Positions 1-61,383 of a DNA stretch of 61,383 bases are shown here, in pieces. A model generated the notes under the pieces. The model was not told where the DNA came from. It made no database searches and saw only the letters and a program-made list of their open reading frames with translations. Positions within the stretch are counted from its first letter, which is position 1. Each line of letters begins with the position of its first letter. Source of the DNA: Marinifilum sp. D714. GTDB lineage: Bacteria; Bacteroidota; Bacteroidia; Bacteroidales; Marinifilaceae. The DNA is taken from the NCBI RefSeq assembly GCF_030851345.1, contig NZ_JALPNU010000023.1, forward strand, positions 1 through 61,383, written 5' to 3'. The translations under genes and the position numbers were made by a program.

Positions 1-361
1 ATATAAGAAGTGCCTAAAGTACTTATAATACTTGGAGTACTTAGAGTATTGGTGCTGTCAAATGCAAGCTTAAATAAGTAATTGTAGGTTTATATCGTAT
101 GCTTTAACTATAAGTACTTTAGGTGCTATTTAGTAACTCACCCACCATAAATCTTATAGGACCAATTTTATGATTGAGATTATTCGGTGGGGTATGATTT
201 ATAATGGGTAATTATATAAGAGGTGCCTAAAGTACTTGTAATACTTGGAGTACTTAGAGTATTGGTGCTGTTACATGCAAGCTTAAATGAGTAATTGTAG
301 GTTTATACCGTATGCTTTAACTTTAAGTACTTAAGGCACTTTAAGTATTTTAAGTACTATT
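1..361. repeat. Two-copy direct repeat rich in AAGTACTT palindromes
   Basis: A block of about 140 bases starting at position 1 recurs at 214 with few differences. Both copies hold the same succession of AGTACTT/AATACTT/GAGTACTT words, a conserved middle (GCAAGCTTAAAT) and the same end (AGTACTATTTAGTAACT). The second copy carries a short insertion before its end. No gene is visible here. The window begins inside the first copy, so the array may extend further upstream. Its function is unknown. The promoter of the following glucokinase gene must lie in or next to the second copy. Confidence 0.8.
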
Positions 362-402
362 TAGTAACTTTAGTCATCATGTTAAATCCACAATCAGAAT
401 TT

Positions 403-1143
403 ATGGAAATACTTGGAATTGATATAGGAGGTTCGGGAATTAAAGGAGCACCGGTTAATGTAGAAACGGGAAAGCAGTTGGAGGAACGATTTAGAATCCC
501 AACACCCCAGCCATCTACACCAAAAGCTGTTGCTGATGTGATAAAGAAAATTGTTGAGCATTTCAATTGGGATGGTCCTGTTGGTTGTGGTTTTCCAAGC
601 ATCATTTCTCACGGAAAAGCCATGGCCCATGGCAATTTGGATAAGTCCTGGGTAGGTGTTCAGGTGGATGAACTTTTCAGTAGGAAAACGGGATTGGATG
701 TTACTGTTGTGAATGATGCGGATGCAGCAGGATTGGCAGAAATGAAATATGGAGTGGGGAGAGGTAAATCAGGCCTGGTGGTAATGATAACCATAGGAAC
801 AGGAATTGGCTCAGGAGTTTTCTATAATGGGCAATTGTTACCCAATTTTGAATTGGGCCAATTGAAATACAAGAATGGCAAGAAAATAGAAAAATATGCT
901 GCCGATTCGGTTCGAAAAAAGCAAGACTTGAGTTTTACCGCCTGGGGAAAACGATTCAACGAATTTCTTCATCATGTGAATGTAATATGTGCCCCCGATT
1001 ATTTTATTATTGGAGGAGGAGTCAGCAAGAAATTGGATAAGTTTGAAAGCGAAATTGATGTGGAGGTGCCCGTATTGCTTGCCGAGTTTCAAAATGGAGC
1101 GGGTATTATTGGGGCTGCTGTTAGTGCCAATGGGATAAAATAA
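403..1143 (+). CDS. ppgK: Polyphosphate glucokinase, ROK family
   Basis: This cytoplasmic sugar kinase phosphorylates glucose, using polyphosphate (or ATP) as donor in characterised relatives. The ROK fold is shown by the N-terminal phosphate motif DIGGSGIKG (residues 7-15), the [12 protein letters not shown] segment with the catalytic aspartate, the second phosphate motif TIGTGIGSG and a late GGGVSKK motif. The length (246 aa) is normal for the family. I chose the ATG at 403 because [15 protein letters not shown] is the usual start of the family; an in-frame ATG at 379 would add eight residues. The usual ELGH motif reads ELGQ here (Gln153 in place of His), which is odd because that His lies in the sugar-binding region of ROK kinases. 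The gene stands alone and ends at a strong bidirectional terminator. Confidence 0.85.
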
Positions 1144-1168
1144 AAAGCTTCAATACTTTTTTATATAA

Positions 1169-1204
1169 CAAAGGGATGGTAGATTGTTTTCTACCATCCC
1201 TTTG
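1169..1204. terminator. Bidirectional terminator between convergent genes
   Basis: A perfect 15-bp stem (1169-1183 with 1190-1204) and a 6-base loop sit between the convergent ppgK gene and the minus-strand gene ending at 1225. The flanking T-rich and A-rich runs suit termination from both sides. Confidence 0.8.
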
Positions 1205-1224
1205 TTGAGTGGAATTGCTTATTG

Positions 1225-1581
1225 CTAAACTGTTTCTTCCACTTTTTTCTTGCTTACTTCATCGATAGTAAAGCCCCATGCACCAAGTTTTTTTGTGTCG
1301 TTTGGGAAATGAGCTTTCAACAAATCACGAATTTGCTTGATATCATTAATGATTTCTTTAGCCATTTTCGCTTTTTGCTCGTTTAACTCTTCTTTTAATC
1401 GATTTGCATCATTTGCTTTTTCCTGATAATCGATCATGTTGTTAACCTTTCCTTCAATTGCGGCTATGTCGATTACAGAATTTAATAAGCTAGCTTCACC
1501 ATCCGCATCATTTTTTCGTTTAATGTCAGCGAACAAACCAGCTAAATAATTAGCATTGCCTTTGATTTTGATTTGTGCCAT
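1225..1581 (-). CDS. Small helix-rich protein of unknown function
   Basis: I do not recognise this 118-residue protein. It has no signal peptide or membrane segment. Most of it (about residues 30-92) is predicted by eye to be helical, rich in Ala, Lys, Glu and Asn, with a coiled-coil-like central part. It ends with a motif KKLGAWGFTID followed by a charged tail. The gene is monocistronic and converges on ppgK. A 21-bp tandem repeat array lies about 260 bases upstream of its start. Two other unrecognised helix-rich proteins in this window (starts 37270 and 55511) also sit beside 21-bp arrays, so a shared role is possible but unproven. Confidence 0.65.
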   Translation of the reverse strand: MAQIKIKGNANYLAGLFADIKRKNDADGEASLLNSVIDIAAIEGKVNNMIDYQEKANDANRLKEELNEQKAKMAKEIINDIKQIRDLLKAHFPNDTKKLGAWGFTIDEVSKKKVEETV

Positions 1582-1842
1582 ATTATTTGAATTTAAAAAT
1601 TTATTTTTTGAACAATTAAATTTATCAAAAATGCATTTGGTTAAATTATAATCATATTGTTTTTATGAAATTTAAAATCGTTTTAAATTAGTAAACTTAT
1701 GAATATTATATGTTATTTGTGTTGTGATTATGTCTGTATTGTAGATCTCATGGGAGTTTGCTTTATTGTGTGATTTATAGTTGTGTAGCTAGATTTCAAT
1801 TGAAATATGAGAAAAACGCAGGGTAAATGTCAAATGATTCGC

Positions 1843-2261
1843 GTTGAAAGTTGAATATTTAACGTAAAAACATGAGGTTTAAACGTAGAAAGCTGACATA
1901 ACAAAGTTGAAAGTTGATGTTTTAACGTTCGGAAGAGAGTGTGCAACTTAAAAACCTCAGCTTTCAAAATTAAAAGCAGAGGTTTCAATGTTGAAAGCTT
2001 AGCTTCCAATGTTTTTTGTTGTCTTTCCATGCTTGAATGACATAGTTTTTGATTGAAAAGACAGCCTTTTGCGTTGAAAGTTGAACTTTTAATGTTGAAA
2101 CTTCAGCTGGCAATGTTGCTCACTCAGCTTACAATATTGAAACCACAGCTAGCAATGTTGCCGGCACAGCTTTCAACATTGAAAACACAAGTATTAAGAT
2201 TAAAAGAACAGGAATTAAGGTTGAAAGCTCAGGAAATAACATTAAAAGTTCAGCTTTTAAT
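1843..2261. repeat. Degenerate 21-bp tandem repeat array (locus 1)
   Basis: About 20 consecutive units of 21 bases lie head to tail in one direction, with a single one-base slip near 2032-2051. Typical units begin at 1843, 1906, 1990, 2073, 2094, 2136, 2220 and 2241. The loose consensus is GTTGAAAG-Y-T-CAGCTTTTAA-Y. Units differ strongly from each other, yet the spacing is exact. Because 21 is a multiple of three, frames on both strands stay open by chance (one on each strand here), giving heptad-like translations; I do not regard these as genes. Confidence 0.85.
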
Positions 2262-2318
2262 GGGAGCATAGCTGTACGTTACGAAGAAAAACGATCCTAA
2301 TATAATGCCTGTAAATTA

Positions 2319-2507
2319 ATCCCTCCGCTGCCGCAAGAATTTTTTCTTGTGGCTTTCTTATTTGAGTTTGTTCCAGTCAGATTATCTAGACGTGTTTTAT
2401 CCTTTATTTGGAATTATTCTGTGAAGAAAATTCAACTCTCTTAATAATGTTTTGTTAATTTTATCAAACGAAAGGATAAAACACTTTTACGTTGGGCAGC
2501 ATGCTGC
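2319..2507. repeat. attC-like palindromic element, copy A
   Basis: This stretch contains a small hairpin (GCCGCAAGAA...TCTTGTGGC) and a long imperfect palindrome whose arms are 2392-2410 and 2465-2484 (core GTTTTATCCTTT / AAAGGATAAAAC). It is followed by ACGTTGGGCA, which resembles an integron R' box (GTTRRRY), and by a 12-bp palindrome at 2496-2507. A closely similar element lies at 5831-6045. Both directly precede a single small gene. Recognition as attC is by shape and box sequence only. Confidence 0.55.
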
Positions 2508-2600
2508 AGACGAGTGCATTAGACTCAGACTTGTGAAAAAGTGGATAAGGAAAATAGACTGATTTTTAAAATAATAGATTCAATTTATAAAAAAATATAG

Positions 2601-3149
2601 ATGAAATATCGAATTAAGGATACGAAAACAACTCTAAAAATAATTGGAATTTATCAGATATTAGGTGGAATTTTTGGACTTTGTATCTCTGGATGGCTCT
2701 TAATGCGAACAGGACAAATTAATGGTCCGATACTGTTGATTTTTTTAGTTGCAATTGGACTGTATCTCTTTTCAATTCAATCAGGTAACTTGATTCTACA
2801 GAAAAACAGAGTGAAACGTGGAATAATATACTCAATGATTCATCATGCGATTCAAGTAATTGCGATATCAACAGGTGAATATAAATATGAATACTATTCA
2901 GGTGCAAAAGGAACGATTGGATTTGAATTTACAAAAGGATTCGAATTTAACTTTGGCATTGGATTATCGGAATTCAATTTTACGATTAACAGCGATTCTG
3001 GAGAATTATTCCTGTTTGTAAATATTTTCGCAATTATCGTTTTGATTGTTCTAAATGACATTTACAAAGATCTATTTTCTATAAAGACTAATGATTCAGA
3101 TTTGATAGCAGAGGACTCTTTGAATGATTCAATTACGGATAATGAATAA
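2601..3149 (+). CDS. Putative membrane protein of unknown function
   Basis: I do not recognise this 182-residue protein. It shows three or four hydrophobic segments: about residues 12-33, 43-60 and 137-151, with a weaker one near 75-92. The middle part (about 88-130) is rich in Gly, Phe and Thr, and the C-terminal tail is acidic. The gene is bracketed by two attC-like palindromes (2319-2507 and 3158-3334) and has no operon partner, which is the arrangement of a mobile cassette. The start ATG is the first in frame and is preceded by AT-rich sequence without a clear ribosome binding site, as usual in Bacteroidota. Confidence 0.6.
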   Translation: MKYRIKDTKTTLKIIGIYQILGGIFGLCISGWLLMRTGQINGPILLIFLVAIGLYLFSIQSGNLILQKNRVKRGIIYSMIHHAIQVIAISTGEYKYEYYSGAKGTIGFEFTKGFEFNFGIGLSEFNFTINSDSGELFLFVNIFAIIVLIVLNDIYKDLFSIKTNDSDLIAEDSLNDSITDNE

Positions 3150-3157
3150 GCACGACT

Positions 3158-3334
3158 GCCCAACAATAAATATAAGCAATAGCGGTTTCTGTGGGTATTC
3201 GGGAGGTGGTGGTTCTAATCAGCCCCGCCAAATCTACCGATTTGTCTATTTAATATTGTGTAGCTTTGGCTACTTTGTAACTGGATAAGGAACCGCTTTA
3301 AAGTCCGCTACTGCTCATATTATTAACGTTGGCA
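3158..3334. repeat. attC-like imperfect palindrome (site between cassettes)
   Basis: GCCCAAC at 3158-3164 matches the integron R'' consensus RYYYAAC, and CGTTGGCA at 3327-3334 resembles R' (GTTRRRY). The arms 3166-3186 and 3305-3324 pair almost throughout (ending AGCGG / CCGCT). Between them is a variable loop of about 120 bases without a gene. The shape is that of a folded single-strand attC site, somewhat longer than the classical type. Confidence 0.6.
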
Positions 3335-3344
3335 GCAAACAATT

Positions 3345-3899
3345 ATGACAGAAGAAGATATAAAATATTCAATCGAGACAGGAGAATTAAAATTATCAAA
3401 TTGGGACAGGTTTACTCATTTTAGTTTACCTGGTTCTTTATTCCTTGTGCCTGTTATTATAGTAATTATTCACCTGTGGTTCTTTTTTAAGGGAAATTCT
3501 ATTCCATTAGTAAAAGAAAACATTTTGATTTTTATAGTGCCCGTTTTTGTACCCACAACACTTGGAATATTATTTTATAAAATTCAAAAGAATAGATTAC
3601 AGTTCAAATCTATTGAAACGAAATTGACATGAGAGGAATTAGCTAAAGTGATTGAAGATATATCTACAAGACTTGAATGGAAACCTGTAATAGTTGAAAA
3701 AAATGTTTTCATTGCAAAGACCAGTCCCGGTTTCTTTTCTGGCAGTTGGGGAGAACAGATCACTGTACTGTTCGACAAAAACAAAGTTTTAGTTAATAGT
3801 ATATGCGATCCAGATAAACAAAGCTCTGTGGTCTCAATGGGAAGAAATAAAAAAAACACCAACTGTTTGATTAGAGAGATTAAGAATGTCAGCTGCTAG
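3345..3899 (+). pseudogene. Unknown membrane protein gene interrupted by an in-frame TGA
   Basis: A first open part (3345-3629) encodes a charged N-terminus and two membrane segments (about residues 28-48 and 60-78). It stops at TGA 3630-3632, and the same frame continues without another stop to 3899, giving residues such as EELAKVIEDISTRLEWKP. The C-terminal part reads like a normal soluble domain (about 88 residues, with WGEQITVLFDK). A single change of AGA (Arg) to TGA would explain this; a sequencing error, recoding, or translation from the ATT/GTG/ATG codons after the stop are alternatives. The family is not recognised. The gene lies between attC-like sites at 3158-3334 and 3893-4026. 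Confidence 0.6.
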
Positions 3900-4026
3900 C
3901 AAAAGTTGAAATTTATAGGCGGTGACGCTTAACCAGATAATGTAACAAAAACAATAAACGTAGGAGGAACTTGATAAAGCGGTGGTTTAAAATCGCCCAC
4001 AAATTTTAGCAAGACCGTTAGTGGCA
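3893..4026. repeat. attC-like imperfect palindrome
   Basis: CTGCTAGC (3893-3900) and CCGTTAGTGGCA (4015-4026) form the outer boxes. The inner arms AAATTTATAGGCGG and ATCGCCCACAAATTTT pair imperfectly. The element starts at the stop codon of the preceding interrupted gene and ends just before the GlxA-type gene, so it separates two cassette-like units. Confidence 0.55.
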
Positions 4027-4052
4027 AGCAAAACAGACCGAACAATTTAAGT

Positions 4053-5021
4053 ATGGAACAAGAACAAGCAATACCAACAGTTTATTTTTATATTCCTGAA
4101 CAAGTTACGATTCTTGATTTAAGTGGTGTTTTGCAAGTGTTTGAGGAAGCTAAATTTTTAGGATTTAATTATCATTTTGAATTCATCAGCAGTCAGTCAA
4201 AGATAAATTGCTCTTCTGGTTTAGAATTATCCGCACTAAATGATTTTAGAGAAACTAAGCCAACTAAAAATGACATTATCTTCATATCTGGTGCAAGTAC
4301 ACATCAAATGATTCACGGTAAGGAAGACCAATCCTTTTTCGACTGGTTAAAAAGAGCTCACTCTAATGAAACAACCATTTGCAGTATTTGTAGCGGTGCT
4401 TTTCTTCTGGCCAAATCAGGACTTCTAAATCACAAAGAGTGTACTACGCATTGGGGTTTCATAAAGAAAATGAAAACAGAATTTCCACTACTGAAAATAC
4501 AGGACAATACTTTATTTACGAAGTCTGATAATATTTATACCAGTGCAGGAGTAGTTACAGGTATTGATTTGGCTTTATTTTTAATTGAGGAAAGGCATGG
4601 AAAACGGATTGCAACTGAGGTTGCGAAAGGATTAGTTGTTTATAAAAGAAGACACGCTACAGACGAACAGGAAAGCGTGTATTTGCAAAACAGAAGTCAT
4701 CAGGATGAAAAGATTCATATTGTACAAGATTGGATCATCCATAATTTAGAGGATGCTTCTACCATTGAAAATTTGGCAGAATTGGTACATGTTAGTCCAC
4801 GGAACTTGACCAGAACCTTTAAAAAACGAACAGGTGTTACCATTGCCGAATACCGTACAAAATTGAGAATTGAAAAAGCTAAAAGTTTATTGAGTAATTC
4901 AGATTATAAAATTGAACACATCGCCAATTTGTGTGGTTACAGAACTTCAAAACAATTGCGAATGGTACTCGAAAAACACCATGAATCTTTACCGTCTGAG
5001 ATTAAAAACAAGCTGTCCTAA
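4053..5021 (+). CDS. GlxA-type transcriptional regulator (DJ-1/PfpI + AraC HTH)
   Basis: This is a cytoplasmic one-component regulator. Residues about 8-195 form a DJ-1/PfpI-like amidotransferase fold, with the cysteine of ICSGAF at position 113 where these proteins carry their nucleophile-like Cys. Residues about 220-322 are a double helix-turn-helix AraC domain (DASTIENLAELVHVSPRNL, then YKIEHIANLCGY). Its length of 322 aa is typical of the family. The next gene is an isochorismatase-family hydrolase, a common partner, which suggests that the regulator controls that hydrolase. The two genes together lie between attC-like palindromes. The ligand is unknown. Confidence 0.85.
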   Translation: MEQEQAIPTVYFYIPEQVTILDLSGVLQVFEEAKFLGFNYHFEFISSQSKINCSSGLELSALNDFRETKPTKNDIIFISGASTHQMIHGKEDQSFFDWLKRAHSNETTICSICSGAFLLAKSGLLNHKECTTHWGFIKKMKTEFPLLKIQDNTLFTKSDNIYTSAGVVTGIDLALFLIEERHGKRIATEVAKGLVVYKRRHATDEQESVYLQNRSHQDEKIHIVQDWIIHNLEDASTIENLAELVHVSPRNLTRTFKKRTGVTIAEYRTKLRIEKAKSLLSNSDYKIEHIANLCGYRTSKQLRMVLEKHHESLPSEIKNKLS

Positions 5022-5096
5022 AATGACTATAGTTTGACCTTTTTCATCATGCATTACCAAAGTACTTTTACCATTATTAACTAAAGAATTAAAATA

Positions 5097-5666
5097 ATGA
5101 GTTTAAAAGAGCAAAATGCAGCACTAATCTTAATTGACTTTCAAAAAGGTTTTGACCAAGGCGAGTATCTGGATAAGAACAGGAATAATAAAGATGCCGA
5201 AAAGAATGCATCTATAATTCTAAACAAATGGAGAGAATTAAATTTACCTGTTTTTCATATCATTCATAGTTCAATAAATCCAAATTCACGCTTTCGTGAA
5301 TCGAGGTCAGGATTTGAAATAAAAGATGAAGTAAAACCAATAAAGGGAGAACCAGTGATTAAAAAAAATGTCCACAGCGCATTTATCGGTACAGATTTAA
5401 AAGAAAGATTGGACAAGCAAGGAATCAATAGCCTGGTAATTATTGGGATGACCACCAACCATTGTGTGTCAACATCGACTAGAATGGCTGGGGACTTCGG
5501 ATTTGATACTTTTTTAATATCAGATGCCACTGCAACATTTGACAGAATAGGAATTAATGGAGAAAAATTCTCAGCAGAAATTATTCATCAAACAGCTTTG
5601 GCTAATTTGAATAATGATTTTGCAAAGGTGGTTGATACAAAAAGATTACTTGAATTGGTAGAATAA
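5097..5666 (+). CDS. Isochorismatase-family cysteine hydrolase
   Basis: This cytoplasmic hydrolase of 189 residues has the catalytic triad expected of the family: Asp14 in ALILIDFQKGF, Lys90 in PVIKKNVHSAF and Cys123 in TTNHCVSTS. Family members hydrolyse isochorismate, nicotinamide or other small amides; the substrate cannot be told from the sequence. The start ATG follows 75 bases after the GlxA-type gene, on the same strand, so the pair is probably one unit. An attC-like palindrome begins immediately after the stop codon. Confidence 0.85.
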   Translation: MSLKEQNAALILIDFQKGFDQGEYLDKNRNNKDAEKNASIILNKWRELNLPVFHIIHSSINPNSRFRESRSGFEIKDEVKPIKGEPVIKKNVHSAFIGTDLKERLDKQGINSLVIIGMTTNHCVSTSTRMAGDFGFDTFLISDATATFDRIGINGEKFSAEIIHQTALANLNNDFAKVVDTKRLLELVE

Positions 5667-5673
5667 AAGTCAG

Positions 5674-5804
5674 CCGCTAACAATAAAATGTACGTAATGC
5701 GGGGAAATGTATTATTTGAAACTTTTATACATTTACTAAAATAGTAGGGGTTTTATCGTTTTGTGCTTCTAAATCCCGCATTACGTATATTCGAGCCGTT
5801 GCAA
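5674..5804. repeat. attC-like imperfect palindrome with perfect 13-bp arms
   Basis: CCGCTAAC (5674-5681) fits R'' and GTTGCAA (5798-5804) fits R'. The arms TACGTAATGCGGG (5691-5703) and CCCGCATTACGTA (5775-5787) are perfectly complementary. The AT-rich loop carries no gene. Of the palindromes in this region it is the clearest. Confidence 0.65.
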
Positions 5805-5830
5805 ATGGACTTGTGTTTTGATTTTGTCAT

Positions 5831-6045
5831 TTCCACCGCTGCCGCATGAATCCTTTCTTGTGGCTTAATGATAGGAAATATATATCATGTAATATACTGC
5901 GATAGTTGGATTTTGCGCAGACGGCATTGTCCAACCATGTTTTATCCTTTATTTGGAATTATTCTGAAAATAAAACTCTATTCTCTTGATAATGTTTGGT
6001 TAACTTTAGGAAACAAAAGGATAAAACACTTTTACGTTGTAGCAC
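5831..6045. repeat. attC-like palindromic element, copy B
   Basis: This is a second copy of the element at 2319-2507. It has the same CCGCTGCCGCA...TTTCTTGTGGCTT hairpin, then GTCCAAC (5929-5935), arms TTTTATCCTTTATTTG and CAAAAGGATAAAACACTTTT, and ACGTTGTAGC as the right box. The two copies differ in the middle. A 63-codon open frame inside it (5868-6059) is an accident of the repeat. Confidence 0.55.
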
Positions 6046-6055
6046 ATACTAAAAA

Positions 6056-6628
6056 ATGAGACGTAGAAATAAAATATTGATTTGGATTGGAATAATATTC
6101 CTGCTTCTTATTGGAGCCTATTATTTAATTCTGCCTAGAATCATCGGGGAAATCTTATCAGCAGAGCCCAGAGATCCAAAACTTGAAATTTCAGAAACAA
6201 ATGAGATTGGATGGTGGAGTTATCAAGAATCTCTAAAAGTTGACTCATTTCAAGTAGAATTTGTTGAAAGCAAACTCAATTTATTTAATAGCAAATCGCT
6301 GATTGAATACACTGTAAAAGGTAAATTATCGACTGATGGACATTGGAGACCATCAATCAAGAAAATTCATGTTTCTCAAAGATTTTTAAGACGGTATGAC
6401 AGGGATTTACATCCTTATCTTGATTCAGATACAACGAAAATACCTGAGGCAATAATTGAAATCACGCCTGTGATAAAAGTTACTAATGATGACAATTACA
6501 ACGGTGAAGAAATAGAGTTTGAATTTACAAATGAATTAAAGCTAGAATCGTTTCATTGGGGAAATAATTGGGTTCGTTTTCAATGTGCCGATAAACAGCA
6601 GGATTTGATTCTAAAACAAAGGAAATAA
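6056..6628 (+). CDS. Membrane-anchored protein of unknown function
   Basis: I do not recognise this 190-residue protein. It begins with a basic stretch (MRRRNK) and one hydrophobic segment (residues about 7-27), so it is either anchored in the inner membrane or exported with an uncleaved signal. The rest is soluble and mixed alpha/beta, rich in Glu, Lys and Ile, and ends in a basic tail. It stands alone behind the attC-like element and ends before a bidirectional terminator. This position suggests a single-gene cassette. Confidence 0.6.
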   Translation: MRRRNKILIWIGIIFLLLIGAYYLILPRIIGEILSAEPRDPKLEISETNEIGWWSYQESLKVDSFQVEFVESKLNLFNSKSLIEYTVKGKLSTDGHWRPSIKKIHVSQRFLRRYDRDLHPYLDSDTTKIPEAIIEITPVIKVTNDDNYNGEEIEFEFTNELKLESFHWGNNWVRFQCADKQQDLILKQRK

Positions 6629-6694
6629 AAGTACGATACTACAACAAAAGTAACCATTGCACAACCAAGTAGTATTTCTAAAAGCAATAATATA

Positions 6695-6736
6695 AAAGCC
6701 TTAAAAGCATGTGAGTTCACAAGCTTTTAAGGCTTT
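6695..6736. terminator. Bidirectional terminator
   Basis: A 14-bp stem (6695-6708 with 6723-6736) with a further inner TGTG/CACA pairing stands between the convergent genes ending at 6628 and 6768, with T-rich and A-rich flanks. Confidence 0.75.
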
Positions 6737-6767
6737 ATTTTTGATTTTGTCATTAAATTAGAATACT

Positions 6768-7694
6768 CTATTTCATCCGTACAAAATTGCCTTTGGCAAA
6801 TCCGCTTCCTTGCACAATGGAACATTTGGAAGCTTTTCCGTTTCCAACACTGGCATCGGTAATTTTGATTTCTCCAATTTTGGTATCAACACTTCCCAAA
6901 GAGATGCCTGTGTCAGGATCAATCAGGTCTTCACCTTTGCTGTAAACCGCAAATACATCACCAACTTGCAAGCCATCTGCTTCTCCCGAGTTGATAAACA
7001 CAACACCTTCTTTTTCGGTGATAACTTTGGCTTGCCAAGGAATGTTATTGGCGTTGTTATCTATCATGGCTACTACATCTTCAATGGCTTCGCGAGCTGC
7101 TTTTCCAACCAATGATTCATCAAAATCCTTTTGGTCCTTAAAGGCAAGTTTCTTGGTTCTTAATTTTAGGCCTTTTGCCGATTTCTTTTTGCGAACATTC
7201 TCGGCAGTAATAATTTCTCCAGTATTTGTATTTACCATGCGAACATCCACACCTACTACAGCTTGCTGGTTCGATACACCAATTCCTAAGCCTTTAACAG
7301 CACCGCCGGTTTCTCCTCTTTTGTATCCAAATTCTGATACCGATCCGATTACAGCAATCTCAACACCCAAAACCTGACCCATTTTTGCTGCACTTTGTTG
7401 GGTAACCCTACCAGACTGACCAAAATCTTGCTCATTCAGGATCCTATCAATTTCGGCACGTTCCATTACCCTGTAATTGCCCGACTTTACCAGTGCAGTG
7501 GTCAGCATATCACTTACTCCATCGCCAACTCCTTTGTTGTTCCACCATCTCCAGCTTTTATCGGTTTTATCTTCAAACACAAAGACTGCAATTCGCTTTT
7601 TGATTTGTGGTTGTTGCGCTGATATTTTAAAAGCCATGAAAGAAAACAAGATCAGCAGAGCACTTATCCTGATTAGATTTCCGATTTTTTTCAT
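6768..7694 (-). CDS. CsgG/HfaB-family exported protein
   Basis: This 308-residue protein has a signal peptide (residues 1-26, cut after KISAQ). The CsgG-type N-terminal domain follows: KRIAVFVFEDKT, then VSDMLTTALVKSGNYRVMER, then QVLGVEIAVIGSVSEFGYK. The C-terminal third (about 215-308) has the short-strand pattern of a small beta barrel (VVFINSGEADGLQVGDVFAVY). CsgG-type proteins act at the outer membrane in curli secretion, but most Bacteroidota members are not linked to curli and no curli genes occur here. It probably works in the periplasm or outer membrane. The gene stands alone; its promoter region is shared back to back with the ATPase operon. Confidence 0.75.
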   Translation of the reverse strand: MKKIGNLIRISALLILFSFMAFKISAQQPQIKKRIAVFVFEDKTDKSWRWWNNKGVGDGVSDMLTTALVKSGNYRVMERAEIDRILNEQDFGQSGRVTQQSAAKMGQVLGVEIAVIGSVSEFGYKRGETGGAVKGLGIGVSNQQAVVGVDVRMVNTNTGEIITAENVRKKKSAKGLKLRTKKLAFKDQKDFDESLVGKAAREAIEDVVAMIDNNANNIPWQAKVITEKEGVVFINSGEADGLQVGDVFAVYSKGEDLIDPDTGISLGSVDTKIGEIKITDASVGNGKASKCSIVQGSGFAKGNFVRMK

Positions 7695-8157
7695 TTTGGT
7701 TTAAGTTTAGTTAATATCTTAAAAATCAATAGATAAAGTAAGTTACGGAAATTTGAGGAGCTTGTAAAGGGGCTTCTTTTTGAATGTGGAATTGCCTATT
7801 AATGTGAATGGCATTTTTTAAGCAGATGTTTCTTTGTCGTGAATGAACCTAAAAAGTAGGGTAATCCCTATGTCAGTAATGGGGATGCCCCTGTTTTAAG
7901 GACTTTCTTTTTCATATACTTTCATCAAGTCAAAAATTCAAAGGAATAAGAACAAAACTATTGATGTAAAAAAGATCTGTAAGTCTTGTATTTGCTGGCC
8001 TTTTCAAATGTTCTTGATAAGCAAGAAGATGTGTCTTGTTTTGGCTTCGGATGACTTAATCCTATAAATTTTATACAGAAAGAATATCTGTTGGTGAATT
8101 TGATCTTGTCCGATAGTTAATGATGACATGAAGTGTGCAACTATAAACTAATACATT
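7695..8157. other. Divergent intergenic region before the V-ATPase operon
   Basis: No gene is seen. Two short palindromes lie close together: TAGGG-TAAT-CCCTA at 7857-7870 and GGGG-ATG-CCCC at 7881-7891. They could be operators or part of an RNA leader. A candidate promoter for the ATPase operon is listed separately. Confidence 0.4.
8040..8072 (+). promoter_or_regulatory. Candidate promoter of the V-ATPase operon
   Basis: TTTG (8040-8043), a 21-base spacer and TAAATTTT (8065-8072) match the Bacteroidota promoter TTTG/TAnnTTTG with one mismatch in the -7 box. The transcript would have a leader of about 80 bases before the first gene. Confidence 0.4.
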
Positions 8158-8775
8158 ATGAGTACAAACGATAAAATAAAGCAATTAACAGATAAGATTT
8201 ATCTGGAAGGTATTGAGGAGGCAAAGAAAGAAGCAGAGGTAATTATCAGCAAAGCAAAAAAGGAAGCTGAGGAAATTATTGCATCTGCAAAAAAGATGGA
8301 AACAGAGCTTAGCAAGCAAATGCAAGAGAAAGCATCAGAAGTAAGAAAGAATACAGAATCGGAATTAAAATTAGCCGCTCGACAATTTACAAGCTCTTTG
8401 AAGCATCAAATCTCAAATGAAATTGTAAATGCCCAGGTTGATACTACGGTACAGGAGGCATTTAAGGATAAAGATTTTGTGCAAAATATGATTCTTAGCA
8501 TGCTTAACAAATGGAATCCCGAAAGTGCAGAATCAATGAGCGTTAATCTATTGCTTTCTAAGGAGGATGAAGCCGACTTGACTAAGTTTTTTAATGAGAA
8601 AGCAAAAGAGATATTAAATGCCGGTTTGGAAATCAACTTTATACCAACCATAAAAAAAGGATTTAAGATTGCACCTAAAGACAGTAGTTACCACATTAAC
8701 TTCACTGATGAGAGTTTTGAAAACTACTTTAAAAGCTATTTGAAAGACAAGACCAAGAAGTTGATTTTTGACTAA
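8158..8775 (+). CDS. atpE: V-type ATP synthase subunit E
   Basis: First gene of the ATPase operon. The 205-residue protein has the form of a peripheral-stalk E subunit: a long N-terminal helix rich in Ala, Lys and Glu (about residues 14-75, with KKEAEVIISKAKKEAEEIIA) followed by a globular C-terminal domain. E subunits, with G, form the stator stalks that hold the catalytic head against the membrane subunit I. No separate G or F gene is seen in this operon, as in other Bacteroidota V-ATPase clusters. Confidence 0.85.
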   Translation: MSTNDKIKQLTDKIYLEGIEEAKKEAEVIISKAKKEAEEIIASAKKMETELSKQMQEKASEVRKNTESELKLAARQFTSSLKHQISNEIVNAQVDTTVQEAFKDKDFVQNMILSMLNKWNPESAESMSVNLLLSKEDEADLTKFFNEKAKEILNAGLEINFIPTIKKGFKIAPKDSSYHINFTDESFENYFKSYLKDKTKKLIFD

Positions 8776-8789
8776 TCTGTAGGAGTAGA

Positions 8790-9668
8790 ATGTATATGGA
8801 TTTTACATTATTTAAAAGAAATTACTACTGCTTGATATCTGGACTTCCTGATTTGGTTCTTGAAAGAAAAAAGGCAGGGGATGGTGATTTAAGTCTGCAG
8901 TTTAAAAATGAAATTACTGAACAGCTTCATTCAAAGGATTATGAATTAGCGAAATTGTTGTACTTGCAATACGACAATAAAAACTTCCAGAATCTGCTTT
9001 CTAATGAAGAGGATGAATTTATTCCACTAGGGAATTATACTCATGAATATTTAGAGCAGCAGATCAATGAGCCTACAAGTCTGCTTGACTACATGCGTGA
9101 TTTGCTTAAAGAATTCAATAAAGAGATTGATCAGGAAAATGATTTGAATAAGCTACAGGAATTCTATTATGAGTATGTATTGAAGACGAAGAACAAATTT
9201 CTGAAAGAGTGGTTTCTGTTTGATCTGAATATGAAAAATATTCTAACGGCTGTGAATTGTAAAAAGTACAATTACGAACTAAGGAAACATTTGATTTCAA
9301 CTACTTATAATCAATCAGTTCTTGCATATCTTCTTACAGATTATTCAAATTCAGAAGATTTGTTGGAGCATGTTCCATATGCTGATGAAATCCTTCAGAT
9401 TGCTGAATCTGACATGGACATCACGGCAAAGGAGAAGGAGCTGGATTTAATCAGATGGAAGTTTCTGGATGAGCAAACACTGTTCAATTACTTTACAATT
9501 GAGAATATACTTGCCTATATCATCAAATGTGAGATGGTTGATCGTTGGATGAAAATTGATGATGAATCAGGCAAGGAGCTGTTTACCAAATTGATTCATA
9601 ATCTTAAAAGTAGTTATGAATTCTCCGATGAGTTTAGCTTGAGAAATAGTAGAACAGCTGAGAATTAG
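8790..9668 (+). CDS. DUF2764 family protein, C-subunit-like V-ATPase component
   Basis: This 292-residue soluble, helix-rich protein begins MYMDFTLFKRNYYCLISGLPDL, which is the typical start of DUF2764. Members occur between the E and A genes in V-ATPase operons of Bacteroidota, chlamydiae and spirochaetes. Position and size suggest that they replace subunit C, which joins the rotor to the membrane ring; this is inference. The gene starts 14 bases after atpE and ends 25 bases before atpA. The ATG at 8796 is an alternative start. Confidence 0.75.
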   Translation: MYMDFTLFKRNYYCLISGLPDLVLERKKAGDGDLSLQFKNEITEQLHSKDYELAKLLYLQYDNKNFQNLLSNEEDEFIPLGNYTHEYLEQQINEPTSLLDYMRDLLKEFNKEIDQENDLNKLQEFYYEYVLKTKNKFLKEWFLFDLNMKNILTAVNCKKYNYELRKHLISTTYNQSVLAYLLTDYSNSEDLLEHVPYADEILQIAESDMDITAKEKELDLIRWKFLDEQTLFNYFTIENILAYIIKCEMVDRWMKIDDESGKELFTKLIHNLKSSYEFSDEFSLRNSRTAEN

Positions 9669-9693
9669 AAAGGTTTAAAAAATACAACTTACA

Positions 9694-11454
9694 ATGAATA
9701 CAAAAGGAAAGGTGGTTGGAATTATTGCCAATCTTGTGACTGTTAAGGTTGATGGACCAGTTTCGCAAAACGAGATTTGCTATATCCATACAAACGAAGT
9801 AAAACTAATGGCAGAGGTCATTAGAATCAGTAAGGAAAATACATATATACAGGTTTTTGAAAGCACCAGGGGACTTAAACCTGGAACCGAGGTGGTTTTT
9901 ACCGGCCATATGCTGGAAGCAACTCTTGGACCGGGAATCCTATCAAAAATATATGATGGATTGCAGCACGATTTGAATAAAATGGAAGGTGTAATGCTAC
10001 AAAAGGGAGATTACACTTCTGCTTTGGATGATGATAAACTTTGGGAATTTACTCCCATTGCAAAGGAAGGTGATGCTGTTGTTGCTGCTTCATGGTTGGG
10101 TGAAGTTAAGGAAAACTGGATGCCTCATAAAATAATGGTTCCCTTTAAGCTTGAAGGCTCTTATACTGTAAAAAGCATTGTAGCAAAAGGGGAATACAAA
10201 ATAAATGATACCATTGCAGTTTTGCTAGACGCAGATGGGAATGAGATTCCGGTTTGTATGGTTCAGAAATGGCCCGTGAAATTGCCTATTAAATCTTATA
10301 GCGAAAAACCGCGTCCTTTCAAATTGATGGAAACAGGAGTTCGTGTAATCGATAGTTTAAATCCAATTGTAGAAGGTGGTACAGGTTTTATTCCAGGTCC
10401 CTTTGGAACAGGAAAAACTGTATTGCAGCATGCCCTTTCGAAACAAGCTGATGCTGATATGATTATTGTTGCAGCTTGTGGTGAACGTGCGAATGAGGTG
10501 GTAGAGATTTTTGCTGAATTCCCGGAATTAGAGGATCCAAGGTCTGGACGAAAGTTAATGGAGCGAACAACCATTATTGCAAATACTTCGAATATGCCAG
10601 TTGCGGCTCGTGAAGCTTCTGTTTATACAGCAATGACCATTGCAGAGTATTATCGTTCCATGGGTTTAAAAATACTTTTACTTGCTGACTCTACTTCTCG
10701 TTGGGCTCAGGCCTTACGTGAAATGTCGAACAGGATGGAAGAATTGCCTGGCCCGGATGCGTTCCCAATGGATTTGCCTGCAATTATTTCTAATTTCTAT
10801 GCGCGTGCAGGTTTCGTATTCTTGAACAATGGAAATTCTGGTTCAGTAACATTTGTAGGAACGGTTTCGCCTGCTGGTGGTAACCTGAAAGAACCTGTGA
10901 CCGAATCAACTAAAAAAGCAGCAAGATGTTTTTATGCTCTTTCACAGGAGAGAGCTGACAGAAAAAGATATCCGGCAATTGATGCTGTTGATAGTTACTC
11001 AAAATATATTGAATACCCGGAATTACAGGATTTTATAAAGGAGAATGTTTCTCCGGAGTGGGTTGATAATATACTTCTGGCTAAGAATATTTTGATTAAG
11101 GGGAGAGAAGCTTATGAGCAGATCAATATTCTTGGTGATGATGGTGTGCCAGTTGATTACCATGAAGAGTTCTGGAAATCAGAAGTGATCGACTTTGTGA
11201 TTCTACAGCAAGATGCATTTGATAAGATTGATGCTTCTTCTTCAATAGAAAGACAGCAGTATATGATGAAGAAAGTTCTTGGAGTATACCATGCAAAATT
11301 CAATTTTGAGACCTTCGAAGAAGTTAATCCATACTTCAAGAGAATCATCAATGTTTGCAAACAGATGAACTACTCTGAATTTAAATCAGAATCATTTCAG
11401 AAATCCGAAAAAGAGCTTGAGGAAATCATCAGCGAGAAGATCATGATGAACTAA
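9694..11454 (+). CDS. atpA: V-type ATP synthase catalytic subunit A
   Basis: This is the catalytic ATP-binding subunit of the head. The P-loop GPFGTGKT lies at residues 235-242. The long 'non-homologous region' typical of A subunits lies between the N-terminal beta barrel and the P-loop (about residues 110-200). Further A-subunit signatures are ACGERANEVVEIF and LLADSTSRWAQALREMSNRM. The length (586 aa) is normal. It alternates with subunit B in the A3B3 ring. Confidence 0.97.
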   Translation: MNTKGKVVGIIANLVTVKVDGPVSQNEICYIHTNEVKLMAEVIRISKENTYIQVFESTRGLKPGTEVVFTGHMLEATLGPGILSKIYDGLQHDLNKMEGVMLQKGDYTSALDDDKLWEFTPIAKEGDAVVAASWLGEVKENWMPHKIMVPFKLEGSYTVKSIVAKGEYKINDTIAVLLDADGNEIPVCMVQKWPVKLPIKSYSEKPRPFKLMETGVRVIDSLNPIVEGGTGFIPGPFGTGKTVLQHALSKQADADMIIVAACGERANEVVEIFAEFPELEDPRSGRKLMERTTIIANTSNMPVAAREASVYTAMTIAEYYRSMGLKILLLADSTSRWAQALREMSNRMEELPGPDAFPMDLPAIISNFYARAGFVFLNNGNSGSVTFVGTVSPAGGNLKEPVTESTKKAARCFYALSQERADRKRYPAIDAVDSYSKYIEYPELQDFIKENVSPEWVDNILLAKNILIKGREAYEQINILGDDGVPVDYHEEFWKSEVIDFVILQQDAFDKIDASSSIERQQYMMKKVLGVYHAKFNFETFEEVNPYFKRIINVCKQMNYSEFKSESFQKSEKELEEIISEKIMMN

Positions 11455-11489
11455 TTAAGGTTGTGAATAAGTAACAATAATACAAGAAA

Positions 11490-12818
11490 ATGGGAACAAC
11501 AGCATTTCAAAAAATACACACAAAAATTGAACACATTACGAAAGCAACTTGTTCGTTACGCGCAGAAGGTGTTGGGTACGAGGAAATGGCTTCGGTTGAT
11601 GGTCGGTTGGCTCAGGTAGTTAAAATTGAAGGTGATTTAATCACACTACAGATTTTTTCGGGAACGGAAGGAATTTCAACGGATGCAGAAGTTATATTTT
11701 TAGGGCATGCACCCAAATTAACCGTAGGAGAGGAATTGAGTGGAAGATTCTTTAATGCATACGGAGAACCAATAGACGGTGGCCCTGATGTTGATGGTAA
11801 AGAAATTGAAATTGGTGGCCCTTCGGTTAATCCGGTTAGAAGAGAGCAGCCATCAGAATTGATTGCTACAGGAATTGCAGGTATCGACTTGAATAATACA
11901 TTGGTAACAGGACAGAAGATTCCATTCTTTGCAGATCCTGATCAGCCTTTTAATCAAGTTATGGCAATGGTAGCTTTGCGTGCCAAAGCGGATAAGATTG
12001 TACTTGGAGGTATGGGGCTAACCAATGATGATTACCTGTTCTTCAAGAATGTTTTTGAAAATGCAGGAGCACTGGATCGAATCACAAGTTTTGTGAATAC
12101 CACTGATGATCCACCTGTAGAGCGCTTATTGGTGCCGGACATGGCCTTAACTGCTGCTGAATATTTTGCAGTTGAAGAAAACAAGAATGTACTGGTACTC
12201 TTAACGGATATGACACTTTATGCAGATGCTTTAAGTATCGTATCCAACCGAATGGACCAAATTCCATCAAAGGATAGTATGCCTGGTTCGCTTTATAGTG
12301 ACTTGGCAAGATTGTACGAGAAAGCAGTGCAATTTCCTGAGGGAGGTTCCATTACCATTATTGCAGTAACTACCTTATCAGGCGGTGATATTACTCATGC
12401 AATTCCTGATAATACGGGATATATTACTGAAGGACAATTGTTCTTGAGAAGAGATACGGATATTGGAAAGGTAATCATTGATCCGTTCCGAAGCTTGTCA
12501 AGATTAAAGCAACTTGTTATTGGAAAAAAGACAAGAGAAGATCATCCTCAGGTAATGAATGCATCCATTCGTTTATATGCCGATGCCGCTAATGCAAAAA
12601 CAAAGTTGGAAAATGGTTTTGACTTAACGGATTATGATGAGAGAACCATCAAGTTTGCAAAGAATTATTCAGAGAAACTCTTGGCTATAGATATTAACAT
12701 TGATATAGACGAAATGACCAATACAGCATGGGATCTTTTAAACAGTCATTTTTCTGTTTCGGAGATTGGTATTAAAGCTGAGTTGGTAGAAAAATACGGA
12801 AATAGAAATGGCAATTAA
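11490..12818 (+). CDS. atpB: V-type ATP synthase subunit B
   Basis: This is the non-catalytic nucleotide-binding subunit of the A3B3 ring, 442 residues. It lacks a true P-loop (GQKIPFFADPD lies at that place), as expected for B. It contains VLLTDMTLYADALSIVSNRM and the PGSLYSDLARLYEKA segment. Its stop codon overlaps the start of atpD by 11 bases, so the two are probably translationally coupled. Confidence 0.96.
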   Translation: MGTTAFQKIHTKIEHITKATCSLRAEGVGYEEMASVDGRLAQVVKIEGDLITLQIFSGTEGISTDAEVIFLGHAPKLTVGEELSGRFFNAYGEPIDGGPDVDGKEIEIGGPSVNPVRREQPSELIATGIAGIDLNNTLVTGQKIPFFADPDQPFNQVMAMVALRAKADKIVLGGMGLTNDDYLFFKNVFENAGALDRITSFVNTTDDPPVERLLVPDMALTAAEYFAVEENKNVLVLLTDMTLYADALSIVSNRMDQIPSKDSMPGSLYSDLARLYEKAVQFPEGGSITIIAVTTLSGGDITHAIPDNTGYITEGQLFLRRDTDIGKVIIDPFRSLSRLKQLVIGKKTREDHPQVMNASIRLYADAANAKTKLENGFDLTDYDERTIKFAKNYSEKLLAIDINIDIDEMTNTAWDLLNSHFSVSEIGIKAELVEKYGNRNGN

Positions 12819-13410
12819 ATTTCAATACAATAAAACAGCTCTCCAAGGTCTTAATAAGCAACTTAAAATGAGAGAGAAGGCTCTTCCTGTGATAAAAAAC
12901 AAGGAAACAGCCTTGCGTATTGAGGTGAAAAGAGCAAAAGCAAAGGTTAAAGATTTGGATGAGCAACTGTTGCATAAAATGGACGCTTACTCCATATCTC
13001 CAGGAATTTGGAACGAGTTCAATTCCAATTTGATTTCGATTGCAGATATCAAAACAAGTACAAAAAAAATAGCTGGGGTTAAAACTCCTGTTCTAGAGAA
13101 AGTAGATTTTCATATCGAGGATTACAGCTTGTTTGAAAACCCAAAGTGGTATGCCGAAGGAATCTGCATTCTTAAGAAACTAGGTGAAATTGTCTTGGAG
13201 CGAGAGTTTTATAATCGGAAAATGGAGCTGCTGAACTATGCCAGAAGAAAAACTACTCAGAAAGTTAATCTTTACGAAAAGGTTCAAATTCCTGGTTATA
13301 ATGATGCAATCAGAAAGATAAAACGATTTTTGGAGGATGAGGAAAACCTTTCAAAATCTTCGCAGAAAATAGTTAAGAATCGTCAACAAAAACAGGAGGC
13401 TGAATCATGA
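12808..13410 (+). CDS. atpD: V-type ATP synthase subunit D
   Basis: This is the central rotor shaft. The 200-residue protein has two long basic helices at its ends (about 5-65 and 120-195) that form the coiled coil inside the A3B3 ring. The start overlaps the end of atpB and the stop overlaps the start of atpI by 4 bases (ATGA), which shows tight coupling. Confidence 0.92.
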   Translation: MAIKFQYNKTALQGLNKQLKMREKALPVIKNKETALRIEVKRAKAKVKDLDEQLLHKMDAYSISPGIWNEFNSNLISIADIKTSTKKIAGVKTPVLEKVDFHIEDYSLFENPKWYAEGICILKKLGEIVLEREFYNRKMELLNYARRKTTQKVNLYEKVQIPGYNDAIRKIKRFLEDEENLSKSSQKIVKNRQQKQEAES

Positions 13411-15203
13411 TTGTTCCAATGCAAAAATACTCATTCCTTATTTATCACAAGGAATACAAAGATTTCTTGAAGGAACTGCAGGAGCTTGGAGTACTGCATG
13501 TAGTTGAAAAGGATAATATTAAAAAGGCAGAAGACGATGTAAAGCATCAATTCTTATCTGATATTGATTTTTTGATTCAATTCCTGCAAAAAAGAGAAAT
13601 AGCTCAAGGAGTTGATTCCAACAATAAAGATGTACTTAAACTTGTTGAGGATGTAAAGCAGAAACAAAAGGATTTGGCTGCATTGCAACAAGAAATGGAT
13701 GCTGCATATAAAGAGCTTGAAATTGCAAAACCATGGGGTGAATTTTCTATTGAGAGCATTCAAAAACTTAAGGAGCAGGATATTTACCTCAGATTTTTCA
13801 TCGGATCCAAAAAGAAGTTCGAGGAGTTACTTCAAAGTAATCTTCCGGTAGAATTGATTTCTGAAAACAATGGTAAGGTTTACTTTATTCTTGTGCAGGA
13901 AGGAGTCGAGGAAATTTCAATTGATGCTGAAGAGGTGAATATTCCTGGTTTAGGGATGACTGAAATAGAGAATACCATTAAGGAATTGGAATGCAAAATT
14001 GATCAAATCAATGAAGCTTTTGATACCTATGCAGCAAGTTCTATTCCTCTTCTTGAAAAGAGTAAACAGGAGAATCTTCAATTGTTAAAAATCAATGAAG
14101 TAGTAAGTAATACATCTTTCGAGCTTGAAGAAAAATTAATGGTGCTGGAAGGTTGGGTTCCGGAAACATGCAAGACCGAGGTTGATGAATTTATTAAGAG
14201 AACAAAGGTCTTGCATTATATAGATCAGGCAAGTTTAAAAGATAAAGTTCCAATACTATTAAAGAACAATCGCTTTAGTAAATTATTTGAGCCGGTAGGT
14301 GCAATGTTTTCTTTGCCATCCTATTCAGAATTGGATTTAACTGTATTTTTTGCACCATTCTTTATGTTGTTTTTTGGGTTTTGCCTGGGAGATGCAGGTT
14401 ATGGACTTTTGTTTGTAATTGGTGCAGGATTATACAAGTTCAAAGCAAAGAATGAGATAAAACCATTTTTGTCTTTGATTCAGTTATTGGGTGTTGCTAC
14501 AATTGTTTTTGGAGCAATTTCAGGAACCTTATTTGGAGTCAACTTAATAGAAACAGAAATACCGGTAATTGCAGAATACAAATCATTATTTCTGAATCCT
14601 GATAAAATGTTTAATCTGGCACTTCTGCTGGGTGGAATACAAATCATTTACGGATTATTCATTAAGGCAGCGAATCAGATCAAACAATATGGATTTGTTT
14701 ATTCTTTAGCAACTTTTGGATGGTTAATCACCATTCTGGGAGGAACAATTTATGCTGTTTTGACCAGTACAGGCATCATACCTGAGAATAGTGTGCTCTT
14801 GTACTCTATTTTATCGATAGGAGGCTTTTTTATCTTGTTTTTTAGTGATCCGGAAGTAAATGTATTTTCAAGAATTGGAAAGGGAGTTTGGGATGTATAC
14901 TCAACGGTAACAGGCATTTTTGGAGATCTTTTGTCGTATATCAGGCTTTTTGCATTAGGATTATCAAGTGCGATTCTTGGTTTTGTGATTAATGATATTG
15001 CGATGCAAATTTTAGGATCGTCTAAAATTTTAGGACCTGTGTTCTTTGTCATTTTCCTATTGATAGGCCATACTTTAAACATACTGATTTCCTCGCTTGG
15101 ATCATTTGTTCACCCAATGCGATTAACATTTGTAGAATTCTATAAGAATGCAGGATTTCAGGGTGGTGGTGAAGGGTATAAACCCTTTTCAAATAAACTG
15201 TAA
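13407..15203 (+). CDS. atpI: V-type ATP synthase subunit I
   Basis: This membrane stator carries the ion half-channels. The cytoplasmic N-terminal half (to about residue 300) has coiled coils that bind the peripheral stalks. The C-terminal half has seven or eight membrane segments, starting with FFAPFFMLFFGFCLGDAGYG. Near the end, GDLLSYIRLFALGLSSA contains the conserved Arg that interacts with the K-ring, followed by the typical C-terminal part SFVHPMRLTFVEFYKN. The length of 598 aa is normal. Confidence 0.95.
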   Translation: MIVPMQKYSFLIYHKEYKDFLKELQELGVLHVVEKDNIKKAEDDVKHQFLSDIDFLIQFLQKREIAQGVDSNNKDVLKLVEDVKQKQKDLAALQQEMDAAYKELEIAKPWGEFSIESIQKLKEQDIYLRFFIGSKKKFEELLQSNLPVELISENNGKVYFILVQEGVEEISIDAEEVNIPGLGMTEIENTIKELECKIDQINEAFDTYAASSIPLLEKSKQENLQLLKINEVVSNTSFELEEKLMVLEGWVPETCKTEVDEFIKRTKVLHYIDQASLKDKVPILLKNNRFSKLFEPVGAMFSLPSYSELDLTVFFAPFFMLFFGFCLGDAGYGLLFVIGAGLYKFKAKNEIKPFLSLIQLLGVATIVFGAISGTLFGVNLIETEIPVIAEYKSLFLNPDKMFNLALLLGGIQIIYGLFIKAANQIKQYGFVYSLATFGWLITILGGTIYAVLTSTGIIPENSVLLYSILSIGGFFILFFSDPEVNVFSRIGKGVWDVYSTVTGIFGDLLSYIRLFALGLSSAILGFVINDIAMQILGSSKILGPVFFVIFLLIGHTLNILISSLGSFVHPMRLTFVEFYKNAGFQGGGEGYKPFSNKL

Positions 15204-15228
15204 CAATCAAAATTAAAACGAATAATAA

Positions 15229-15711
<483 letters not shown>

Positions 15712-15781
15712 TCAAGTTTTACACAATAATATTCAGGCATTAATTTTTGGATCATTTAATTAACGCGCATATGCCTGTTGT

Positions 15782-15805
15782 GAGCCCGGACTATCATCCG
15801 GGCTC
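15782..15805 (+). terminator. Terminator of the V-ATPase operon
   Basis: GAGCCCGGA / TCCGGGCTC form a perfect 9-bp stem with a 6-base loop, followed by TTTAT. Confidence 0.8.
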
Positions 15806-15853
15806 TTTATATTATAGAACCTATCTTGATTTCATGCTAAGGATACAAAAAAA

Positions 15854-15873
15854 GAGACACCCAAAGGCATCTC
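15854..15873 (-). terminator. Terminator of the aro operon
   Basis: Read on the minus strand, GAGATGCC-TTTG-GGTGTCTC forms an 8-bp RNA stem (two G-U pairs), followed by seven T residues (15853-15847). It lies 73 bases after the stop of aroC. Confidence 0.8.
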
Positions 15874-15945
15874 TTTTCATTGATTGAAACATAGGTCTAT
15901 ATATAACATGCAGTGACCTATTGTACCAACAATTATGTATCGGTA

Positions 15946-16926
15946 TTATCTTCTAGCTTGATCGATCAGTTTTAAGTCTGCCAATGCAATGGCAGTAGCA
16001 GCTTCAATAATCACTGGGATGCGAAGTGCAATGCAGGCATCGTGACGACCTTCAATCAGCAGTTCTTCTACCTTTCCTTTGGCAAAGTTCATGGTGTTCT
16101 GAGTTTTCCCAATTGATGAGGTTGGTTTGATGGCTACGCGGAAAACCAATTCATTGCCATTGGTAATTCCACCATTGATACCACCTGCGTGATTGGTTTC
16201 TGTTTTTCCAGTTTCATCGATAAAGTTATCGTTGTGCTCCGAGCCTTTCATTTTAGCTGCTTCGAAACCCGAACCAAACTCAATACCCTTGGTTGCAGGA
16301 ATGGCAAATATCAGATGGGAAATCATTGATTCAACCGAATCGAAAAATGGTTCTCCATATCCTATTGGAAGATTGTTTGCTTTACACTCCACAATTCCTC
16401 CAATGGAATCATGTTCCAATAAAGCTTCCTCAATGGCAGCATCAAAATCGGTTCTACCACCTATTTCGGTAAGTTTGGCATCAATGCTAACATCTCCCAA
16501 TATCTTTTTCGCTACCACACCAGCTGCTACAATTCCCAGGGTAATTCTACCCGAAAAGTGACCGCCTCCTGTGTAGTCGTTGTTCTTTCCAAATTTATGC
16601 TGCGCCACAAAATCGGCATGTCCCGGACGTGGGCTATCCAATAAATTGCTGTAATCCTTCGATTGGGTATTCTTGTTTCTAAACAGGATAATGATTGGAG
16701 CTCCCGTTGTTTTGCCTTCAAAAGTTCCACTTAAAATGGCTGGTAAATCCTTCTCTATACGTGGTGTTGTTCCTCTTGCTCCAGATTTTCTGCGACCTAA
16801 ATCGTGCATTAAATCTTCTTCTGTAAGAGGAATTCCTGCCGGACAACCGTCAATGGTAATTCCAACTCCTTTACCATGTGATTCACCAAATATGCTTAAT
16901 CTGAATATTCTTCCGAAATTGTTCAT
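15946..16926 (-). CDS. aroC: Chorismate synthase
   Basis: This enzyme converts 5-enolpyruvylshikimate 3-phosphate to chorismate with reduced FMN, the last step of the shikimate pathway. The start is typical (FGRIFRLSIFGESHGKGVGITIDGCP is split here as the SIFGESHGKG motif followed by IDGCPAG). Also present are GRRKSGARGTTPRIEKD, GHADF, YTGGGHFSGRIT and GRHDACIALR. At 326 residues it is a short but complete version. It is the last gene of the aro operon. Confidence 0.95.
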   Translation of the reverse strand: MNNFGRIFRLSIFGESHGKGVGITIDGCPAGIPLTEEDLMHDLGRRKSGARGTTPRIEKDLPAILSGTFEGKTTGAPIIILFRNKNTQSKDYSNLLDSPRPGHADFVAQHKFGKNNDYTGGGHFSGRITLGIVAAGVVAKKILGDVSIDAKLTEIGGRTDFDAAIEEALLEHDSIGGIVECKANNLPIGYGEPFFDSVESMISHLIFAIPATKGIEFGSGFEAAKMKGSEHNDNFIDETGKTETNHAGGINGGITNGNELVFRVAIKPTSSIGKTQNTMNFAKGKVEELLIEGRHDACIALRIPVIIEAATAIALADLKLIDQARR

Positions 16927-16954
16927 GTTCTATGCTTCTTATGCTATGTGTGCT

Positions 16955-17503
16955 CTAAATTAATGTTTTTGTCATGATAACATTGTCAATATATTCGCCA
17001 TCATGTGTTTTTATGAATTTTTCTTGCCTACCACTTTCTTCAAAACCAAATTTGCGGTACATGTGTAAGCCTAATAAGTTGGATCCAAATGCTTGTAGCC
17101 ATAAAAGTTCAATTTCCTGATTTCTTTCGTAGCAATCAATCATTTTCTGAAACAGAAGAGAACCGACGCCATTGTTTTGCCAAGCTTCATGAACACCCAT
17201 GCCAATGTATCCCGTATGCTTGAGCATGCTTCTTCTGCTGGATGTAACATCAATATTGCCAATAATTTCACCTTCATATTCCGCAATTAGCAATAAGCTG
17301 TTTGGAGCAGAATTTAGCTCATTAATCCAGTTTTCAATTTCTGTATCCGACTTATCAAATTCCTCTCTTGTAAAAGGAATGGTAACTCCATTAATATAGG
17401 AAAGAATACAATTTCTAAGTGAATGAGCATCCGAAATACTTGCCTCACGAAGTGTAGTTTCTTTGCCAGATTTGCTTGTGTGTATAGAAGGATCGACTTT
17501 CAT
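16955..17503 (-). CDS. GNAT-family N-acetyltransferase
   Basis: This 182-residue acetyltransferase has the acetyl-CoA binding motif in HTGYIGMGVHEAWQNNGVG and a C-terminal LGLHMYRKFGFEESGR segment. The N-terminal LREASISDAHSLRNCI is usual for the family. The substrate is unknown. It lies between aroC and the DUF523 gene with short gaps on both sides, so it is transcribed with the aro operon although no role in the pathway is evident. Confidence 0.8.
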   Translation of the reverse strand: MKVDPSIHTSKSGKETTLREASISDAHSLRNCILSYINGVTIPFTREEFDKSDTEIENWINELNSAPNSLLLIAEYEGEIIGNIDVTSSRRSMLKHTGYIGMGVHEAWQNNGVGSLLFQKMIDCYERNQEIELLWLQAFGSNLLGLHMYRKFGFEESGRQEKFIKTHDGEYIDNVIMTKTLI

Positions 17504-17518
17504 CGTTAGTGTATTATT

Positions 17519-17950
17519 TTATTCTTTAAAGTTCATTTCATTTTTGATTTCAACTCCTTGTTTCAACAATTGTTCTGCAGTTAGCCCATTTCCTTTGATT
17601 TTATTTCCTGTGAAACTGCCATCGTAAATCATTCCACATCCACAAGATGGACTATTGGCTTTTAAAATGGCTTGTTTACAGTCCAGGATTTTAGCAATCT
17701 CAGCTACCTTTTCAGCTCCTAGCAGGAATTGTGCTGTGCAATCAACTTGATCCTTTGTCATCACCTTTAATTGATTGTTCTCTTTCACAATTTCGCAAGG
17801 AGTTCGTGGGGTAGACAAGCCACCTAATTCTTCAGGACACAATGCAATGGCTTTTCCCGATAAAACCAGTTCTTTGATTTCAGCTACCAGGTTGTCATTG
17901 CCATCGTATCTGCATTTTACTCCTGCCAAACAGGAACTAACTATGATCAT
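17519..17950 (-). CDS. DUF523 family protein
   Basis: This 143-residue soluble protein has the family's conserved cysteine motifs: SSCLAGVKCRYDG at residues 5-17, ALCPEELGGL, and LKANSPSCG. DUF523 proteins have no established function; the cysteines suggest metal or cluster binding. It lies 12 bases downstream of aroA within the aro operon. The co-transcription may be incidental. Confidence 0.8.
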   Translation of the reverse strand: MIIVSSCLAGVKCRYDGNDNLVAEIKELVLSGKAIALCPEELGGLSTPRTPCEIVKENNQLKVMTKDQVDCTAQFLLGAEKVAEIAKILDCKQAILKANSPSCGCGMIYDGSFTGNKIKGNGLTAEQLLKQGVEIKNEMNFKE

Positions 17951-17962
17951 TGATATTGATTT

Positions 17963-19240
17963 TTATACAAATTGACTTTTGAAATAGAATTCTGCAACGC
18001 CGCCACCAATTTTTCTCAAATCTGTGAAAAAATCCGGATAAGATTTTGCAACACAATCATGATCACCAATTTCGACTGGATATTTTGAATTTAATCCGGC
18101 AACAGCCAATGCCATTGCAATCCTGTGATCGTTATTACTGTTTGTAATACCGCCAATTAATCTTCCTCCCGGGATTACCATTTCATCGCCTTCAATTCTG
18201 ATAGGTACAGCAAGTTTTCCAAATTCTTTCTGAAGTACAATACCTCTGTTGCTTTCCTTGTGCTCCAGTCGGTGTACTCCTTTAATTCTTGTATCGCCAT
18301 TACAATGAACCCCTAAAGCTACCAGAGGAGGGAAAAGGTCAGGACAATGAGTTGCATCAAATTCAAAGGCGTTCAATCCTTTCTTTTCAACCGTCAGGCT
18401 GTTGCCATTCCAATGTAAACTTGCTCCACATTTTTTCAAAGCATCCAAAATGGCAATGTCGGCCTGGTACGAATATGGATTCAAATTTTCAAGGGTAAGT
18501 TTACCTTTCAATGCTCCTGCTACCAGAAGTGGTGCCGCTGAACTCCAATCGGCTTCCACTGTGTATTCTATGGCTTTGTACTGCTGATTTCCTTTGATGG
18601 TAAAGCGCTTGTAATTTTCATGGCTGATTTCAATCCCAAAATCCTTTAACAAATCAATGGTCATGTTGATATAAGGAATGCTCTTGAGGTTGGTTACCTC
18701 CAAAATCGTATCTTCTTTCCTGCAAGGCAATGCCATTAAAAGACCTGTTAAGAACTGAGAACCCAATGCCCCGTTGGTCACGGCAGTATTATTTTTATAG
18801 CCACCTTCCAACTCGATGGGAAGTAATCCTTTACCTGGGTTTTTACATTCTATTCCCAGTGCTTCCAGTCCTTCAAGAATATTGTGAACCGGACGTTTCA
18901 GAATACTTCCACGACCATTAATACATACTGGTTCGGGATTTAAAGCCAAAATAGGAGAGAACATTCTTAATGATAATCCTGATTCTCCTACCATTACAGA
19001 TTTGGCAGCATTCTCTTTATTGCTTTTTACAAGGATTTTGTGTCCCAAATCCGTAAGATCGGCACCCATTTTTTGAATAATGTTGCTTGCTGCCGTAGCA
19101 TCATCACACCTGCATGGATTGAGAATACCTGTTTCACCTTTTGCCAAAGCAGCGGCTGCCAATGCTCGTTGCATCATGCTTTTCGAGCTGGGAGGAGTAA
19201 TGCTCCCTTTTATATTTGAATTTTGAATTCGAACTCTCAT
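17963..19240 (-). CDS. aroA: 3-phosphoshikimate 1-carboxyvinyltransferase (EPSP synthase)
   Basis: This enzyme transfers enolpyruvate from PEP to shikimate 3-phosphate. The 425-residue protein has the N-terminal SITPPSSKSMMQRALAAAAL with the substrate-binding Lys-Ser, the MVGESGLSLRMFSPIL segment, LGSQFLTGLLMALP, and the C-terminal NNDHRIAMALAVAGL. The gene starts 10 bases after aroB ends. A GESGLSLR motif in place of GNAGTAMR is seen in divergent Bacteroidota enzymes. Confidence 0.93.
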   Translation of the reverse strand: MRVRIQNSNIKGSITPPSSKSMMQRALAAAALAKGETGILNPCRCDDATAASNIIQKMGADLTDLGHKILVKSNKENAAKSVMVGESGLSLRMFSPILALNPEPVCINGRGSILKRPVHNILEGLEALGIECKNPGKGLLPIELEGGYKNNTAVTNGALGSQFLTGLLMALPCRKEDTILEVTNLKSIPYINMTIDLLKDFGIEISHENYKRFTIKGNQQYKAIEYTVEADWSSAAPLLVAGALKGKLTLENLNPYSYQADIAILDALKKCGASLHWNGNSLTVEKKGLNAFEFDATHCPDLFPPLVALGVHCNGDTRIKGVHRLEHKESNRGIVLQKEFGKLAVPIRIEGDEMVIPGGRLIGGITNSNNDHRIAMALAVAGLNSKYPVEIGDHDCVAKSYPDFFTDLRKIGGGVAEFYFKSQFV

Positions 19241-19250
19241 TGTTTTGTGG

Positions 19251-20294
19251 TTATTGTATTGGTTTTGGGTCTTTGCAAAGCTGAATGACCTTGCTTTTTA
19301 AATCTTCAATTGGAATTGACTTGATGCAAGCTTCTCCAATTTTTGTTAATAGTATAAAGTCGATAGAAGAGCGATTCTTTTTCTTGTCTTTAATCAGAAA
19401 ATCATTAATGGTTCCCGCAGGAACTTCATGATCAACAGGTAGCTTGAATTTCTTGAGAAGAGAAATGACCTCTGAGCTTTGCTCAGTATTCAAGCCACAC
19501 AATTCTTCTGATAGTTTTGTTGCCAAAGCCATTCCTACTGATACGGCCTCGCCATGCGTTAAATCAGAATTGTTTTCGATAGCATGACCAATGGTGTGAC
19601 CAAAATTCAACTTTTTACGCTCACCTCTTTCAAATGGATCGTTGTTTACAACATCAGTTTTGATTGATACTGCTCTGTAAATCAAATCTTCCATTAGTTT
19701 TGGTTCCAACTTTAACAGTGCATCCTTATTGTCTTTCAAAAACTCGAAAAGATCTTTATCCTTAATGAAAGCATGTTTAATCACTTCTCCAAAACCACTT
19801 CTCACTTCGCGTTCAGGCAATGTTTTTAGCAGTTGCGGATCGCAAATTACAAACTGGGGAGGATTGAAAACACCAATCATATTTTTGAGCTTGCCAAAAT
19901 TGATTCCGTTTTTTCCGCCAACACTTGCATCTACTTGCGATAAAAGGGAAGTAGAGATGAATCCAAACTCTAATCCTCGCATAAAGATAGAAGCAACAAA
20001 GCCTGTAACATCACAGACCAATCCGCCACCCATTCCCAATAGGTAGCTGTTTCTATCGGCTCCGGATTCAAGCAATTTTTCTACAATCTTTTCTACCGAT
20101 GACCAGGTTTTAATCCCTTCGCCACAGCCAATTATAATGTGATCAAAATCATCGATAAAACTTTTGTAATGAGCGTATATATTTTCATCGCAAATTAAAA
20201 AGCACTTCTTCTCAGGTAAGTATTTTTTAATGTTAAGATAGGATTCACCAATTAAGATTGTGCTGTTCTGATTTTCGATGTGTATGCTTTTCAT
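19251..20294 (-). CDS. aroB: 3-dehydroquinate synthase
   Basis: This NAD- and metal-dependent cyclase converts DAHP to 3-dehydroquinate. It has the NAD-binding LGMGGGLVCDVTGFVAS, LSQVDASVGGKNGINFGKLK, and the zinc-binding LNFGHTIGHAIE with its two histidines. The length of 347 aa is normal. It lies in the aro operon between the DAHP synthase and aroA. Confidence 0.95.
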   Translation of the reverse strand: MKSIHIENQNSTILIGESYLNIKKYLPEKKCFLICDENIYAHYKSFIDDFDHIIIGCGEGIKTWSSVEKIVEKLLESGADRNSYLLGMGGGLVCDVTGFVASIFMRGLEFGFISTSLLSQVDASVGGKNGINFGKLKNMIGVFNPPQFVICDPQLLKTLPEREVRSGFGEVIKHAFIKDKDLFEFLKDNKDALLKLEPKLMEDLIYRAVSIKTDVVNNDPFERGERKKLNFGHTIGHAIENNSDLTHGEAVSVGMALATKLSEELCGLNTEQSSEVISLLKKFKLPVDHEVPAGTINDFLIKDKKKNRSSIDFILLTKIGEACIKSIPIEDLKSKVIQLCKDPKPIQ

Positions 20295-20378
20295 TTTTTT
20301 ATATAGATGTTAGATTTTAGAGGATAGATATGAGAATTAAATACCTTAACTCTCATATCTAAGTTCTTTTATCTCAAG

Positions 20379-21467
20379 TTACGAATTCATGATGTCTTCC
20401 TGCTGGTTGATTGACTCCTGGTGAATTGCTTTGAACAAATTATTAATGAATTGTTCACTGAATCCTTTTTTCTTCCCGTTTTCAAGGCTCTTTTCAAGAA
20501 TCTGTCCCCAACGTTTATTTTGTAATACAGTAATGTTATTTTCTTTTTTGTAATGACCAATTGTTTTGGCAACCTGCATTCTGTTTTCCAGTAATTCCAA
20601 AAGTTTCTGATCGAAGTCATCAATTAAGTGTCTCAATTCACCCAATGTGTTATTGATCACTTCGTTGTCAGCTTCAGGATCACGAAGCACTAAGTTAGCT
20701 AAAAGTTCTTCAAGTGTCTTAGGAGTCAGCTGTTGTTTTGCATCACTCCATGCTTCTTCTGGTTTGCAGTGCGATTCAATAATCAAACCTTCGTAGTTCA
20801 AATCCATCGATTTTTGAGTTACTTCTTCCAGGTAAGCTCTGTCACCGGTAATGTGGCTAGGATCGCAGAACATTGGCAAGTTTGGCAATCTTCTTTTCAT
20901 CTCAATTGGAATCTGCCATTGCGGATCGTTTCTGTATTTTAATTTTTGGTAGGTAGAAAAACCTCTGTGAATTGCAGCTAGTTTGGTTAAACCTACTGCA
21001 CTTAGTCTTTCAATTGCTCCAATCCATAATTCCAAATCTGGATTAATAGGATTTTTTACCAATACCGGAATATCATGACCTCGTAATGCATCTGCAATTT
21101 CTTGTACAGCGAAAGGATTTACAGTAGTTCTTGCGCCAATCCAAAGAATATCAACACCTGCACCAAGCGCCAATTCAACATGTTTTGCGTTGGCAACCTC
21201 AGTTGCGGTTAGCATTCCTGTTTCAGCTTTAACCTTTTGTAGCCAGATTAACCCTTGGGCGCCAATTCCTTCGAAACTATTTGGGCGAGTTCTTGGTTTC
21301 CAGATACCTGCACGGAAAATAGGAATTCCTGCGGCTTTGATTCCTCTTGCTGTTTCCAATACTTGTTCTTCTGTTTCAGCACTACAAGGACCACCAATAA
21401 TTAATGGTCTGTCAATATTTTCGATTGGCCAACTGCTTAGTTCTGCTATTTCAATTTTTTTGCTCAT
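20379..21467 (-). CDS. Bifunctional DAHP synthase / chorismate mutase
   Basis: The N-terminal domain (about residues 1-260) is a 3-deoxy-7-phosphoheptulonate synthase of the KDO8P-like type, with GGPCSAETEEQVLETA, FRAGIWKPRTRPNSFEG, VLVKNPINPD and FCDPSHITG. The C-terminal domain (about 270-355) is an AroQ-type chorismate mutase (LRHLIDDFDQKLLELLENRM, then IGHYKKENNI). The fusion joins the first step of the pathway with the Phe/Tyr branch point; in related proteins the mutase domain also serves feedback control. It sits between tyrA and aroB in the operon. Confidence 0.93.
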   Translation of the reverse strand: MSKKIEIAELSSWPIENIDRPLIIGGPCSAETEEQVLETARGIKAAGIPIFRAGIWKPRTRPNSFEGIGAQGLIWLQKVKAETGMLTATEVANAKHVELALGAGVDILWIGARTTVNPFAVQEIADALRGHDIPVLVKNPINPDLELWIGAIERLSAVGLTKLAAIHRGFSTYQKLKYRNDPQWQIPIEMKRRLPNLPMFCDPSHITGDRAYLEEVTQKSMDLNYEGLIIESHCKPEEAWSDAKQQLTPKTLEELLANLVLRDPEADNEVINNTLGELRHLIDDFDQKLLELLENRMQVAKTIGHYKKENNITVLQNKRWGQILEKSLENGKKKGFSEQFINNLFKAIHQESINQQEDIMNS

Positions 21468-21547
21468 TCTGTTTTGATATTTACTCTTATTCCGAGTGAT
21501 TAAAAATTTGGTTTATTTCTTGCTTTTTCCTTAATACTTTATCCTTT

Positions 21548-22444
21548 TCAGGCTCTTCTTATTCTTTTTGCATTCTTAATGGTTTCAGCTTCATTTCTTT
21601 CTTTTTTATCTAAAACCCTACGAATGTCATTGGCTTCATTAATCAAATCATCAACTCCTTTTAAATCGTCATGTTCAATTCGATCTTTAAATTGCTGTAG
21701 TGTATCGATATATTTTTGAAGGACTTTACCAATGTTCTTTTTGTTCTGATGGAAAATTGGTGTCCACATTTCGGCCGAACTTTTTGCCAATCGAACGGTA
21801 GAGTCGAAACCACCACTTGCCAATTCAAAAATGTGTTTGTCTTTCTTTTCCTTCTGCAAAACGGTTAGCGACAAGGCGAATGCGCTGATATGCGAAAGGT
21901 GAGAAACATAGGCAGTTTGTCTGTCGTGTACCTCTGCATCCATGTATACGCATCGCATTTGTAATGTGTGAAACATGTCGCTAATCATGTTAACCGCTTC
22001 TTTGTCCGAATCTTCAGGATTACAAATAATAGAACATTTGCCATCAAACAATCCTGAGTGTGCCGCTTGTGGACCAGAAAATTCGGTACCCGCCATTGGG
22101 TGGGCAGGAACATATTGCTTTCTTTTTGGATGATTTGCTATGGATTCTATCAACTGTTCTTTAGTCGATCCCAAATCGGTTACAATCTGCTGATCTACCA
22201 TGTCCATTATTTGCGGAAGAGATTTAAGACATGCACTTACCGGAATGGCAAGAATTACCAGATGAGATGATTCAACCGCAGTTCTTAAATCCTGTATTTC
22301 ATCTGCAATACCCAACTTTTTGGCTTGATGTGCATGCATTGGATTATTGTCCACTCCAATCACCTTGTCAGCAAATCCTCTTTGCTTTAAATCCAAAGCA
22401 ATAGAGCCACCAATTAGTCCTAATCCTATAACTGAAACTATCAT
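21548..22444 (-). CDS. tyrA: Prephenate dehydrogenase
   Basis: This enzyme oxidatively decarboxylates prephenate to 4-hydroxyphenylpyruvate for tyrosine. The 298-residue protein opens with the NAD-binding GLGLIGGSIALDLKQRG, and has DLGSTKEQLIE, HPMAGTEFSGP and the helical C-terminal domain with RQTAYVSHLSHISAFAL. It ends with a basic tail rich in Arg/Lys. Only three bases separate it from the aminotransferase gene upstream. Confidence 0.94.
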   Translation of the reverse strand: MIVSVIGLGLIGGSIALDLKQRGFADKVIGVDNNPMHAHQAKKLGIADEIQDLRTAVESSHLVILAIPVSACLKSLPQIMDMVDQQIVTDLGSTKEQLIESIANHPKRKQYVPAHPMAGTEFSGPQAAHSGLFDGKCSIICNPEDSDKEAVNMISDMFHTLQMRCVYMDAEVHDRQTAYVSHLSHISAFALSLTVLQKEKKDKHIFELASGGFDSTVRLAKSSAEMWTPIFHQNKKNIGKVLQKYIDTLQQFKDRIEHDDLKGVDDLINEANDIRRVLDKKERNEAETIKNAKRIRRA

Positions 22445-22447
22445 TTT

Positions 22448-23611
22448 TTAGTTTTTTCTTGATTTTTCGATACGTTGAATTGCCTCATTCATTACAGATT
22501 CGCTGCTGCATAAAGAAATTCTGATGTATCTTTTTCCTTGCTCTCCAAAAATTCCTCCAGGAGTAATAAATACTTTTACTTGCTTTAAAATCTCATCACT
22601 TAATTCGTAACAATCTTTGTACTGATCAGGAATTGATGCCCAAACAAACATTCCACTTTGATCCTGGCTCGGCTTACAATTGATCAATTTCATTAATGAA
22701 AAAACCAACTCTCTTCTGGTTTTGTAAACCTGATTGATCGATTCGTACCAGCTTTTGTCATGACTTAGAGCTTTAATGGCAGCTTGTTGTACTGGATAGA
22801 ACATTCCAGAATCCATATTGGTTTTAACTTTTAAAACCGGTTCCAGAAGTTCTTTGCTTCCGCAGATCATTCCAACTCTCCAGCCTGGCATATTGTGCGA
22901 CTTGCTTAATGAGTTCAGTTCCAGACAACAATCTTTGGCTCCTTCAATACTCATAATGCTCATTGGCTGATCGTTCAGAATAAAGCTGTATGGATTGTCG
23001 TTTACAATCAATATTTTGTGCCTTCTTCCAAATGTAACAATCTTCTTCAATAAATCTTTGCTGGCTCTTGCTCCAGTTGGCATGTGTGGATAATTGATCC
23101 ACATGATTTTTACCTTTGACAGATCTCTTTTTTCCAATTCATCAAGATCTGGTTGCCAATTTTGCTCTTCGCAAAGCGGATAAGAAATGATTTTACCACT
23201 CAGTAAATTGCTTACCGACTTGTAAGTTGGATAGGACGGATCTGGTATTAAAACTTCGTCGCCTTCATTTAGGTAAGCCAAAGAAGTTATCATGATGCCT
23301 TCCTTCGATCCCATAAGTGGCAGAACTTCACTATCAGGATTAATGTCCACATCAAAATAAGTTTTGTACCAGTTCGAAAATCCCTGGCGTAAGGCAGGAA
23401 TTCCCTGGTAGCTCTGATATCCATGACTTTTGGGATGAATACATGCTTCCTTTAATGAGTTCCATGTGTCTTCAGAAGGAGTCATATCCGGATCTCCAAT
23501 TCCAAGGTTTAGAACTTTTACTTCACCCTCGTTCATACGAGCAATCTCCTTCAGTTTTACTGAGAAGTAGTACTCCTTAATTACCTGAGTTCTGTTAGCT
23601 GGTTGAATCAT
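22448..23611 (-). CDS. Class I/II PLP-dependent aminotransferase of the aro operon
   Basis: This 387-residue enzyme has the PLP-binding Lys in ELNSLSKSHNMPGWRVGM, the WINYPHMPTGA segment and a C-terminal KRYIRISLCSSE with the carboxylate-binding Arg. As first gene of an operon for Phe and Tyr synthesis, it probably transaminates aromatic keto acids (or prephenate) with Glu or Asp. Aspartate or LL-diaminopimelate aminotransferase activity cannot be excluded. It follows directly after the second attenuator terminator. Confidence 0.85.
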   Translation of the reverse strand: MIQPANRTQVIKEYYFSVKLKEIARMNEGEVKVLNLGIGDPDMTPSEDTWNSLKEACIHPKSHGYQSYQGIPALRQGFSNWYKTYFDVDINPDSEVLPLMGSKEGIMITSLAYLNEGDEVLIPDPSYPTYKSVSNLLSGKIISYPLCEEQNWQPDLDELEKRDLSKVKIMWINYPHMPTGARASKDLLKKIVTFGRRHKILIVNDNPYSFILNDQPMSIMSIEGAKDCCLELNSLSKSHNMPGWRVGMICGSKELLEPVLKVKTNMDSGMFYPVQQAAIKALSHDKSWYESINQVYKTRRELVFSLMKLINCKPSQDQSGMFVWASIPDQYKDCYELSDEILKQVKVFITPGGIFGEQGKRYIRISLCSSESVMNEAIQRIEKSRKN

Positions 23612-23657
23612 TTCTATGTTTGTTAAAAATTGTGGTTTTGGTTTTGTTCAAAAAAAA

Positions 23658-23680
23658 ATCCTGCTCTTTTCGGGCAGGAT
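23658..23680 (-). terminator. Attenuator terminator 2 of the aro operon
   Basis: On the minus strand, ATCCTGC...GCAGGAT forms a 7-bp stem (with extra G-C pairing in the loop), followed by nine T residues (23658-23650). It lies between leader peptide 2 and the aminotransferase start, where an attenuator terminator is expected. Confidence 0.85.
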
Positions 23681-23701
23681 CGTTTATACTTTTTACTTGA
23701 G

Positions 23702-23785
23702 TTATGGTATAAGGCATCCCGCCCGATTTGTGTTAAACCAGAAATAATAAAAGTAAAATCGGTATGTAAATGCTTTGTTACTCAT
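23702..23785 (-). CDS. Aromatic leader peptide 2 of the aro operon
   Basis: This 27-residue open frame starts with ATG at 23785 and contains the run FTYRFYFYYFWF (residues 6-17), that is, ten Phe, Tyr or Trp residues out of twelve. It is followed 21 bases later by an intrinsic terminator. This is the classical layout of ribosome-mediated attenuation: scarcity of charged aromatic tRNAs would stall the ribosome and prevent terminator formation. An 18-base stretch of its coding sequence (23735-23752) is repeated exactly in leader peptide 1, so the two arose by duplication. Confidence 0.85.
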   Translation of the reverse strand: MSNKAFTYRFYFYYFWFNTNRAGCLIP

Positions 23786-23805
23786 GCTTCAATTTATTCA
23801 TAAAA

Positions 23806-23834
23806 AAAGGTCTTACCTGTTGGGCAAGACCTTT
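23806..23834 (-). terminator. Attenuator terminator 1 of the aro operon
   Basis: On the minus strand, a 9-bp stem AAAGGTCTT / AAGACCTTT, plus inner CC/GG pairs, is followed by a run of T residues (23808-23802). It lies 40 bases after the stop of leader peptide 1 and upstream of leader peptide 2. Confidence 0.85.
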
Positions 23835-23874
23835 GATTTATATTCTTCGTATTACTACATATCAATTCTCGCCC

Positions 23875-23943
23875 TTATCTTGTTGGATAAAAGTAAAACC
23901 AGAAATAATAAAAATTAGAAATGTATGTAGATACTGTTTTCAT
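23875..23943 (-). CDS. Aromatic leader peptide 1 of the aro operon
   Basis: This 22-residue open frame starts with ATG at 23943, about 20 bases after the predicted transcription start, and contains FYYFWFYFY (residues 11-19), nine aromatic residues in a row. It is followed by attenuator terminator 1. The three aromatic amino acids are mixed, so the switch should respond to lack of any of Phe, Tyr or Trp, matching an operon that makes their common precursor and tyrosine. Confidence 0.88.
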   Translation of the reverse strand: MKTVSTYISNFYYFWFYFYPTR

Positions 23944-23969
23944 CACTGTTTTTTGCGTTAATTCTGATT

Positions 23970-24000
23970 CAAATGTATGAATTAATTTTTTACCTGCAAA
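23970..24000 (-). promoter_or_regulatory. Promoter of the aro operon
   Basis: On the minus strand, TTTG (24000-23997), a 19-base spacer and TACATTTG (23977-23970) fit the Bacteroidota promoter exactly. Transcription would start near 23963, just before leader peptide 1. Confidence 0.7.
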
Positions 24001-24324
24001 TTTAAATTGCTTTACTTAATGAAACGTTAACGTTTGAGTAGGTTAATTTAGATTGCTCTTTAGTTAGTAAAATCAGGCTTTTCAGAACTTTTTAAAGAAT
24101 TTTAATTTTTCTGTTGTTGTTATGAGAATATGGGGGAAGATTTTGAAAATAATCTCTTTTTTCAATACTACCCCTTCTAAAAAAGGGTGTGATGGAAATA
24201 ATCTTAAGGTTAAACATGAAATTTAAAAATTAACAAAAAAAACACATTCGCTTTGAAGTGTAATGTTTAAAAGGGATACAGAGCTTGTGGAGAATAGAAA
24301 TTTAAGGTGAATTGAAAAATTGTA
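24001..24324. other. AT-rich spacer between the divergent aro and trp promoters
   Basis: About 320 bases between the two promoters hold no gene. One short stem-like element (ACCCCTTCTAAAAAAGGGTGT, around 24171-24190) is visible. No operator sequence is recognised. Confidence 0.5.
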
Positions 24325-24357
24325 TTTGGAATTTGAAAAAATAATTCTTTAGATTTG
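24325..24357 (+). promoter_or_regulatory. Promoter of the trp operon
   Basis: TTTG (24325-24328), a 21-base spacer and TAGATTTG (24350-24357) match the Bacteroidota promoter. Transcription would start near 24364, about 15 bases before the leader peptide. Confidence 0.7.
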
Positions 24358-24378
24358 TAGAGACAAAAAACGAAAAAA

Positions 24379-24465
24379 ATGTTCGGATTAAATAGCAAAT
24401 ATTGGTGGTGGTACAACTGTAATCTCTCAAATACCATGAGCGGAAGTGTCCTCCCTATGTGCTAA
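24379..24465 (+). CDS. trpL: trp operon leader peptide
   Basis: This 28-residue open frame contains Tyr-Trp-Trp-Trp-Tyr at residues 8-12 and ends with Pro-Met-Cys before TAA. It is followed 26 bases later by a strong terminator and then trpE. Tandem Trp codons before a terminator are the hallmark of tryptophan attenuation: low Trp-tRNA stalls the ribosome on the Trp codons and allows read-through into trpE. Confidence 0.9.
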   Translation: MFGLNSKYWWWYNCNLSNTMSGSVLPMC

Positions 24466-24491
24466 AATCAAACGAAAGAAAAGATAAAGCA

Positions 24492-24528
24492 AGCGGCCTA
24501 CTGAAACTCAGTAGGCCGCTTTTTTTTT
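24492..24528 (+). terminator. trp attenuator terminator
   Basis: AGCGGCCTACTG (24492-24503) and CAGTAGGCCGCT (24509-24520) form a perfect 12-bp stem with a 5-base loop, followed directly by eight further T residues. It lies between the leader peptide and trpE. Confidence 0.92.
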
Positions 24529-24554
24529 AACCAGTCCTGAAATAACTATTAGTC

Positions 24555-25955
24555 ATGATAAAATTTAAATACCTGAAAAAAGAAATGCTTGCCGATGTAA
24601 TTACACCGGTGAGTATGTACCTAAAACTTCGAGATCGATTTCCTTGTGCGATTCTATTGGAGAGTTCGGATTATCATAGTCCGGAAAATGCAAGTTCTTT
24701 TATTGCCTTGGAACCAATTGCCAGTATTCAGTTAAAGGATGGTGATTTGATTGAGGAAGTTTTTGGGAACAGGCAATATATTGATGCAAGAGGAAAAGGC
24801 AAACGATTTGTTTCGGATCGATTGAAAGCTTTTGTCAATCAATTTGATTTGGAAGACAAGGAGAATGTGACCAAGGCAAATGCTCTTTTTGGGTATACAG
24901 CTTACGATGCTGTGCCTTTTTTCGAGGATTTAGAATTTAATACAGATAAAAAACAATCTGGAATTCCGCAAATGCGCTATTCTCTTTATCGTTTTATCAT
25001 TGAGGTAAACCACTTTAACAATACCTTGAAGATTATTGAGTTGGTGGAAAATGGAAATGAATCCAGAATTCGTGAAGTTTCTGATCTGTTGAGAAACAGA
25101 ACTTTGCCAGCTTTTACTTTTTCGTTGGAAGGACAGGAGCAATCCAATATGGGTGACAAGACCTATATGGATATGGTAAGCAAAGGAAAACAACATTGCA
25201 AGAGAGGAGACGTTTTCCAGATTGTATTGTCAAGACAATTTTCACATGATTATAAAGGTGATGATTTTAACTTGTATCGTGCACTTCGATCAATTAATCC
25301 ATCGCCTTATTTGTTCTATTTCGATTATGGTTCGTACCGAATTATGGGCTCTTCGCCTGAGGCACAAATCGAAATCAAGAACAAGAAAGCATACATCCAT
25401 CCAATTGCCGGAACATTTAAACGTACTGGCGATGCTGTAAAAGATGCAGCTTTGGCCGAGGAACTACTTAACGATGAGAAGGAGCAAAGCGAACATGTAA
25501 TGTTGGTGGATCTGGCAAGAAACGATTTGAGTCGTGATGCACAAAATATCAAAGTGGAAACCTTCCGCGAGGTGCAATACTTTTCGCATGTAATTCACCT
25601 GGTGTCGAAGGTATCAGGAGAGTTACCTGATGATTACAATCCATTCCAGTTGATGGGAGATACCTTTCCTGCAGGAACTTTATCGGGAGCACCAAAATAC
25701 AGAGCCATGCAATTGATCGACCATTATGAACCAACTGCACGTGGTTTTTACGGTGGTTGCATTGGAGCTTTGGGTTTTAATGGAGAGGTAAATCAAGCCA
25801 TTATGATTCGTTCTTTCCTAAGCAAGAACAACAGATTGTATTATCAGGCAGGTGCTGGAGTAGTTGAAAAATCGAGCGAAGAGAGTGAATTAAACGAGGT
25901 AAGTAACAAGCTGGCAGCTTTGCGTAAAGCAATGGAATTGGCACAAAATATTTAG
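24555..25955 (+). CDS. trpE: Anthranilate synthase component I
   Basis: With TrpG this enzyme turns chorismate and glutamine into anthranilate. The 466-residue protein has the N-terminal feedback site region (AILLESSDYHS, with the LLES motif that binds tryptophan) and the chorismate-binding domain with RGDVFQIVLSRQF, PYLFYFDYG, HPIAGTFKRTG, MLVDLARNDLSR and TFPAGTLSGAPK. The kept LLES motif indicates allosteric inhibition by tryptophan besides attenuation. trpG follows after 3 bases. Confidence 0.96.
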   Translation: MIKFKYLKKEMLADVITPVSMYLKLRDRFPCAILLESSDYHSPENASSFIALEPIASIQLKDGDLIEEVFGNRQYIDARGKGKRFVSDRLKAFVNQFDLEDKENVTKANALFGYTAYDAVPFFEDLEFNTDKKQSGIPQMRYSLYRFIIEVNHFNNTLKIIELVENGNESRIREVSDLLRNRTLPAFTFSLEGQEQSNMGDKTYMDMVSKGKQHCKRGDVFQIVLSRQFSHDYKGDDFNLYRALRSINPSPYLFYFDYGSYRIMGSSPEAQIEIKNKKAYIHPIAGTFKRTGDAVKDAALAEELLNDEKEQSEHVMLVDLARNDLSRDAQNIKVETFREVQYFSHVIHLVSKVSGELPDDYNPFQLMGDTFPAGTLSGAPKYRAMQLIDHYEPTARGFYGGCIGALGFNGEVNQAIMIRSFLSKNNRLYYQAGAGVVEKSSEESELNEVSNKLAALRKAMELAQNI

Positions 25956-25958
25956 ACT

Positions 25959-26531
25959 ATGAAAATTTTGGTATTAGATAATTACGATTCGTTCACCTAT
26001 AATTTGGTTGAATATCTGCGAAAGCTGGGAGCTAATGATATTGAAGTTTACAGAAACAGAGAAATAGAACTGAAGGAAGTAGCCAAATACGATAAGATTT
26101 TATTGTCTCCAGGTCCTGGGATTCCTGATGAGGCAGGCATTCTAAAAGACTTGATTAAAGAATATGCAGCTACAAAATCGATTTTGGGTGTTTGTTTGGG
26201 AGAGCAGGCTATTGCAGAGGTTTTTGGTGGTAGTATCGAAAATTTAAATACGGTATATCATGGTGTGGCAACTTCTATTTTCAGAACAGAATCCGATCAA
26301 GGAGTTTTAAAAGGAATTGAGCAGGAATTTAAGGCAGCAAGATATCATTCGTGGAACGTGGTAGAGAAGGATTTGCCTGATTGTCTTGAAATTACTTGTC
26401 GTGATTCGGAAGGTGCAATTATGGGAATTCGCCACAAAGAATATGATGTAGAAGGTGTTCAATTTCATCCTGAATCAGTTTTAACTCCTGATGGAATGAA
26501 GATGATTGAGAATTGGCTTGGGAGTGAATGA
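25959..26531 (+). CDS. trpG: Anthranilate synthase component II (glutamine amidotransferase)
   Basis: This class I glutaminase of 190 residues supplies ammonia to TrpE. It shows DNYDSFTYNLVEYLR, the oxyanion SPGPGIP motif, the nucleophile Cys in ILGVCLGEQAIAEVFGG, YHSWNV, and the catalytic His-Glu in VQFHPESVLTP. The residue after LG is Glu, where many enzymes have His or Met. The start lies 3 bases after trpE. Confidence 0.94.
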   Translation: MKILVLDNYDSFTYNLVEYLRKLGANDIEVYRNREIELKEVAKYDKILLSPGPGIPDEAGILKDLIKEYAATKSILGVCLGEQAIAEVFGGSIENLNTVYHGVATSIFRTESDQGVLKGIEQEFKAARYHSWNVVEKDLPDCLEITCRDSEGAIMGIRHKEYDVEGVQFHPESVLTPDGMKMIENWLGSE

Positions 26532-26626
26532 GTGAATGTGGAGAGTTTGCTGCAAATAATGAAGGATGATTAGAAATTTAAATACTAAAAGCTGTGAGCT
26601 GACAGCTGAATGCTTAAAAAGATAAC

Positions 26627-27613
26627 ATGAAAAATATATTACAACACTTATTCGAACACAAAAGCCTGAAACAAGAGGAAGCCAAGGAGGTTCTGATTCA
26701 GATTACCAAAGGGGAATTCAATGAATTTCAAATCACCTCTTTTCTAACGGTTTTCATGATGCGTAGCATTACGGTTGAAGAGTTGACCGGTTTTCGTGAG
26801 GCATTATTGGAGCTTGGGATCTCTGTTGATTTATCGGAATACAATGGAGTTGATTTGTGTGGAACAGGAGGTGATGGAAAAAATACCTTTAATATATCAA
26901 CCTTAGCATCATTTGTTGTAGCTGGGGCAGGCGAAATGGTTACCAAACATGGGAATTATGGTGTTTCTTCATTAAGTGGTTCTTCAAATGTGATGGAAGA
27001 ATTGGGTTACCAGTTTAAAAGCAAGGAAGAAGATCTGAAAAGAGATTTGGACAAAGCTGGAATCTGCTTTTTGCATGCACCATTATTCAATCCTGCCATG
27101 AAGAATATTGCTCCAATTCGTCGTAACTTGGGTGTACGAACTTTCTTTAACATGCTGGGCCCCTTGGTGAATCCTTCGAAACCAAAGCATCAGATTGTTG
27201 GTGTGTTTGATTTGGAATTGGCACGATTGTATCAGTATTTGCTGCAGCAAACCGATTCAAAATATACCATTATTCATGGTGTTGATGGTTACGATGAGGT
27301 TTCATTAACCGATAAGGTAAAACTGATTGGAAATTGCATGGAAGAATTGTTAGAACCAGAAGAATTGGGGTATAGAAAACTAAATCCAAGCGAATTGTAT
27401 GGAGGAGAGAGTGTAGCGCAGGCAGCTAAGATATTTACTGATATCCTAAAAGGAGAGGGAACCGATGCGCAAAATGCTGTGGTTACCCGAAATGCAGGTT
27501 TGGCAATTCATTGTCTGCATCCTGAAATCAGCAGGGGTGATGCAATTGCAAGAGCGGTTGAGTCTTTAGAATCTGGAAAGGCATATGAGGTGTTGAAGAA
27601 ATTAACGAACTAG
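26627..27613 (+). CDS. trpD: Anthranilate phosphoribosyltransferase
   Basis: This enzyme adds phosphoribose from PRPP to anthranilate. The 328-residue protein has the PRPP-binding LCGTGGDGKNTFNIST, the KHGNYGVSSLSGSSNVMEELG loop split over residues 104-125, and the NPAMKNIAPIRRNLGVRT region. A 95-base gap separates it from trpG, and trpC starts 3 bases after its stop. Confidence 0.96.
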   Translation: MKNILQHLFEHKSLKQEEAKEVLIQITKGEFNEFQITSFLTVFMMRSITVEELTGFREALLELGISVDLSEYNGVDLCGTGGDGKNTFNISTLASFVVAGAGEMVTKHGNYGVSSLSGSSNVMEELGYQFKSKEEDLKRDLDKAGICFLHAPLFNPAMKNIAPIRRNLGVRTFFNMLGPLVNPSKPKHQIVGVFDLELARLYQYLLQQTDSKYTIIHGVDGYDEVSLTDKVKLIGNCMEELLEPEELGYRKLNPSELYGGESVAQAAKIFTDILKGEGTDAQNAVVTRNAGLAIHCLHPEISRGDAIARAVESLESGKAYEVLKKLTN

Positions 27614-27616
27614 AAG

Positions 27617-28417
27617 ATGAGTGCAAAAGCAAATATATTAGATCAGATCGTTCAGAAGAAGTTGTCTGAAGTTGCTGTGCAAAAAATGAAGCAGCCTATT
27701 TACCAGGTAATGAGTGAGGAGAATTTCAAGAGAAAGTGCTATTCGGCAAAAGAATCGATAACGAAAGCAGGAGCCTCTGGTGTAATTGCTGAATTCAAGC
27801 GTCAATCTCCTTCAAAGGGTGTAATCAATGGAACTGCAACTCCAAATGAGGTGGTAGGAAAATACCAGCAAGCTGGTGCATCAATGGTTTCGGTCTTAAC
27901 AGATGAGAGTTTCTTTGGCGCAAAGGCTGAAGATTTTGATACTGCAAGGAAAACATTACAAATTCCACTTCTACGCAAAGAATTCATTGTTGATCCTTAC
28001 CAGATTTACCAATCGAAAGCCATGGGAGCTGATGTAATTCTTCTGATTGCAGCTATCCTAACGCCTCAACGTTGTATGGATTTTGCTTTCCTGGCAAAGG
28101 AATTGGGTATGGAAGTGCTTCTTGAACTTCACGATGAATCGGAACTTGAACATGTAAATAAGTTTGTGGATTTGGTAGGTATCAACAATCGAAACTTAAA
28201 GACTTTTGTGGTTGATACCGATAAATCGATTCAACTGGCCAGTAAGTTACCTGAAGATATGATTCGCGTGGCGGAGAGTGGCTTAAGTAATTCGGGTATC
28301 GTGAAAGAAATGAGAGACAAAGGATTTCAGGCATTCCTGATGGGAGAGTATTTTATGAAACAAGAATCCCCGGGAGACGCCTGCAAAGAACTAATCAGAG
28401 AGATTAGCAATAAATGA
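27617..28417 (+). CDS. trpC: Indole-3-glycerol phosphate synthase
   Basis: This (beta/alpha)8 barrel enzyme closes the indole ring. The 266-residue protein has VIAEFKRQSPSKG with the catalytic Lys, SVLTDESFFG, LLRKEFIVDPYQI, LVGINNRNLKTF and the C-terminal RVAESGL phosphate-binding segment. It is not fused to TrpF, unlike in E. coli; TrpF is instead fused to TrpB in the next gene. Confidence 0.96.
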   Translation: MSAKANILDQIVQKKLSEVAVQKMKQPIYQVMSEENFKRKCYSAKESITKAGASGVIAEFKRQSPSKGVINGTATPNEVVGKYQQAGASMVSVLTDESFFGAKAEDFDTARKTLQIPLLRKEFIVDPYQIYQSKAMGADVILLIAAILTPQRCMDFAFLAKELGMEVLLELHDESELEHVNKFVDLVGINNRNLKTFVVDTDKSIQLASKLPEDMIRVAESGLSNSGIVKEMRDKGFQAFLMGEYFMKQESPGDACKELIREISNK

Positions 28418-28565
28418 TGATTTATATTTCCCGAAGGGAGAATGATAAGGTAATAGGAATCAAGTTTGATAATAATTTATCTTTTGCAGAAACCAAAATC
28501 CCCCTTTCAGGGTGAATTAGGGGGGGTAAACTCGAAATAAAACAACCTAACTCAAATTAACCAAA
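28418..28565 (+). other. Spacer inside the trp operon
   Basis: This is the longest gap in the trp operon. It contains a small hairpin (TTCCCGAAGGGAGAA) and a C-run/G-run pair (CCCCC at 28500-28504 with GGGGG near 28530). These could form an RNA stem or mark a repeat insertion. No gene is present. Confidence 0.4.
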
Positions 28566-30377
28566 ATGAAAATCAAAGTTTGTGGATTAAAATATAGCAA
28601 GAACATCAAGGAGTTGACGCAATTGCCAGTCGATTATGCAGGATTTATCTTCTATCCAAAATCACCAAGATATGTTGGCGAAGAATTTGAAGCTGCAATT
28701 CCAGCCCTATTTCCCAAAAGCACTCGTAAAGTTGGGGTTTTTGTGAACGAAGAATTGGATGTATTATTGGTAAAAGGAGAGAAATACAAGCTGGATGCCA
28801 TGCAGTTGCATGGTGGCGAATCAGTAGAATACTGCCAAAAAGTAAAAGAAGCAGGTTTTGAGGTGATTAAAGCCTTTCAAATGAATGATAGCTTTCAATT
28901 TAATAGCTTGGATGAATATGAAAATGTTTGTGATTTCTACCTATTCGATACCAAAACTGAAAACTACGGAGGTAGTGGCAGAAAATTCAATTGGAAGGTA
29001 TTGGAAAATTACAAAGGATCGACTCCATTTTTCCTGAGCGGTGGAATAGGAGCTCAAGATGCGGAGCAGATTAAACAATTGTCACACGATAAGCTTTATG
29101 CTCTGGATCTGAATTCAGGATTTGAATTGCAACCTGCTAAGAAAAATGCAGATCAGTTGGAGATCTTCCTAAACAAATTAGAATTGAATACAATGAACAA
29201 AGATAAATATGCAGTTGACGAAAGAGGTTACTATGGAGAATTCGGTGGAGCTTATATTCCTGAATTGCTTCGTAAAAATGTAGATGAACTGCAGGAGAAT
29301 TACCTAAAGATATTGGCCTCGGAGCAATTCAAGAAAGATTATGCTCGTTTATTGGATAACTATGTTGGTCGTCCTACGCCATTGACCAAAGCCGGAAATC
29401 TGTCAAAACGATATGGAACCAATATCTACCTGAAGCGTGAGGATTTAACCCACACGGGAGCACATAAAATCAACAATACCATTGGGCAAATTCTATTGGC
29501 CAAGTATATGGGAAAGAAGAGAATTATTGCCGAAACAGGAGCAGGTCAGCATGGTGTGGCAACAGCTACGGTTTGCGCCTTGTTTGGCTTGGAGTGTATA
29601 GTGTATATGGGAGCCTTGGATGTAGAAAGGCAAGCACCCAATGTGGCCCGTATGAAAATGTTGGGAGCGAAGGTAGTTCCTGCAATTTCGGGAAATCAAA
29701 CCTTGAAAGATGCTACCAACGAAGCGATTCGCGATTGGATTGCAAACCCAGAGTCATTCTACCTAATTGGATCGGTGGTTGGCCCACACCCTTATCCTGA
29801 TTTGGTAACGCGCCTACAATCGATTATTTCGAAAGAAATTCGCGAGCAATTGGAAAAGGAGACAGGAAATCCAAATCCAAACTATGTAATTGCATGTGTT
29901 GGTGGAGGAAGTAATGCTGCTGGTGCATTTTACCATTACCTGAATGAGAAAGATGTGAATCTGGTAGCAGTTGAAGCCTCTGGATTGGGAGTTGACAGTG
30001 GAGAAACTGCAGCAACCATCACTATTGGTGATATCGGTTTTATCCACGGAAGCAAAACCATGTTGATGCAGGATGAAGATGGTCAAATTACTGAACCGTA
30101 CTCCATATCTGCAGGATTGGATTACCCTGGAGTTGGGCCATTGCATGCTCATTTGGCTGTTTCGGGAAGAGCGCAATTCCTGTCGGCTACCGATGATGAG
30201 GCACTCAATGCCGCCAAAGTGTTGGCAGAATCAGAAGGCATTATTCCGGCATTGGAATCGGCACATGCACTGGCTGCACTGGAAAAAATACAGTTCAAGA
30301 ATGATGATGTGGTAGTGCTGAATCTTTCGGGACGTGGCGATAAGGATATGGAAACCTACATGAAGAAATTCAATTAA
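28566..30377 (+). CDS. trpFB: TrpF-TrpB fusion: phosphoribosylanthranilate isomerase / tryptophan synthase beta
   Basis: A single 603-residue frame joins two enzymes. Residues 1-205 are Trp[12 protein letters not shown] with the catalytic Cys, QLHGGES, and FLSGGI. Residues 210-603 are Trp[16 protein letters not shown], the PLP-binding Lys301 in [34 protein letters not shown], and the C-terminal NLSGRGDKD. Only four residues separate the domains and there is no stop. Met210 could serve as an internal start giving a free TrpB; no clear ribosome binding site precedes it. Both domains keep their active-site motifs, so the protein should catalyse step 3 and the final step, the latter with TrpA. 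Confidence 0.94.
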
Positions 30378-30390
30378 TATTTGAATTTCG

Positions 30391-30435
30391 TACAGACGCA
30401 CTATTTTTTAAGTACAGACGCACGGCCGTGCGTCT
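30391..30435. repeat. GACGCAC palindrome with partial direct copy
   Basis: GTACAGACGCAC occurs twice (about 30390-30401 and 30412-30423). The second copy is part of a perfect 20-base palindrome at 30416-30435 (AGACGCACGG and its complement). Similar GACGCACGGCCGTGCGTC palindromes are known as dispersed repeats in Bacteroidota and cyanobacterial genomes. It lies inside the trp operon between trpFB and trpA. Confidence 0.75.
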
Positions 30436-30450
30436 CTAATAAAACTAACA

Positions 30451-31200
30451 ATGAACAGAATCGATCAATTATTTCAAAATAAACAAAAGGATATCTTATC
30501 CATCTACTTTCCTGCGGGATATCCTAAACTGGAAGATACGCTTCCAACCTTACAACTATTGCAAGCTAAAGGTGTCGACTTGGTAGAAATTGGCATCCCT
30601 TTTTCTGATCCTTTGGCAGATGGACCAGTAATTCAATCCGCAGCCAAACAGGCTTTGGACAATGGCATGAGCTTGCAGCTTTTGTTTGATCAGCTAAAAG
30701 ATGCACGAAAAACAATTAAAATACCTTTGATTTTAATGGGCTACTGGAATACCGTTTACAAATTTGGTGTAGATGCTTTTCTCACAGAATGCCAAAATGT
30801 AGGAATTGATGGCGTAATCTTACCTGATTTACCTTTGGAAGAGTACCAGGAAGAATACAAAGTAAAATTTGAGGCAGCGGGAGTGCACAATGTCTTATTG
30901 GTAACACCGCAGACTACCGATAAGCGTTTGGCCATTATCGAGAAAGCTGCCAGTGGATTTTTATACATGGTTTCTACAGCTGCCACAACGGGTGGGGCAT
31001 TGCAAGCCAGTAAAGAACGCGAAGCTTACTTCAAGAAAATTGCAGCTCTTGATATTCCATCTCTTATTGGTTTCGGAATACATGACAAAGCTAGTTTCCA
31101 ACATGCAGCCAGCTTTTCGAATGGTGCCATAATTGGAACCGCATTTATTAAGGCATTAGAAAAAGGAAATACTTCAGAATTTCTGGAATCCTTACAATAA
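30451..31200 (+). CDS. trpA: Tryptophan synthase alpha chain
   Basis: This subunit cleaves indole-3-glycerol phosphate and passes indole to TrpB. The 249-residue barrel has LVEIGIPFSDPLADGPVIQ with the catalytic Glu, VILPDLPLEEYQEE with the catalytic Asp, and IGTAFIKALE at the phosphate site. It is the last gene of the trp operon, followed by a good terminator. Confidence 0.96.
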   Translation: MNRIDQLFQNKQKDILSIYFPAGYPKLEDTLPTLQLLQAKGVDLVEIGIPFSDPLADGPVIQSAAKQALDNGMSLQLLFDQLKDARKTIKIPLILMGYWNTVYKFGVDAFLTECQNVGIDGVILPDLPLEEYQEEYKVKFEAAGVHNVLLVTPQTTDKRLAIIEKAASGFLYMVSTAATTGGALQASKEREAYFKKIAALDIPSLIGFGIHDKASFQHAASFSNGAIIGTAFIKALEKGNTSEFLESLQ

Positions 31201-31306
31201 AGAACTACTCCCGTCAGTTTTTACAGTCTGATGGCAGTTTCAAATAGCATTCAAAAATAAAGCCAAGGCAATCCCTTGACTCTAACTATCAACCATTTTA
31301 TGAATT

Positions 31307-31337
31307 ACCGCACGTGTTTTCTCGTGCGGTGTTTTTT
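31307..31337 (+). terminator. Terminator of the trp operon
   Basis: ACCGCACG (31307-31314) and CGTGCGGT (31323-31330) form a perfect 8-bp stem, followed by G and seven T residues. Confidence 0.85.
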
Positions 31338-31393
31338 TAGAGCAAGTTCCAATTCGTAACACCAATATTAAAAGGGAAATCGATAGAATGGGA

Positions 31394-31906
31394 CTATTCA
31401 AAAACTTGTACTCCTCTGGTTGTGTAAGAAAGACCTTGTTGACCAGAGGTAGAAATCATTACAGCTTCAAATAGTGGGGGATTTTTATCATTGTTCATGG
31501 CCCAGTCAAAAATAAAATTTGCACCAGAACCTCCCTCAGTATCCTGCTCTTCAATAATAATTTCCAAAGTTTCAAGTGGCTTTAAATAAATGGGCTTTTT
31601 TAGGTATTGCCTGATGTTCTCGCCAACTGTATTGTAATAATTTGACTTAAGCAGAAAAACCGAATCATTTACAGATACATTGCGGATGCTTACCGTAGTG
31701 GTAAGATCAAATGTTCTGTGTTCGTGATGATGATAGATGTGAGAATAAACCGGAAGGTATGTTTTTCCATGAAAATACTTCTCAATACTATCGATCTTGA
31801 TTTCTTTGCTTTCCCAACTTCCTTGTTTAATAGGATATTTATTTGACTTGTCACTACAAGCCATTACAATCAGGAGTAGAATCAGTATTTCAATTGTTTT
31901 TCTCAT
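31394..31906 (-). CDS. DUF3124 lipoprotein
   Basis: This 170-residue protein has a lipoprotein signal (hydrophobic residues 6-15, lipobox VMAC with Cys17). The body matches DUF3124: TYLPVYSHIYHHHEHRTFDL, SIRNVSVNDSVFLLKSNYYN, and EEQDTEGGSGANFIFDW. It should sit in the periplasm or on the outer membrane. Function is unknown for the family. The gene converges on trpA and shows no operon partner. Confidence 0.75.
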   Translation of the reverse strand: MRKTIEILILLLIVMACSDKSNKYPIKQGSWESKEIKIDSIEKYFHGKTYLPVYSHIYHHHEHRTFDLTTTVSIRNVSVNDSVFLLKSNYYNTVGENIRQYLKKPIYLKPLETLEIIIEEQDTEGGSGANFIFDWAMNNDKNPPLFEAVMISTSGQQGLSYTTRGVQVFE

Positions 31907-32146
31907 GTTCTCAATTATTTATTGACTGGTAAGTAATTCCAATTTTGAAGATACTGATTTTTTTCAATCGCAATATTCTTACACAAAAGAAGTTTAAAGA
32001 AATACACAAGATTAGATTCATTACCAAAAGGGGTTGTCTTTCTATCCAATCTGGCCAAAGATGCTTGACATGTAATCAAATTGTGATCGATGATTAGACA
32101 GGCATTTAAGTTTCTGGATTTCTTTTTGGATTTTAACCTATTGTGC

Positions 32147-33406
32147 TTAAAATATTTTCAATAAATCCATAATGCTAGTGTACAATACCATAGGAACTAA
32201 TACGATCCATCCTATCCATATTGAAGCATTTTGAGGTAATTTGATGAATTGATCTAAAAGTAAAGCAATCAAAAATCTGGTGTCTGTAATTGGGCTTGGA
32301 ATAATATGTATGCAGATATATGCTAATAGAATAATAGATATTCTTCTTAAGAAAGGGAATGGTTCTGGAAAAACATTACCCAAAGTAACAAAGCCACCAT
32401 TTCTTTTAACAGTTTCTTCCTTACCAAATATCAAACACATTTGATTAAAATAATTGGACATAAATACATTTCCTGCATTTAATGATTTTAATAACGATTT
32501 TTTTTCATTTGTACGCTTTAAGGTTTCCTCGATATTTATGCCTATTGTGCCATATTCATCTTTTTGCACATCCATAAAAATCAAATCATTTGAATTGTTT
32601 CTTCGAATACCCAGTTGGACAGCTTTGTTCCGATTTAATTGTATGCTTTTTGCAAAATCTCGATAGAAAAATGTGGTATCGTTATTCACAGTAATGATTT
32701 CATCTCCTTTTTTAATCCCAGCATCATATGCATAGCTAATTGGAATAACTGATTCTACTCTTAAGGGATATTTGGCAAAAACAGGATAGAATAGCTCACT
32801 CTTTTGGGAAATGATTTCTTGAATGGCTTTGTTCGAATCAATTACAAGTTCTTGCACAGAATCGTTTCTATTGATGGTAAAATGACCAGCTTTATTTAGA
32901 AGCATGATTTTCTTAATATCATTGAATCTTTCATATGACTTTCCTTCAATCTTAAGAATTTCATCACCAGTTCTAAAGCCTAATTCATAACCTGTTGAAT
33001 CAACATAAATACCATTTTCATTAACATTGTCAATAGAAAGGTAAACACGATTTGTAGTATAATAACTTATAGCATATAGGATGGTAGCAATTAAATAAAG
33101 CATGACAAATCCACCGAGAATTCCACCTAACCTCTTTGTAAAGGGATATTCTCTTTTCCGCCAAATAGGAGTAGGTTTTCTTTTTTCATTGTCATGAATT
33201 TCATAGATCTTAAACAACCAAGGAATGGGAATTACAATGCCAATGGAAAAAGTAACATCAAATAGTCTAAATCGACAAAGAGTGGGAGAATAACCAATTT
33301 GATAATGATTGTGGTGCATTCCCAATAGTTTACAAGCGATAGCCTTACCGGTCAACAATATTGTTCCAATAATCAGATAATAATACCACAAATACAATAA
33401 GCCCAT
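32147..33406 (-). CDS. Membrane PDZ protein resembling a site-2 protease without its active site
   Basis: The order of parts resembles RseP: an N-terminal membrane helix, a membrane segment near residues 97-117 after a basic stretch (KREYPFTKRLGG), two PDZ-like domains (about 125-195 with GYELGFRTGDEILKIEG, and 215-280 with YAYDAGIKKGDEIITVN), and C-terminal membrane helices. The zinc motif HExxH is missing: the matching residues are Leu17, Leu18 and Lys21, followed by the expected small-residue pattern and LLGM. The C-terminal LDG motif is replaced by ITDTRF. It may be a pseudoenzyme that binds membrane proteins. An unrelated PDZ membrane protein remains possible. Confidence 0.55.
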   Translation of the reverse strand: MGLLYLWYYYLIIGTILLTGKAIACKLLGMHHNHYQIGYSPTLCRFRLFDVTFSIGIVIPIPWLFKIYEIHDNEKRKPTPIWRKREYPFTKRLGGILGGFVMLYLIATILYAISYYTTNRVYLSIDNVNENGIYVDSTGYELGFRTGDEILKIEGKSYERFNDIKKIMLLNKAGHFTINRNDSVQELVIDSNKAIQEIISQKSELFYPVFAKYPLRVESVIPISYAYDAGIKKGDEIITVNNDTTFFYRDFAKSIQLNRNKAVQLGIRRNNSNDLIFMDVQKDEYGTIGINIEETLKRTNEKKSLLKSLNAGNVFMSNYFNQMCLIFGKEETVKRNGGFVTLGNVFPEPFPFLRRISIILLAYICIHIIPSPITDTRFLIALLLDQFIKLPQNASIWIGWIVLVPMVLYTSIMDLLKIF

Positions 33407-33537
33407 AAATTTATGTTGTTTGTTTCAAGTTGTGTATGGATAAAAATCAATTTAGATTATTTTATAAAAGTAGCAATATGTCAAGCATCTCAAAGAAGCT
33501 AGACATGTAAATATTAAAGAACTGACTTGGCTCGCAA

Positions 33538-34035
33538 TTAAAATTGATATCCAAATCGTAATGTTGCCCAAGGATAAACTTCCCAATCTTTTTCGTCAAA
33601 CAGGAGTGGAGTTAGTCCTACACCCCAATAATACTTATCTTTTAAGATGGAACGTTTGTAGCCTAATTGAGCAAATAATGCTAATGTAGGATCCTTCAAC
33701 TTTTCGCTAAAACCAATATGTGGATTGTCCGAAAGATATGGTGTAAAAGCCAAACCTGTTTCCCATGTATGCTTTTTAAATTTCTTGTAAACTTTTACTT
33801 GTATCGGGAATCTGGGGGAGGAATGACCACCAATTAATGATGGAGAAAATCCTATTCCCATTCTGATCCCAAAATTGTTTTGAATAGGTAGACTTTTGTC
33901 ATAGTTAATGGAATAATGACCAGCCGCCCCAAGTAGTTCAATAAAAACACTATTGTTTTTTGTTCTTTGGTTTTGAGCTTTAGCTGAAAATAATGTCAGA
34001 ATTAAAAGACATAGGTTTAGTATATTTTTGATCAT
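33538..34035 (-). CDS. Exported protein, probable small outer-membrane beta barrel
   Basis: This 165-residue protein has a signal peptide (residues 1-20, cut after SAKA) and then alternating amphipathic strands with Gly- and aromatic-rich turns. It ends in FGYQF, where the final Phe is the usual C-terminal signal of outer-membrane barrels. The family is not recognised. It lies 13 bases after the gene upstream on the same strand (34049-34540), so the two may form an operon. Confidence 0.6.
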   Translation of the reverse strand: MIKNILNLCLLILTLFSAKAQNQRTKNNSVFIELLGAAGHYSINYDKSLPIQNNFGIRMGIGFSPSLIGGHSSPRFPIQVKVYKKFKKHTWETGLAFTPYLSDNPHIGFSEKLKDPTLALFAQLGYKRSILKDKYYWGVGLTPLLFDEKDWEVYPWATLRFGYQF

Positions 34036-34048
34036 ATATTTGTTGATA

Positions 34049-34540
34049 TTAAAAATCCCACTCCTTCTGAATATAGTTCAGGCGAAGACGTAGTAATTCA
34101 TTGTTTTTGACACCCTCATGCATCAATTTGTTGATGTGCTTTTTGTAGAAATAAAAGCTGTATGTAATCAGACTAAGGCCAATGGCAAAAACAATTCCCA
34201 TCGATTCCCAATCCTTTTCTGGTTGCGTTACATTCACAACTATTTCTATCGACATGAATAGCAAAAACATAACTAACCAGCCGAGCATTTTTCTAATAAC
34301 CACTTGTTTGCTTTTCTTGAACAATAGGCCAGGGGTTTCGCCTTCTTTTAAATCAGCTTGCAATTCTTCAATGCATAGCTGCTTCTCTTCTTGAAGGATT
34401 TGTCTGTCGAAACCTCTTTCTTTTAATAGTTTACCTGCGATTATTTTCTTCTCAAAATTGTAGGCACCATCGTGTCTGAAATAAAAGAACAATTCATCTG
34501 TGCTTTCTTGTTCCAGTGATTTTTTTAGTGTTGTGTTCAT
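34049..34540 (-). CDS. Membrane protein of unknown function
   Basis: I do not recognise this 163-residue protein. The first half is soluble and helical with many charges (ESTDELFFYFRHDGAYNFEKK, residues 11-31, resembles the start of several small Bacteroidota proteins that precede membrane anchors). Two membrane helices follow (about 87-105 and 115-132), and the tail is basic. It is probably co-transcribed with the barrel-like gene downstream. Confidence 0.55.
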   Translation of the reverse strand: MNTTLKKSLEQESTDELFFYFRHDGAYNFEKKIIAGKLLKERGFDRQILQEEKQLCIEELQADLKEGETPGLLFKKSKQVVIRKMLGWLVMFLLFMSIEIVVNVTQPEKDWESMGIVFAIGLSLITYSFYFYKKHINKLMHEGVKNNELLRLRLNYIQKEWDF

Positions 34541-34584
34541 GTGATTGGCTTTGTATGCTTATAAATTTCCTCAAATAGGAGAGT

Positions 34585-35157
34585 TTAATTTTCGATTATT
34601 TTGTACTGCTTTGATTCTATCTGTTCGAGTGAATAATTTGGTTCAACGATTTCATTCCCATTTTTGTCAACATATCCATAAGTGCCAACAATCGATTTAA
34701 CCAATGCCAATCCTTCTTCAATTTCATTAAACTTTCCAATTTTCAAATATTTCGCAGGGATTATTTCATTGCCATTTTTATCTATCATTCCATATGTACG
34801 AACAATCGATTTGACCAATGCCAATCCTTCTCCAAGTTCATTAAATGTTCCAATTTTTGAATATTTGGCTGGAATCACTTCTTTACCACTTTTATCGATC
34901 ATTCCAAATTCACCGGTAATCGATTTTACCAACGCTAAATTTCCATTATCTCTGGTGAACTTTTCTATTTTCTTGTAAACAGCAGGAACAACTTCTTTTC
35001 CACTTCGGTCTATCATTCCATATTCACCAGTAATCGATTTTACTTTTGCCCAATTCTTCTGGTATTCACCATACTCATGTATTTTTCTGTAGTCTGCTTG
35101 CGAATAAACAGTTATTGTGGTTAAAAGCAATAATATAAGGTTTAATAATTTTTTCAT
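34585..35157 (-). CDS. WG-repeat exported protein
   Basis: This protein has a signal peptide (MKKLLNLILLLLTTITVYS) followed by four or five repeats of about 33 residues of the WG/KWG type: ALVKSITGEFGMIDKSGKEV-IPAKYSKIGTFNE and variants. Such repeats form beta hairpins stacked in a solenoid; the role of these proteins is unknown. I chose the ATG at 35157, which gives a normal signal peptide; an upstream ATG at 35199 would add 14 residues without purpose. The repeats are close to each other in sequence, which points to recent duplication inside the gene. Confidence 0.8.
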   Translation of the reverse strand: MKKLLNLILLLLTTITVYSQADYRKIHEYGEYQKNWAKVKSITGEYGMIDRSGKEVVPAVYKKIEKFTRDNGNLALVKSITGEFGMIDKSGKEVIPAKYSKIGTFNELGEGLALVKSIVRTYGMIDKNGNEIIPAKYLKIGKFNEIEEGLALVKSIVGTYGYVDKNGNEIVEPNYSLEQIESKQYKIIEN

Positions 35158-35265
35158 TAATAGTATGTTTTTAAGTTTATTTTTTATAGTGTACTGCAAG
35201 GGATAATTGCGTGATAATTTCTTGGCATTTCAGCACATAGTTTGAGCGAGGAGGATTGATTTTTC

Positions 35266-36543
35266 CTACCAACTTTCAATTACTTTTGCAGCACTGGTAT
35301 TTCTGATAAAAATGATTCCATCAAATCTGTCTGCCAACCTACCAATTCTGAAATGATGTCTTTTCTTGCCTTCAGCGGCAAAGATGGTTCCAACAGCCCT
35401 GTGATATAAATTATCATGAATGAATTTATTTATCTTCTCATTTTCTTTTGCTGACCTTACATCGAAAATAAAATTTTCAAATTTACACAGAGCAAAAACA
35501 GCGTCGCTCGATTTCTTAGGTGATATGGCAGGTACTCCAAAACTATCAAAAGCTCTCTTTGTTCTATTAAAGCCAATTATATCACCATTGTTAAAGCCAA
35601 AACCAAAGGAATAATACTGCTCACCAAATTTCTCTTTCAGGTAATAGCCTACAGGTTTCTGAACCGATTTTGCTTTATCATTCTTCACATGCTCATTGTG
35701 TGCCCAGAATACAGCCTTTCGATTTTGTTCAAACTCGCATATCCAGGCAATATTTTCTGCCATAAATTTATCGCGCAGCACAATCCAGTTTTTGGCATTG
35801 TCCATTCGCAATTCAAAATTTTGTTCCAGTTCACGCTTACAATGCAGCATGAAGTCATATTCCTTCGATTGTTTATCCTTCAGTTTCGCAAAAGCAGTAT
35901 TCAGCTCTCCAAGCACTTCATCTTTCCAGTTATCACCCTTCTCGGATAATAGTTTTAGCAAATCCTGCTCAATGATCATATTCAAGTACTGGGTAAGCTT
36001 ATCAGTCAAACAGTCATGATGGGCCAAATATTTCTTTAACTTACGGGAAACGCCGTATTCGCTATTGATATCACATCCGTAAAAGCGAATTTTATCCTCC
36101 AGGTCTCTGTCCACATTAAAAGCTTTAATCCATTCAATAAAAGCTACAAATTCTTGCCTATACCAAACACCATAATCAAGTTCCTTTAATCCATCTTTAA
36201 TACTTCCTTTTCCATGAAGCACATAATCGTTCATCGCTTTCGATCCCGAAAAATCTCCCTCAATAATAAAAAGCCTGTATCCCTCATGCATGGCCAGATA
36301 TTTCATCATCCTGTGTTTATACAAAAAGAATTCACTGGTTCCGTGCGTTGCTTCACCCAAACCAATCAGTTTCTTGTTCTTCACAAACTCAGAAATCCCT
36401 TTCAGATCATCGAAATCATCTTCTGGAGAAATTGTTTTTAGTTCAATAATATTCTTATTCAATTCTTTAACCAATTCTTTCTGGGCAAACATATGATGAG
36501 CCAACAGGCATATCATAGCAAGTAAAATGATTTTTTTATTCAT
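35266..36543 (-). CDS. Erythromycin esterase family protein, exported
   Basis: This 425-residue protein has a signal peptide (residues 1-20, cut after MFA) and the erythromycin-esterase/succinoglycan biosynthesis fold: LIGLGEATHGTSEFFLYKHRM with the catalytic His, YGCDINSEYG, and VFWAHNEHVKND. Members hydrolyse macrolide lactones in resistant bacteria, but most chromosomal members have unknown substrates. Location is probably periplasmic. It stands alone. Confidence 0.85.
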   Translation of the reverse strand: MNKKIILLAMICLLAHHMFAQKELVKELNKNIIELKTISPEDDFDDLKGISEFVKNKKLIGLGEATHGTSEFFLYKHRMMKYLAMHEGYRLFIIEGDFSGSKAMNDYVLHGKGSIKDGLKELDYGVWYRQEFVAFIEWIKAFNVDRDLEDKIRFYGCDINSEYGVSRKLKKYLAHHDCLTDKLTQYLNMIIEQDLLKLLSEKGDNWKDEVLGELNTAFAKLKDKQSKEYDFMLHCKRELEQNFELRMDNAKNWIVLRDKFMAENIAWICEFEQNRKAVFWAHNEHVKNDKAKSVQKPVGYYLKEKFGEQYYSFGFGFNNGDIIGFNRTKRAFDSFGVPAISPKKSSDAVFALCKFENFIFDVRSAKENEKINKFIHDNLYHRAVGTIFAAEGKKRHHFRIGRLADRFDGIIFIRNTSAAKVIESW

Positions 36544-37269
36544 TTGGATTTATATAAGTTATTTAACTTTGGAATTATTGTTATTTGGTTGTGCACAAGC
36601 TATAGAATTGTGCAAGCAGGATAAATACAATGTCACAGGTATTCCACTTATTATTCATTTCATAATACATACAATTTTGAGTGTGTTGTAAACCTTTATA
36701 TTTACTAATTGCCGAATTTATACATCTTGCCTGATCATTCCAAGAAAAGCATTATTGTTTACTCTTATGGGAGTGTAATTTTTAAACCTTATAAATTATG
36801 AAATATATTTTGCACTTTGGGAGCTAATTTGTGTATTGTGCCAGATGCTGATTGTTATTTAGAATTTGTGAACCCAGAAAAATCATACGTCCCCTTCACT
36901 TTTTAATGGTATAAGAATATTATTAGTTTTTTCATAAAGTTTAGGGTAGATAAAGATTATATTTTATAAGTGGTTGAAAAAGAAACATTGAAAAGTTGCC
37001 TTTTTAAAAATATATTTTGCATAAAAATAAAATATTTCAAATTGACTTAAAACAGGCATGAGTAGTGGGATAGAAGCTTTAATTGAATATAAAAAATGAA
37101 CAAGTATAAATAAAAATCAATAAAAAAATTTTCTTAGTAATAAATTTATTCATAGATTAGTTAGTGTTATGGTAAAATTGAGAATTGACTCATCTCGGTT
37201 GTTTAAATTTATCTTTTTTGGAGAAGGATTTGTGGAGAAGGATAATATTAATCTTTTAAATGTATTATT
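36544..37269. other. AT-rich divergent intergenic region
   Basis: About 725 bases lie between two divergent genes. No convincing gene, repeat or hairpin is seen. An open frame from 37169 overlaps the next gene in another phase and is a shadow. Confidence 0.5.
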
Positions 37270-38016
37270 ATGTCTGATCAGCAAAATTTACTGGATCACC
37301 TGGAAGAAATTAAAGCAGTACCTGAAGAAAATATCAAGTATTGTGACATTCCGTACTGGATTTTTATTGGAGAGGCTGAATCTTTGCATTCTCGCGCCAC
37401 GCAAGATTTGCCTATGCTACAGGCCTTTAATTTCGATGCTACCAAGCTCGAACGTTTGTTAAGCCTTACGGGAGCCATGCGCACAGCACAGGCCAATTGG
37501 GAAACCAAGCAAACCCTGAAGCAAGTGGCCATTGAAAACTGGAGAAAAGAAGCTCCGACCATGTATGAACTTCATGACGAACTTATCGATTTTATGGAAT
37601 TTGCTTTCCGAAATCGTGAGGATTTGCTAAAGCGTCTGTCGACCATTAAGGAAGGAGATTCGAAAGCAGATACCATACAGGATATGGCAAGCTTGTCGGT
37701 ATTGGGAAAAGACAATGTGGAATTGCTAACGGCCGTTAATTTTGAAGTGGAAAAATTGGATAAAGCAGCCGAAATTGCCGATAGAATGGGAACCCTATTG
37801 GGCGAGGTGAATGGTAAAATGTATTTCGAGGATGACATTAAACTGACTAGAGATAAATGCTATACTCTCTTGCGAGAGGTAGTAGGTGAGATTCGAGATT
37901 ACGGGAAGTTTGTATTCCGAAAAAATCAAGAAAAACGTCAGGCTTACGTTAGTAAATACAATCGTGAGCGAATGATTGCCTATCGTAAAGCTAAGGCTGA
38001 GGAAGCGAATTTATAG
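37270..38016 (+). CDS. Helix-rich cytoplasmic protein of unknown function
   Basis: I do not recognise this 248-residue protein. It has no signal peptide or membrane segment and reads as a bundle of long amphipathic helices: about 60-105, 108-130, 140-175 and 180-240, the last very basic and ending KAKAEEANL. Better GC and codon balance than in the flanking intergenic DNA supports a real gene. Directly downstream (38131-38518) is a 21-bp tandem repeat array that changes direction in its middle. A similar layout occurs at 55.1-56.4 kb and, with a smaller protein, at 1.2-2.3 kb. Confidence 0.65.
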   Translation: MSDQQNLLDHLEEIKAVPEENIKYCDIPYWIFIGEAESLHSRATQDLPMLQAFNFDATKLERLLSLTGAMRTAQANWETKQTLKQVAIENWRKEAPTMYELHDELIDFMEFAFRNREDLLKRLSTIKEGDSKADTIQDMASLSVLGKDNVELLTAVNFEVEKLDKAAEIADRMGTLLGEVNGKMYFEDDIKLTRDKCYTLLREVVGEIRDYGKFVFRKNQEKRQAYVSKYNRERMIAYRKAKAEEANL

Positions 38017-38130
38017 CACAATTAAGTATGAAATAGTTTTGCAATTTTTTTTATTAATAATTTGCAGTTATAGTTGTAAAATGGAGAGTAGCAGTACTCT
38101 CCATTTTTATTGAATAGATCTTTTATGTTT

Positions 38131-38518
38131 CTGCACAGAAATATGGTATATCCGCACGCTCAGTAAGCTTTTCTGCACGCCAAGAAACTTGTTTTGCACA
38201 GCAAAGTATTTCATCCGCACATCTTGGAAGTATTTCCGAATGCAAATTTTTTTGTTCCGCACGTAGAGATATTTCTTCTGAACGCCCGGGAAATTCTTCC
38301 GCACGCAAAAGTGCCCCTTCCGCACGCCCGGAAATTTATTCCGCACACATAAAGAGATGTTGTCGACCTGTGCGGAAGTACTCAAATTGGGTGCGGAACT
38401 ACTGGTTTTGTGTGCACAAATGAAATTGTAGTTCTCGAAAGCTATGAATTTAATCACGGAAAGTACATTATATGATACGGAAAAGCTTTTTGATGATACA
38501 GAACCACTTTGCAGATTT
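38131..38518. repeat. 21-bp tandem repeat array with orientation switch (locus 2)
   Basis: Eleven units of exactly 21 bases run from 38131 to 38361, each starting with CCGCAC or a close variant (starts 38131, 38152, 38173, 38194, 38215, 38236, 38257, 38278, 38299, 38320, 38341). After a short junction the array continues as the reverse complement: TGCGGA at 38371 and 38392, TGCACA at 38413, a weak unit near 38434, then CACGGA 38455, TACGGA 38476 and TACAGA 38497, still at 21-base steps. A transcript could fold into a long imperfect hairpin about the switch near 38362-38370. Confidence 0.88.
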
Positions 38519-38633
38519 CTGACATCAGTTCATTCCAAGCCTTTAGCATGTAAATACTTCATTTCAACTAATAGGTAATTCTACCTCCCAAAAAACTATT
38601 AAATTAGGGTAAACATCAAAAAAAGAAAGACAT

Positions 38634-38783
38634 ATGATTTTAGGAGTATCAGAGTGGCTAAGCGTAAAATTGGGCTGGGATGTCACATTTATTAGAGTTG
38701 CCTTTGTAGTATCGGTATTGGTTTTTGGAGTAGGGATTGGCCTGTATCTGATTTTGTGGCTGGTAAAAATGTTCTCTAATTAG
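38634..38783 (+). CDS. Small PspC-like membrane protein
   Basis: This 49-residue protein reads like a cut-down PspC domain: GVSEWLSVKLGWDVTFIRVA (residues 4-23) corresponds to the PspC part 'GVxxGLAEyfGiDptlvRl', followed by one membrane helix (22-45) ending GLYLILWLVKMF. It lacks the usual N-terminal KLYRS segment. PspC proteins act in envelope stress responses. The gene has an ATG start, stop TAG, and its own terminator 45 bases downstream, which supports a real gene in spite of its size. Confidence 0.7.
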   Translation: MILGVSEWLSVKLGWDVTFIRVAFVVSVLVFGVGIGLYLILWLVKMFSN

Positions 38784-38828
38784 AGTAAATCAAAAGGTTT
38801 ATTAAGTCGGGGCCATAGAAGCACAAGA

Positions 38829-38856
38829 GACACTGTTTATCAGTGTCTTTTTTTTT
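38829..38856 (+). terminator. Terminator after the PspC-like gene
   Basis: GACACTG / CAGTGTC with loop TTTAT is followed by nine T residues. Confidence 0.8.
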
Positions 38857-39260
38857 GTATGCAAAGCATTTGGATATGTAACTGATCATCTTGCTGTTTA
38901 AGAGAAATTAACCTGTCAATGGATAGGCTGTAAATGAAATAATGTAACTTTTATCAGGAAAATTAATTATTTAGTCGTATAATTGTAGTCGTTCGTCAAT
39001 TCTAAAGGGTTTTTACTATTAACATCAGTGAGCCATAAAATAAACTTGAACAAACTAAAGTTTATGACTGAAGTTATATGAAAAAAGTATTGCTTGCAGA
39101 ATGAAATTTTTGATAGAATAAAAATGAATGTAGGGGATAAGATCATTTATTCGGTGTAGTAATAATGATTTTGAAAATTATTAATTGCACTCATGAAATT
39201 GAATTTTAGAAAAGATAAAAGCAATATACCATTACGAATAATTAAAAATTAAAAAGAACT
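38857..39260. other. Gene-free AT-rich stretch
   Basis: This stretch holds no gene, hairpin or repeat that I can support. It presumably carries the promoter of the DUF4382 gene. Confidence 0.5.
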
Positions 39261-40124
39261 ATGAAGAAAAATGTATTGTTGATTTTGGCAGCATTTGTGT
39301 TTGGAGTGTTTGTTACAGCATGCGATGATTCATCAAGCAAAGATGCTACAACAGGAAAATTGAAACTTGAATTAACTGATGCTCCGTTTCCAACCGATTT
39401 GGTAGCTGAAGCAAATGTTACGATCAATAAAATTGAAATTCGCAAAAGTGGCGAATCAGAAGAGAATCCGTTTGTTCTTTTAAGCGAAGAAGAAAGAACG
39501 TTCAATTTGCTTACTTTAAGCAATGGGGTAACAGCTAATTTGGTAGATATGGATATCGAGGTTGGTTCTTATGATTTAATCAGATTGTATGTTGACCAAG
39601 CTGAAATTGTACTGAAAGATGGTACCAAGTATGATTTGAAAGTTCCAAGTGGAGCACAAACCGGTATTAAAATTTTTATTGATCCATCTGTTGAGGTTGC
39701 TGGTGGTTTAACTGCCGAATTGTTATTGGATTTTAATGTAAGCAAGTCGTTTGTTGTACAGGGTAACCCTGATACTCCTGCAGGAATTAACGGATTTATT
39801 TTTAAGCCTACCATTAAAGCTTCTAACTTATCGACTGCAGGTAGATTGGTTGGTACTGTATTCGATGCTGAGCAAGTAGGAATTGAAGGTGTTGAGGTAG
39901 CGATTATTGCTGCTGATACTGTTTATACTACTTCATTTACGGGTGAGAATGGCGAATACACTGTTTTGGGTATTGATGCAGGTACTTATAATGTTGAGTA
40001 TGCCAAAGAAGGTTTTGAGTCTGCTCTTGTAGAAGGTATTGCAATTACTGCTGCCAATCAAACAGAGCAAGATGTAACTTTACAAGCTGTAGTGGAAGAA
40101 ACTACAGATGGTACCGAAGGATAA
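39261..40124 (+). CDS. DUF4382 lipoprotein with carboxypeptidase-regulatory-like domain
   Basis: This 287-residue protein has a lipoprotein signal (lipobox VTAC, Cys21). A DUF4382 domain follows (about 33-190; KLKLELTDAPFPTDLVAEAN, then VDMDIEVGSYDLIRLYVD). A beta-sandwich of the carboxypeptidase-regulatory type comes next (about 195-275; GRLVGTVFDAEQVGIEGVEV, then NGEYTVLGIDAGTYNVEY). It ends in an acidic, Thr-rich tail. It is probably an outer-membrane surface or periplasmic protein. Function is unknown. A strong terminator follows. Confidence 0.85.
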   Translation: MKKNVLLILAAFVFGVFVTACDDSSSKDATTGKLKLELTDAPFPTDLVAEANVTINKIEIRKSGESEENPFVLLSEEERTFNLLTLSNGVTANLVDMDIEVGSYDLIRLYVDQAEIVLKDGTKYDLKVPSGAQTGIKIFIDPSVEVAGGLTAELLLDFNVSKSFVVQGNPDTPAGINGFIFKPTIKASNLSTAGRLVGTVFDAEQVGIEGVEVAIIAADTVYTTSFTGENGEYTVLGIDAGTYNVEYAKEGFESALVEGIAITAANQTEQDVTLQAVVEETTDGTEG

Positions 40125-40154
40125 TAAAAATTAGGGTCGAACAATAATGCAATG

Positions 40155-40185
40155 TCCCCGTCAGGAATTTTTTTCCTGATGGGGA
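40155..40185. terminator. Bidirectional terminator
   Basis: Arms 40155-40167 and 40173-40185 pair over 13 positions (one G-T) with a short loop. TTTTT follows on the plus side. It separates the DUF4382 gene from the convergent DUF192 gene. Confidence 0.8.
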
Positions 40186-40309
40186 TTTTTATTTGAAATT
40201 CTGGAATAGTTGGAATAGTGAAAAAGTAGAAATGTATGGGATTACATACTTGTAGTCTATGGGTTCTTTATCCTTGCAATGGGAGTTTCATTACAGAATG
40301 AATATGATC

Positions 40310-40873
40310 TTATTGGTTTGTAGTTCTTTCATATTTGATCTTATCACCTTCTTCAATGCCAAACTTATCGCAAAATCCACCAATCACCTCAACTACATAT
40401 TTTGCCTTTTTAATGGATGGGATGTTTTGCTCTGATAAAGGCACAGCACGTTCATGAATTCGTACAATTTCAAAATTGCTGTTCACGTAGATGATATCCA
40501 AAGAAATATAGGTTTCTTTCATCCAGAAATTCTGAGTTTTTTCGATATCCATAATAAACAACATTCCTTGTTGATCGCTCATGGAATAACGGTACATTAA
40601 ACCTTGGACAGTTTCCGCTAGACCTTCTGCAATCTCAATATCTATGGTTCTGATCGTTGAATTGTCCTGTTTGCTCATAAAGGATAGTTCACCTTCTTTT
40701 GTAAAAGGAATTTCTATTTTATTATTGCTTTGATCAGCAGATCTTTTAAAATTTGGCTGAACAGCCAGAAAGATCAAAGCGATACCTATTGTAATAAGAG
40801 CAATAATTTGGAATAATGAGGTTTTCCTTTTTGCTGATTTTCTTTTCTTATTCTTTTTGCTTGCTTGTTTCAT
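40310..40873 (-). CDS. DUF192 family membrane-anchored protein
   Basis: This 187-residue protein has a basic N-terminus and one membrane segment (about 22-40), then the DUF192 domain: IAEGLAETVQGLMYRYSMSD, GMLFIMDIEKTQNFWMKETY, SLDIIYVNSNFEIVRIHERA and YVVEVIGGFCDKFGIEEGDK. These are the motifs expected for the whole domain. Function of the family is unknown. It follows the symporter gene by 12 bases and is the last gene of a four-gene minus-strand run (43788-40310). Confidence 0.85.
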   Translation of the reverse strand: MKQASKKNKKRKSAKRKTSLFQIIALITIGIALIFLAVQPNFKRSADQSNNKIEIPFTKEGELSFMSKQDNSTIRTIDIEIAEGLAETVQGLMYRYSMSDQQGMLFIMDIEKTQNFWMKETYISLDIIYVNSNFEIVRIHERAVPLSEQNIPSIKKAKYVVEVIGGFCDKFGIEEGDKIKYERTTNQ

Positions 40874-40885
40874 GGTTTAAATTCG

Positions 40886-42343
40886 TTATTTCTTTTCGAG
40901 CATTCCTGCCGTTTTTATAAAGTTATCTGCTTTTTCTTGTTCAGCTTTGGTTGAAAGACTCACAATAATAAAAATCAAAGCCGAACCAATCATTCCATAG
41001 GCTGCTTGTTGCACTGAGGCAATCTCCCAGGCAGTTGGTAATGCAACGCCAAGCGCAACCAACAGGTTGTAAGTTGAAAACACCAGTCCGAAGATAATGG
41101 AAAGGGTAGCGGCCATAGAATTTCCTCTTTTCCAGATAAAGGCCAATATTAATGGCACGAAAGCTCCTGTAGCCAGAAAATCGGAACCAATCCAGGTTAT
41201 TTTTAGGATGGAGCGTATTTCAATGGCAATTAGTAAGCCAAGTAAAGCAATTACCAGTGTGGCAATTTTTCCTACCCATACCATTTCGTGGTTTTTGGCG
41301 CTTGGCTTGAATCGGTTCTTAAAAACATCAACACTCAAAACCAAGGCTCCGGTATTGATCATGGAATCCATGGTTGACATGATGGCTGAGCACAAACCTA
41401 CGAATAACAATGCAGCCAAACCCAAAGGCATGTAATCTTGAATTATGGCAGGCACAATTCCTCCTTCGGGCACCGATTCATATATACCCAGGCTAAGCAT
41501 GCCAGTTAAGGTTACCATTAAATACAATGGAATGAATACAATAAAAGCTAATCCCATCATTTTTTTTGCATCGCCAGGTTGTTTTGCAGCTGATATTCTT
41601 TGCCATATATTGGCCTGTATCATCCACGAACAGCCAAAAGTGATGATGAACACAAAATTGTTGGATAAATTGTGGAAGAAGGAAAAGAACTCAGGTTTGT
41701 TTCTGCTTAACGCGATTTCCTGCACTTTTTCGAATCCACCCGAATGATTGTACGCAAATATGAAAAGCACAATGGCTGCCATTAAAAGGAATACAAACTG
41801 AATGATATCGGTTACAACAACGCCTTTAAATCCGCCAAAGAAAGAATAAAGCACAACAATACTGGTTCCGACTAATGCTGCAATCTTATAATCTATATCG
41901 AAGAAGGATTGGAAAAATTTTCCGATAACAACCGCCTGTGTGGCTACACCCAAAATCATGAATATCAAAATGAGAATGGATAGGAGTAGAGCTACTGTTT
42001 TGTTGTAGCGCATCTCCATGATTTGTGGTTGTGTAATGGTTCCTACTTTGCGAATGGCTTTTGAAAAAAGATACATCAGAAAAGTGGAAAATAGCACAGG
42101 CATGCCATAAATCCAGAAGGAGGAAAGTCCCTGGTTGAATCCATGATCGACCAAATCGATGGAAGATCCACCGCCCCACCAGGATGCTATAAATGTTATT
42201 GCCAATGCCCAAAAGGGAAGTTGACGTCCGGCCAAAAAATAATCTTCGGTGTTTTTACTTGCTTTCGATCGCAAAACAATAAACATGATTCCTGCGAAAT
42301 AAGCAATGAGTAGAAGTATTGAAATATTTTGAAGTTGATTCAT
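40886..42343 (-). CDS. Sodium:solute symporter (SSS family)
   Basis: This 485-residue inner-membrane transporter has 13 or so helices. Family features are SKNTEDYFLAGRQLPFWALA near the N-terminus, FIASWWGGGSSIDLVDHGF in the first core helix, VVLYSFFGGFKGVVVTDIIQ, and GLCSAIMSTMDSMINTGALV, in which the Ser-rich stretch lies at the Na2 site. The solute is unknown. A Na+ gradient for it could be made by the V-type ATPase in this window. Confidence 0.92.
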   Translation of the reverse strand: MNQLQNISILLLIAYFAGIMFIVLRSKASKNTEDYFLAGRQLPFWALAITFIASWWGGGSSIDLVDHGFNQGLSSFWIYGMPVLFSTFLMYLFSKAIRKVGTITQPQIMEMRYNKTVALLLSILILIFMILGVATQAVVIGKFFQSFFDIDYKIAALVGTSIVVLYSFFGGFKGVVVTDIIQFVFLLMAAIVLFIFAYNHSGGFEKVQEIALSRNKPEFFSFFHNLSNNFVFIITFGCSWMIQANIWQRISAAKQPGDAKKMMGLAFIVFIPLYLMVTLTGMLSLGIYESVPEGGIVPAIIQDYMPLGLAALLFVGLCSAIMSTMDSMINTGALVLSVDVFKNRFKPSAKNHEMVWVGKIATLVIALLGLLIAIEIRSILKITWIGSDFLATGAFVPLILAFIWKRGNSMAATLSIIFGLVFSTYNLLVALGVALPTAWEIASVQQAAYGMIGSALIFIIVSLSTKAEQEKADNFIKTAGMLEKK

Positions 42344-42358
42344 TCTTGAAGTTTAAAA

Positions 42359-43237
42359 TTAATAGTGCTGTTTGCCACAGCATTTCTTAAATTTCAATCC
42401 GCTTCCGCATGGGCAAGGACTGTTTCTGCTGATACTTTGTTTGGCACGAAGCAATTTTCTTTGCGACATATTCTGGTTAAAAATCTCTTCCAGCAATTGA
42501 TACAGTTCAGGATGAGCACTGGCCAATAGTTTTGGCCTTTCGAAAAAGTATTCACTGATTACTGCAAAAAATTCGGCCTTGTTGGTTGCTCCATAAGGAT
42601 TGATGTCCGACTTTTCTTCGTAGATTTCATCAATTTTCTTGCTGATTAAGTCCAGCCAGGGAATAGAGTATTGCTTTTCCATCAATATAGAGGGAAGGCC
42701 ATCTATCTTGCCATCCATTTTATCGATAAGGTGAACAAACTCATGAATTGCCGTATTTTTCTTATCCGATTCATTCGAGAAACCATGAAGTAGAGCAGGC
42801 TTTGAAAGAATCATTTTGCCTTCCATATAACCAGTCCCAACCATGCCCAATATTCTGGCGTCTTCACCTTGCGTTTCAAATTTGTCGTTAAAGCTGTTGG
42901 GGTAAAGCAGCACCTCAAACAGGTTGGTGTATTTCCAATTGGGAAATTCGAAAACTGGAATTATGGCACTGGCTGCAACCAAAACTCTATCGGTATCATC
43001 TACCTTGGTATGGATTCCAGTAATTCTACAGTTTAATAAAAACTCTTGAATCTTATACTCAAATCTTGTTTTTTCTTCAGCCGTAAGGCTATTGTAGAAA
43101 CTGACTTTTTGAATCAGAATGTTTCTCCAATTGCCTGGGAAAGGTTTTTTTGGTGATATCCAGTTTTTATTGGACCATAATTTTTTAAAAAAAAGATAGG
43201 CCAATATGCCTATAGAGAGGATTGCAATGTACTTCAT
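42359..43237 (-). CDS. MtfA-type zinc peptidase with C-terminal SEC-C motif
   Basis: This 292-residue protein has an N-terminal membrane helix (residues 1-16), an MtfA/M90 peptidase domain with the zinc motif HEFVHLIDKMDG, and a C-terminal zinc-binding SEC-C motif (CPCGSGLKFKKCCGK). E. coli MtfA titrates the Mlc repressor and is an aminopeptidase; the substrate here is unknown. The SEC-C tail is an addition not present in E. coli MtfA. It lies 15 bases upstream of the symporter gene in the same direction. Confidence 0.85.
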   Translation of the reverse strand: MKYIAILSIGILAYLFFKKLWSNKNWISPKKPFPGNWRNILIQKVSFYNSLTAEEKTRFEYKIQEFLLNCRITGIHTKVDDTDRVLVAASAIIPVFEFPNWKYTNLFEVLLYPNSFNDKFETQGEDARILGMVGTGYMEGKMILSKPALLHGFSNESDKKNTAIHEFVHLIDKMDGKIDGLPSILMEKQYSIPWLDLISKKIDEIYEEKSDINPYGATNKAEFFAVISEYFFERPKLLASAHPELYQLLEEIFNQNMSQRKLLRAKQSISRNSPCPCGSGLKFKKCCGKQHY

Positions 43238-43251
43238 GAAATATGATATTC

Positions 43252-43788
43252 TTACTTGTTGATTAGACTGTAAATTGTTTCATCCCAATATTTCCCGTTG
43301 GTGAATGAATGCTCTTTTAAATGTGCTTCTTTTTCGAAGCCACGCTTTTCCAATAGTTGTATTGATGCCTGATTTCCATCTAAGATATAAGCATAAATTT
43401 TGTGTAATGATAATGATGATTTTCCAAATTGGATGATTTTATCAATAATTTCGGACATAAACCCATTGTTCCAATGTTTTTGTATGATTCCATAACCAAT
43501 TTCGGCTCGGCTGTGTTCTTTTGAGATATCAAATAATCCACCATATCCAATGTCTTCGACAGTTTCTTTTAGAGTAAATACCCACCAATAAGCAGTTTCT
43601 TTCTTGTTGGCCTCTAAAAAGAAATTTAATTTTTCGATAGCCTTAATTTTTGATTGAAATGGTTCCCTAACAATATACTTCAAACAATCTTCCGAAGAAT
43701 TGAATTTATAAACAATGTCTACATCCGTAGATTTCATCTCGCGAATAATCAGCCTTTTACTGTTAAGCTTAGGAAAGTGTTTATACAT
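43252..43788 (-). CDS. GNAT acetyltransferase, RimJ/RimL-like
   Basis: This protein has LNSKRLIIREMKSTDVDIVYK at its N-terminus (split here at 20 residues), then GYGGLFDISKEHSRAEIGY, WNNGFMSEIIDKII with the acetyl-CoA loop, and NQASIQLLEKRGFEKEAHL. RimJ/L relatives acetylate ribosomal proteins or small amines. I chose the ATG at 43788, which gives the usual short N-terminus (178 aa). The frame is open to 43890, but the added hydrophobic 34 residues have no counterpart in the family. It starts the run of genes ending with DUF192. Confidence 0.82.
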   Translation of the reverse strand: MYKHFPKLNSKRLIIREMKSTDVDIVYKFNSSEDCLKYIVREPFQSKIKAIEKLNFFLEANKKETAYWWVFTLKETVEDIGYGGLFDISKEHSRAEIGYGIIQKHWNNGFMSEIIDKIIQFGKSSLSLHKIYAYILDGNQASIQLLEKRGFEKEAHLKEHSFTNGKYWDETIYSLINK

Positions 43789-43923
43789 GTTCGGGTTTAT
43801 GAATGATGATTTGCTAAATAAAATAAAAACTAAAGATAGCAAAGTATGTTGAATATGATTCTTCGTTTTGAATAGGGTGAATGATCCCAATTCTTGGATA
43901 AATCAACTAAAAGAGCCAACTAA

Positions 43924-43957
43924 TTTGATGATTATTCTTGAAATACTGCTAAATTTG
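43924..43957 (+). promoter_or_regulatory. Candidate promoter of psd
   Basis: TTTG (43924-43927), a 22-base spacer and TAAATTTG (43950-43957). Transcription would start near 43964, which supports the ATG at 43983 as the start of psd. Confidence 0.55.
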
Positions 43958-43982
43958 TAGCTTGTATAATCTCAAAACGTTT

Positions 43983-44873
43983 ATGGAGTACATCGAATAT
44001 ATTGAAAGGGAGAGTGGTGAAGTGAAAAAAGAGGTAGTGCCCGGTAAGGGTATGCTAAAATGGCTTTATGGATCTTTCTTTGGAAAAGCATCGTTGCATG
44101 TACTTGTAAAGAGAAAGGTAGTTTCGGCTGTTGGAGGTAGATTTATGAATAGCCGATTATCTAAAGGACAAATCAAGCGTTTTGTTAAAAAAAATGGGAT
44201 AGATCTTTCCATTTATCATGAAACTGATAGTAAATCATATAAACATTTTAACGATTTCTTCTATCGAAAAATTCAAGATAAAAAGCGTCCTATTGGAGAT
44301 GGCATTGTTTCACCAGCTGATGGAAAAATTCTTGCATTTCCTTCGCTTAAAGATGTAGATTCTTTCTTTATAAAAGGATCGGAATTTTCTGTTAATAGCT
44401 TTTTAGGAAATAGTCAATTAGCAGAGAAGTATGTTGATGGAGCAATGGCTATTGTTCGATTGGCCCCAGCCGATTATCATCGTTATCATTTTCCAGCGGG
44501 AGGAATAATTACAGAATCAAAAAAGATTAAAGGAAAGTACTTTTCGGTTTCGCCGTTGGCTTTAAAGAAGAGTTTAGAAATATTTTGTCAGAATCAGCGA
44601 GCGTATAGCATTCTGAAAACCGAAGAGTATGGCGATATTTTGATTTCTGAGGTTGGAGCAACTATGGTAGGTAGTATTATACAAACCTACAAGAAAGATA
44701 CATTTGTAGAGAAGGGAAGTGAGAAAGGGTATTTTGCTTTTGGTGGATCTACAGTTGTTTTATTCTTCGAGAAGGATAAAGTTGTTTTCGATAAAGATAT
44801 TGTAGAAAATACTCGACACGGCTACGAAACATCAATAAAAATGGGCGAAAATATTGCCAGAAAACATCAATAA
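43983..44873 (+). CDS. psd: Phosphatidylserine decarboxylase
   Basis: This inner-membrane enzyme makes phosphatidylethanolamine. The N-terminal part (VPGKGMLKWLYGSFFGKASL) is typical of the long Bacteroidota and clostridial form, and so are KHFNDFFYRKIQDKKRPIG, VSPADGKILAF, VRLAPADYHRYHFPAGG with the His pair, and the C-terminal AFGGSTVVLFFE. Self-cleavage before Ser256 in GGST would produce the pyruvoyl cofactor; many enzymes have LGST there. The length of 296 aa is normal. A terminator follows. Confidence 0.94.
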   Translation: MEYIEYIERESGEVKKEVVPGKGMLKWLYGSFFGKASLHVLVKRKVVSAVGGRFMNSRLSKGQIKRFVKKNGIDLSIYHETDSKSYKHFNDFFYRKIQDKKRPIGDGIVSPADGKILAFPSLKDVDSFFIKGSEFSVNSFLGNSQLAEKYVDGAMAIVRLAPADYHRYHFPAGGIITESKKIKGKYFSVSPLALKKSLEIFCQNQRAYSILKTEEYGDILISEVGATMVGSIIQTYKKDTFVEKGSEKGYFAFGGSTVVLFFEKDKVVFDKDIVENTRHGYETSIKMGENIARKHQ

Positions 44874-44901
44874 TTCAAGCTTTGTTTTGCAAGTCTTATC
44901 A

Positions 44902-44935
44902 CCACTATAAGCGGATTAATTTATAGTGGAATTTT
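44902..44935 (+). terminator. Terminator of psd
   Basis: CCACTATAA (44902-44910) and TTATAGTGG (44921-44929) form a 9-bp stem with a 10-base loop, followed by ATTTTT. Confidence 0.65.
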
Positions 44936-45188
44936 TCTCTATAATAAATCACTTCATGACTTTATAGATAAGTTGAAACCAGTTTAACTGGGAATGCTTT
45001 TTTACTTCAATTGCGAGAGGCAGTTCATTGTGATATCCCAAAAGTTCATCTTATGCTAATGTAAGCAGTTTAAAATCCATGCCAAGTTTTTTTGATTTCT
45101 CTTATAAATTAAAGGGTTCGCCAAATTCGAATTGTTTTGGGAGAGAAAAATATGTAACTTAAGTATTATTCACTAAATACTTGCTGAA

Positions 45189-45971
45189 ATGAAAAAGATA
45201 TTGCTATTGGTTACGTTTGCTTTGTTATGCAGTATTGGCATGGCACAGCAGGAAAGATTTTTAGTCTTTGATTTTATGAAGGTTGCTGATGATATGGAGA
45301 ATGATTATTGGGAGACAGAAACCTTCTTTGAAAAAATACATGAACAACGCCTAAAGGATGGAGAAATACTAGGCTGGGATCTTTGGTCGCTTAAGCCAGG
45401 AGGAAGCGAACAAGGGTATCAGTACCTCACCGTTACCATTTACGATGATCCGGTTAAGGCTATGGCGAATGGAGATGTTTTTGCAGCTGCAAAAAAAGCA
45501 TACCCTAATATGTCGGATAAGGAATTGAAAGCAGAGTTGAAGGAGTCATTTGGTTCGCGACAGTTAAGCAAAAGAATTTTCATGAAGGTAATTGCTGCTA
45601 CCAATGATAATTTTAAAATGGAAGTGGGTACGGTAATGCGCATGAATTTTATGGAAGCTGTAGAAGGCAAATTCGATGAGTATGAGAAGGCTGAAAAGGA
45701 AGTGTTCCTTCCAATTCATCAGAAAAGAGTTGATGCAAAAACGATGAGTCATTGGAGCTTAACACGTGTGTTGATGCCATCGGGAAGTAGTGTGCGTATG
45801 ACGCATATGACTTTTGATATGTTTGAGGGATATTTGCACTATTTTGATGCTTATGGTAGAAATGAGGTGTTTAATGTAGATGATGAAACACAAGTCAAAA
45901 TTGAGGAAGCCATAAAATTGAGAGATCTGAATTGGTCGTACATTGGAATCATGAAGAAAACTGTGAAGTGA
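45189..45971 (+). CDS. Exported protein of unknown function
   Basis: I do not recognise the family of this 260-residue protein. It has a signal peptide (residues 1-19, cut after GMA). The mature part seems to hold two related halves, each with a strand-helix pattern: ERFLVFDFMKVADDMENDYW and GTVMRMNFMEAVEGKFDEYE both begin a unit, and both units later have a W-rich segment (GWDLWSLKPGG; SHWSLTRVLMPSG). This is the pattern of two ferredoxin-like (dimeric alpha/beta barrel) domains. It stands alone and has a clear terminator. Confidence 0.65.
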   Translation: MKKILLLVTFALLCSIGMAQQERFLVFDFMKVADDMENDYWETETFFEKIHEQRLKDGEILGWDLWSLKPGGSEQGYQYLTVTIYDDPVKAMANGDVFAAAKKAYPNMSDKELKAELKESFGSRQLSKRIFMKVIAATNDNFKMEVGTVMRMNFMEAVEGKFDEYEKAEKEVFLPIHQKRVDAKTMSHWSLTRVLMPSGSSVRMTHMTFDMFEGYLHYFDAYGRNEVFNVDDETQVKIEEAIKLRDLNWSYIGIMKKTVK

Positions 45972-46021
45972 TCAGTTGGAGTTTGATGTATATGACTTAA
46001 TGATATAAATAAAAATTGATG

Positions 46022-46046
46022 AGGCGCAAGGTATTGCGCCTTTTTC
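46022..46046 (+). terminator. Terminator
   Basis: AGGCGCAA-GGTA-TTGCGCCT forms an 8-bp stem, followed by TTTTTC. Confidence 0.8.
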
Positions 46047-46080
46047 TTTTCTACTAGGTGAGAAATGAGTGTTAAAGTAA

Positions 46081-46113
46081 AAAGGAGATAAATGCAAAAG
46101 CATCATCTCCTTT
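46081..46113 (-). terminator. Terminator of the minus-strand lipoprotein gene
   Basis: AAAGGAGAT / ATCTCCTTT form a 9-bp stem with a further inner ATGC-AAAA-GCAT hairpin. On the minus strand it is followed by TTTAC. It lies 18 bases after the stop at 46131. Confidence 0.75.
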
Positions 46114-46130
46114 TCTTTCATAGTTAGTGG

Positions 46131-46712
46131 TTAGTCGGGTACTGTGTTCATAATCACATACCAACTCCATTCATCGGGATTGCCTTCACCAACGCTTGGT
46201 GTATATCTGAAAATCCCAATGTTTTTTCCTCCCTTTAAATACCGATTCACTATGGACAAATCATTAATCGAATTCCAAATAGACTCTAGAGGGTAGTCAA
46301 CTCCTTCTTCAGGAAAAATGATTTGAAACCTTTCATCAGCAGGTTTCTCTATTTCTTCATCCAAATACAGGAAATTATCAGGATGATAAAGTCTTTTGGG
46401 AAATTTTCTATAGCCAGTGCCATCCCAAATTATGGAACCATCAAAAATAAGTTCTTCCCTGGGTTCATAAAAAAGTGAAATGCTCCCAAAATCTCCAGGT
46501 GATACATATTCAACACTTATCGGAATCGTATCTGAGTTGTTAAACTCTGAGTGAAGAAATAGTTCAATTCCTCCCTCAAATTCAAAATCGGTATAGTTAA
46601 TCTTTAGCAAAACTACAGAGTTGTCGTGGGTGTGATAGATGTAGTCATTGTCATTATCGTCTAAACAACCTGTTAGTATACCCATTAATAAAATCAATAT
46701 CCACTTCTTCAT
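46131..46712 (-). CDS. Lipoprotein of unknown function
   Basis: This 193-residue protein has a lipoprotein signal (lipobox LTGC, Cys16) followed by an Asp/Asn-rich linker (LDDNDNDYIYHTHD). The rest is beta-rich with many acidic and aromatic residues and resembles secreted Bacteroidota proteins with an immunoglobulin-like fold, but I cannot assign a family. It is a single gene. Confidence 0.65.
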   Translation of the reverse strand: MKKWILILLMGILTGCLDDNDNDYIYHTHDNSVVLLKINYTDFEFEGGIELFLHSEFNNSDTIPISVEYVSPGDFGSISLFYEPREELIFDGSIIWDGTGYRKFPKRLYHPDNFLYLDEEIEKPADERFQIIFPEEGVDYPLESIWNSINDLSIVNRYLKGGKNIGIFRYTPSVGEGNPDEWSWYVIMNTVPD

Positions 46713-47087
46713 CGCATCTTTCCTTTAGAGTTATACTTGTTTGATTATAACAAAAATAGTACCCAAATTGTATCTGTATTTGTCATTTTTCAGACCATTT
46801 GTACAATTAAATGATGAAGAAATGTGAAATGGGTTGCGTGAAGATATTCTTAATATTAGGATTTGAGTTATCATTCCTTTGATAAAATCCCTACTTGTTA
46901 TAAGTAGGGAATCCTCTCTTAAAATTTATCAGAGTAAAATATTTTGATTAAGACTTATTGTTTATAAATTTGGTTGCACTGTAATTTTTACAATGTTTGG
47001 CCAAGGTAAAAAGAAAAAGAAGAGCAATGCGTTATACTTACCTTAACAACATTAAAGCAAGGAATCTAAAATTAGACGATCAATTAT
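46713..47087. other. Divergent intergenic region with hairpin and promoter
   Basis: A perfect 9-bp hairpin (TCCCTACTT-GTTAT-AAGTAGGGA) lies at 46888-46910 and is preceded by AAAA, so it could end minus-strand transcripts. A promoter-like pair, TTTG at 46943-46946 and TAAATTTG at 46965-46972 (18-base spacer), lies upstream of the gene at 47088. No gene is present. Confidence 0.5.
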
Positions 47088-47663
47088 ATGAATAATCAGA
47101 TAATCTTATTAGCTATTTTATCTATTCTAACTCTTTCATTTAAATCAGATAAAAATAAAGTTGTTTTCAAATATCCAAAGTTGAAAGGTGTGGATATTGT
47201 GATGAATACAAGTGTATTTAGAAAATTCAAAAAAGAGTGGAGAGGGAAAGATTATTATTATCTGTGTGAAAAAGGACAGAATGATATAGTTTGTTCAGTA
47301 TTATTTTACAAGTTGAATGAAAAAGAAAAAATGATGTATGTTGATTTGACAAGAGCAATGATTGGTAAGGAATGTCCAGAAGTTAGCCCAGTATTTCCAT
47401 TAGAGTACTTTTCCAATTACTCAAATCTAAAAAAATATGAAACTAACCATAGTAAATGGGGAAATTTAAAAGGTGACTTTATGTTTCGCCATGCGGACAT
47501 AAAGGAGTTTAATGGAGCTAAAATAAATCAAAAGCATATGTATGCTTACACAATGGTAGATAATGATTTATTTGTGAATATTCATTTGTCTAAAATATTT
47601 TGTACTAAAAATGATTCAATATTTATGGCAGAAATACTGAATAGCTTAAACATTAGGAATTGA
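47088..47663 (+). CDS. Exported protein of unknown function
   Basis: I do not recognise this 191-residue protein. The N-terminus (NQIILLAILSILTLSFKSDK) is a probable signal sequence. The body is mixed alpha/beta with many Lys, Asn and Tyr residues and has no known motif. The gene is AT-rich and single, with a promoter-like sequence about 115 bases upstream. Confidence 0.6.
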   Translation: MNNQIILLAILSILTLSFKSDKNKVVFKYPKLKGVDIVMNTSVFRKFKKEWRGKDYYYLCEKGQNDIVCSVLFYKLNEKEKMMYVDLTRAMIGKECPEVSPVFPLEYFSNYSNLKKYETNHSKWGNLKGDFMFRHADIKEFNGAKINQKHMYAYTMVDNDLFVNIHLSKIFCTKNDSIFMAEILNSLNIRN

Positions 47664-47815
47664 TGTCAAGGCTTTATAACCGTATTGTTTGAGTTAATCT
47701 GAAAGAAAATGAATATTGTATGATGGAGCAAAAAATATTTTATTCCCAAGGAACAAAAAACTCAATCGATTTTAAAGAATCACCACTTCTACCTACAAAA
47801 AACTAACAAACTTAA

Positions 47816-49231
47816 ATGAACAAACGAATACTACTATTCCTATTCTCAATTGCCTTATTCACTCTATGTGCTTGCGACAATAAAAAGGAAGAGACTGATA
47901 ATGTCAAAGTAAATCGATTGGATACCCTTTTTAATGAGCTTTTCGAAGAAGGAAAATTCAATGGAAATGTTCTCATTGCCGAAAATGGAAAGGCCATCTA
48001 CGAAAAGAGTTTAGGATTGGCCAATGAGATTTCGAAACAACAATTAAACATCGAGACAAGATTTGAATTGGCATCGGTTTCCAAACAGTTTACAGCCATG
48101 GGAATTGTACAACTTCAAAAAGAAAACAAACTGTCATACCAGGATGATTTCAGCAAGTACTTACCCGAACTGGACTTTTACAAAGGAATTACCATACACG
48201 ACCTGTTGATCCACACATCGGGTTTGGCAGATTATATGGAGTTGGCAATCGCTCATTGGGACAAATCAAAAATTGCAAACAATGAGAATATGATTCAGCT
48301 TTTTGAAAAAGTGAAACCAGAACTTGAATTCGAGCCAGGTGAAAAGTTTAGTTATAGCAACACAGGCTACATGTTGTTGGCTACCATTATCGAAAGAGTT
48401 AGTGGCAAATCCTTTGAAGGCTATTTAAAGGAAAAAATATTTGATCCTCTTCAAATGACGAATACATTTGTTTACAGAAGATGGTATCAGCCTGAAGACC
48501 TAGACAACTATGCACAAGGCTATATTTATTCAGACAGCCTGGCGCAAATTGTTTTGCCTTACGAAGCGAATCGCAAAACCGTTTACCTGGATGGAATTGT
48601 TGGCGATGGAATCGTAAACTCAACTGTATATGACTTGTTGAAATGGGATAGAGCACTTTATGGAGATGATTTGGTGAATGATGAAGACAAGAAAATCATA
48701 TTTTCATCCTACAAATTAAATAATGGTTCTGAAACCAAATATGGCTATGGTTGGCAAATCTCCAATAGCAAGGTATACGGAAGAAGAGTTGCACATGCAG
48801 GCAGTTGGGCTGGTTACGAAACCTATATCGAAAGACATTCGGATAAAGATAAAACCATAATCATTCTTCAAAACCATTCAACTCCTAAAACTGAAATTCC
48901 TTCGAGTGATATCTGTAAAATCTTGTACAATCAGCCTATTGAAAAAGAAATTCATCTTGACACTACCATCCTCAAACCTTATTCAGGATTATATGAAAAT
49001 GCAAAAGGAAAGGAATACCACCTTCAATTCAAGGAGAAACAACTGTTCTTTCTGCCTAAGCCAGAGATAGAATTGAGACTTATCCCGGTTTCGAAAACCA
49101 AATTTATAGTGGATCGGGTAAGTCCTGAACTTACCTTTACTTTTATCTTGAATGAAAAAGGAGAGGTTGAGAAATGTAGATTCACACAAGTGGAAAAGGA
49201 AGTTGATAGAGAGTTGATACGGAAAAGCTAA
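47816..49231 (+). CDS. Beta-lactamase-family serine hydrolase, lipoprotein
   Basis: This 471-residue protein has a lipoprotein signal (LCAC, Cys20) and a class C beta-lactamase/D-Ala-D-Ala peptidase fold: SVSKQFTAMGIVQL with the catalytic SxxK, FSYSNTGYMLLATIIERVSG with YxN, and HAGSWAGYETYIER in place of the KTG motif. A smaller C-terminal domain (about 375-465) follows, as in DUF3471-type relatives. The probable role is hydrolysis of a peptide or ester in the envelope; antibiotic resistance is not implied. Only 3 bases separate it from the next gene. Confidence 0.88.
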   Translation: MNKRILLFLFSIALFTLCACDNKKEETDNVKVNRLDTLFNELFEEGKFNGNVLIAENGKAIYEKSLGLANEISKQQLNIETRFELASVSKQFTAMGIVQLQKENKLSYQDDFSKYLPELDFYKGITIHDLLIHTSGLADYMELAIAHWDKSKIANNENMIQLFEKVKPELEFEPGEKFSYSNTGYMLLATIIERVSGKSFEGYLKEKIFDPLQMTNTFVYRRWYQPEDLDNYAQGYIYSDSLAQIVLPYEANRKTVYLDGIVGDGIVNSTVYDLLKWDRALYGDDLVNDEDKKIIFSSYKLNNGSETKYGYGWQISNSKVYGRRVAHAGSWAGYETYIERHSDKDKTIIILQNHSTPKTEIPSSDICKILYNQPIEKEIHLDTTILKPYSGLYENAKGKEYHLQFKEKQLFFLPKPEIELRLIPVSKTKFIVDRVSPELTFTFILNEKGEVEKCRFTQVEKEVDRELIRKS

Positions 49232-49234
49232 CTA

Positions 49235-50197
49235 ATGGGTAAACTTATAATTTTCATATTAATCATTCTGCCATCTTCTCTGTTTGGACAAAAGCGAAGT
49301 AATAAATTGTCAATAGATATCGATGGAGACAATGAACTCGAACAAATTCTATTTGTTGATGACTATAAAGGAGAATATGACATCAATGAATTTAATAAGT
49401 TTTGTATTGTTAGTGGATCGGACACCATTTGTGTTGAGAATCCTGAAGTTTGGGTTGAGCAAAAGCATTTGTACGAAATTGCAGATGAATGCGAGGATAA
49501 TCGATTTGGTTTCTTTAGACGGAATGGTAAAGCTTTGATTTGGCTAACTGGGTATCAGTATGGATGTTGTTTAAATAGAACTACATTTTTGGAATGGACG
49601 GGCGATTCACTGAACACATTATTCGATAAGGAATTTGAAGTGTCTGATATCAGAACGATTGATGAAAAGAAATACGTAATCGGTAATTTTTCCATGGCAG
49701 AAGTATATGGAGATATGGAAGGCGACTTTTATTTTTCAAGCTATTTCCCAGAAGAGTATCGATTGTTGGATGATAGCCTGAAAATTGATAAGAAATTAAC
49801 CATTGAAAGAAATTTACCGAGTGTATTGCTGGAAGATTCTGTTGATGTTTATTCTGCCAGTATCGTTCATGTCAATCTTACTGGGCGGCATATCATGGTC
49901 AGTAAAGATTTAGAATATTCTGTAAGTGTGAGAGATTATGGAATCATTTCATTGACTAAACTAGAGAAGGATTATTTTAAGAATTTTACCAAGTCGCAAC
50001 TAAGAATTGCTAGAAATGAAATATTTGCCTTTCATGGTTATTCTTTTAAATCTGAAGATTTGAAAGAAGTATTCAATAAAAAGTACTGGTATAAGCCTAG
50101 TAATATGAGTTCAAAGTCCATATCAGAAAAACTAACGCCAATAGAAAAGTACAATATAAACCTGATCAGAGAGATTGAATTGAAAGTTGATAACTAA
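49235..50197 (+). CDS. YARHG-domain exported protein
   Basis: This 320-residue protein has a signal peptide (residues 1-18) and a C-terminal YARHG domain (about 235-312) with LRIARNEIFAFHGYSFKSED and YWYKPSN, an extracellular domain of unknown role. The N-terminal part (LSIDIDGDNELEQILFVDD) resembles FG-GAP/VCBS-like sequences and has a cysteine pair YGCC. It starts 3 bases after the serine hydrolase gene, so the two are probably co-transcribed. Confidence 0.78.
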   Translation: MGKLIIFILIILPSSLFGQKRSNKLSIDIDGDNELEQILFVDDYKGEYDINEFNKFCIVSGSDTICVENPEVWVEQKHLYEIADECEDNRFGFFRRNGKALIWLTGYQYGCCLNRTTFLEWTGDSLNTLFDKEFEVSDIRTIDEKKYVIGNFSMAEVYGDMEGDFYFSSYFPEEYRLLDDSLKIDKKLTIERNLPSVLLEDSVDVYSASIVHVNLTGRHIMVSKDLEYSVSVRDYGIISLTKLEKDYFKNFTKSQLRIARNEIFAFHGYSFKSEDLKEVFNKKYWYKPSNMSSKSISEKLTPIEKYNINLIREIELKVDN

Positions 50198-50258
50198 TAT
50201 CTAACCATTCTCTATTTGTAAGACTTCCATTTGACAAAAACATAAAAATTAAAAACAA

Positions 50259-50777
50259 ATGAAAAAGAAATATCTTATAGGCTTCTTGTTAATTCTATCT
50301 TTTTATTGTAAAGGCAATGATTTAACTATGGTATCAAAGCTTTTAACGACTAGTACTTATTCACCATCAGTGTTGATGAATGATAGAATATTCTACCAAG
50401 AGGTCAGAGGTGATTCGATTCCTTCGGTAACTAAGAATGGAGTAAAGTTCTTTTATTCTTTTGCAATACGATATTATACATCCGATAATAACTTTATAAG
50501 TACACTACAAAATGGAGGTTCCAAAAATTATATTCATCCTGATATAACAGCAGTTATGGATGGAGTTTTCAAGCAATATAAAATTGAAGAAATATATAGC
50601 TTTAAGAGACAGGAGGTTGAAGATCTTCTTCTTAAAATGCTAAGGGAGAAATTTGAAAAAAATAATATAAAAATTGATGCTTTACTAATAAGAAGCATTG
50701 ACTTTTCAGAAGTATTAAAGCAACAAATATATGAGCGACTTGTGAAAGAAGAAGAGGAGAGAAAAGCCAGAATGTAA
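50259..50777 (+). CDS. Secreted protein with partial SPFH/prohibitin-like domain
   Basis: After a signal-like N-terminus (residues 1-20), this 172-residue protein matches the second half of an SPFH domain: VMDGVFKQYKIEEIYSFKRQ, then EVEDLLLKMLREKFEKNNIK, then ALLIRSIDFSEVLKQQIYER, ending in the start of a coiled coil (KEEEERKARM). Normal SPFH proteins are membrane anchored and go on into a long coiled coil, which is missing here. The gene may be a shortened, secreted form or a decayed one. It is on the same strand as, and near, the two preceding genes. Confidence 0.6.
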   Translation: MKKKYLIGFLLILSFYCKGNDLTMVSKLLTTSTYSPSVLMNDRIFYQEVRGDSIPSVTKNGVKFFYSFAIRYYTSDNNFISTLQNGGSKNYIHPDITAVMDGVFKQYKIEEIYSFKRQEVEDLLLKMLREKFEKNNIKIDALLIRSIDFSEVLKQQIYERLVKEEEERKARM

Positions 50778-50887
50778 AACTTTAAAAAATTACTGAGAAC
50801 TTTTCTGCAATATCCTTAGATTATACCTTTAAACTCATCAACTCAAAATGGTATTTAATTCATATGGAAATACTTTACTTATTAAAA

Positions 50888-50911
50888 AGAGAAGCAAGAG
50901 CTTGCTTCTCT
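50888..50911 (-). terminator. Terminator of the amidohydrolase gene
   Basis: AGAGAAGCAA-GAGC-TTGCTTCTCT forms a 10-bp stem. On the minus strand it is followed by TTTTT. It also separates the convergent gene ending at 50777. Confidence 0.8.
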
Positions 50912-50946
50912 ATAGTTAGGCTGTACGATTTAATCATCGCATACCC

Positions 50947-52365
50947 TTAATCAAACTTCTTTTCGAAAGGGTCTATATTTGAAATTTTAAGATTGACTTC
51001 TTTTACTTCCTCAAGGAGTTGATCGGGATAAATGATTGTATTTTTAAAAATGACCAGTTCTATGTCACGTGTGTTTTGAATGTTTTCAAGAGGATTGGCA
51101 TTCAATAGTACCAAATCGGCCAATTTGTTTTCATCAACACTTCCCATTCTTTTTTCTTTGTTCATGTAAGTGGCCGCATTTATGGTGGCGGTTTGAAGTG
51201 CTTCAGCATTCGAAAGCCCGGCATTCACAAAATATTCAAGCTCATCATGTAAATTAAAACCAGCACATCCCTGATCGGAACCCGCTATAATTTTTATTCC
51301 TTCTGTCTGCATTTGATAAAGTAATTTCTCCTGCAGTTTCAACTCTCGCTCAAAAGGCTTCATTTTTTTCAGCTTTTCCGCATCGGGGCGATATCTTTTC
51401 TGAACAGGAGGAGGGAAAAAATCATATCGATTGTCGGTATATACCCAATCCAATTCGTTGTATTGAAAGCGATGTTTCACGCCAAGAGTAGGACATTGAT
51501 ACATGTTGTATTTGCTTAATTCATGAATTACAGAATCAGCCTTTGTCTGATCGAAAGACCAAAGCGCTTTGGTAGTGCAACCCATGATTTGCATTTTCAT
51601 AATTCCTGATAGATTTTCTTCTTTCGAAGCAACACCAAGCAAGCTATCCAGTCTTGCATGTAAAAACTTCTCCCGTGTCGAGCAAGCCAGGAGCAAACCG
51701 TTTAAGTGTTCATTCGATTTTTGTCCTAATTTTGCCGCTTCAATTAATCCTATGCTGTAGGGAACATGTCCTGCAAATTCAAAATTTAATCGATTACATT
51801 CATTAGCAATGGCCATGTATTGATCTTTGGACACCAAACTAAGCAATTTGATGAATTCACTTTCACTTTTCTTTGCCTCTTGAACAATTTGAATGGCCTG
51901 CTTGCAACTTTTAACCGGAATCTCATTTTCGAACCATGGAGTAGGACCATCTATAATTTGGCTGGAAAACGTGATTCTAGGCACATTGCTATTTTGTTCC
52001 GTGCTATCTTGCCATTCCATGCGATACCCTGTCATTTCACGGACGCCAACAACGCCCTTGGCCAGGTACATTTTCAGATATTCTTTATCAGGAAAATAAA
52101 AATGCACATGCATATCCCAGAGTCCGGGGATCAAGTACTTGCCTTTTCCATTAATAACTTGAGTAGAATCATTTGCTGACAGCTGATTTCCAGTCGTTAT
52201 TTTTTTTATGACTTGTTGTTGAATGCCAACGTCTTTATTTTTTACGATACTGCCTGTTTCAACATCAACGATATTTACATTTTGAATGATGATATCGTAA
52301 TTTTCACTTCTTGATGGAAAAATAAATAGTGTGCATAAGAGTAAGCATAAGCTTATTTGTTTCAT
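50947..52365 (-). CDS. Exported metal-dependent amidohydrolase
   Basis: This 472-residue protein has a signal peptide (residues 1-20). It carries the amidohydrolase metal motif GLWDMHVHFYF (HxH), further histidines in FEFAGHVPYSIG and QKSNEHLNGLL, the Asp of IIAGSDQGCAGFNLHDEL, and the C-terminal ADLVLLNANPLENI typical of imidazolonepropionase/prolidase-like members. Location is periplasmic; the substrate is unknown, perhaps dipeptides. It stands alone. Confidence 0.88.
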   Translation of the reverse strand: MKQISLCLLLCTLFIFPSRSENYDIIIQNVNIVDVETGSIVKNKDVGIQQQVIKKITTGNQLSANDSTQVINGKGKYLIPGLWDMHVHFYFPDKEYLKMYLAKGVVGVREMTGYRMEWQDSTEQNSNVPRITFSSQIIDGPTPWFENEIPVKSCKQAIQIVQEAKKSESEFIKLLSLVSKDQYMAIANECNRLNFEFAGHVPYSIGLIEAAKLGQKSNEHLNGLLLACSTREKFLHARLDSLLGVASKEENLSGIMKMQIMGCTTKALWSFDQTKADSVIHELSKYNMYQCPTLGVKHRFQYNELDWVYTDNRYDFFPPPVQKRYRPDAEKLKKMKPFERELKLQEKLLYQMQTEGIKIIAGSDQGCAGFNLHDELEYFVNAGLSNAEALQTATINAATYMNKEKRMGSVDENKLADLVLLNANPLENIQNTRDIELVIFKNTIIYPDQLLEEVKEVNLKISNIDPFEKKFD

Positions 52366-52721
52366 TTTTAGGTGTTTTTATTATTAGTTAAAGGTTTGTA
52401 AAAGCTTGTCTAAAAAGTACCAACGACGTGAAACATTTGATTTTCAAATCCGGAGATCACTCTGCCGAAACTTTCGGATCAGAATGCCAATTATTATTGG
52501 ACTTTGAGACAGTCTCTAGGCTTAAACTGTGACGAATGAAAACAGCATTTGACTACAGAGAAATTAATTAATATTATTATTTATTTGTAAGGTGCTTATA
52601 GATAGAAGGGTGGAGGAGTGAATAAATGATATTAAAAGTTTTGTTTATTTCTCTTCGTTGTCGAACTTTGTTTTCCACGGCAACCTTGAGGAAATTACAA
52701 ATTGAAAAACACCAATTGAAA
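52366..52721. other. Divergent intergenic region
   Basis: No gene or clear regulatory site is seen. A short hairpin CCGAAACTTTCGG lies around 52473-52485. The frame open from 52626 before the chosen start at 52722 has no signal-like or conserved sequence. Confidence 0.45.
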
Positions 52722-53114
52722 ATGCAAAGAAACAGACTCCACTACTTCTTTCTAATCATACTGACTATCATTATCGGCTTGGCCTCAAGACATTTTTCCA
52801 ACTATTTACCCGAAATCATCAATTTGGGATTGGGAGATGCCTTATGGGCATTGATGATGTATTGGATGCTTGCCTTTGCTTTTCCTGCAGCAAGTATTAG
52901 GAACTTGACAGCAATGGCATTGACTATCTGTTTTCTGGTTGAATTTAGCCAACTGATACAGGTCGATTGGTTAAATACATTGCGTAGCAATAGGTTTGCC
53001 GCATTGGTTTTGGGACAAGGCTTTTTATGGTCGGACCTTTTGGCCTATACCACTGGAGTAGCAAGTGGCATGTGTATTGAAATGAATTTGATGAGGAGGA
53101 GAGTAGCTTCATAG
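52722..53114 (+). CDS. DUF2809 membrane protein
   Basis: This 130-residue protein has four membrane helices: about 6-24, 37-55, 59-77 and 95-115. The pattern IIGLASRHFSNYLP, LGDALWALMMYWMLAFAFP and LVEFSQLIQVDWLNTLRSNR, then LWSDLLAYTTGV, fits DUF2809, a family of unknown function. I chose the ATG at 52722 because conserved sequence begins there; the frame is open to 52626. The last codons (SSY... region at 53100-53114) are repeated at 54298-54311 in the repeat cluster downstream. Confidence 0.78.
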   Translation: MQRNRLHYFFLIILTIIIGLASRHFSNYLPEIINLGLGDALWALMMYWMLAFAFPAASIRNLTAMALTICFLVEFSQLIQVDWLNTLRSNRFAALVLGQGFLWSDLLAYTTGVASGMCIEMNLMRRRVAS

Positions 53115-53126
53115 CTAATCCATTTG

Positions 53127-54572
53127 CCTGAATGGCAAACATCTTTATAACCCAGGGCAAGGGAGAGAAAACGACCGCCGCCCTGGCTTAATAGCATCGT
53201 CTTGAAATCGTCGCAACTGCAAACCTCAATAGGTCTGGAATTAAAAATGCGACGAAATAAAATTTAAATCTATTTTGTCCTTACCCAAAACACCCTCACA
53301 AATAAACTGATCAAACAAACCTCTAATCTTTGCACAACTTCCTCTCTTCAAGGAGAGGATTGAGGAGAGGTGATTTGGAAGAGAAAACACCTCATTCTAT
53401 CTTTCTCCTCAAGGAGAAAAGAACGCGTGTCGTAAAAAAAGCATAACACAAATTATCAATTTCCTGAAGGGCATACAACAATAGCCCAAGGGGAGGGAGA
53501 GAAAACGACCGCCGCCCTGGGTTAATAGCACCATCTTGAAATCGTCGCAACTGCAAACCTCAATAGGTCTGGAATAACTAATGCGACGAAATAAAATTTA
53601 AATCTATTTTGTCTGCACCCAAAACACCCTCACAAATAAACTGATCAAACAAACCTCTAATCTTTGCACACCTTCCTCTCCTCAAGGAGAGGATTAAGGT
53701 GAGGTGATATGAGAGAGAAAACACCTCATTCTATCTTTCTCCTTGAGGAGAAAAGAACACATGATGTAGAAAAAATGCATACCACAAATTTTTCATTTTC
53801 CTGAAGGGCAAATAGCAACAGCCCAGGGCAAGGGAGAGAAAACACCTCATTCTATCTTTCTCCTTGAGGAGAAAAGAACACATGATGTAGGAAAAATGCA
53901 TACCACAAATTTTTCATTTTCCTGAAGGGCATACAGCAATAGCCTAAGACAACGGAGTGATAACGACCGCCCTCTGGCTTAATAGCACCGTCTTGAAATC
54001 GTCGCAACTGCAAATCTCAATAAGTCTGGAATTAAAAATGCGACGAAATATATAGCATTGCGTTTCAAGATCAATGTTTCCCTTTTAGGAAACCGTAGCG
54101 GAGCGAAGCTCGTGAACACAATTGAAAATTGAGTTTAATGTGAACAAACTGTCGACAGACTAAAGGGTGAAGTAGTATAAGCAACAGCACCCCTCTGCCT
54201 GTCGGCATCTCCCCTGAAAAGGGAGAATTAAGAGATTAAAATATTGTATAGGTAATTCTTTGTTTCATAATATTCATGTAAATAAATGTGTATAAAGAGT
54301 AGCTTCATAGTTAATCCATTTGCCTGAAGGGCAAACAGCAACAGCCCAGGGCAAGGGAGAGAAAACGACCGCTGCCCTGGGGTAGTAGCCCCGTCTTGAA
54401 ATCGTCGCAACTGCAAACCTCAATAAGTCTGGAATAACTAATGCGACGAAATGAAATTTAAATATATTTTGTCCTTACCCAAAACACCCTCACAAATAAA
54501 CTGATCAAACAAACCTCTAATCTTTGCACAACTTCCCCTCCTCAAGGAGAGGATTAAGGTGAGGTGATATAC
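53127..54572. repeat. Cluster of repeated double-hairpin elements
   Basis: Four full cores of about 130 bases lie at 53127-53258, 53463-53592, 53921-54049 and 54323-54452, with a broken fifth at 53800-53845. Each has a GC-rich stem (CCCAGGGC ... GCCCTGGG) around an AAGGGAGAGAAAACGACCGC loop, then a second stem CGTCGCA ... TGCGACG enclosing about 38 bases. Copies 1, 2 and 4 are followed by a shared 110-base segment ending in CTCAAGGAGAGGATTAAGG-like sequence. Nearly identical spacers (e.g. 53722-53795 and 53846-53920) point to local duplication. No gene is present; it may be a transposon-derived repeat or a structured RNA. Confidence 0.85.
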
Positions 54573-55139
54573 AATTACGATCGACCTGACTACAGAACCA
54601 AACTTGCTAAAAAAGAACAACAACTTAACTTCTCATTGAACAATACACAATTCGTGTGTCATAATGTTTATTTGAATTGAAGAGTTGCTTGTGCTGAAAA
54701 TAATATTTTTATAAAAAAATCACCTCCGCTATAATCCTTCTATTTGTATTGAAAATACTAGTGCTTTGTGTTGTTGTGAATGGATGTATTTATCTGATAA
54801 ACAAACAAAAATTAAATATTAATCACAGTTTTATTTGGAAATTAAAGAAATAATTCTCTAAATTTATGTAACAATTCAACCAAGAAACTACTAGAGTAGC
54901 AAATTATAAGTAGAATCTGATTCTACTTCACACTGTAAATACAACAAAGACCATCAGGTCGGTGTATTTTACATTTGCTGAATGACTCCCTCGATTCCGA
55001 TAAGCATCGGTACTTCGCTGTTAGCAAAACTTAGGCTCATAATTATTGGATCTGCATGATCTGCAGATTGGTCTACATTCTCAACAAATGGAAGAAAATT
55101 CTTCCAGATAGCATGTAAGCCAAAAATCATTAATGGTAA
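54573..55139. other. AT-rich stretch without a supported gene
   Basis: A small palindrome AGTAGAAT-CTG-ATTCTACT lies at about 54909-54927. A minus-strand frame (54969-55130, 53 codons) ends in a protein-like sequence SFANSEVPMLIGIEGV but runs into the 21-bp repeats at its start; it might be the remnant of a gene. Nothing else is seen. Confidence 0.4.
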
Positions 55140-55349
55140 ATCTAACAAGAACGGAAATAGATCCAACGGAAAAGCAAATAGATCGTGCGGAAATATAAAT
55201 AGAAAGAGCGGAAAATGAAATAGACTGTACGGAAATGAAAATGGAGGCAACGAAAAAGGAAATGGACTGTACGGAAATGAAAATAGATCATTAAAAAATG
55301 GAAATAGATTGTACAAAAATGAAAATAGAAACATCGGAAAAGGAAATAA
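55140..55349. repeat. 21-bp tandem repeat array (locus 3)
   Basis: Ten units of exactly 21 bases lie head to tail (starts 55140, 55161, 55182, 55203, 55224, 55245, 55266, 55287, 55308, 55329), with consensus AT-Y-GTACGGAAATGAAAATAG. Two units (55224 and 55266) differ by one base only; others differ at many positions, but no insertion or deletion occurs. The TACGGAA/TGCGGAA core is the same as in the reversed half of locus 2. The array lies 161 bases upstream of the gene at 55511. Confidence 0.9.
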
Positions 55350-55510
55350 ATCCTTTCAGATTTCAGCTAAATCAAAAAAATGAAAGTGCTGATAGATGAA
55401 CAAACGAAACCAATTAAATCTCTTATGTCGCGTGATGTTTTATACTAAAACCATAATTGCGCAACTCTGTGTCTTTTTGATGATTAACAACTGCTTAAAA
55501 ACTTAATAAA

Positions 55511-56425
55511 ATGGATAATGCTAGTAATTTAAAATTAGATTCTTTTGTACAAACCAATACGGCTTTGACTGAGAATGCGAGTATTTATGAAGCCAATGTG
55601 AGCACCAAAGCCCAGGCGGATCAGTTCGCTTCGGATCTGGAGCAACTTTTAAACTTGAAAGAGGAAGCCGATCAGCCTGTAAAATGGTTGATAGGTGAAA
55701 AAAATGCAGTGAAGAAATCTCTGATAGAGAAGCTCTATCTTTTATGCAATGGATTGGTCTGTTATGCCAACTCTGTGCCAAATAGTGAGATATTGGAGAA
55801 AGCAAGTACTGGCAAATATGCTTTAAGGAACCTCAGTGAATTGGACTTGATTGATTTTTACAAGCAGTGCGTAGGCATTGCCAGGCAGCATGTGGCCGAT
55901 TTGCCACCCTTTGGCCCTAGCGAAGAAAGCATAACGGCTGTAGAGACCGATGGCAAAGCCTTTGAACAAAAACGTTCCGATCTGATTCTTTTAAAAGAGG
56001 ACAAGGCCACTGCCAGAAATGAATTCAATCTTTTACTGAAGAAGATCAATAAGCTTTTAAATGGCAAGTTGGATTATAGCATAGAAAACCTGCGTACTAC
56101 TCATCCTGATTTTGTGAATTACTATTTTGCAGCCCGACAAAAGGCCAAGGGAGTACAACGCCATTACGATCTGTTGGGCTACTTAAAAGACAAGGCTACC
56201 GGCAAAGCCATTGCCCTGGGCAAGGTTTCGGTAGAAGGTTTGGATTTGACTACCCACATTACCGCGAACGGTACTTTTAGGTTCAAGCATTTCCCGGAAG
56301 GAGAGCACCGACTCATTATCGAAAATATCAATTACAAAACTTTATATGTTCCAATCCGCCGCTATGCTTCTGAACGAAGCAAACTGTATTTGGAAATGGA
56401 AGCCATTCCTTTAGAGGTAATTTAA
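55511..56425 (+). CDS. Helix-rich protein with C-terminal beta-sandwich, unknown function
   Basis: I do not recognise this 304-residue protein as a whole. Residues about 10-215 are helical (coiled-coil-like bundles such as EQKRSDLILLKEDKATARNE) without signal peptide or membrane segment. Residues about 222-300 resemble a carboxypeptidase-regulatory-like beta-sandwich: LLGYLKDKATGKAIALGKVS, then GTFRFKHFPEGEHRLIIENI. A 21-bp repeat array lies directly upstream and a good terminator downstream. The helical part resembles in style the protein encoded at 37270, which also adjoins a 21-bp array. Confidence 0.68.
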   Translation: MDNASNLKLDSFVQTNTALTENASIYEANVSTKAQADQFASDLEQLLNLKEEADQPVKWLIGEKNAVKKSLIEKLYLLCNGLVCYANSVPNSEILEKASTGKYALRNLSELDLIDFYKQCVGIARQHVADLPPFGPSEESITAVETDGKAFEQKRSDLILLKEDKATARNEFNLLLKKINKLLNGKLDYSIENLRTTHPDFVNYYFAARQKAKGVQRHYDLLGYLKDKATGKAIALGKVSVEGLDLTTHITANGTFRFKHFPEGEHRLIIENINYKTLYVPIRRYASERSKLYLEMEAIPLEVI

Positions 56426-56497
56426 GTATTGAAAAACTTTGTTTGTTCCATACTCTGGTAAAGGTTGAATGGTATTGGAAGAGGAACAAACAAAACC

Positions 56498-56528
56498 AAG
56501 CTGTGGTAGGAGTGCCACAGCTTTTTTA
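56498..56528 (+). terminator. Terminator
   Basis: AAGCTGTGG (56498-56506) and CCACAGCTT (56515-56523) form a 9-bp stem followed by TTTTT. It ends the transcript of the gene at 55511. Confidence 0.85.
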
Positions 56529-56671
56529 TTACCCAATCATAATTATGTAGACTTATTCTATTTTATGTCTGCTGGTTATTTTACTCTCGTAATCTTATTG
56601 TTTGCTATTGGATTTTCATAAATTTGATTGACAAGAAATTCAACTTGTGTTTATTACTCCTATATGGGGGG

Positions 56672-56714
56672 ATAAACACAATACATTGAATGAATAATGG
56701 AGAAATAAACGCAA
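56672..56714. repeat. Left 43-bp direct repeat flanking the defence island
   Basis: This segment recurs at 61229-61271 with a single mismatch. Both copies are preceded by a G-run, and similar AAGTTG sequence follows at different distances. The two copies bracket the lipoprotein, PARIS-like and patatin genes. Confidence 0.85.
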
Positions 56715-56767
56715 TTGTGTTTATTTATAAGTTGTGCAACATATCCGAACATCACATAAACATTGAA

Positions 56768-57535
56768 ATGAAAGTCAAAATATTCAATTTTCTGTTTTTA
56801 ATGATTCTATTCGCTTCTTGCGATAAATTTTCCCGTGAAAAATATCCTCAGTTAGCTTCTAAAACAGAAAGTTATAAATATATAAATAGTTGCTATTCTG
56901 CTGAATTTGAAAATATAGACAAAATTCCAACTGAAATGCAGAATAAAATTACTTCTTTTTTAAAAAGCAGATTAGGAAATAAAAACTTTAAAGAATTAGA
57001 ATTTAAAAGTGGTTATGTCCTATCAGACAAGCCAATTGAAATAGAAAGAACAGAAAGCGAAAGTAAAATCTTAGCACTTCTTGGTCAAGACAAACAAAAG
57101 GTTGATTGCGACACAATATTAGATTTTCCAATTTACTCAGTTGTTTATGAGCTAAAAAAACCTGAAATCGGAATTGAAATAATTGGACTGAATTTAATGC
57201 TTGACAGAAATGGAAAACTGATTAAAGACATTGATTTCCCAAAAGCGGAATTTGCTGATAAAATAATACCAATAGATTCTGTACACTCGGAATTAATTCG
57301 TAGAAAAATCCCATACAAAAAACTGAATATCGACTTGTGGTTTGACAAAAGAACCGAATCTTTTGTTTGGTCTACTAATACATTAATTCGAGAAGGAAGT
57401 ATAGCTGGACCAAGTTGTTTTCCAGAAGTTTATTACCATTTTAAAATGAACGCAAATAATGGTGAAATAACAGAGTTTGATATTGAAAAAACAGAAGAAT
57501 ATTTTTTTGGAAGTGATAATCATTACGTTGAATAA
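56768..57535 (+). CDS. Lipoprotein of unknown function
   Basis: I chose the ATG at 56768 because it gives a clean lipoprotein signal (MKVKIFNFLFLMILFASCDK, Cys18); the frame is open to 56690 inside the flanking direct repeat. The mature part of about 237 residues is mixed alpha/beta, rich in Lys, Glu and Ile, and contains an NKITSFLKSRLGNKNFKEL helix. No family is recognised. The gene lies between a right-box-like GTTGTGCAAC (about 56732-56741) and the attC-like palindrome at 57543, so it looks like a cassette. Confidence 0.6.
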   Translation: MKVKIFNFLFLMILFASCDKFSREKYPQLASKTESYKYINSCYSAEFENIDKIPTEMQNKITSFLKSRLGNKNFKELEFKSGYVLSDKPIEIERTESESKILALLGQDKQKVDCDTILDFPIYSVVYELKKPEIGIEIIGLNLMLDRNGKLIKDIDFPKAEFADKIIPIDSVHSELIRRKIPYKKLNIDLWFDKRTESFVWSTNTLIREGSIAGPSCFPEVYYHFKMNANNGEITEFDIEKTEEYFFGSDNHYVE

Positions 57536-57542
57536 AAATACG

Positions 57543-57742
57543 TTGCACAACACGCTAGTATAAAGCATATGGCGTTCGTAGCTTTTAGGAAGTGTAGTTC
57601 ACTAATCGAATACCGCCAAATCTTTGATTTGGCTTTAGGAATGAAAAGATAAAAACAAATAAAAGATTTGGCTCAGAGGAGTTTTGGAAGGTTTGGTTCG
57701 TTAAAGTGCCATACGCTTCATCTAGCCAACCGTTATGCGCAA
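57543..57742. repeat. attC-like imperfect palindrome
   Basis: TTGCACAACACGCTAG at the left and CTAGCCAACCGTTATGCGCAA at the right pair imperfectly, with the inner arms GCTAGTATAAAGCATATGGC (57554-57573) and GCCATACGCTTCATCTAGC (57708-57726). CGTTATGCGC (57731-57740) resembles the integron R' box. The loop of about 130 bases is gene-free. Confidence 0.6.
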
Positions 57743-57778
57743 TTTTAAAACACAGAGATGCTGACAAAATAATATAAT

Positions 57779-59161
57779 ATGAAAATTGAAAAAATAACTA
57801 TCACCAAACTATTTGGAGAGTACGATTACGAGATTCCTTTAGAAAATAATAAGTTAATCTTAGTTGCAGAAAATGGTTCTGGAAAGACCACTATTGTAAA
57901 CTTGATTTACTTCTTCTTATCTAGGCAATGGACAAAATTACTTAGATACAATTTCGGTAGTATTGGTGCAATTGTAAACGAAAAAGAGTTTAGTATAACA
58001 AAACAGGATATTGATATTTTAAACTCATCTAAGTTTCAACGTTATCTTAAAAGATATCCGTCAAATATTAAAGACAAAATATACGAACTCCTAATAAGTG
58101 CCGACCCTTTTGAAATTATAAAGAATCCATTCAAATTTGAGTATACAGCTGATAGACTTAATATTCCATCGCATTTAATATTTGAACTTTCAAATATGAT
58201 AAATTCTGAACAGCTCACCCTTTTTAATGAAATAATCCCATCAAAGGGTAAGAGTTTAGAAAATTTAATTGATTCACAAATACTTTATCTACCAACTTAT
58301 CGAAGAATAGAACAAGACTTGAAGAATATCTTTCCTGATATGGAGTCAGACATTGATAAGTTTCGAAAAAGGAAACGTCATAGAGAACCCAATGATTCAA
58401 GCTATGTAGAATTGGTTGAATTTGGAATGGAAGATGTTGAAGATAAAATTAATAGAAGACTATATGAGATTAAAGAGGATTTAGGTAATAAAATTAAGAA
58501 TAACCTTACAGGTGGTTATCTTAGGGATGTAATAAACAAGACGTATCAAAACATATCATATGAGCAAGTTCAAACGTTTAACGAAACTGCTTTGAGTTCT
58601 ATTTTAAGTAGAATTGATGAATCTGTATTGTCAAAACAGGAGAAAAATCGACTATTACACTTTGTAAATGAAGTTAACAACAAAGGTGCAATTGATAGAG
58701 AAGAAAATAAAATCGTTGCTTATTTCATTTATAGGCTTTCAGCAATTTACAAGGAGCTAATGGATGAAGAAAAAGATATTCAAAGGTTTGTTTCAATTTG
58801 CAACGAATTTTCAGCCAATAAGAAATTCGTTTATGATAATATTAACTTCAAAATTACTGTACATCCATATATTAAATCTAGAATTAGGAAAAAAGAAACT
58901 ATTGAGTTAAAAGACCTCAGTTCAGGAGAGAAACAAATAGTTTCCTTATTTAGTCATATTTATTTATCAAGGGAAAAGAAATTCTTTATAATTATTGATG
59001 AGCCAGAATTATCCCTTTCTGTACCTTGGCAGCAAAGATTCTTGCTAGATATTTCCAGTAATGAGTATTGTGATGGAATTTTAGCCGTAACCCATTCCCC
59101 ATTTATTTTTGAAAATGAAATGGAAGTATATGCAGCAGCATTAAACTCATTTATTAAATAG
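57779..59161 (+). CDS. PARIS-like defence ATPase (AriA-like, AAA)
   Basis: This 460-residue ABC/OLD-type AAA ATPase has Walker A ENGSGKTT at residues 31-38, the signature LSSGEKQ at 380-386, Walker B FFIIIDEPE with Asp407-Glu408, and the switch His439 in THSPF. Between them lies a helical insertion with very basic parts (KFRKRKRHREP). Immediately downstream is a DUF4435/TOPRIM gene. An AAA ATPase followed by DUF4435 is the layout of PARIS, where AriA forms a scaffold that holds the AriB nuclease until a phage anti-restriction protein is sensed. Other ATPase-TOPRIM systems are the alternative. Confidence 0.78.
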   Translation: MKIEKITITKLFGEYDYEIPLENNKLILVAENGSGKTTIVNLIYFFLSRQWTKLLRYNFGSIGAIVNEKEFSITKQDIDILNSSKFQRYLKRYPSNIKDKIYELLISADPFEIIKNPFKFEYTADRLNIPSHLIFELSNMINSEQLTLFNEIIPSKGKSLENLIDSQILYLPTYRRIEQDLKNIFPDMESDIDKFRKRKRHREPNDSSYVELVEFGMEDVEDKINRRLYEIKEDLGNKIKNNLTGGYLRDVINKTYQNISYEQVQTFNETALSSILSRIDESVLSKQEKNRLLHFVNEVNNKGAIDREENKIVAYFIYRLSAIYKELMDEEKDIQRFVSICNEFSANKKFVYDNINFKITVHPYIKSRIRKKETIELKDLSSGEKQIVSLFSHIYLSREKKFFIIIDEPELSLSVPWQQRFLLDISSNEYCDGILAVTHSPFIFENEMEVYAAALNSFIK

Positions 59162-59166
59162 CAGGT

Positions 59167-60093
59167 ATGGGGTTTTTAGAATATTTAAAAAATGCGGCAA
59201 AATCACCAGTTACAGCTCAAACCAAATTTATGCAGCAATATAAACAGGCTGATAACTCGATTCACGTTTTCTTAGAGGGGAAAGATGACCCATCATTTTA
59301 TTCAAACTACATTGAAAGAAATAAAAGAAAAGGTCAAAGAATATATTTCTACAATTCCAAGAATAAGGCTGGAGTTTATTATAATCATTCCAAAATAAAC
59401 TGGAGTGTGTACAAGAAAGAACGAATACTTTTTTTCGTCGATAAAGATTTTAGCGACATATTGAATGAAGAGTACGCTTCTGACCAGAATATTTTTGTTA
59501 CTAGATTCTATTCCATAGAAAATTACTTAGTGTCAAGGACTCTATTTTCTAGATGCTTAAGGGAGATATTTGGAATAAATGATGACAAAGTTATTGCGAG
59601 AATTTCTAAGGAGTTTGTAAAATCACTTGCAGAATTTCACAAGGCAATAGAACCGTTAACATCAGTATTGTTATACTACCGAAAGAATAATATTCCAGTC
59701 AATCTTAACAACATAGATTTCAATCAGATTTTCAATGTTAATATTGGGGATAAAGTTACTGTCAAGAGTAATATACAGCAGTACTTAGTTAAATGTACAG
59801 GTGTAAAGAGTTTTCCAAAATATACAGAGTTTAAAGAGTGTTTAAGCTTGATTAAACCTGTAGGTAATACAAAATTATATGTTCGGGGGAAATGTGAGTT
59901 ATGGTTTATGATAAAGTATTTAAACTTATTACCAGCAATTATGAATCAAGATATTGCAAAAGGAGAGCCTAAAATAAAATCTTGTTTAAATATTACCCCA
60001 AACAACGCTGTTCAAATTATAGCTCCACGATTAAGAATACCAATGGAATTAAAGAAATTTTTAATTGAAAATCTAAAGAAAAAAAGCGCATAA
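59167..60093 (+). CDS. DUF4435/TOPRIM effector (AriB-like)
   Basis: This 308-residue soluble protein matches DUF4435. The TOPRIM-like acidic residues are Glu37, Asp40 and Asp41 in HVFLEGKDDPSFY and the pair Asp92/Asp94 in ILFFVDKDF. FYSIENYLVS follows, a feature of the family. In PARIS, AriB is released as a nuclease that attacks host tRNA and stops growth of the infected cell. The gene starts 5 bases after the ATPase gene with AGGT upstream, so the two are translated together. Its stop codon lies inside the left box of the next attC-like palindrome. Confidence 0.78.
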   Translation: MGFLEYLKNAAKSPVTAQTKFMQQYKQADNSIHVFLEGKDDPSFYSNYIERNKRKGQRIYFYNSKNKAGVYYNHSKINWSVYKKERILFFVDKDFSDILNEEYASDQNIFVTRFYSIENYLVSRTLFSRCLREIFGINDDKVIARISKEFVKSLAEFHKAIEPLTSVLLYYRKNNIPVNLNNIDFNQIFNVNIGDKVTVKSNIQQYLVKCTGVKSFPKYTEFKECLSLIKPVGNTKLYVRGKCELWFMIKYLNLLPAIMNQDIAKGEPKIKSCLNITPNNAVQIIAPRLRIPMELKKFLIENLKKKSA

Positions 60094-60220
60094 CATTTTG
60101 TATAAGTAATGGCAGGAGATGTAGTAAATATCAAGGTTTGTAGCCCGATCAAACTGCATAGCGGTTTGACAGGAAAGAAGCCCGCAAACTGCCACTACTC
60201 ATACAATTTACCGTTCTAAC
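60086..60220. repeat. attC-like imperfect palindrome
   Basis: GCGCATAAC (60086-60094) and CCGTTCTAAC (60211-60220) are the outer boxes. The arms 60098-60115 (TTGTATAAGTAATGGCAG) and 60189-60206 (CTGCCACTACTCATACAA) pair at 16 of 18 positions. It overlaps the end of the DUF4435 gene and ends 30 bases before the patatin gene. Confidence 0.65.
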
Positions 60221-60249
60221 CAATTAGAAACAAAACGAAAACTACTTAA

Positions 60250-61116
60250 ATGAAAAAGATATCATTAGTATTATCAGGAGGTGGCGCAAGAGGTATTGCA
60301 CATATAGGAGTTTTGGAAGAATTAGAAAAGCAAGGTTATGAAATTCATTCTATAACAGGAACTTCTATGGGAGCAGTTGTTGGTGGAATTTATGCTGCTG
60401 GAAAAATTAAAGAGTTTAAAAAATGGATTTTAGATCTCAATAAAATTGACATTTTTAAATTAGTGGATTTTACACTTTTTAATAGTGGTTTTATTAGAGG
60501 AGACAAAGTGTTTGAGGAATTATCAACCTTCATTCCTGACTATCAAATTCAGGACTTACCGATTAAGTTTTCTGCAACTGCCACTGATTTAATTGGTAAA
60601 AATGAAGTCCTTTTCACAGACGGAAGTCTGTATAATGCAATGCGTGCTTCGATAGCAATTCCAAATGTTTTAACACCTGTGAAAAATGAAGGTTCTATCC
60701 TTGTTGATGGTGGTGTAGTAAATAATATTCCTATCAATCATGCCCAACGAATTGATGATGACCTTTTGATTGCAGTTAATGTTAATGCAGATATTCCCCT
60801 ACCCAAAAAGAAGAAAAAGAAAGAAGAACGGCATTCTTTTTACCAAAGCACTATTAATAAATTCAACAAGAATTTGAGCGAATTATTCTCTGGCAATAAG
60901 AATAATGATTTAAGTTATTTTGATATCATGAATGTGTCATTCGAAATAATGAGAAATGAAATGGTTAAGTTCTCCCTTAAAAATAATCCCCCTGATATTT
61001 TAATAGAAACATCACGATATAGCTGTAACGTATATGATTTTTATAAAGCAGATGAATTAATAGAAATGGGGTGTAAAGCAACAATAATAAGTATAAATAA
61101 TTATAACGAAACTTAG
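60250..61116 (+). CDS. Patatin-like phospholipase
   Basis: This 288-residue cytoplasmic or membrane-associated lipase has the oxyanion motif SGGGARG (residues 9-15), the nucleophile Ser39 in GTSMG, and the catalytic Asp153 in VDGGVVNN. A Lys-rich insertion (PKKKKKKEERH) separates the last helices. The N-terminal part resembles the RssA/YlbK type. It could be a housekeeping lipid hydrolase or an effector of defence; patatin domains act as membrane-degrading effectors in some anti-phage systems, but no sensor gene adjoins it. It is set off from the PARIS-like pair by an attC-like palindrome. Confidence 0.88.
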   Translation: MKKISLVLSGGGARGIAHIGVLEELEKQGYEIHSITGTSMGAVVGGIYAAGKIKEFKKWILDLNKIDIFKLVDFTLFNSGFIRGDKVFEELSTFIPDYQIQDLPIKFSATATDLIGKNEVLFTDGSLYNAMRASIAIPNVLTPVKNEGSILVDGGVVNNIPINHAQRIDDDLLIAVNVNADIPLPKKKKKKEERHSFYQSTINKFNKNLSELFSGNKNNDLSYFDIMNVSFEIMRNEMVKFSLKNNPPDILIETSRYSCNVYDFYKADELIEMGCKATIISINNYNET

Positions 61117-61129
61117 GTCGGATACGAAA

Positions 61130-61226
61130 AAGCCTGCCAGCGCGAGCTTGTAGCTCGTGTTTTGCGTAGCAGAATGCTTTTCTGCCCAGTGGCAGAGGTT
61201 CGGCTATAAGCTCGAACCAGCAAGGG
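61130..61226. repeat. Structured repeat with three small hairpins
   Basis: CGAGC-TTGTA-GCTCG, GCAGAATGCTTTTCTGC and GGTTCG-GCTATAAG-CTCGAACC follow each other within 90 bases. The GC content is higher than around it. Similar strings of hairpins are found dispersed in Bacteroidota genomes (from memory, not checked). It lies between the patatin gene and the right direct repeat. Confidence 0.55.
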
Positions 61227-61228
61227 GT

Positions 61229-61271
61229 ATAAACACAATACATTGGATGAATAATGGAGAAATAAACGCAA
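61229..61271. repeat. Right 43-bp direct repeat flanking the defence island
   Basis: Second copy of the segment at 56672-56714, in the same orientation with one mismatch. Together they bound about 4.5 kb of accessory genes. Confidence 0.85.
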
Positions 61272-61374
61272 GTATATTACGCTTATAAACAAGTTGAACA
61301 AAAACCGCCTACAGCGGTAGCTTAGAGATAAGGTTGTAACTTGATTAAGTATTTATTCATTAAACTATTTAGTC

Positions 61375-61383
61375 ATGAAAAAA
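61375..61383 (+). CDS. Possible gene start at the window edge
   Basis: ATG-AAA-AAA are the last nine bases. Met-Lys-Lys is the commonest start of exported proteins in this genome, and the position after an AT-rich leader fits, but nothing else can be seen. Confidence 0.3.

Follow-up and report, generated by a model that had tools for sequence, protein, structure and literature searches.

Two predicted ribosome-mediated attenuators in series ahead of the aro operon of Marinifilum sp. D714

The leader region and its genes

The window (the whole stretch analyzed here, 61,383 nt of contig NZ_JALPNU010000023.1) carries on its minus strand two modules in series, each consisting of a short aromatic-rich ORF, an antiterminator arm, and an intrinsic terminator. 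The order on this strand is promoter-like site, leader 1, terminator 1, leader 2, terminator 2, and transaminase gene (Table 1). The original prediction had placed one promoter ahead of a leader peptide with nine aromatic residues in a row and a second with ten of twelve aromatic, each followed by a terminator, and all of these parts were found, with one promoter-like site, ahead of leader 1. This site fits the promoter consensus of Bacteroidota. Each of the two leaders carries Phe, Tyr, and Trp codons. The start of leader 1 was taken as ATG, also by the detector described below; the ORF lister has a GTG one codon earlier. In each module the arm takes up the 5′ strand of its own terminator stem, and antiterminator and terminator exclude each other.

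The region 23,645 to 23,970 folds with a z-score of −4.55 relative to shuffled sequences. Modules 1 and 2 score 38.4 and 33.4 bits, respectively, against the Rfam family RF01859 (Phe_leader), below the curators' threshold of 55 bits. No Rfam family reaches its gathering score within the window, where 17 further weak matches were seen besides Phe_leader. Terminator 2 is absent from the minus-strand list of a generic terminator scan because its 9-nt loop exceeds the limit of the scan; the same palindromic stem is listed on the plus strand.

The genes that follow the leaders (tyrA, aroG/aroQ, aroB, and aroA) make aromatic amino acids, that is, those that the leader codons would sense. The first gene is 95 to 98% identical to three named Marinifilum loci, and for its product no NCBIfam model was over the cut-off among the 25 of 55 matches listed. 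The aroC gene lies on the same strand as aroA, separated from it by two ORFs (17519–17950 and 16955–17503).

Table 1. Features of the leader region and of the genes downstream, in window coordinates
Feature	Position	Strand	Description and basis
Promoter-like site	23970..24000	minus	TTTG-N19-TACATTTG; read from sequence, Bacteroidota type
Leader peptide 1	23875..23943	minus	MKTVSTYISNFYYFWFYFYPTR, then stop; 9/9 aromatic residues in a row; ORF and detector
Antiterminator arm 1	23867..23874	minus	GGGCGAGA, immediately 3′ of stop codon 1; pairing partner 23829–23822, TCTTGCCC
Intrinsic terminator 1	23799..23834	minus	Stem-loop 23834–23806 and T tract; terminator scan
Leader peptide 2	23702..23785	minus	MSNKAFTYRFYFYYFWFNTNRAGCLIP, then stop; 10/12 aromatic; ORF and detector
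Antiterminator arm 2	23716..23726	minus	TCGGGCGGGAT, within the end of leader 2; pairs with 23680–23670, ATCCTGCCCGA
Intrinsic terminator 2	23650..23680	minus	Stem 23680–23658, T tract to 23650; sequence and detector
Exact 18-base repeat	23735..23752 (in leader 2) and 23896..23913 (in leader 1)	minus	Sequence comparison
Class I/II aminotransferase, first operon gene	22448..23611	minus	PF00155
Prephenate dehydrogenase (tyrA)	21548..22444	minus	NF006307 over cut-off
DAHP synthase fused to chorismate mutase (aroG/aroQ)	20379..21467	minus	PF00793 and PF01817 over cut-off
3-Dehydroquinate synthase (aroB)	19251..20294	minus	TIGR01357 over cut-off
EPSP synthase (aroA)	17963..19240	minus	TIGR01356 over cut-off
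Chorismate synthase (aroC)	15946..16926	minus	TIGR00033 over cut-off

Modules were detected as an ORF of at most 45 codons with six aromatic residues out of eight, followed by a terminator within 130 nt. On both strands of the window, this detector finds the two leader modules and nothing else. For comparison with relatives, 220 regions upstream of homologous transaminase genes were grouped into 206 clusters, five of which were dropped because the upstream sequence was too short. The remaining 201 nonredundant regions contained two modules in 29 cases, one in 113, and none in 59, and dinucleotide shuffles of these upstream regions yielded a module in 0 of 603 sequences, with a single module in 4 of the 201 reverse complements. 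With a relaxed threshold of five residues out of eight, the counts became 32 double, 121 single, and 48 without a module, with one module in 1/603 shuffles and 16/201 reverse complements. The two-module layout is not due to chance.

Pairing, folding, and conservation of the two modules

Arm-side regions pair better with their own terminator than with swapped ones in single modules (n = 113, p = 2e-20), in first modules (n = 29, p = 1e-6), and in second modules (n = 29, p = 8e-8). Own pairing also exceeds pairing with the other module of the same locus (means of 10.9 and 7.7, p = 1e-9); since the loci are related, all of these p values are optimistic. Looked at individually, own pairing beats at least 90% of the swaps in 68 of the 113 single modules and, among the 29 double loci, in 22 first and 17 second modules.

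The window was aligned with 19 relatives from five genera, giving an alignment of 20 sequences. The reading frame and aromatic run of leader 1 are retained in all 19 relatives, and leader 2 is conserved as well. Terminator pairs are kept in 99.4% of the counted cells: in terminator 1, all counted pairs are kept and two pairs have changed on both sides, and in terminator 2, 98.6% are kept, with a mismatch in 2 of the 20 sequences. Antiterminator pairs are kept in 93.6%; within this alignment, none has changed on both sides, and their covariation does not clearly exceed that of the control.

Folding with a ribosome masking part of the leader was calculated for an assumed footprint that extends 14 nt upstream and 15 nt downstream from the first base of the P-site codon. 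In module 2, the antiterminator has a probability of 0.77 to 0.99 with codons 6 to 17 in the A site, and the terminator has a probability of at least 0.98 from codon 18 onward, meaning that the module flips state at the end of its aromatic run. A stricter calculation, based on the full helix, gave break-even at codon 16, with the helix partly covered at codon 17. Left without a ribosome, module 2 folds into the read-through state. In module 1, the antiterminator is the equilibrium state before the 3′ arm of the terminator has been made (cost of 0.0 kcal/mol). Sterically, this antiterminator can form with the ribosome at any of the aromatic codons, whereas a ribosome anywhere from codon 20 to the stop blocks it. 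Once the transcript is full length, terminator 1 is the favored structure, by 2.2 to 8.2 kcal/mol, at each aromatic codon of the run apart from the first (codon 11), and its probability is at least 0.929 with codons 12 to 23 in the A site. Module 1 would therefore depend on an antiterminator formed first, during transcription, or else allow only poor read-through.

The folding of module 1 bears on another explanation of the locus, according to which module 2 alone is a working switch, module 1 being either a relic or a terminator of constant, partial strength that keeps basal transcription low. Such an explanation could account for the stronger hairpin of terminator 1, which wins the equilibrium at nearly all stall positions, and for the first antiterminator of genus g134, which has just five to six pairs. 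It sits poorly, however, with the preservation, in the window and its 19 relatives, of the leader 1 frame and aromatic run and of every pair counted in terminator 1, with the preference of first-module regions for their own terminator, with the equilibrium state of antiterminator 1 until the terminator's 3′ arm is made, and with the recurrence of first modules in other families. We thus consider it unlikely that only module 2 works.

Steric blocking was also calculated for 30 double loci, comprising the 29 representatives plus the window, which itself belongs to one of those clusters. A ribosome at the stop codon sterically blocks the antiterminator in 49 of the 60 modules, and of the 592 aromatic A-site codons from codon 6 onward, 555 allow the antiterminator to form. 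Weak antiterminators were seen in the first modules of genus g134 and in the second modules of loci L151 and L181. Insulation between the two modules is partial. In the Marinifilum/Labilibaculum clade, terminator 1 is a possible partner for arm 2 as well, and in L035, L121, and L123 it is a better one than the arm's own terminator; L151 shows this preference too, and in L125 it is arm 1 that prefers terminator 2. Pairing of arm 2 with terminator 1 may do little harm, since arm 2 is transcribed only after terminator 1 has been made and has decided.

In 27 of 29 double loci, the first leader stops 33 to 49 nt ahead of its terminator, and in 26 of 29 the second stops 8 to 26 nt ahead of its own, a distance so short that the second leader usually extends over its antiterminator arm. 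Locus L157 has the reverse arrangement, with distances of 19 nt for the first leader and 42 nt for the second.

Distribution, origin, and other operons

The search of Bacteroidota for the same layout that the original prediction had proposed was carried out in samples limited to genomes with a close transaminase homologue (35 of 56 in the family of the window, 48 of 149 in the order, and 60 of 296 in the phylum). Within the family, 29 of 35 loci carry two modules, and the other six have one at the relaxed threshold. The order-wide sample has a double layout in 6 of 48 loci, rising to 7 at the relaxed threshold and to 8 when L027, recognized by eye, is included. Across the phylum, 2 of 60 loci are double (one being the window), 32 are single, and 26 lack a module. 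Contigs of named genomes gave 5 doubles out of 80, four of them in Marinifilum/Labilibaculum and one in Saprospiraceae; a second Saprospiraceae locus, L045, is double at the relaxed threshold. The pheA gene lies just upstream of the transaminase gene in 163 of 201 clusters, and in such pheA-adjacent loci with a single module, the module precedes pheA in 105 of 105.

In a FastTree tree of 173 transaminases, the distinction between double and not double requires 10 changes, 4 of which are forced by the starred branches, although several long branches meet in this tree and gain is indistinguishable from loss. Three loci were labeled double by hand, namely L027 (second terminator seen by eye) and L045 and L156 (relaxed threshold). 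A further candidate, L066, which reached two modules solely at the relaxed threshold, was dismissed as spurious.

The 18-base repeat had been taken as showing that the modules are duplicates. Its exact identity and its position were correct, and it sits inside a 53-nt repeat of 75% identity. As proof of duplication it does not hold, as matches of this length also occur with single leaders of other loci. The repeat falls within the run of aromatic codons. When the window leaders were compared with the single-module leaders of other loci, 4 of 226 comparisons reached at least 18 shared bases, as did 122 of 6328 pairs of single leaders from different clusters (some from related genera) and 20 of 5000 codon-shuffled versions of the window cores. 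On these frequencies, the repeat was rejected as decisive evidence. Similarity between the two leader cores of a locus is matched by at most 0.004 of the 226 single comparisons in 4 of the 29 double loci (L032, L113, L116, and L121), all from the Marinifilum/Labilibaculum clade; the fraction is 0.035 to 0.044 in L034, L010, L125, and L128 and at least 0.062 in the remaining 21. The parts between stop codon and terminator are never unusually alike between the modules of the 29 double loci (lowest fraction 0.088). In L032, the sequences of antiterminator arms 1 and 2 (GGGCAAGA and GGGCAGGA) are identical except for one position, which is compatible with an old duplication.

Other amino acid operons carry similar elements, a recurrence that, like the one in other families, the original prediction had not noticed. 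The genome of the window itself has doubled modules on pheA and ilvD and single ones on his and trp. Its pheA gene, located elsewhere (L164:794-1037, G000:C25), is preceded by two tandem modules with Phe as the sole aromatic codon; the first leader, MNRVHTNRFFFFFSI, is short, has five Phe, was detected at the relaxed threshold only, and has a weak antiterminator, and the second is MRTIFSFSFFFSFFFFGDEKDRILMV. Reading 30 of 33 pheA loci placed 16 apart from the aro operon, 12 beside the transaminase gene, and 2 (L264 and L265) before tyrA and aroG. The latter two were first classed as pheA alone, with no transaminase gene nearby, and are pheA-tyrA-aroG operons with a leader of mixed Phe and Tyr codons. 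The separate pheA loci are double in 4 of 16 cases (L243, L244, L245, and L251).

Upstream of ilvD, 20 of the 30 family loci read (of 33) are double, including that of the window's own genome (L337, G000:C72), in which the tandem Ile/Val/Leu leaders VIIINVIILVLL and VIIIVIIISIVII each have a terminator. The order sample of ilvD, comprising 30 read of 67 places found and including two family members, gave 15 single, 14 without a module, and 1 double, the last being the window's own genome. For hisG, 25 of 30 loci read (of 44) are single and 4 are double, with tandem His leaders (L278, L283, L289, and L290, all from one genus of the family, g134). The trpE leader is single in 22 and double in 0 of 28 loci. 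Reverse-complement controls for ilvD, hisG, and trpE showed one module in 1 of 88 regions. Twenty stretches upstream of thrA gave five matches, in which leaders or terminators were poor.

Signal, mechanism, and known systems

The two modules appear to lie on one transcript. Within the 130 nt ahead of leader 1, the motif TTG-N18-21-TANNTTTG was found in 20 of the 29 double loci and in none of the 29 reverse-complement controls; for single loci, the corresponding numbers were 44 and 4 of 112. Between the two leader starts, it occurs in none of the 29 double loci. The distance from the end of the terminator 1 stem to start codon 2 is only 9 to 34 nt in 28 of 29 doubles, with an overlap of 11 nt in the remaining one, and such a gap leaves no room for a promoter. 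The spacing between the two terminators is 143 to 194 nt.

Leader codons follow the genes that are controlled, as shown by the contrast between pheA and aro leaders. The leaders of pheA loci apart from the aro operon have a Phe:Tyr ratio of 141:4 (14 of the 16 separate loci, leaving out L249, with 74 nt upstream, and L258, with no module), and leaders of transaminase-tyrA-aro operons from the same clade have a ratio of 102:120 (12 loci; Fisher p = 1e-28, with related loci). In the 29 double loci, the fraction F/(F+Y) is alike in first and second leaders (0.488 versus 0.497, p = 0.40), and Trp occurs in 22 first and 21 second leaders. Both aromatic leaders would therefore read the same amino acids, which favors a double gate for a single signal, and it is most likely that both attenuators work on that same signal.

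These codon counts also speak to the idea of a two-input gate in which each module has an amino acid of its own, such as Tyr for one and Phe for the other. A two-signal tandem of this kind is known: the mgtCBR leader of Salmonella has two leader ORFs in one leader RNA, both of which govern elongation, as would be the case in the window (PMC3641672). It differs in responding additively to two signals, ATP and proline, and in having stem-loops unlike intrinsic terminators (PMC3641672). Judged by codons alone, a difference in signal between the leaders was not found here; Phe, Tyr, and Trp codons are present in each window leader, and their make-up is equal in first and second leaders. The different-signal reading was rejected on this basis and seems to us very unlikely.

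The features described above are best explained by a single leader RNA that carries, one after the other, two ribosome-mediated transcription attenuators of the classical kind, both of which must report shortage for expression (probability roughly 0.8). Two complete attenuators, as originally predicted, are supported by the anatomy, its conservation, the arm–terminator preference, the folding switch of module 2, and the fit between leader codons and the genes controlled. RNA polymerase would start near position 23,965, and a ribosome would initiate on leader 1. With plentiful aromatic aminoacyl-tRNAs, the ribosome would reach the end of leader 1 and cover the arm GGGCGAGA, allowing terminator 1 to fold, and transcription would end near 23,800. 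A stall at a Phe, Tyr, or Trp codon would instead leave arm 1 free to capture TCTTGCCC, and the polymerase would go on. About 150 nt further on, a second test would follow, with fresh initiation on leader 2 and a separate pair of arm and terminator, so that the operon would be transcribed only when both tests report shortage. The requirement for both would mean that the leak under amino acid excess is multiplied (low times low) and that the response should be steeper. Stalling, termination, the multiplication of the two steps, and any benefit are what we infer.

A trp leader RNA of rhizobia functions in trans, and one could imagine that the terminated short transcripts or the leader peptides do so here, with the doubling yielding two of them. 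From the positions of the terminators, short RNAs of two sizes, about 165 and about 315 nt, would be predicted. The ends of the leader peptides and the spacers vary, however, while the aromatic runs and the arm–terminator pairing stay, as expected of a device that works in cis, and we give a trans function very little credence.

The classical attenuators of amino acid operons are those of trp, his, and pheA in enterobacteria. The window modules share with them a leader ORF rich in codons for the product, mutually exclusive antiterminator and terminator, an intrinsic terminator, and a cognate operon downstream. They differ in that two full units would stand on one transcript, in a simple two-helix arrangement, and in their mixed Phe, Tyr, and Trp codons. 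A 2004 comparative study reportedly described attenuators in Bacteroidetes. In Flavobacterium psychrophilum, leader peptides ahead of amino acid operons have been proposed to act by attenuation, and pheA and hisG were described as preceded by conserved 5′ elements without Rfam matches (PMC9723704). These are probably the single form of the same element, and no doubling is described in the accessible text of that study (PMC9723704).

Two further systems combine regulatory units. The "double-lock" of mefA/msrD has two attenuators, for which the authors propose suppressed basal expression; it differs in that the second attenuator acts on msrD only, so that the pair does not share all of its target genes, and in that stalling is induced by an antibiotic and not by tRNA charging (PMC10314930). 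Tandem "pseudo-cooperative" riboswitches consist of at least two complete switches for the same ligand, in series, from which a steeper, more "digital" response is expected; their sensor is an RNA aptamer, whereas in the window it would be a translating ribosome (PMC9481103). No ligand-binding aptamer of a known class was found in the window at the Rfam gathering score. The original prediction was aware of no described double attenuator of this kind, which stands for the same-signal form, for which our literature search, with subscription journals mostly outside its reach, found no case. In a wider sense it does not stand, since two-signal tandems, the "double-lock," and same-ligand tandem riboswitches are all in print.

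Within Marinifilaceae, doubling occurs on aromatic, Phe, and branched-chain operons and, in one genus, on his. We see about even odds that same-signal doubling in series is a recurrent design in Bacteroidota, with two independent initiations about 150 nt apart and two successive reports of shortage needed. If so, the double check would amount to proofreading of the starvation signal, with the off-state leak squared. Attenuation, one of the founding examples of gene control, is presented in textbooks with a single leader and a single terminator; a doubled same-signal form that recurs in distant families and across several operons within a genome would be a natural test of what is gained by reading a signal twice, whether reduced leak, a steeper response, or the filtering of noise. 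Such a form would also parallel the same-ligand tandem riboswitches, with the ribosome as the sensor. As single (his and trp) and double (aro, pheA, and ilv) forms coexist in one genome, the question is directly testable.

On the divergent side of the aro promoter, the trp operon has its own single leader on the plus strand (24379–24465, with KYWWWYN), followed by a strong terminator (24491–24521); a simple search of 24379–24521 gave no convincing antiterminator arm. Just upstream of the aro promoter, at 24011–24046, lies the palindrome AAACGTTAACGTTT, which could be a repressor operator.
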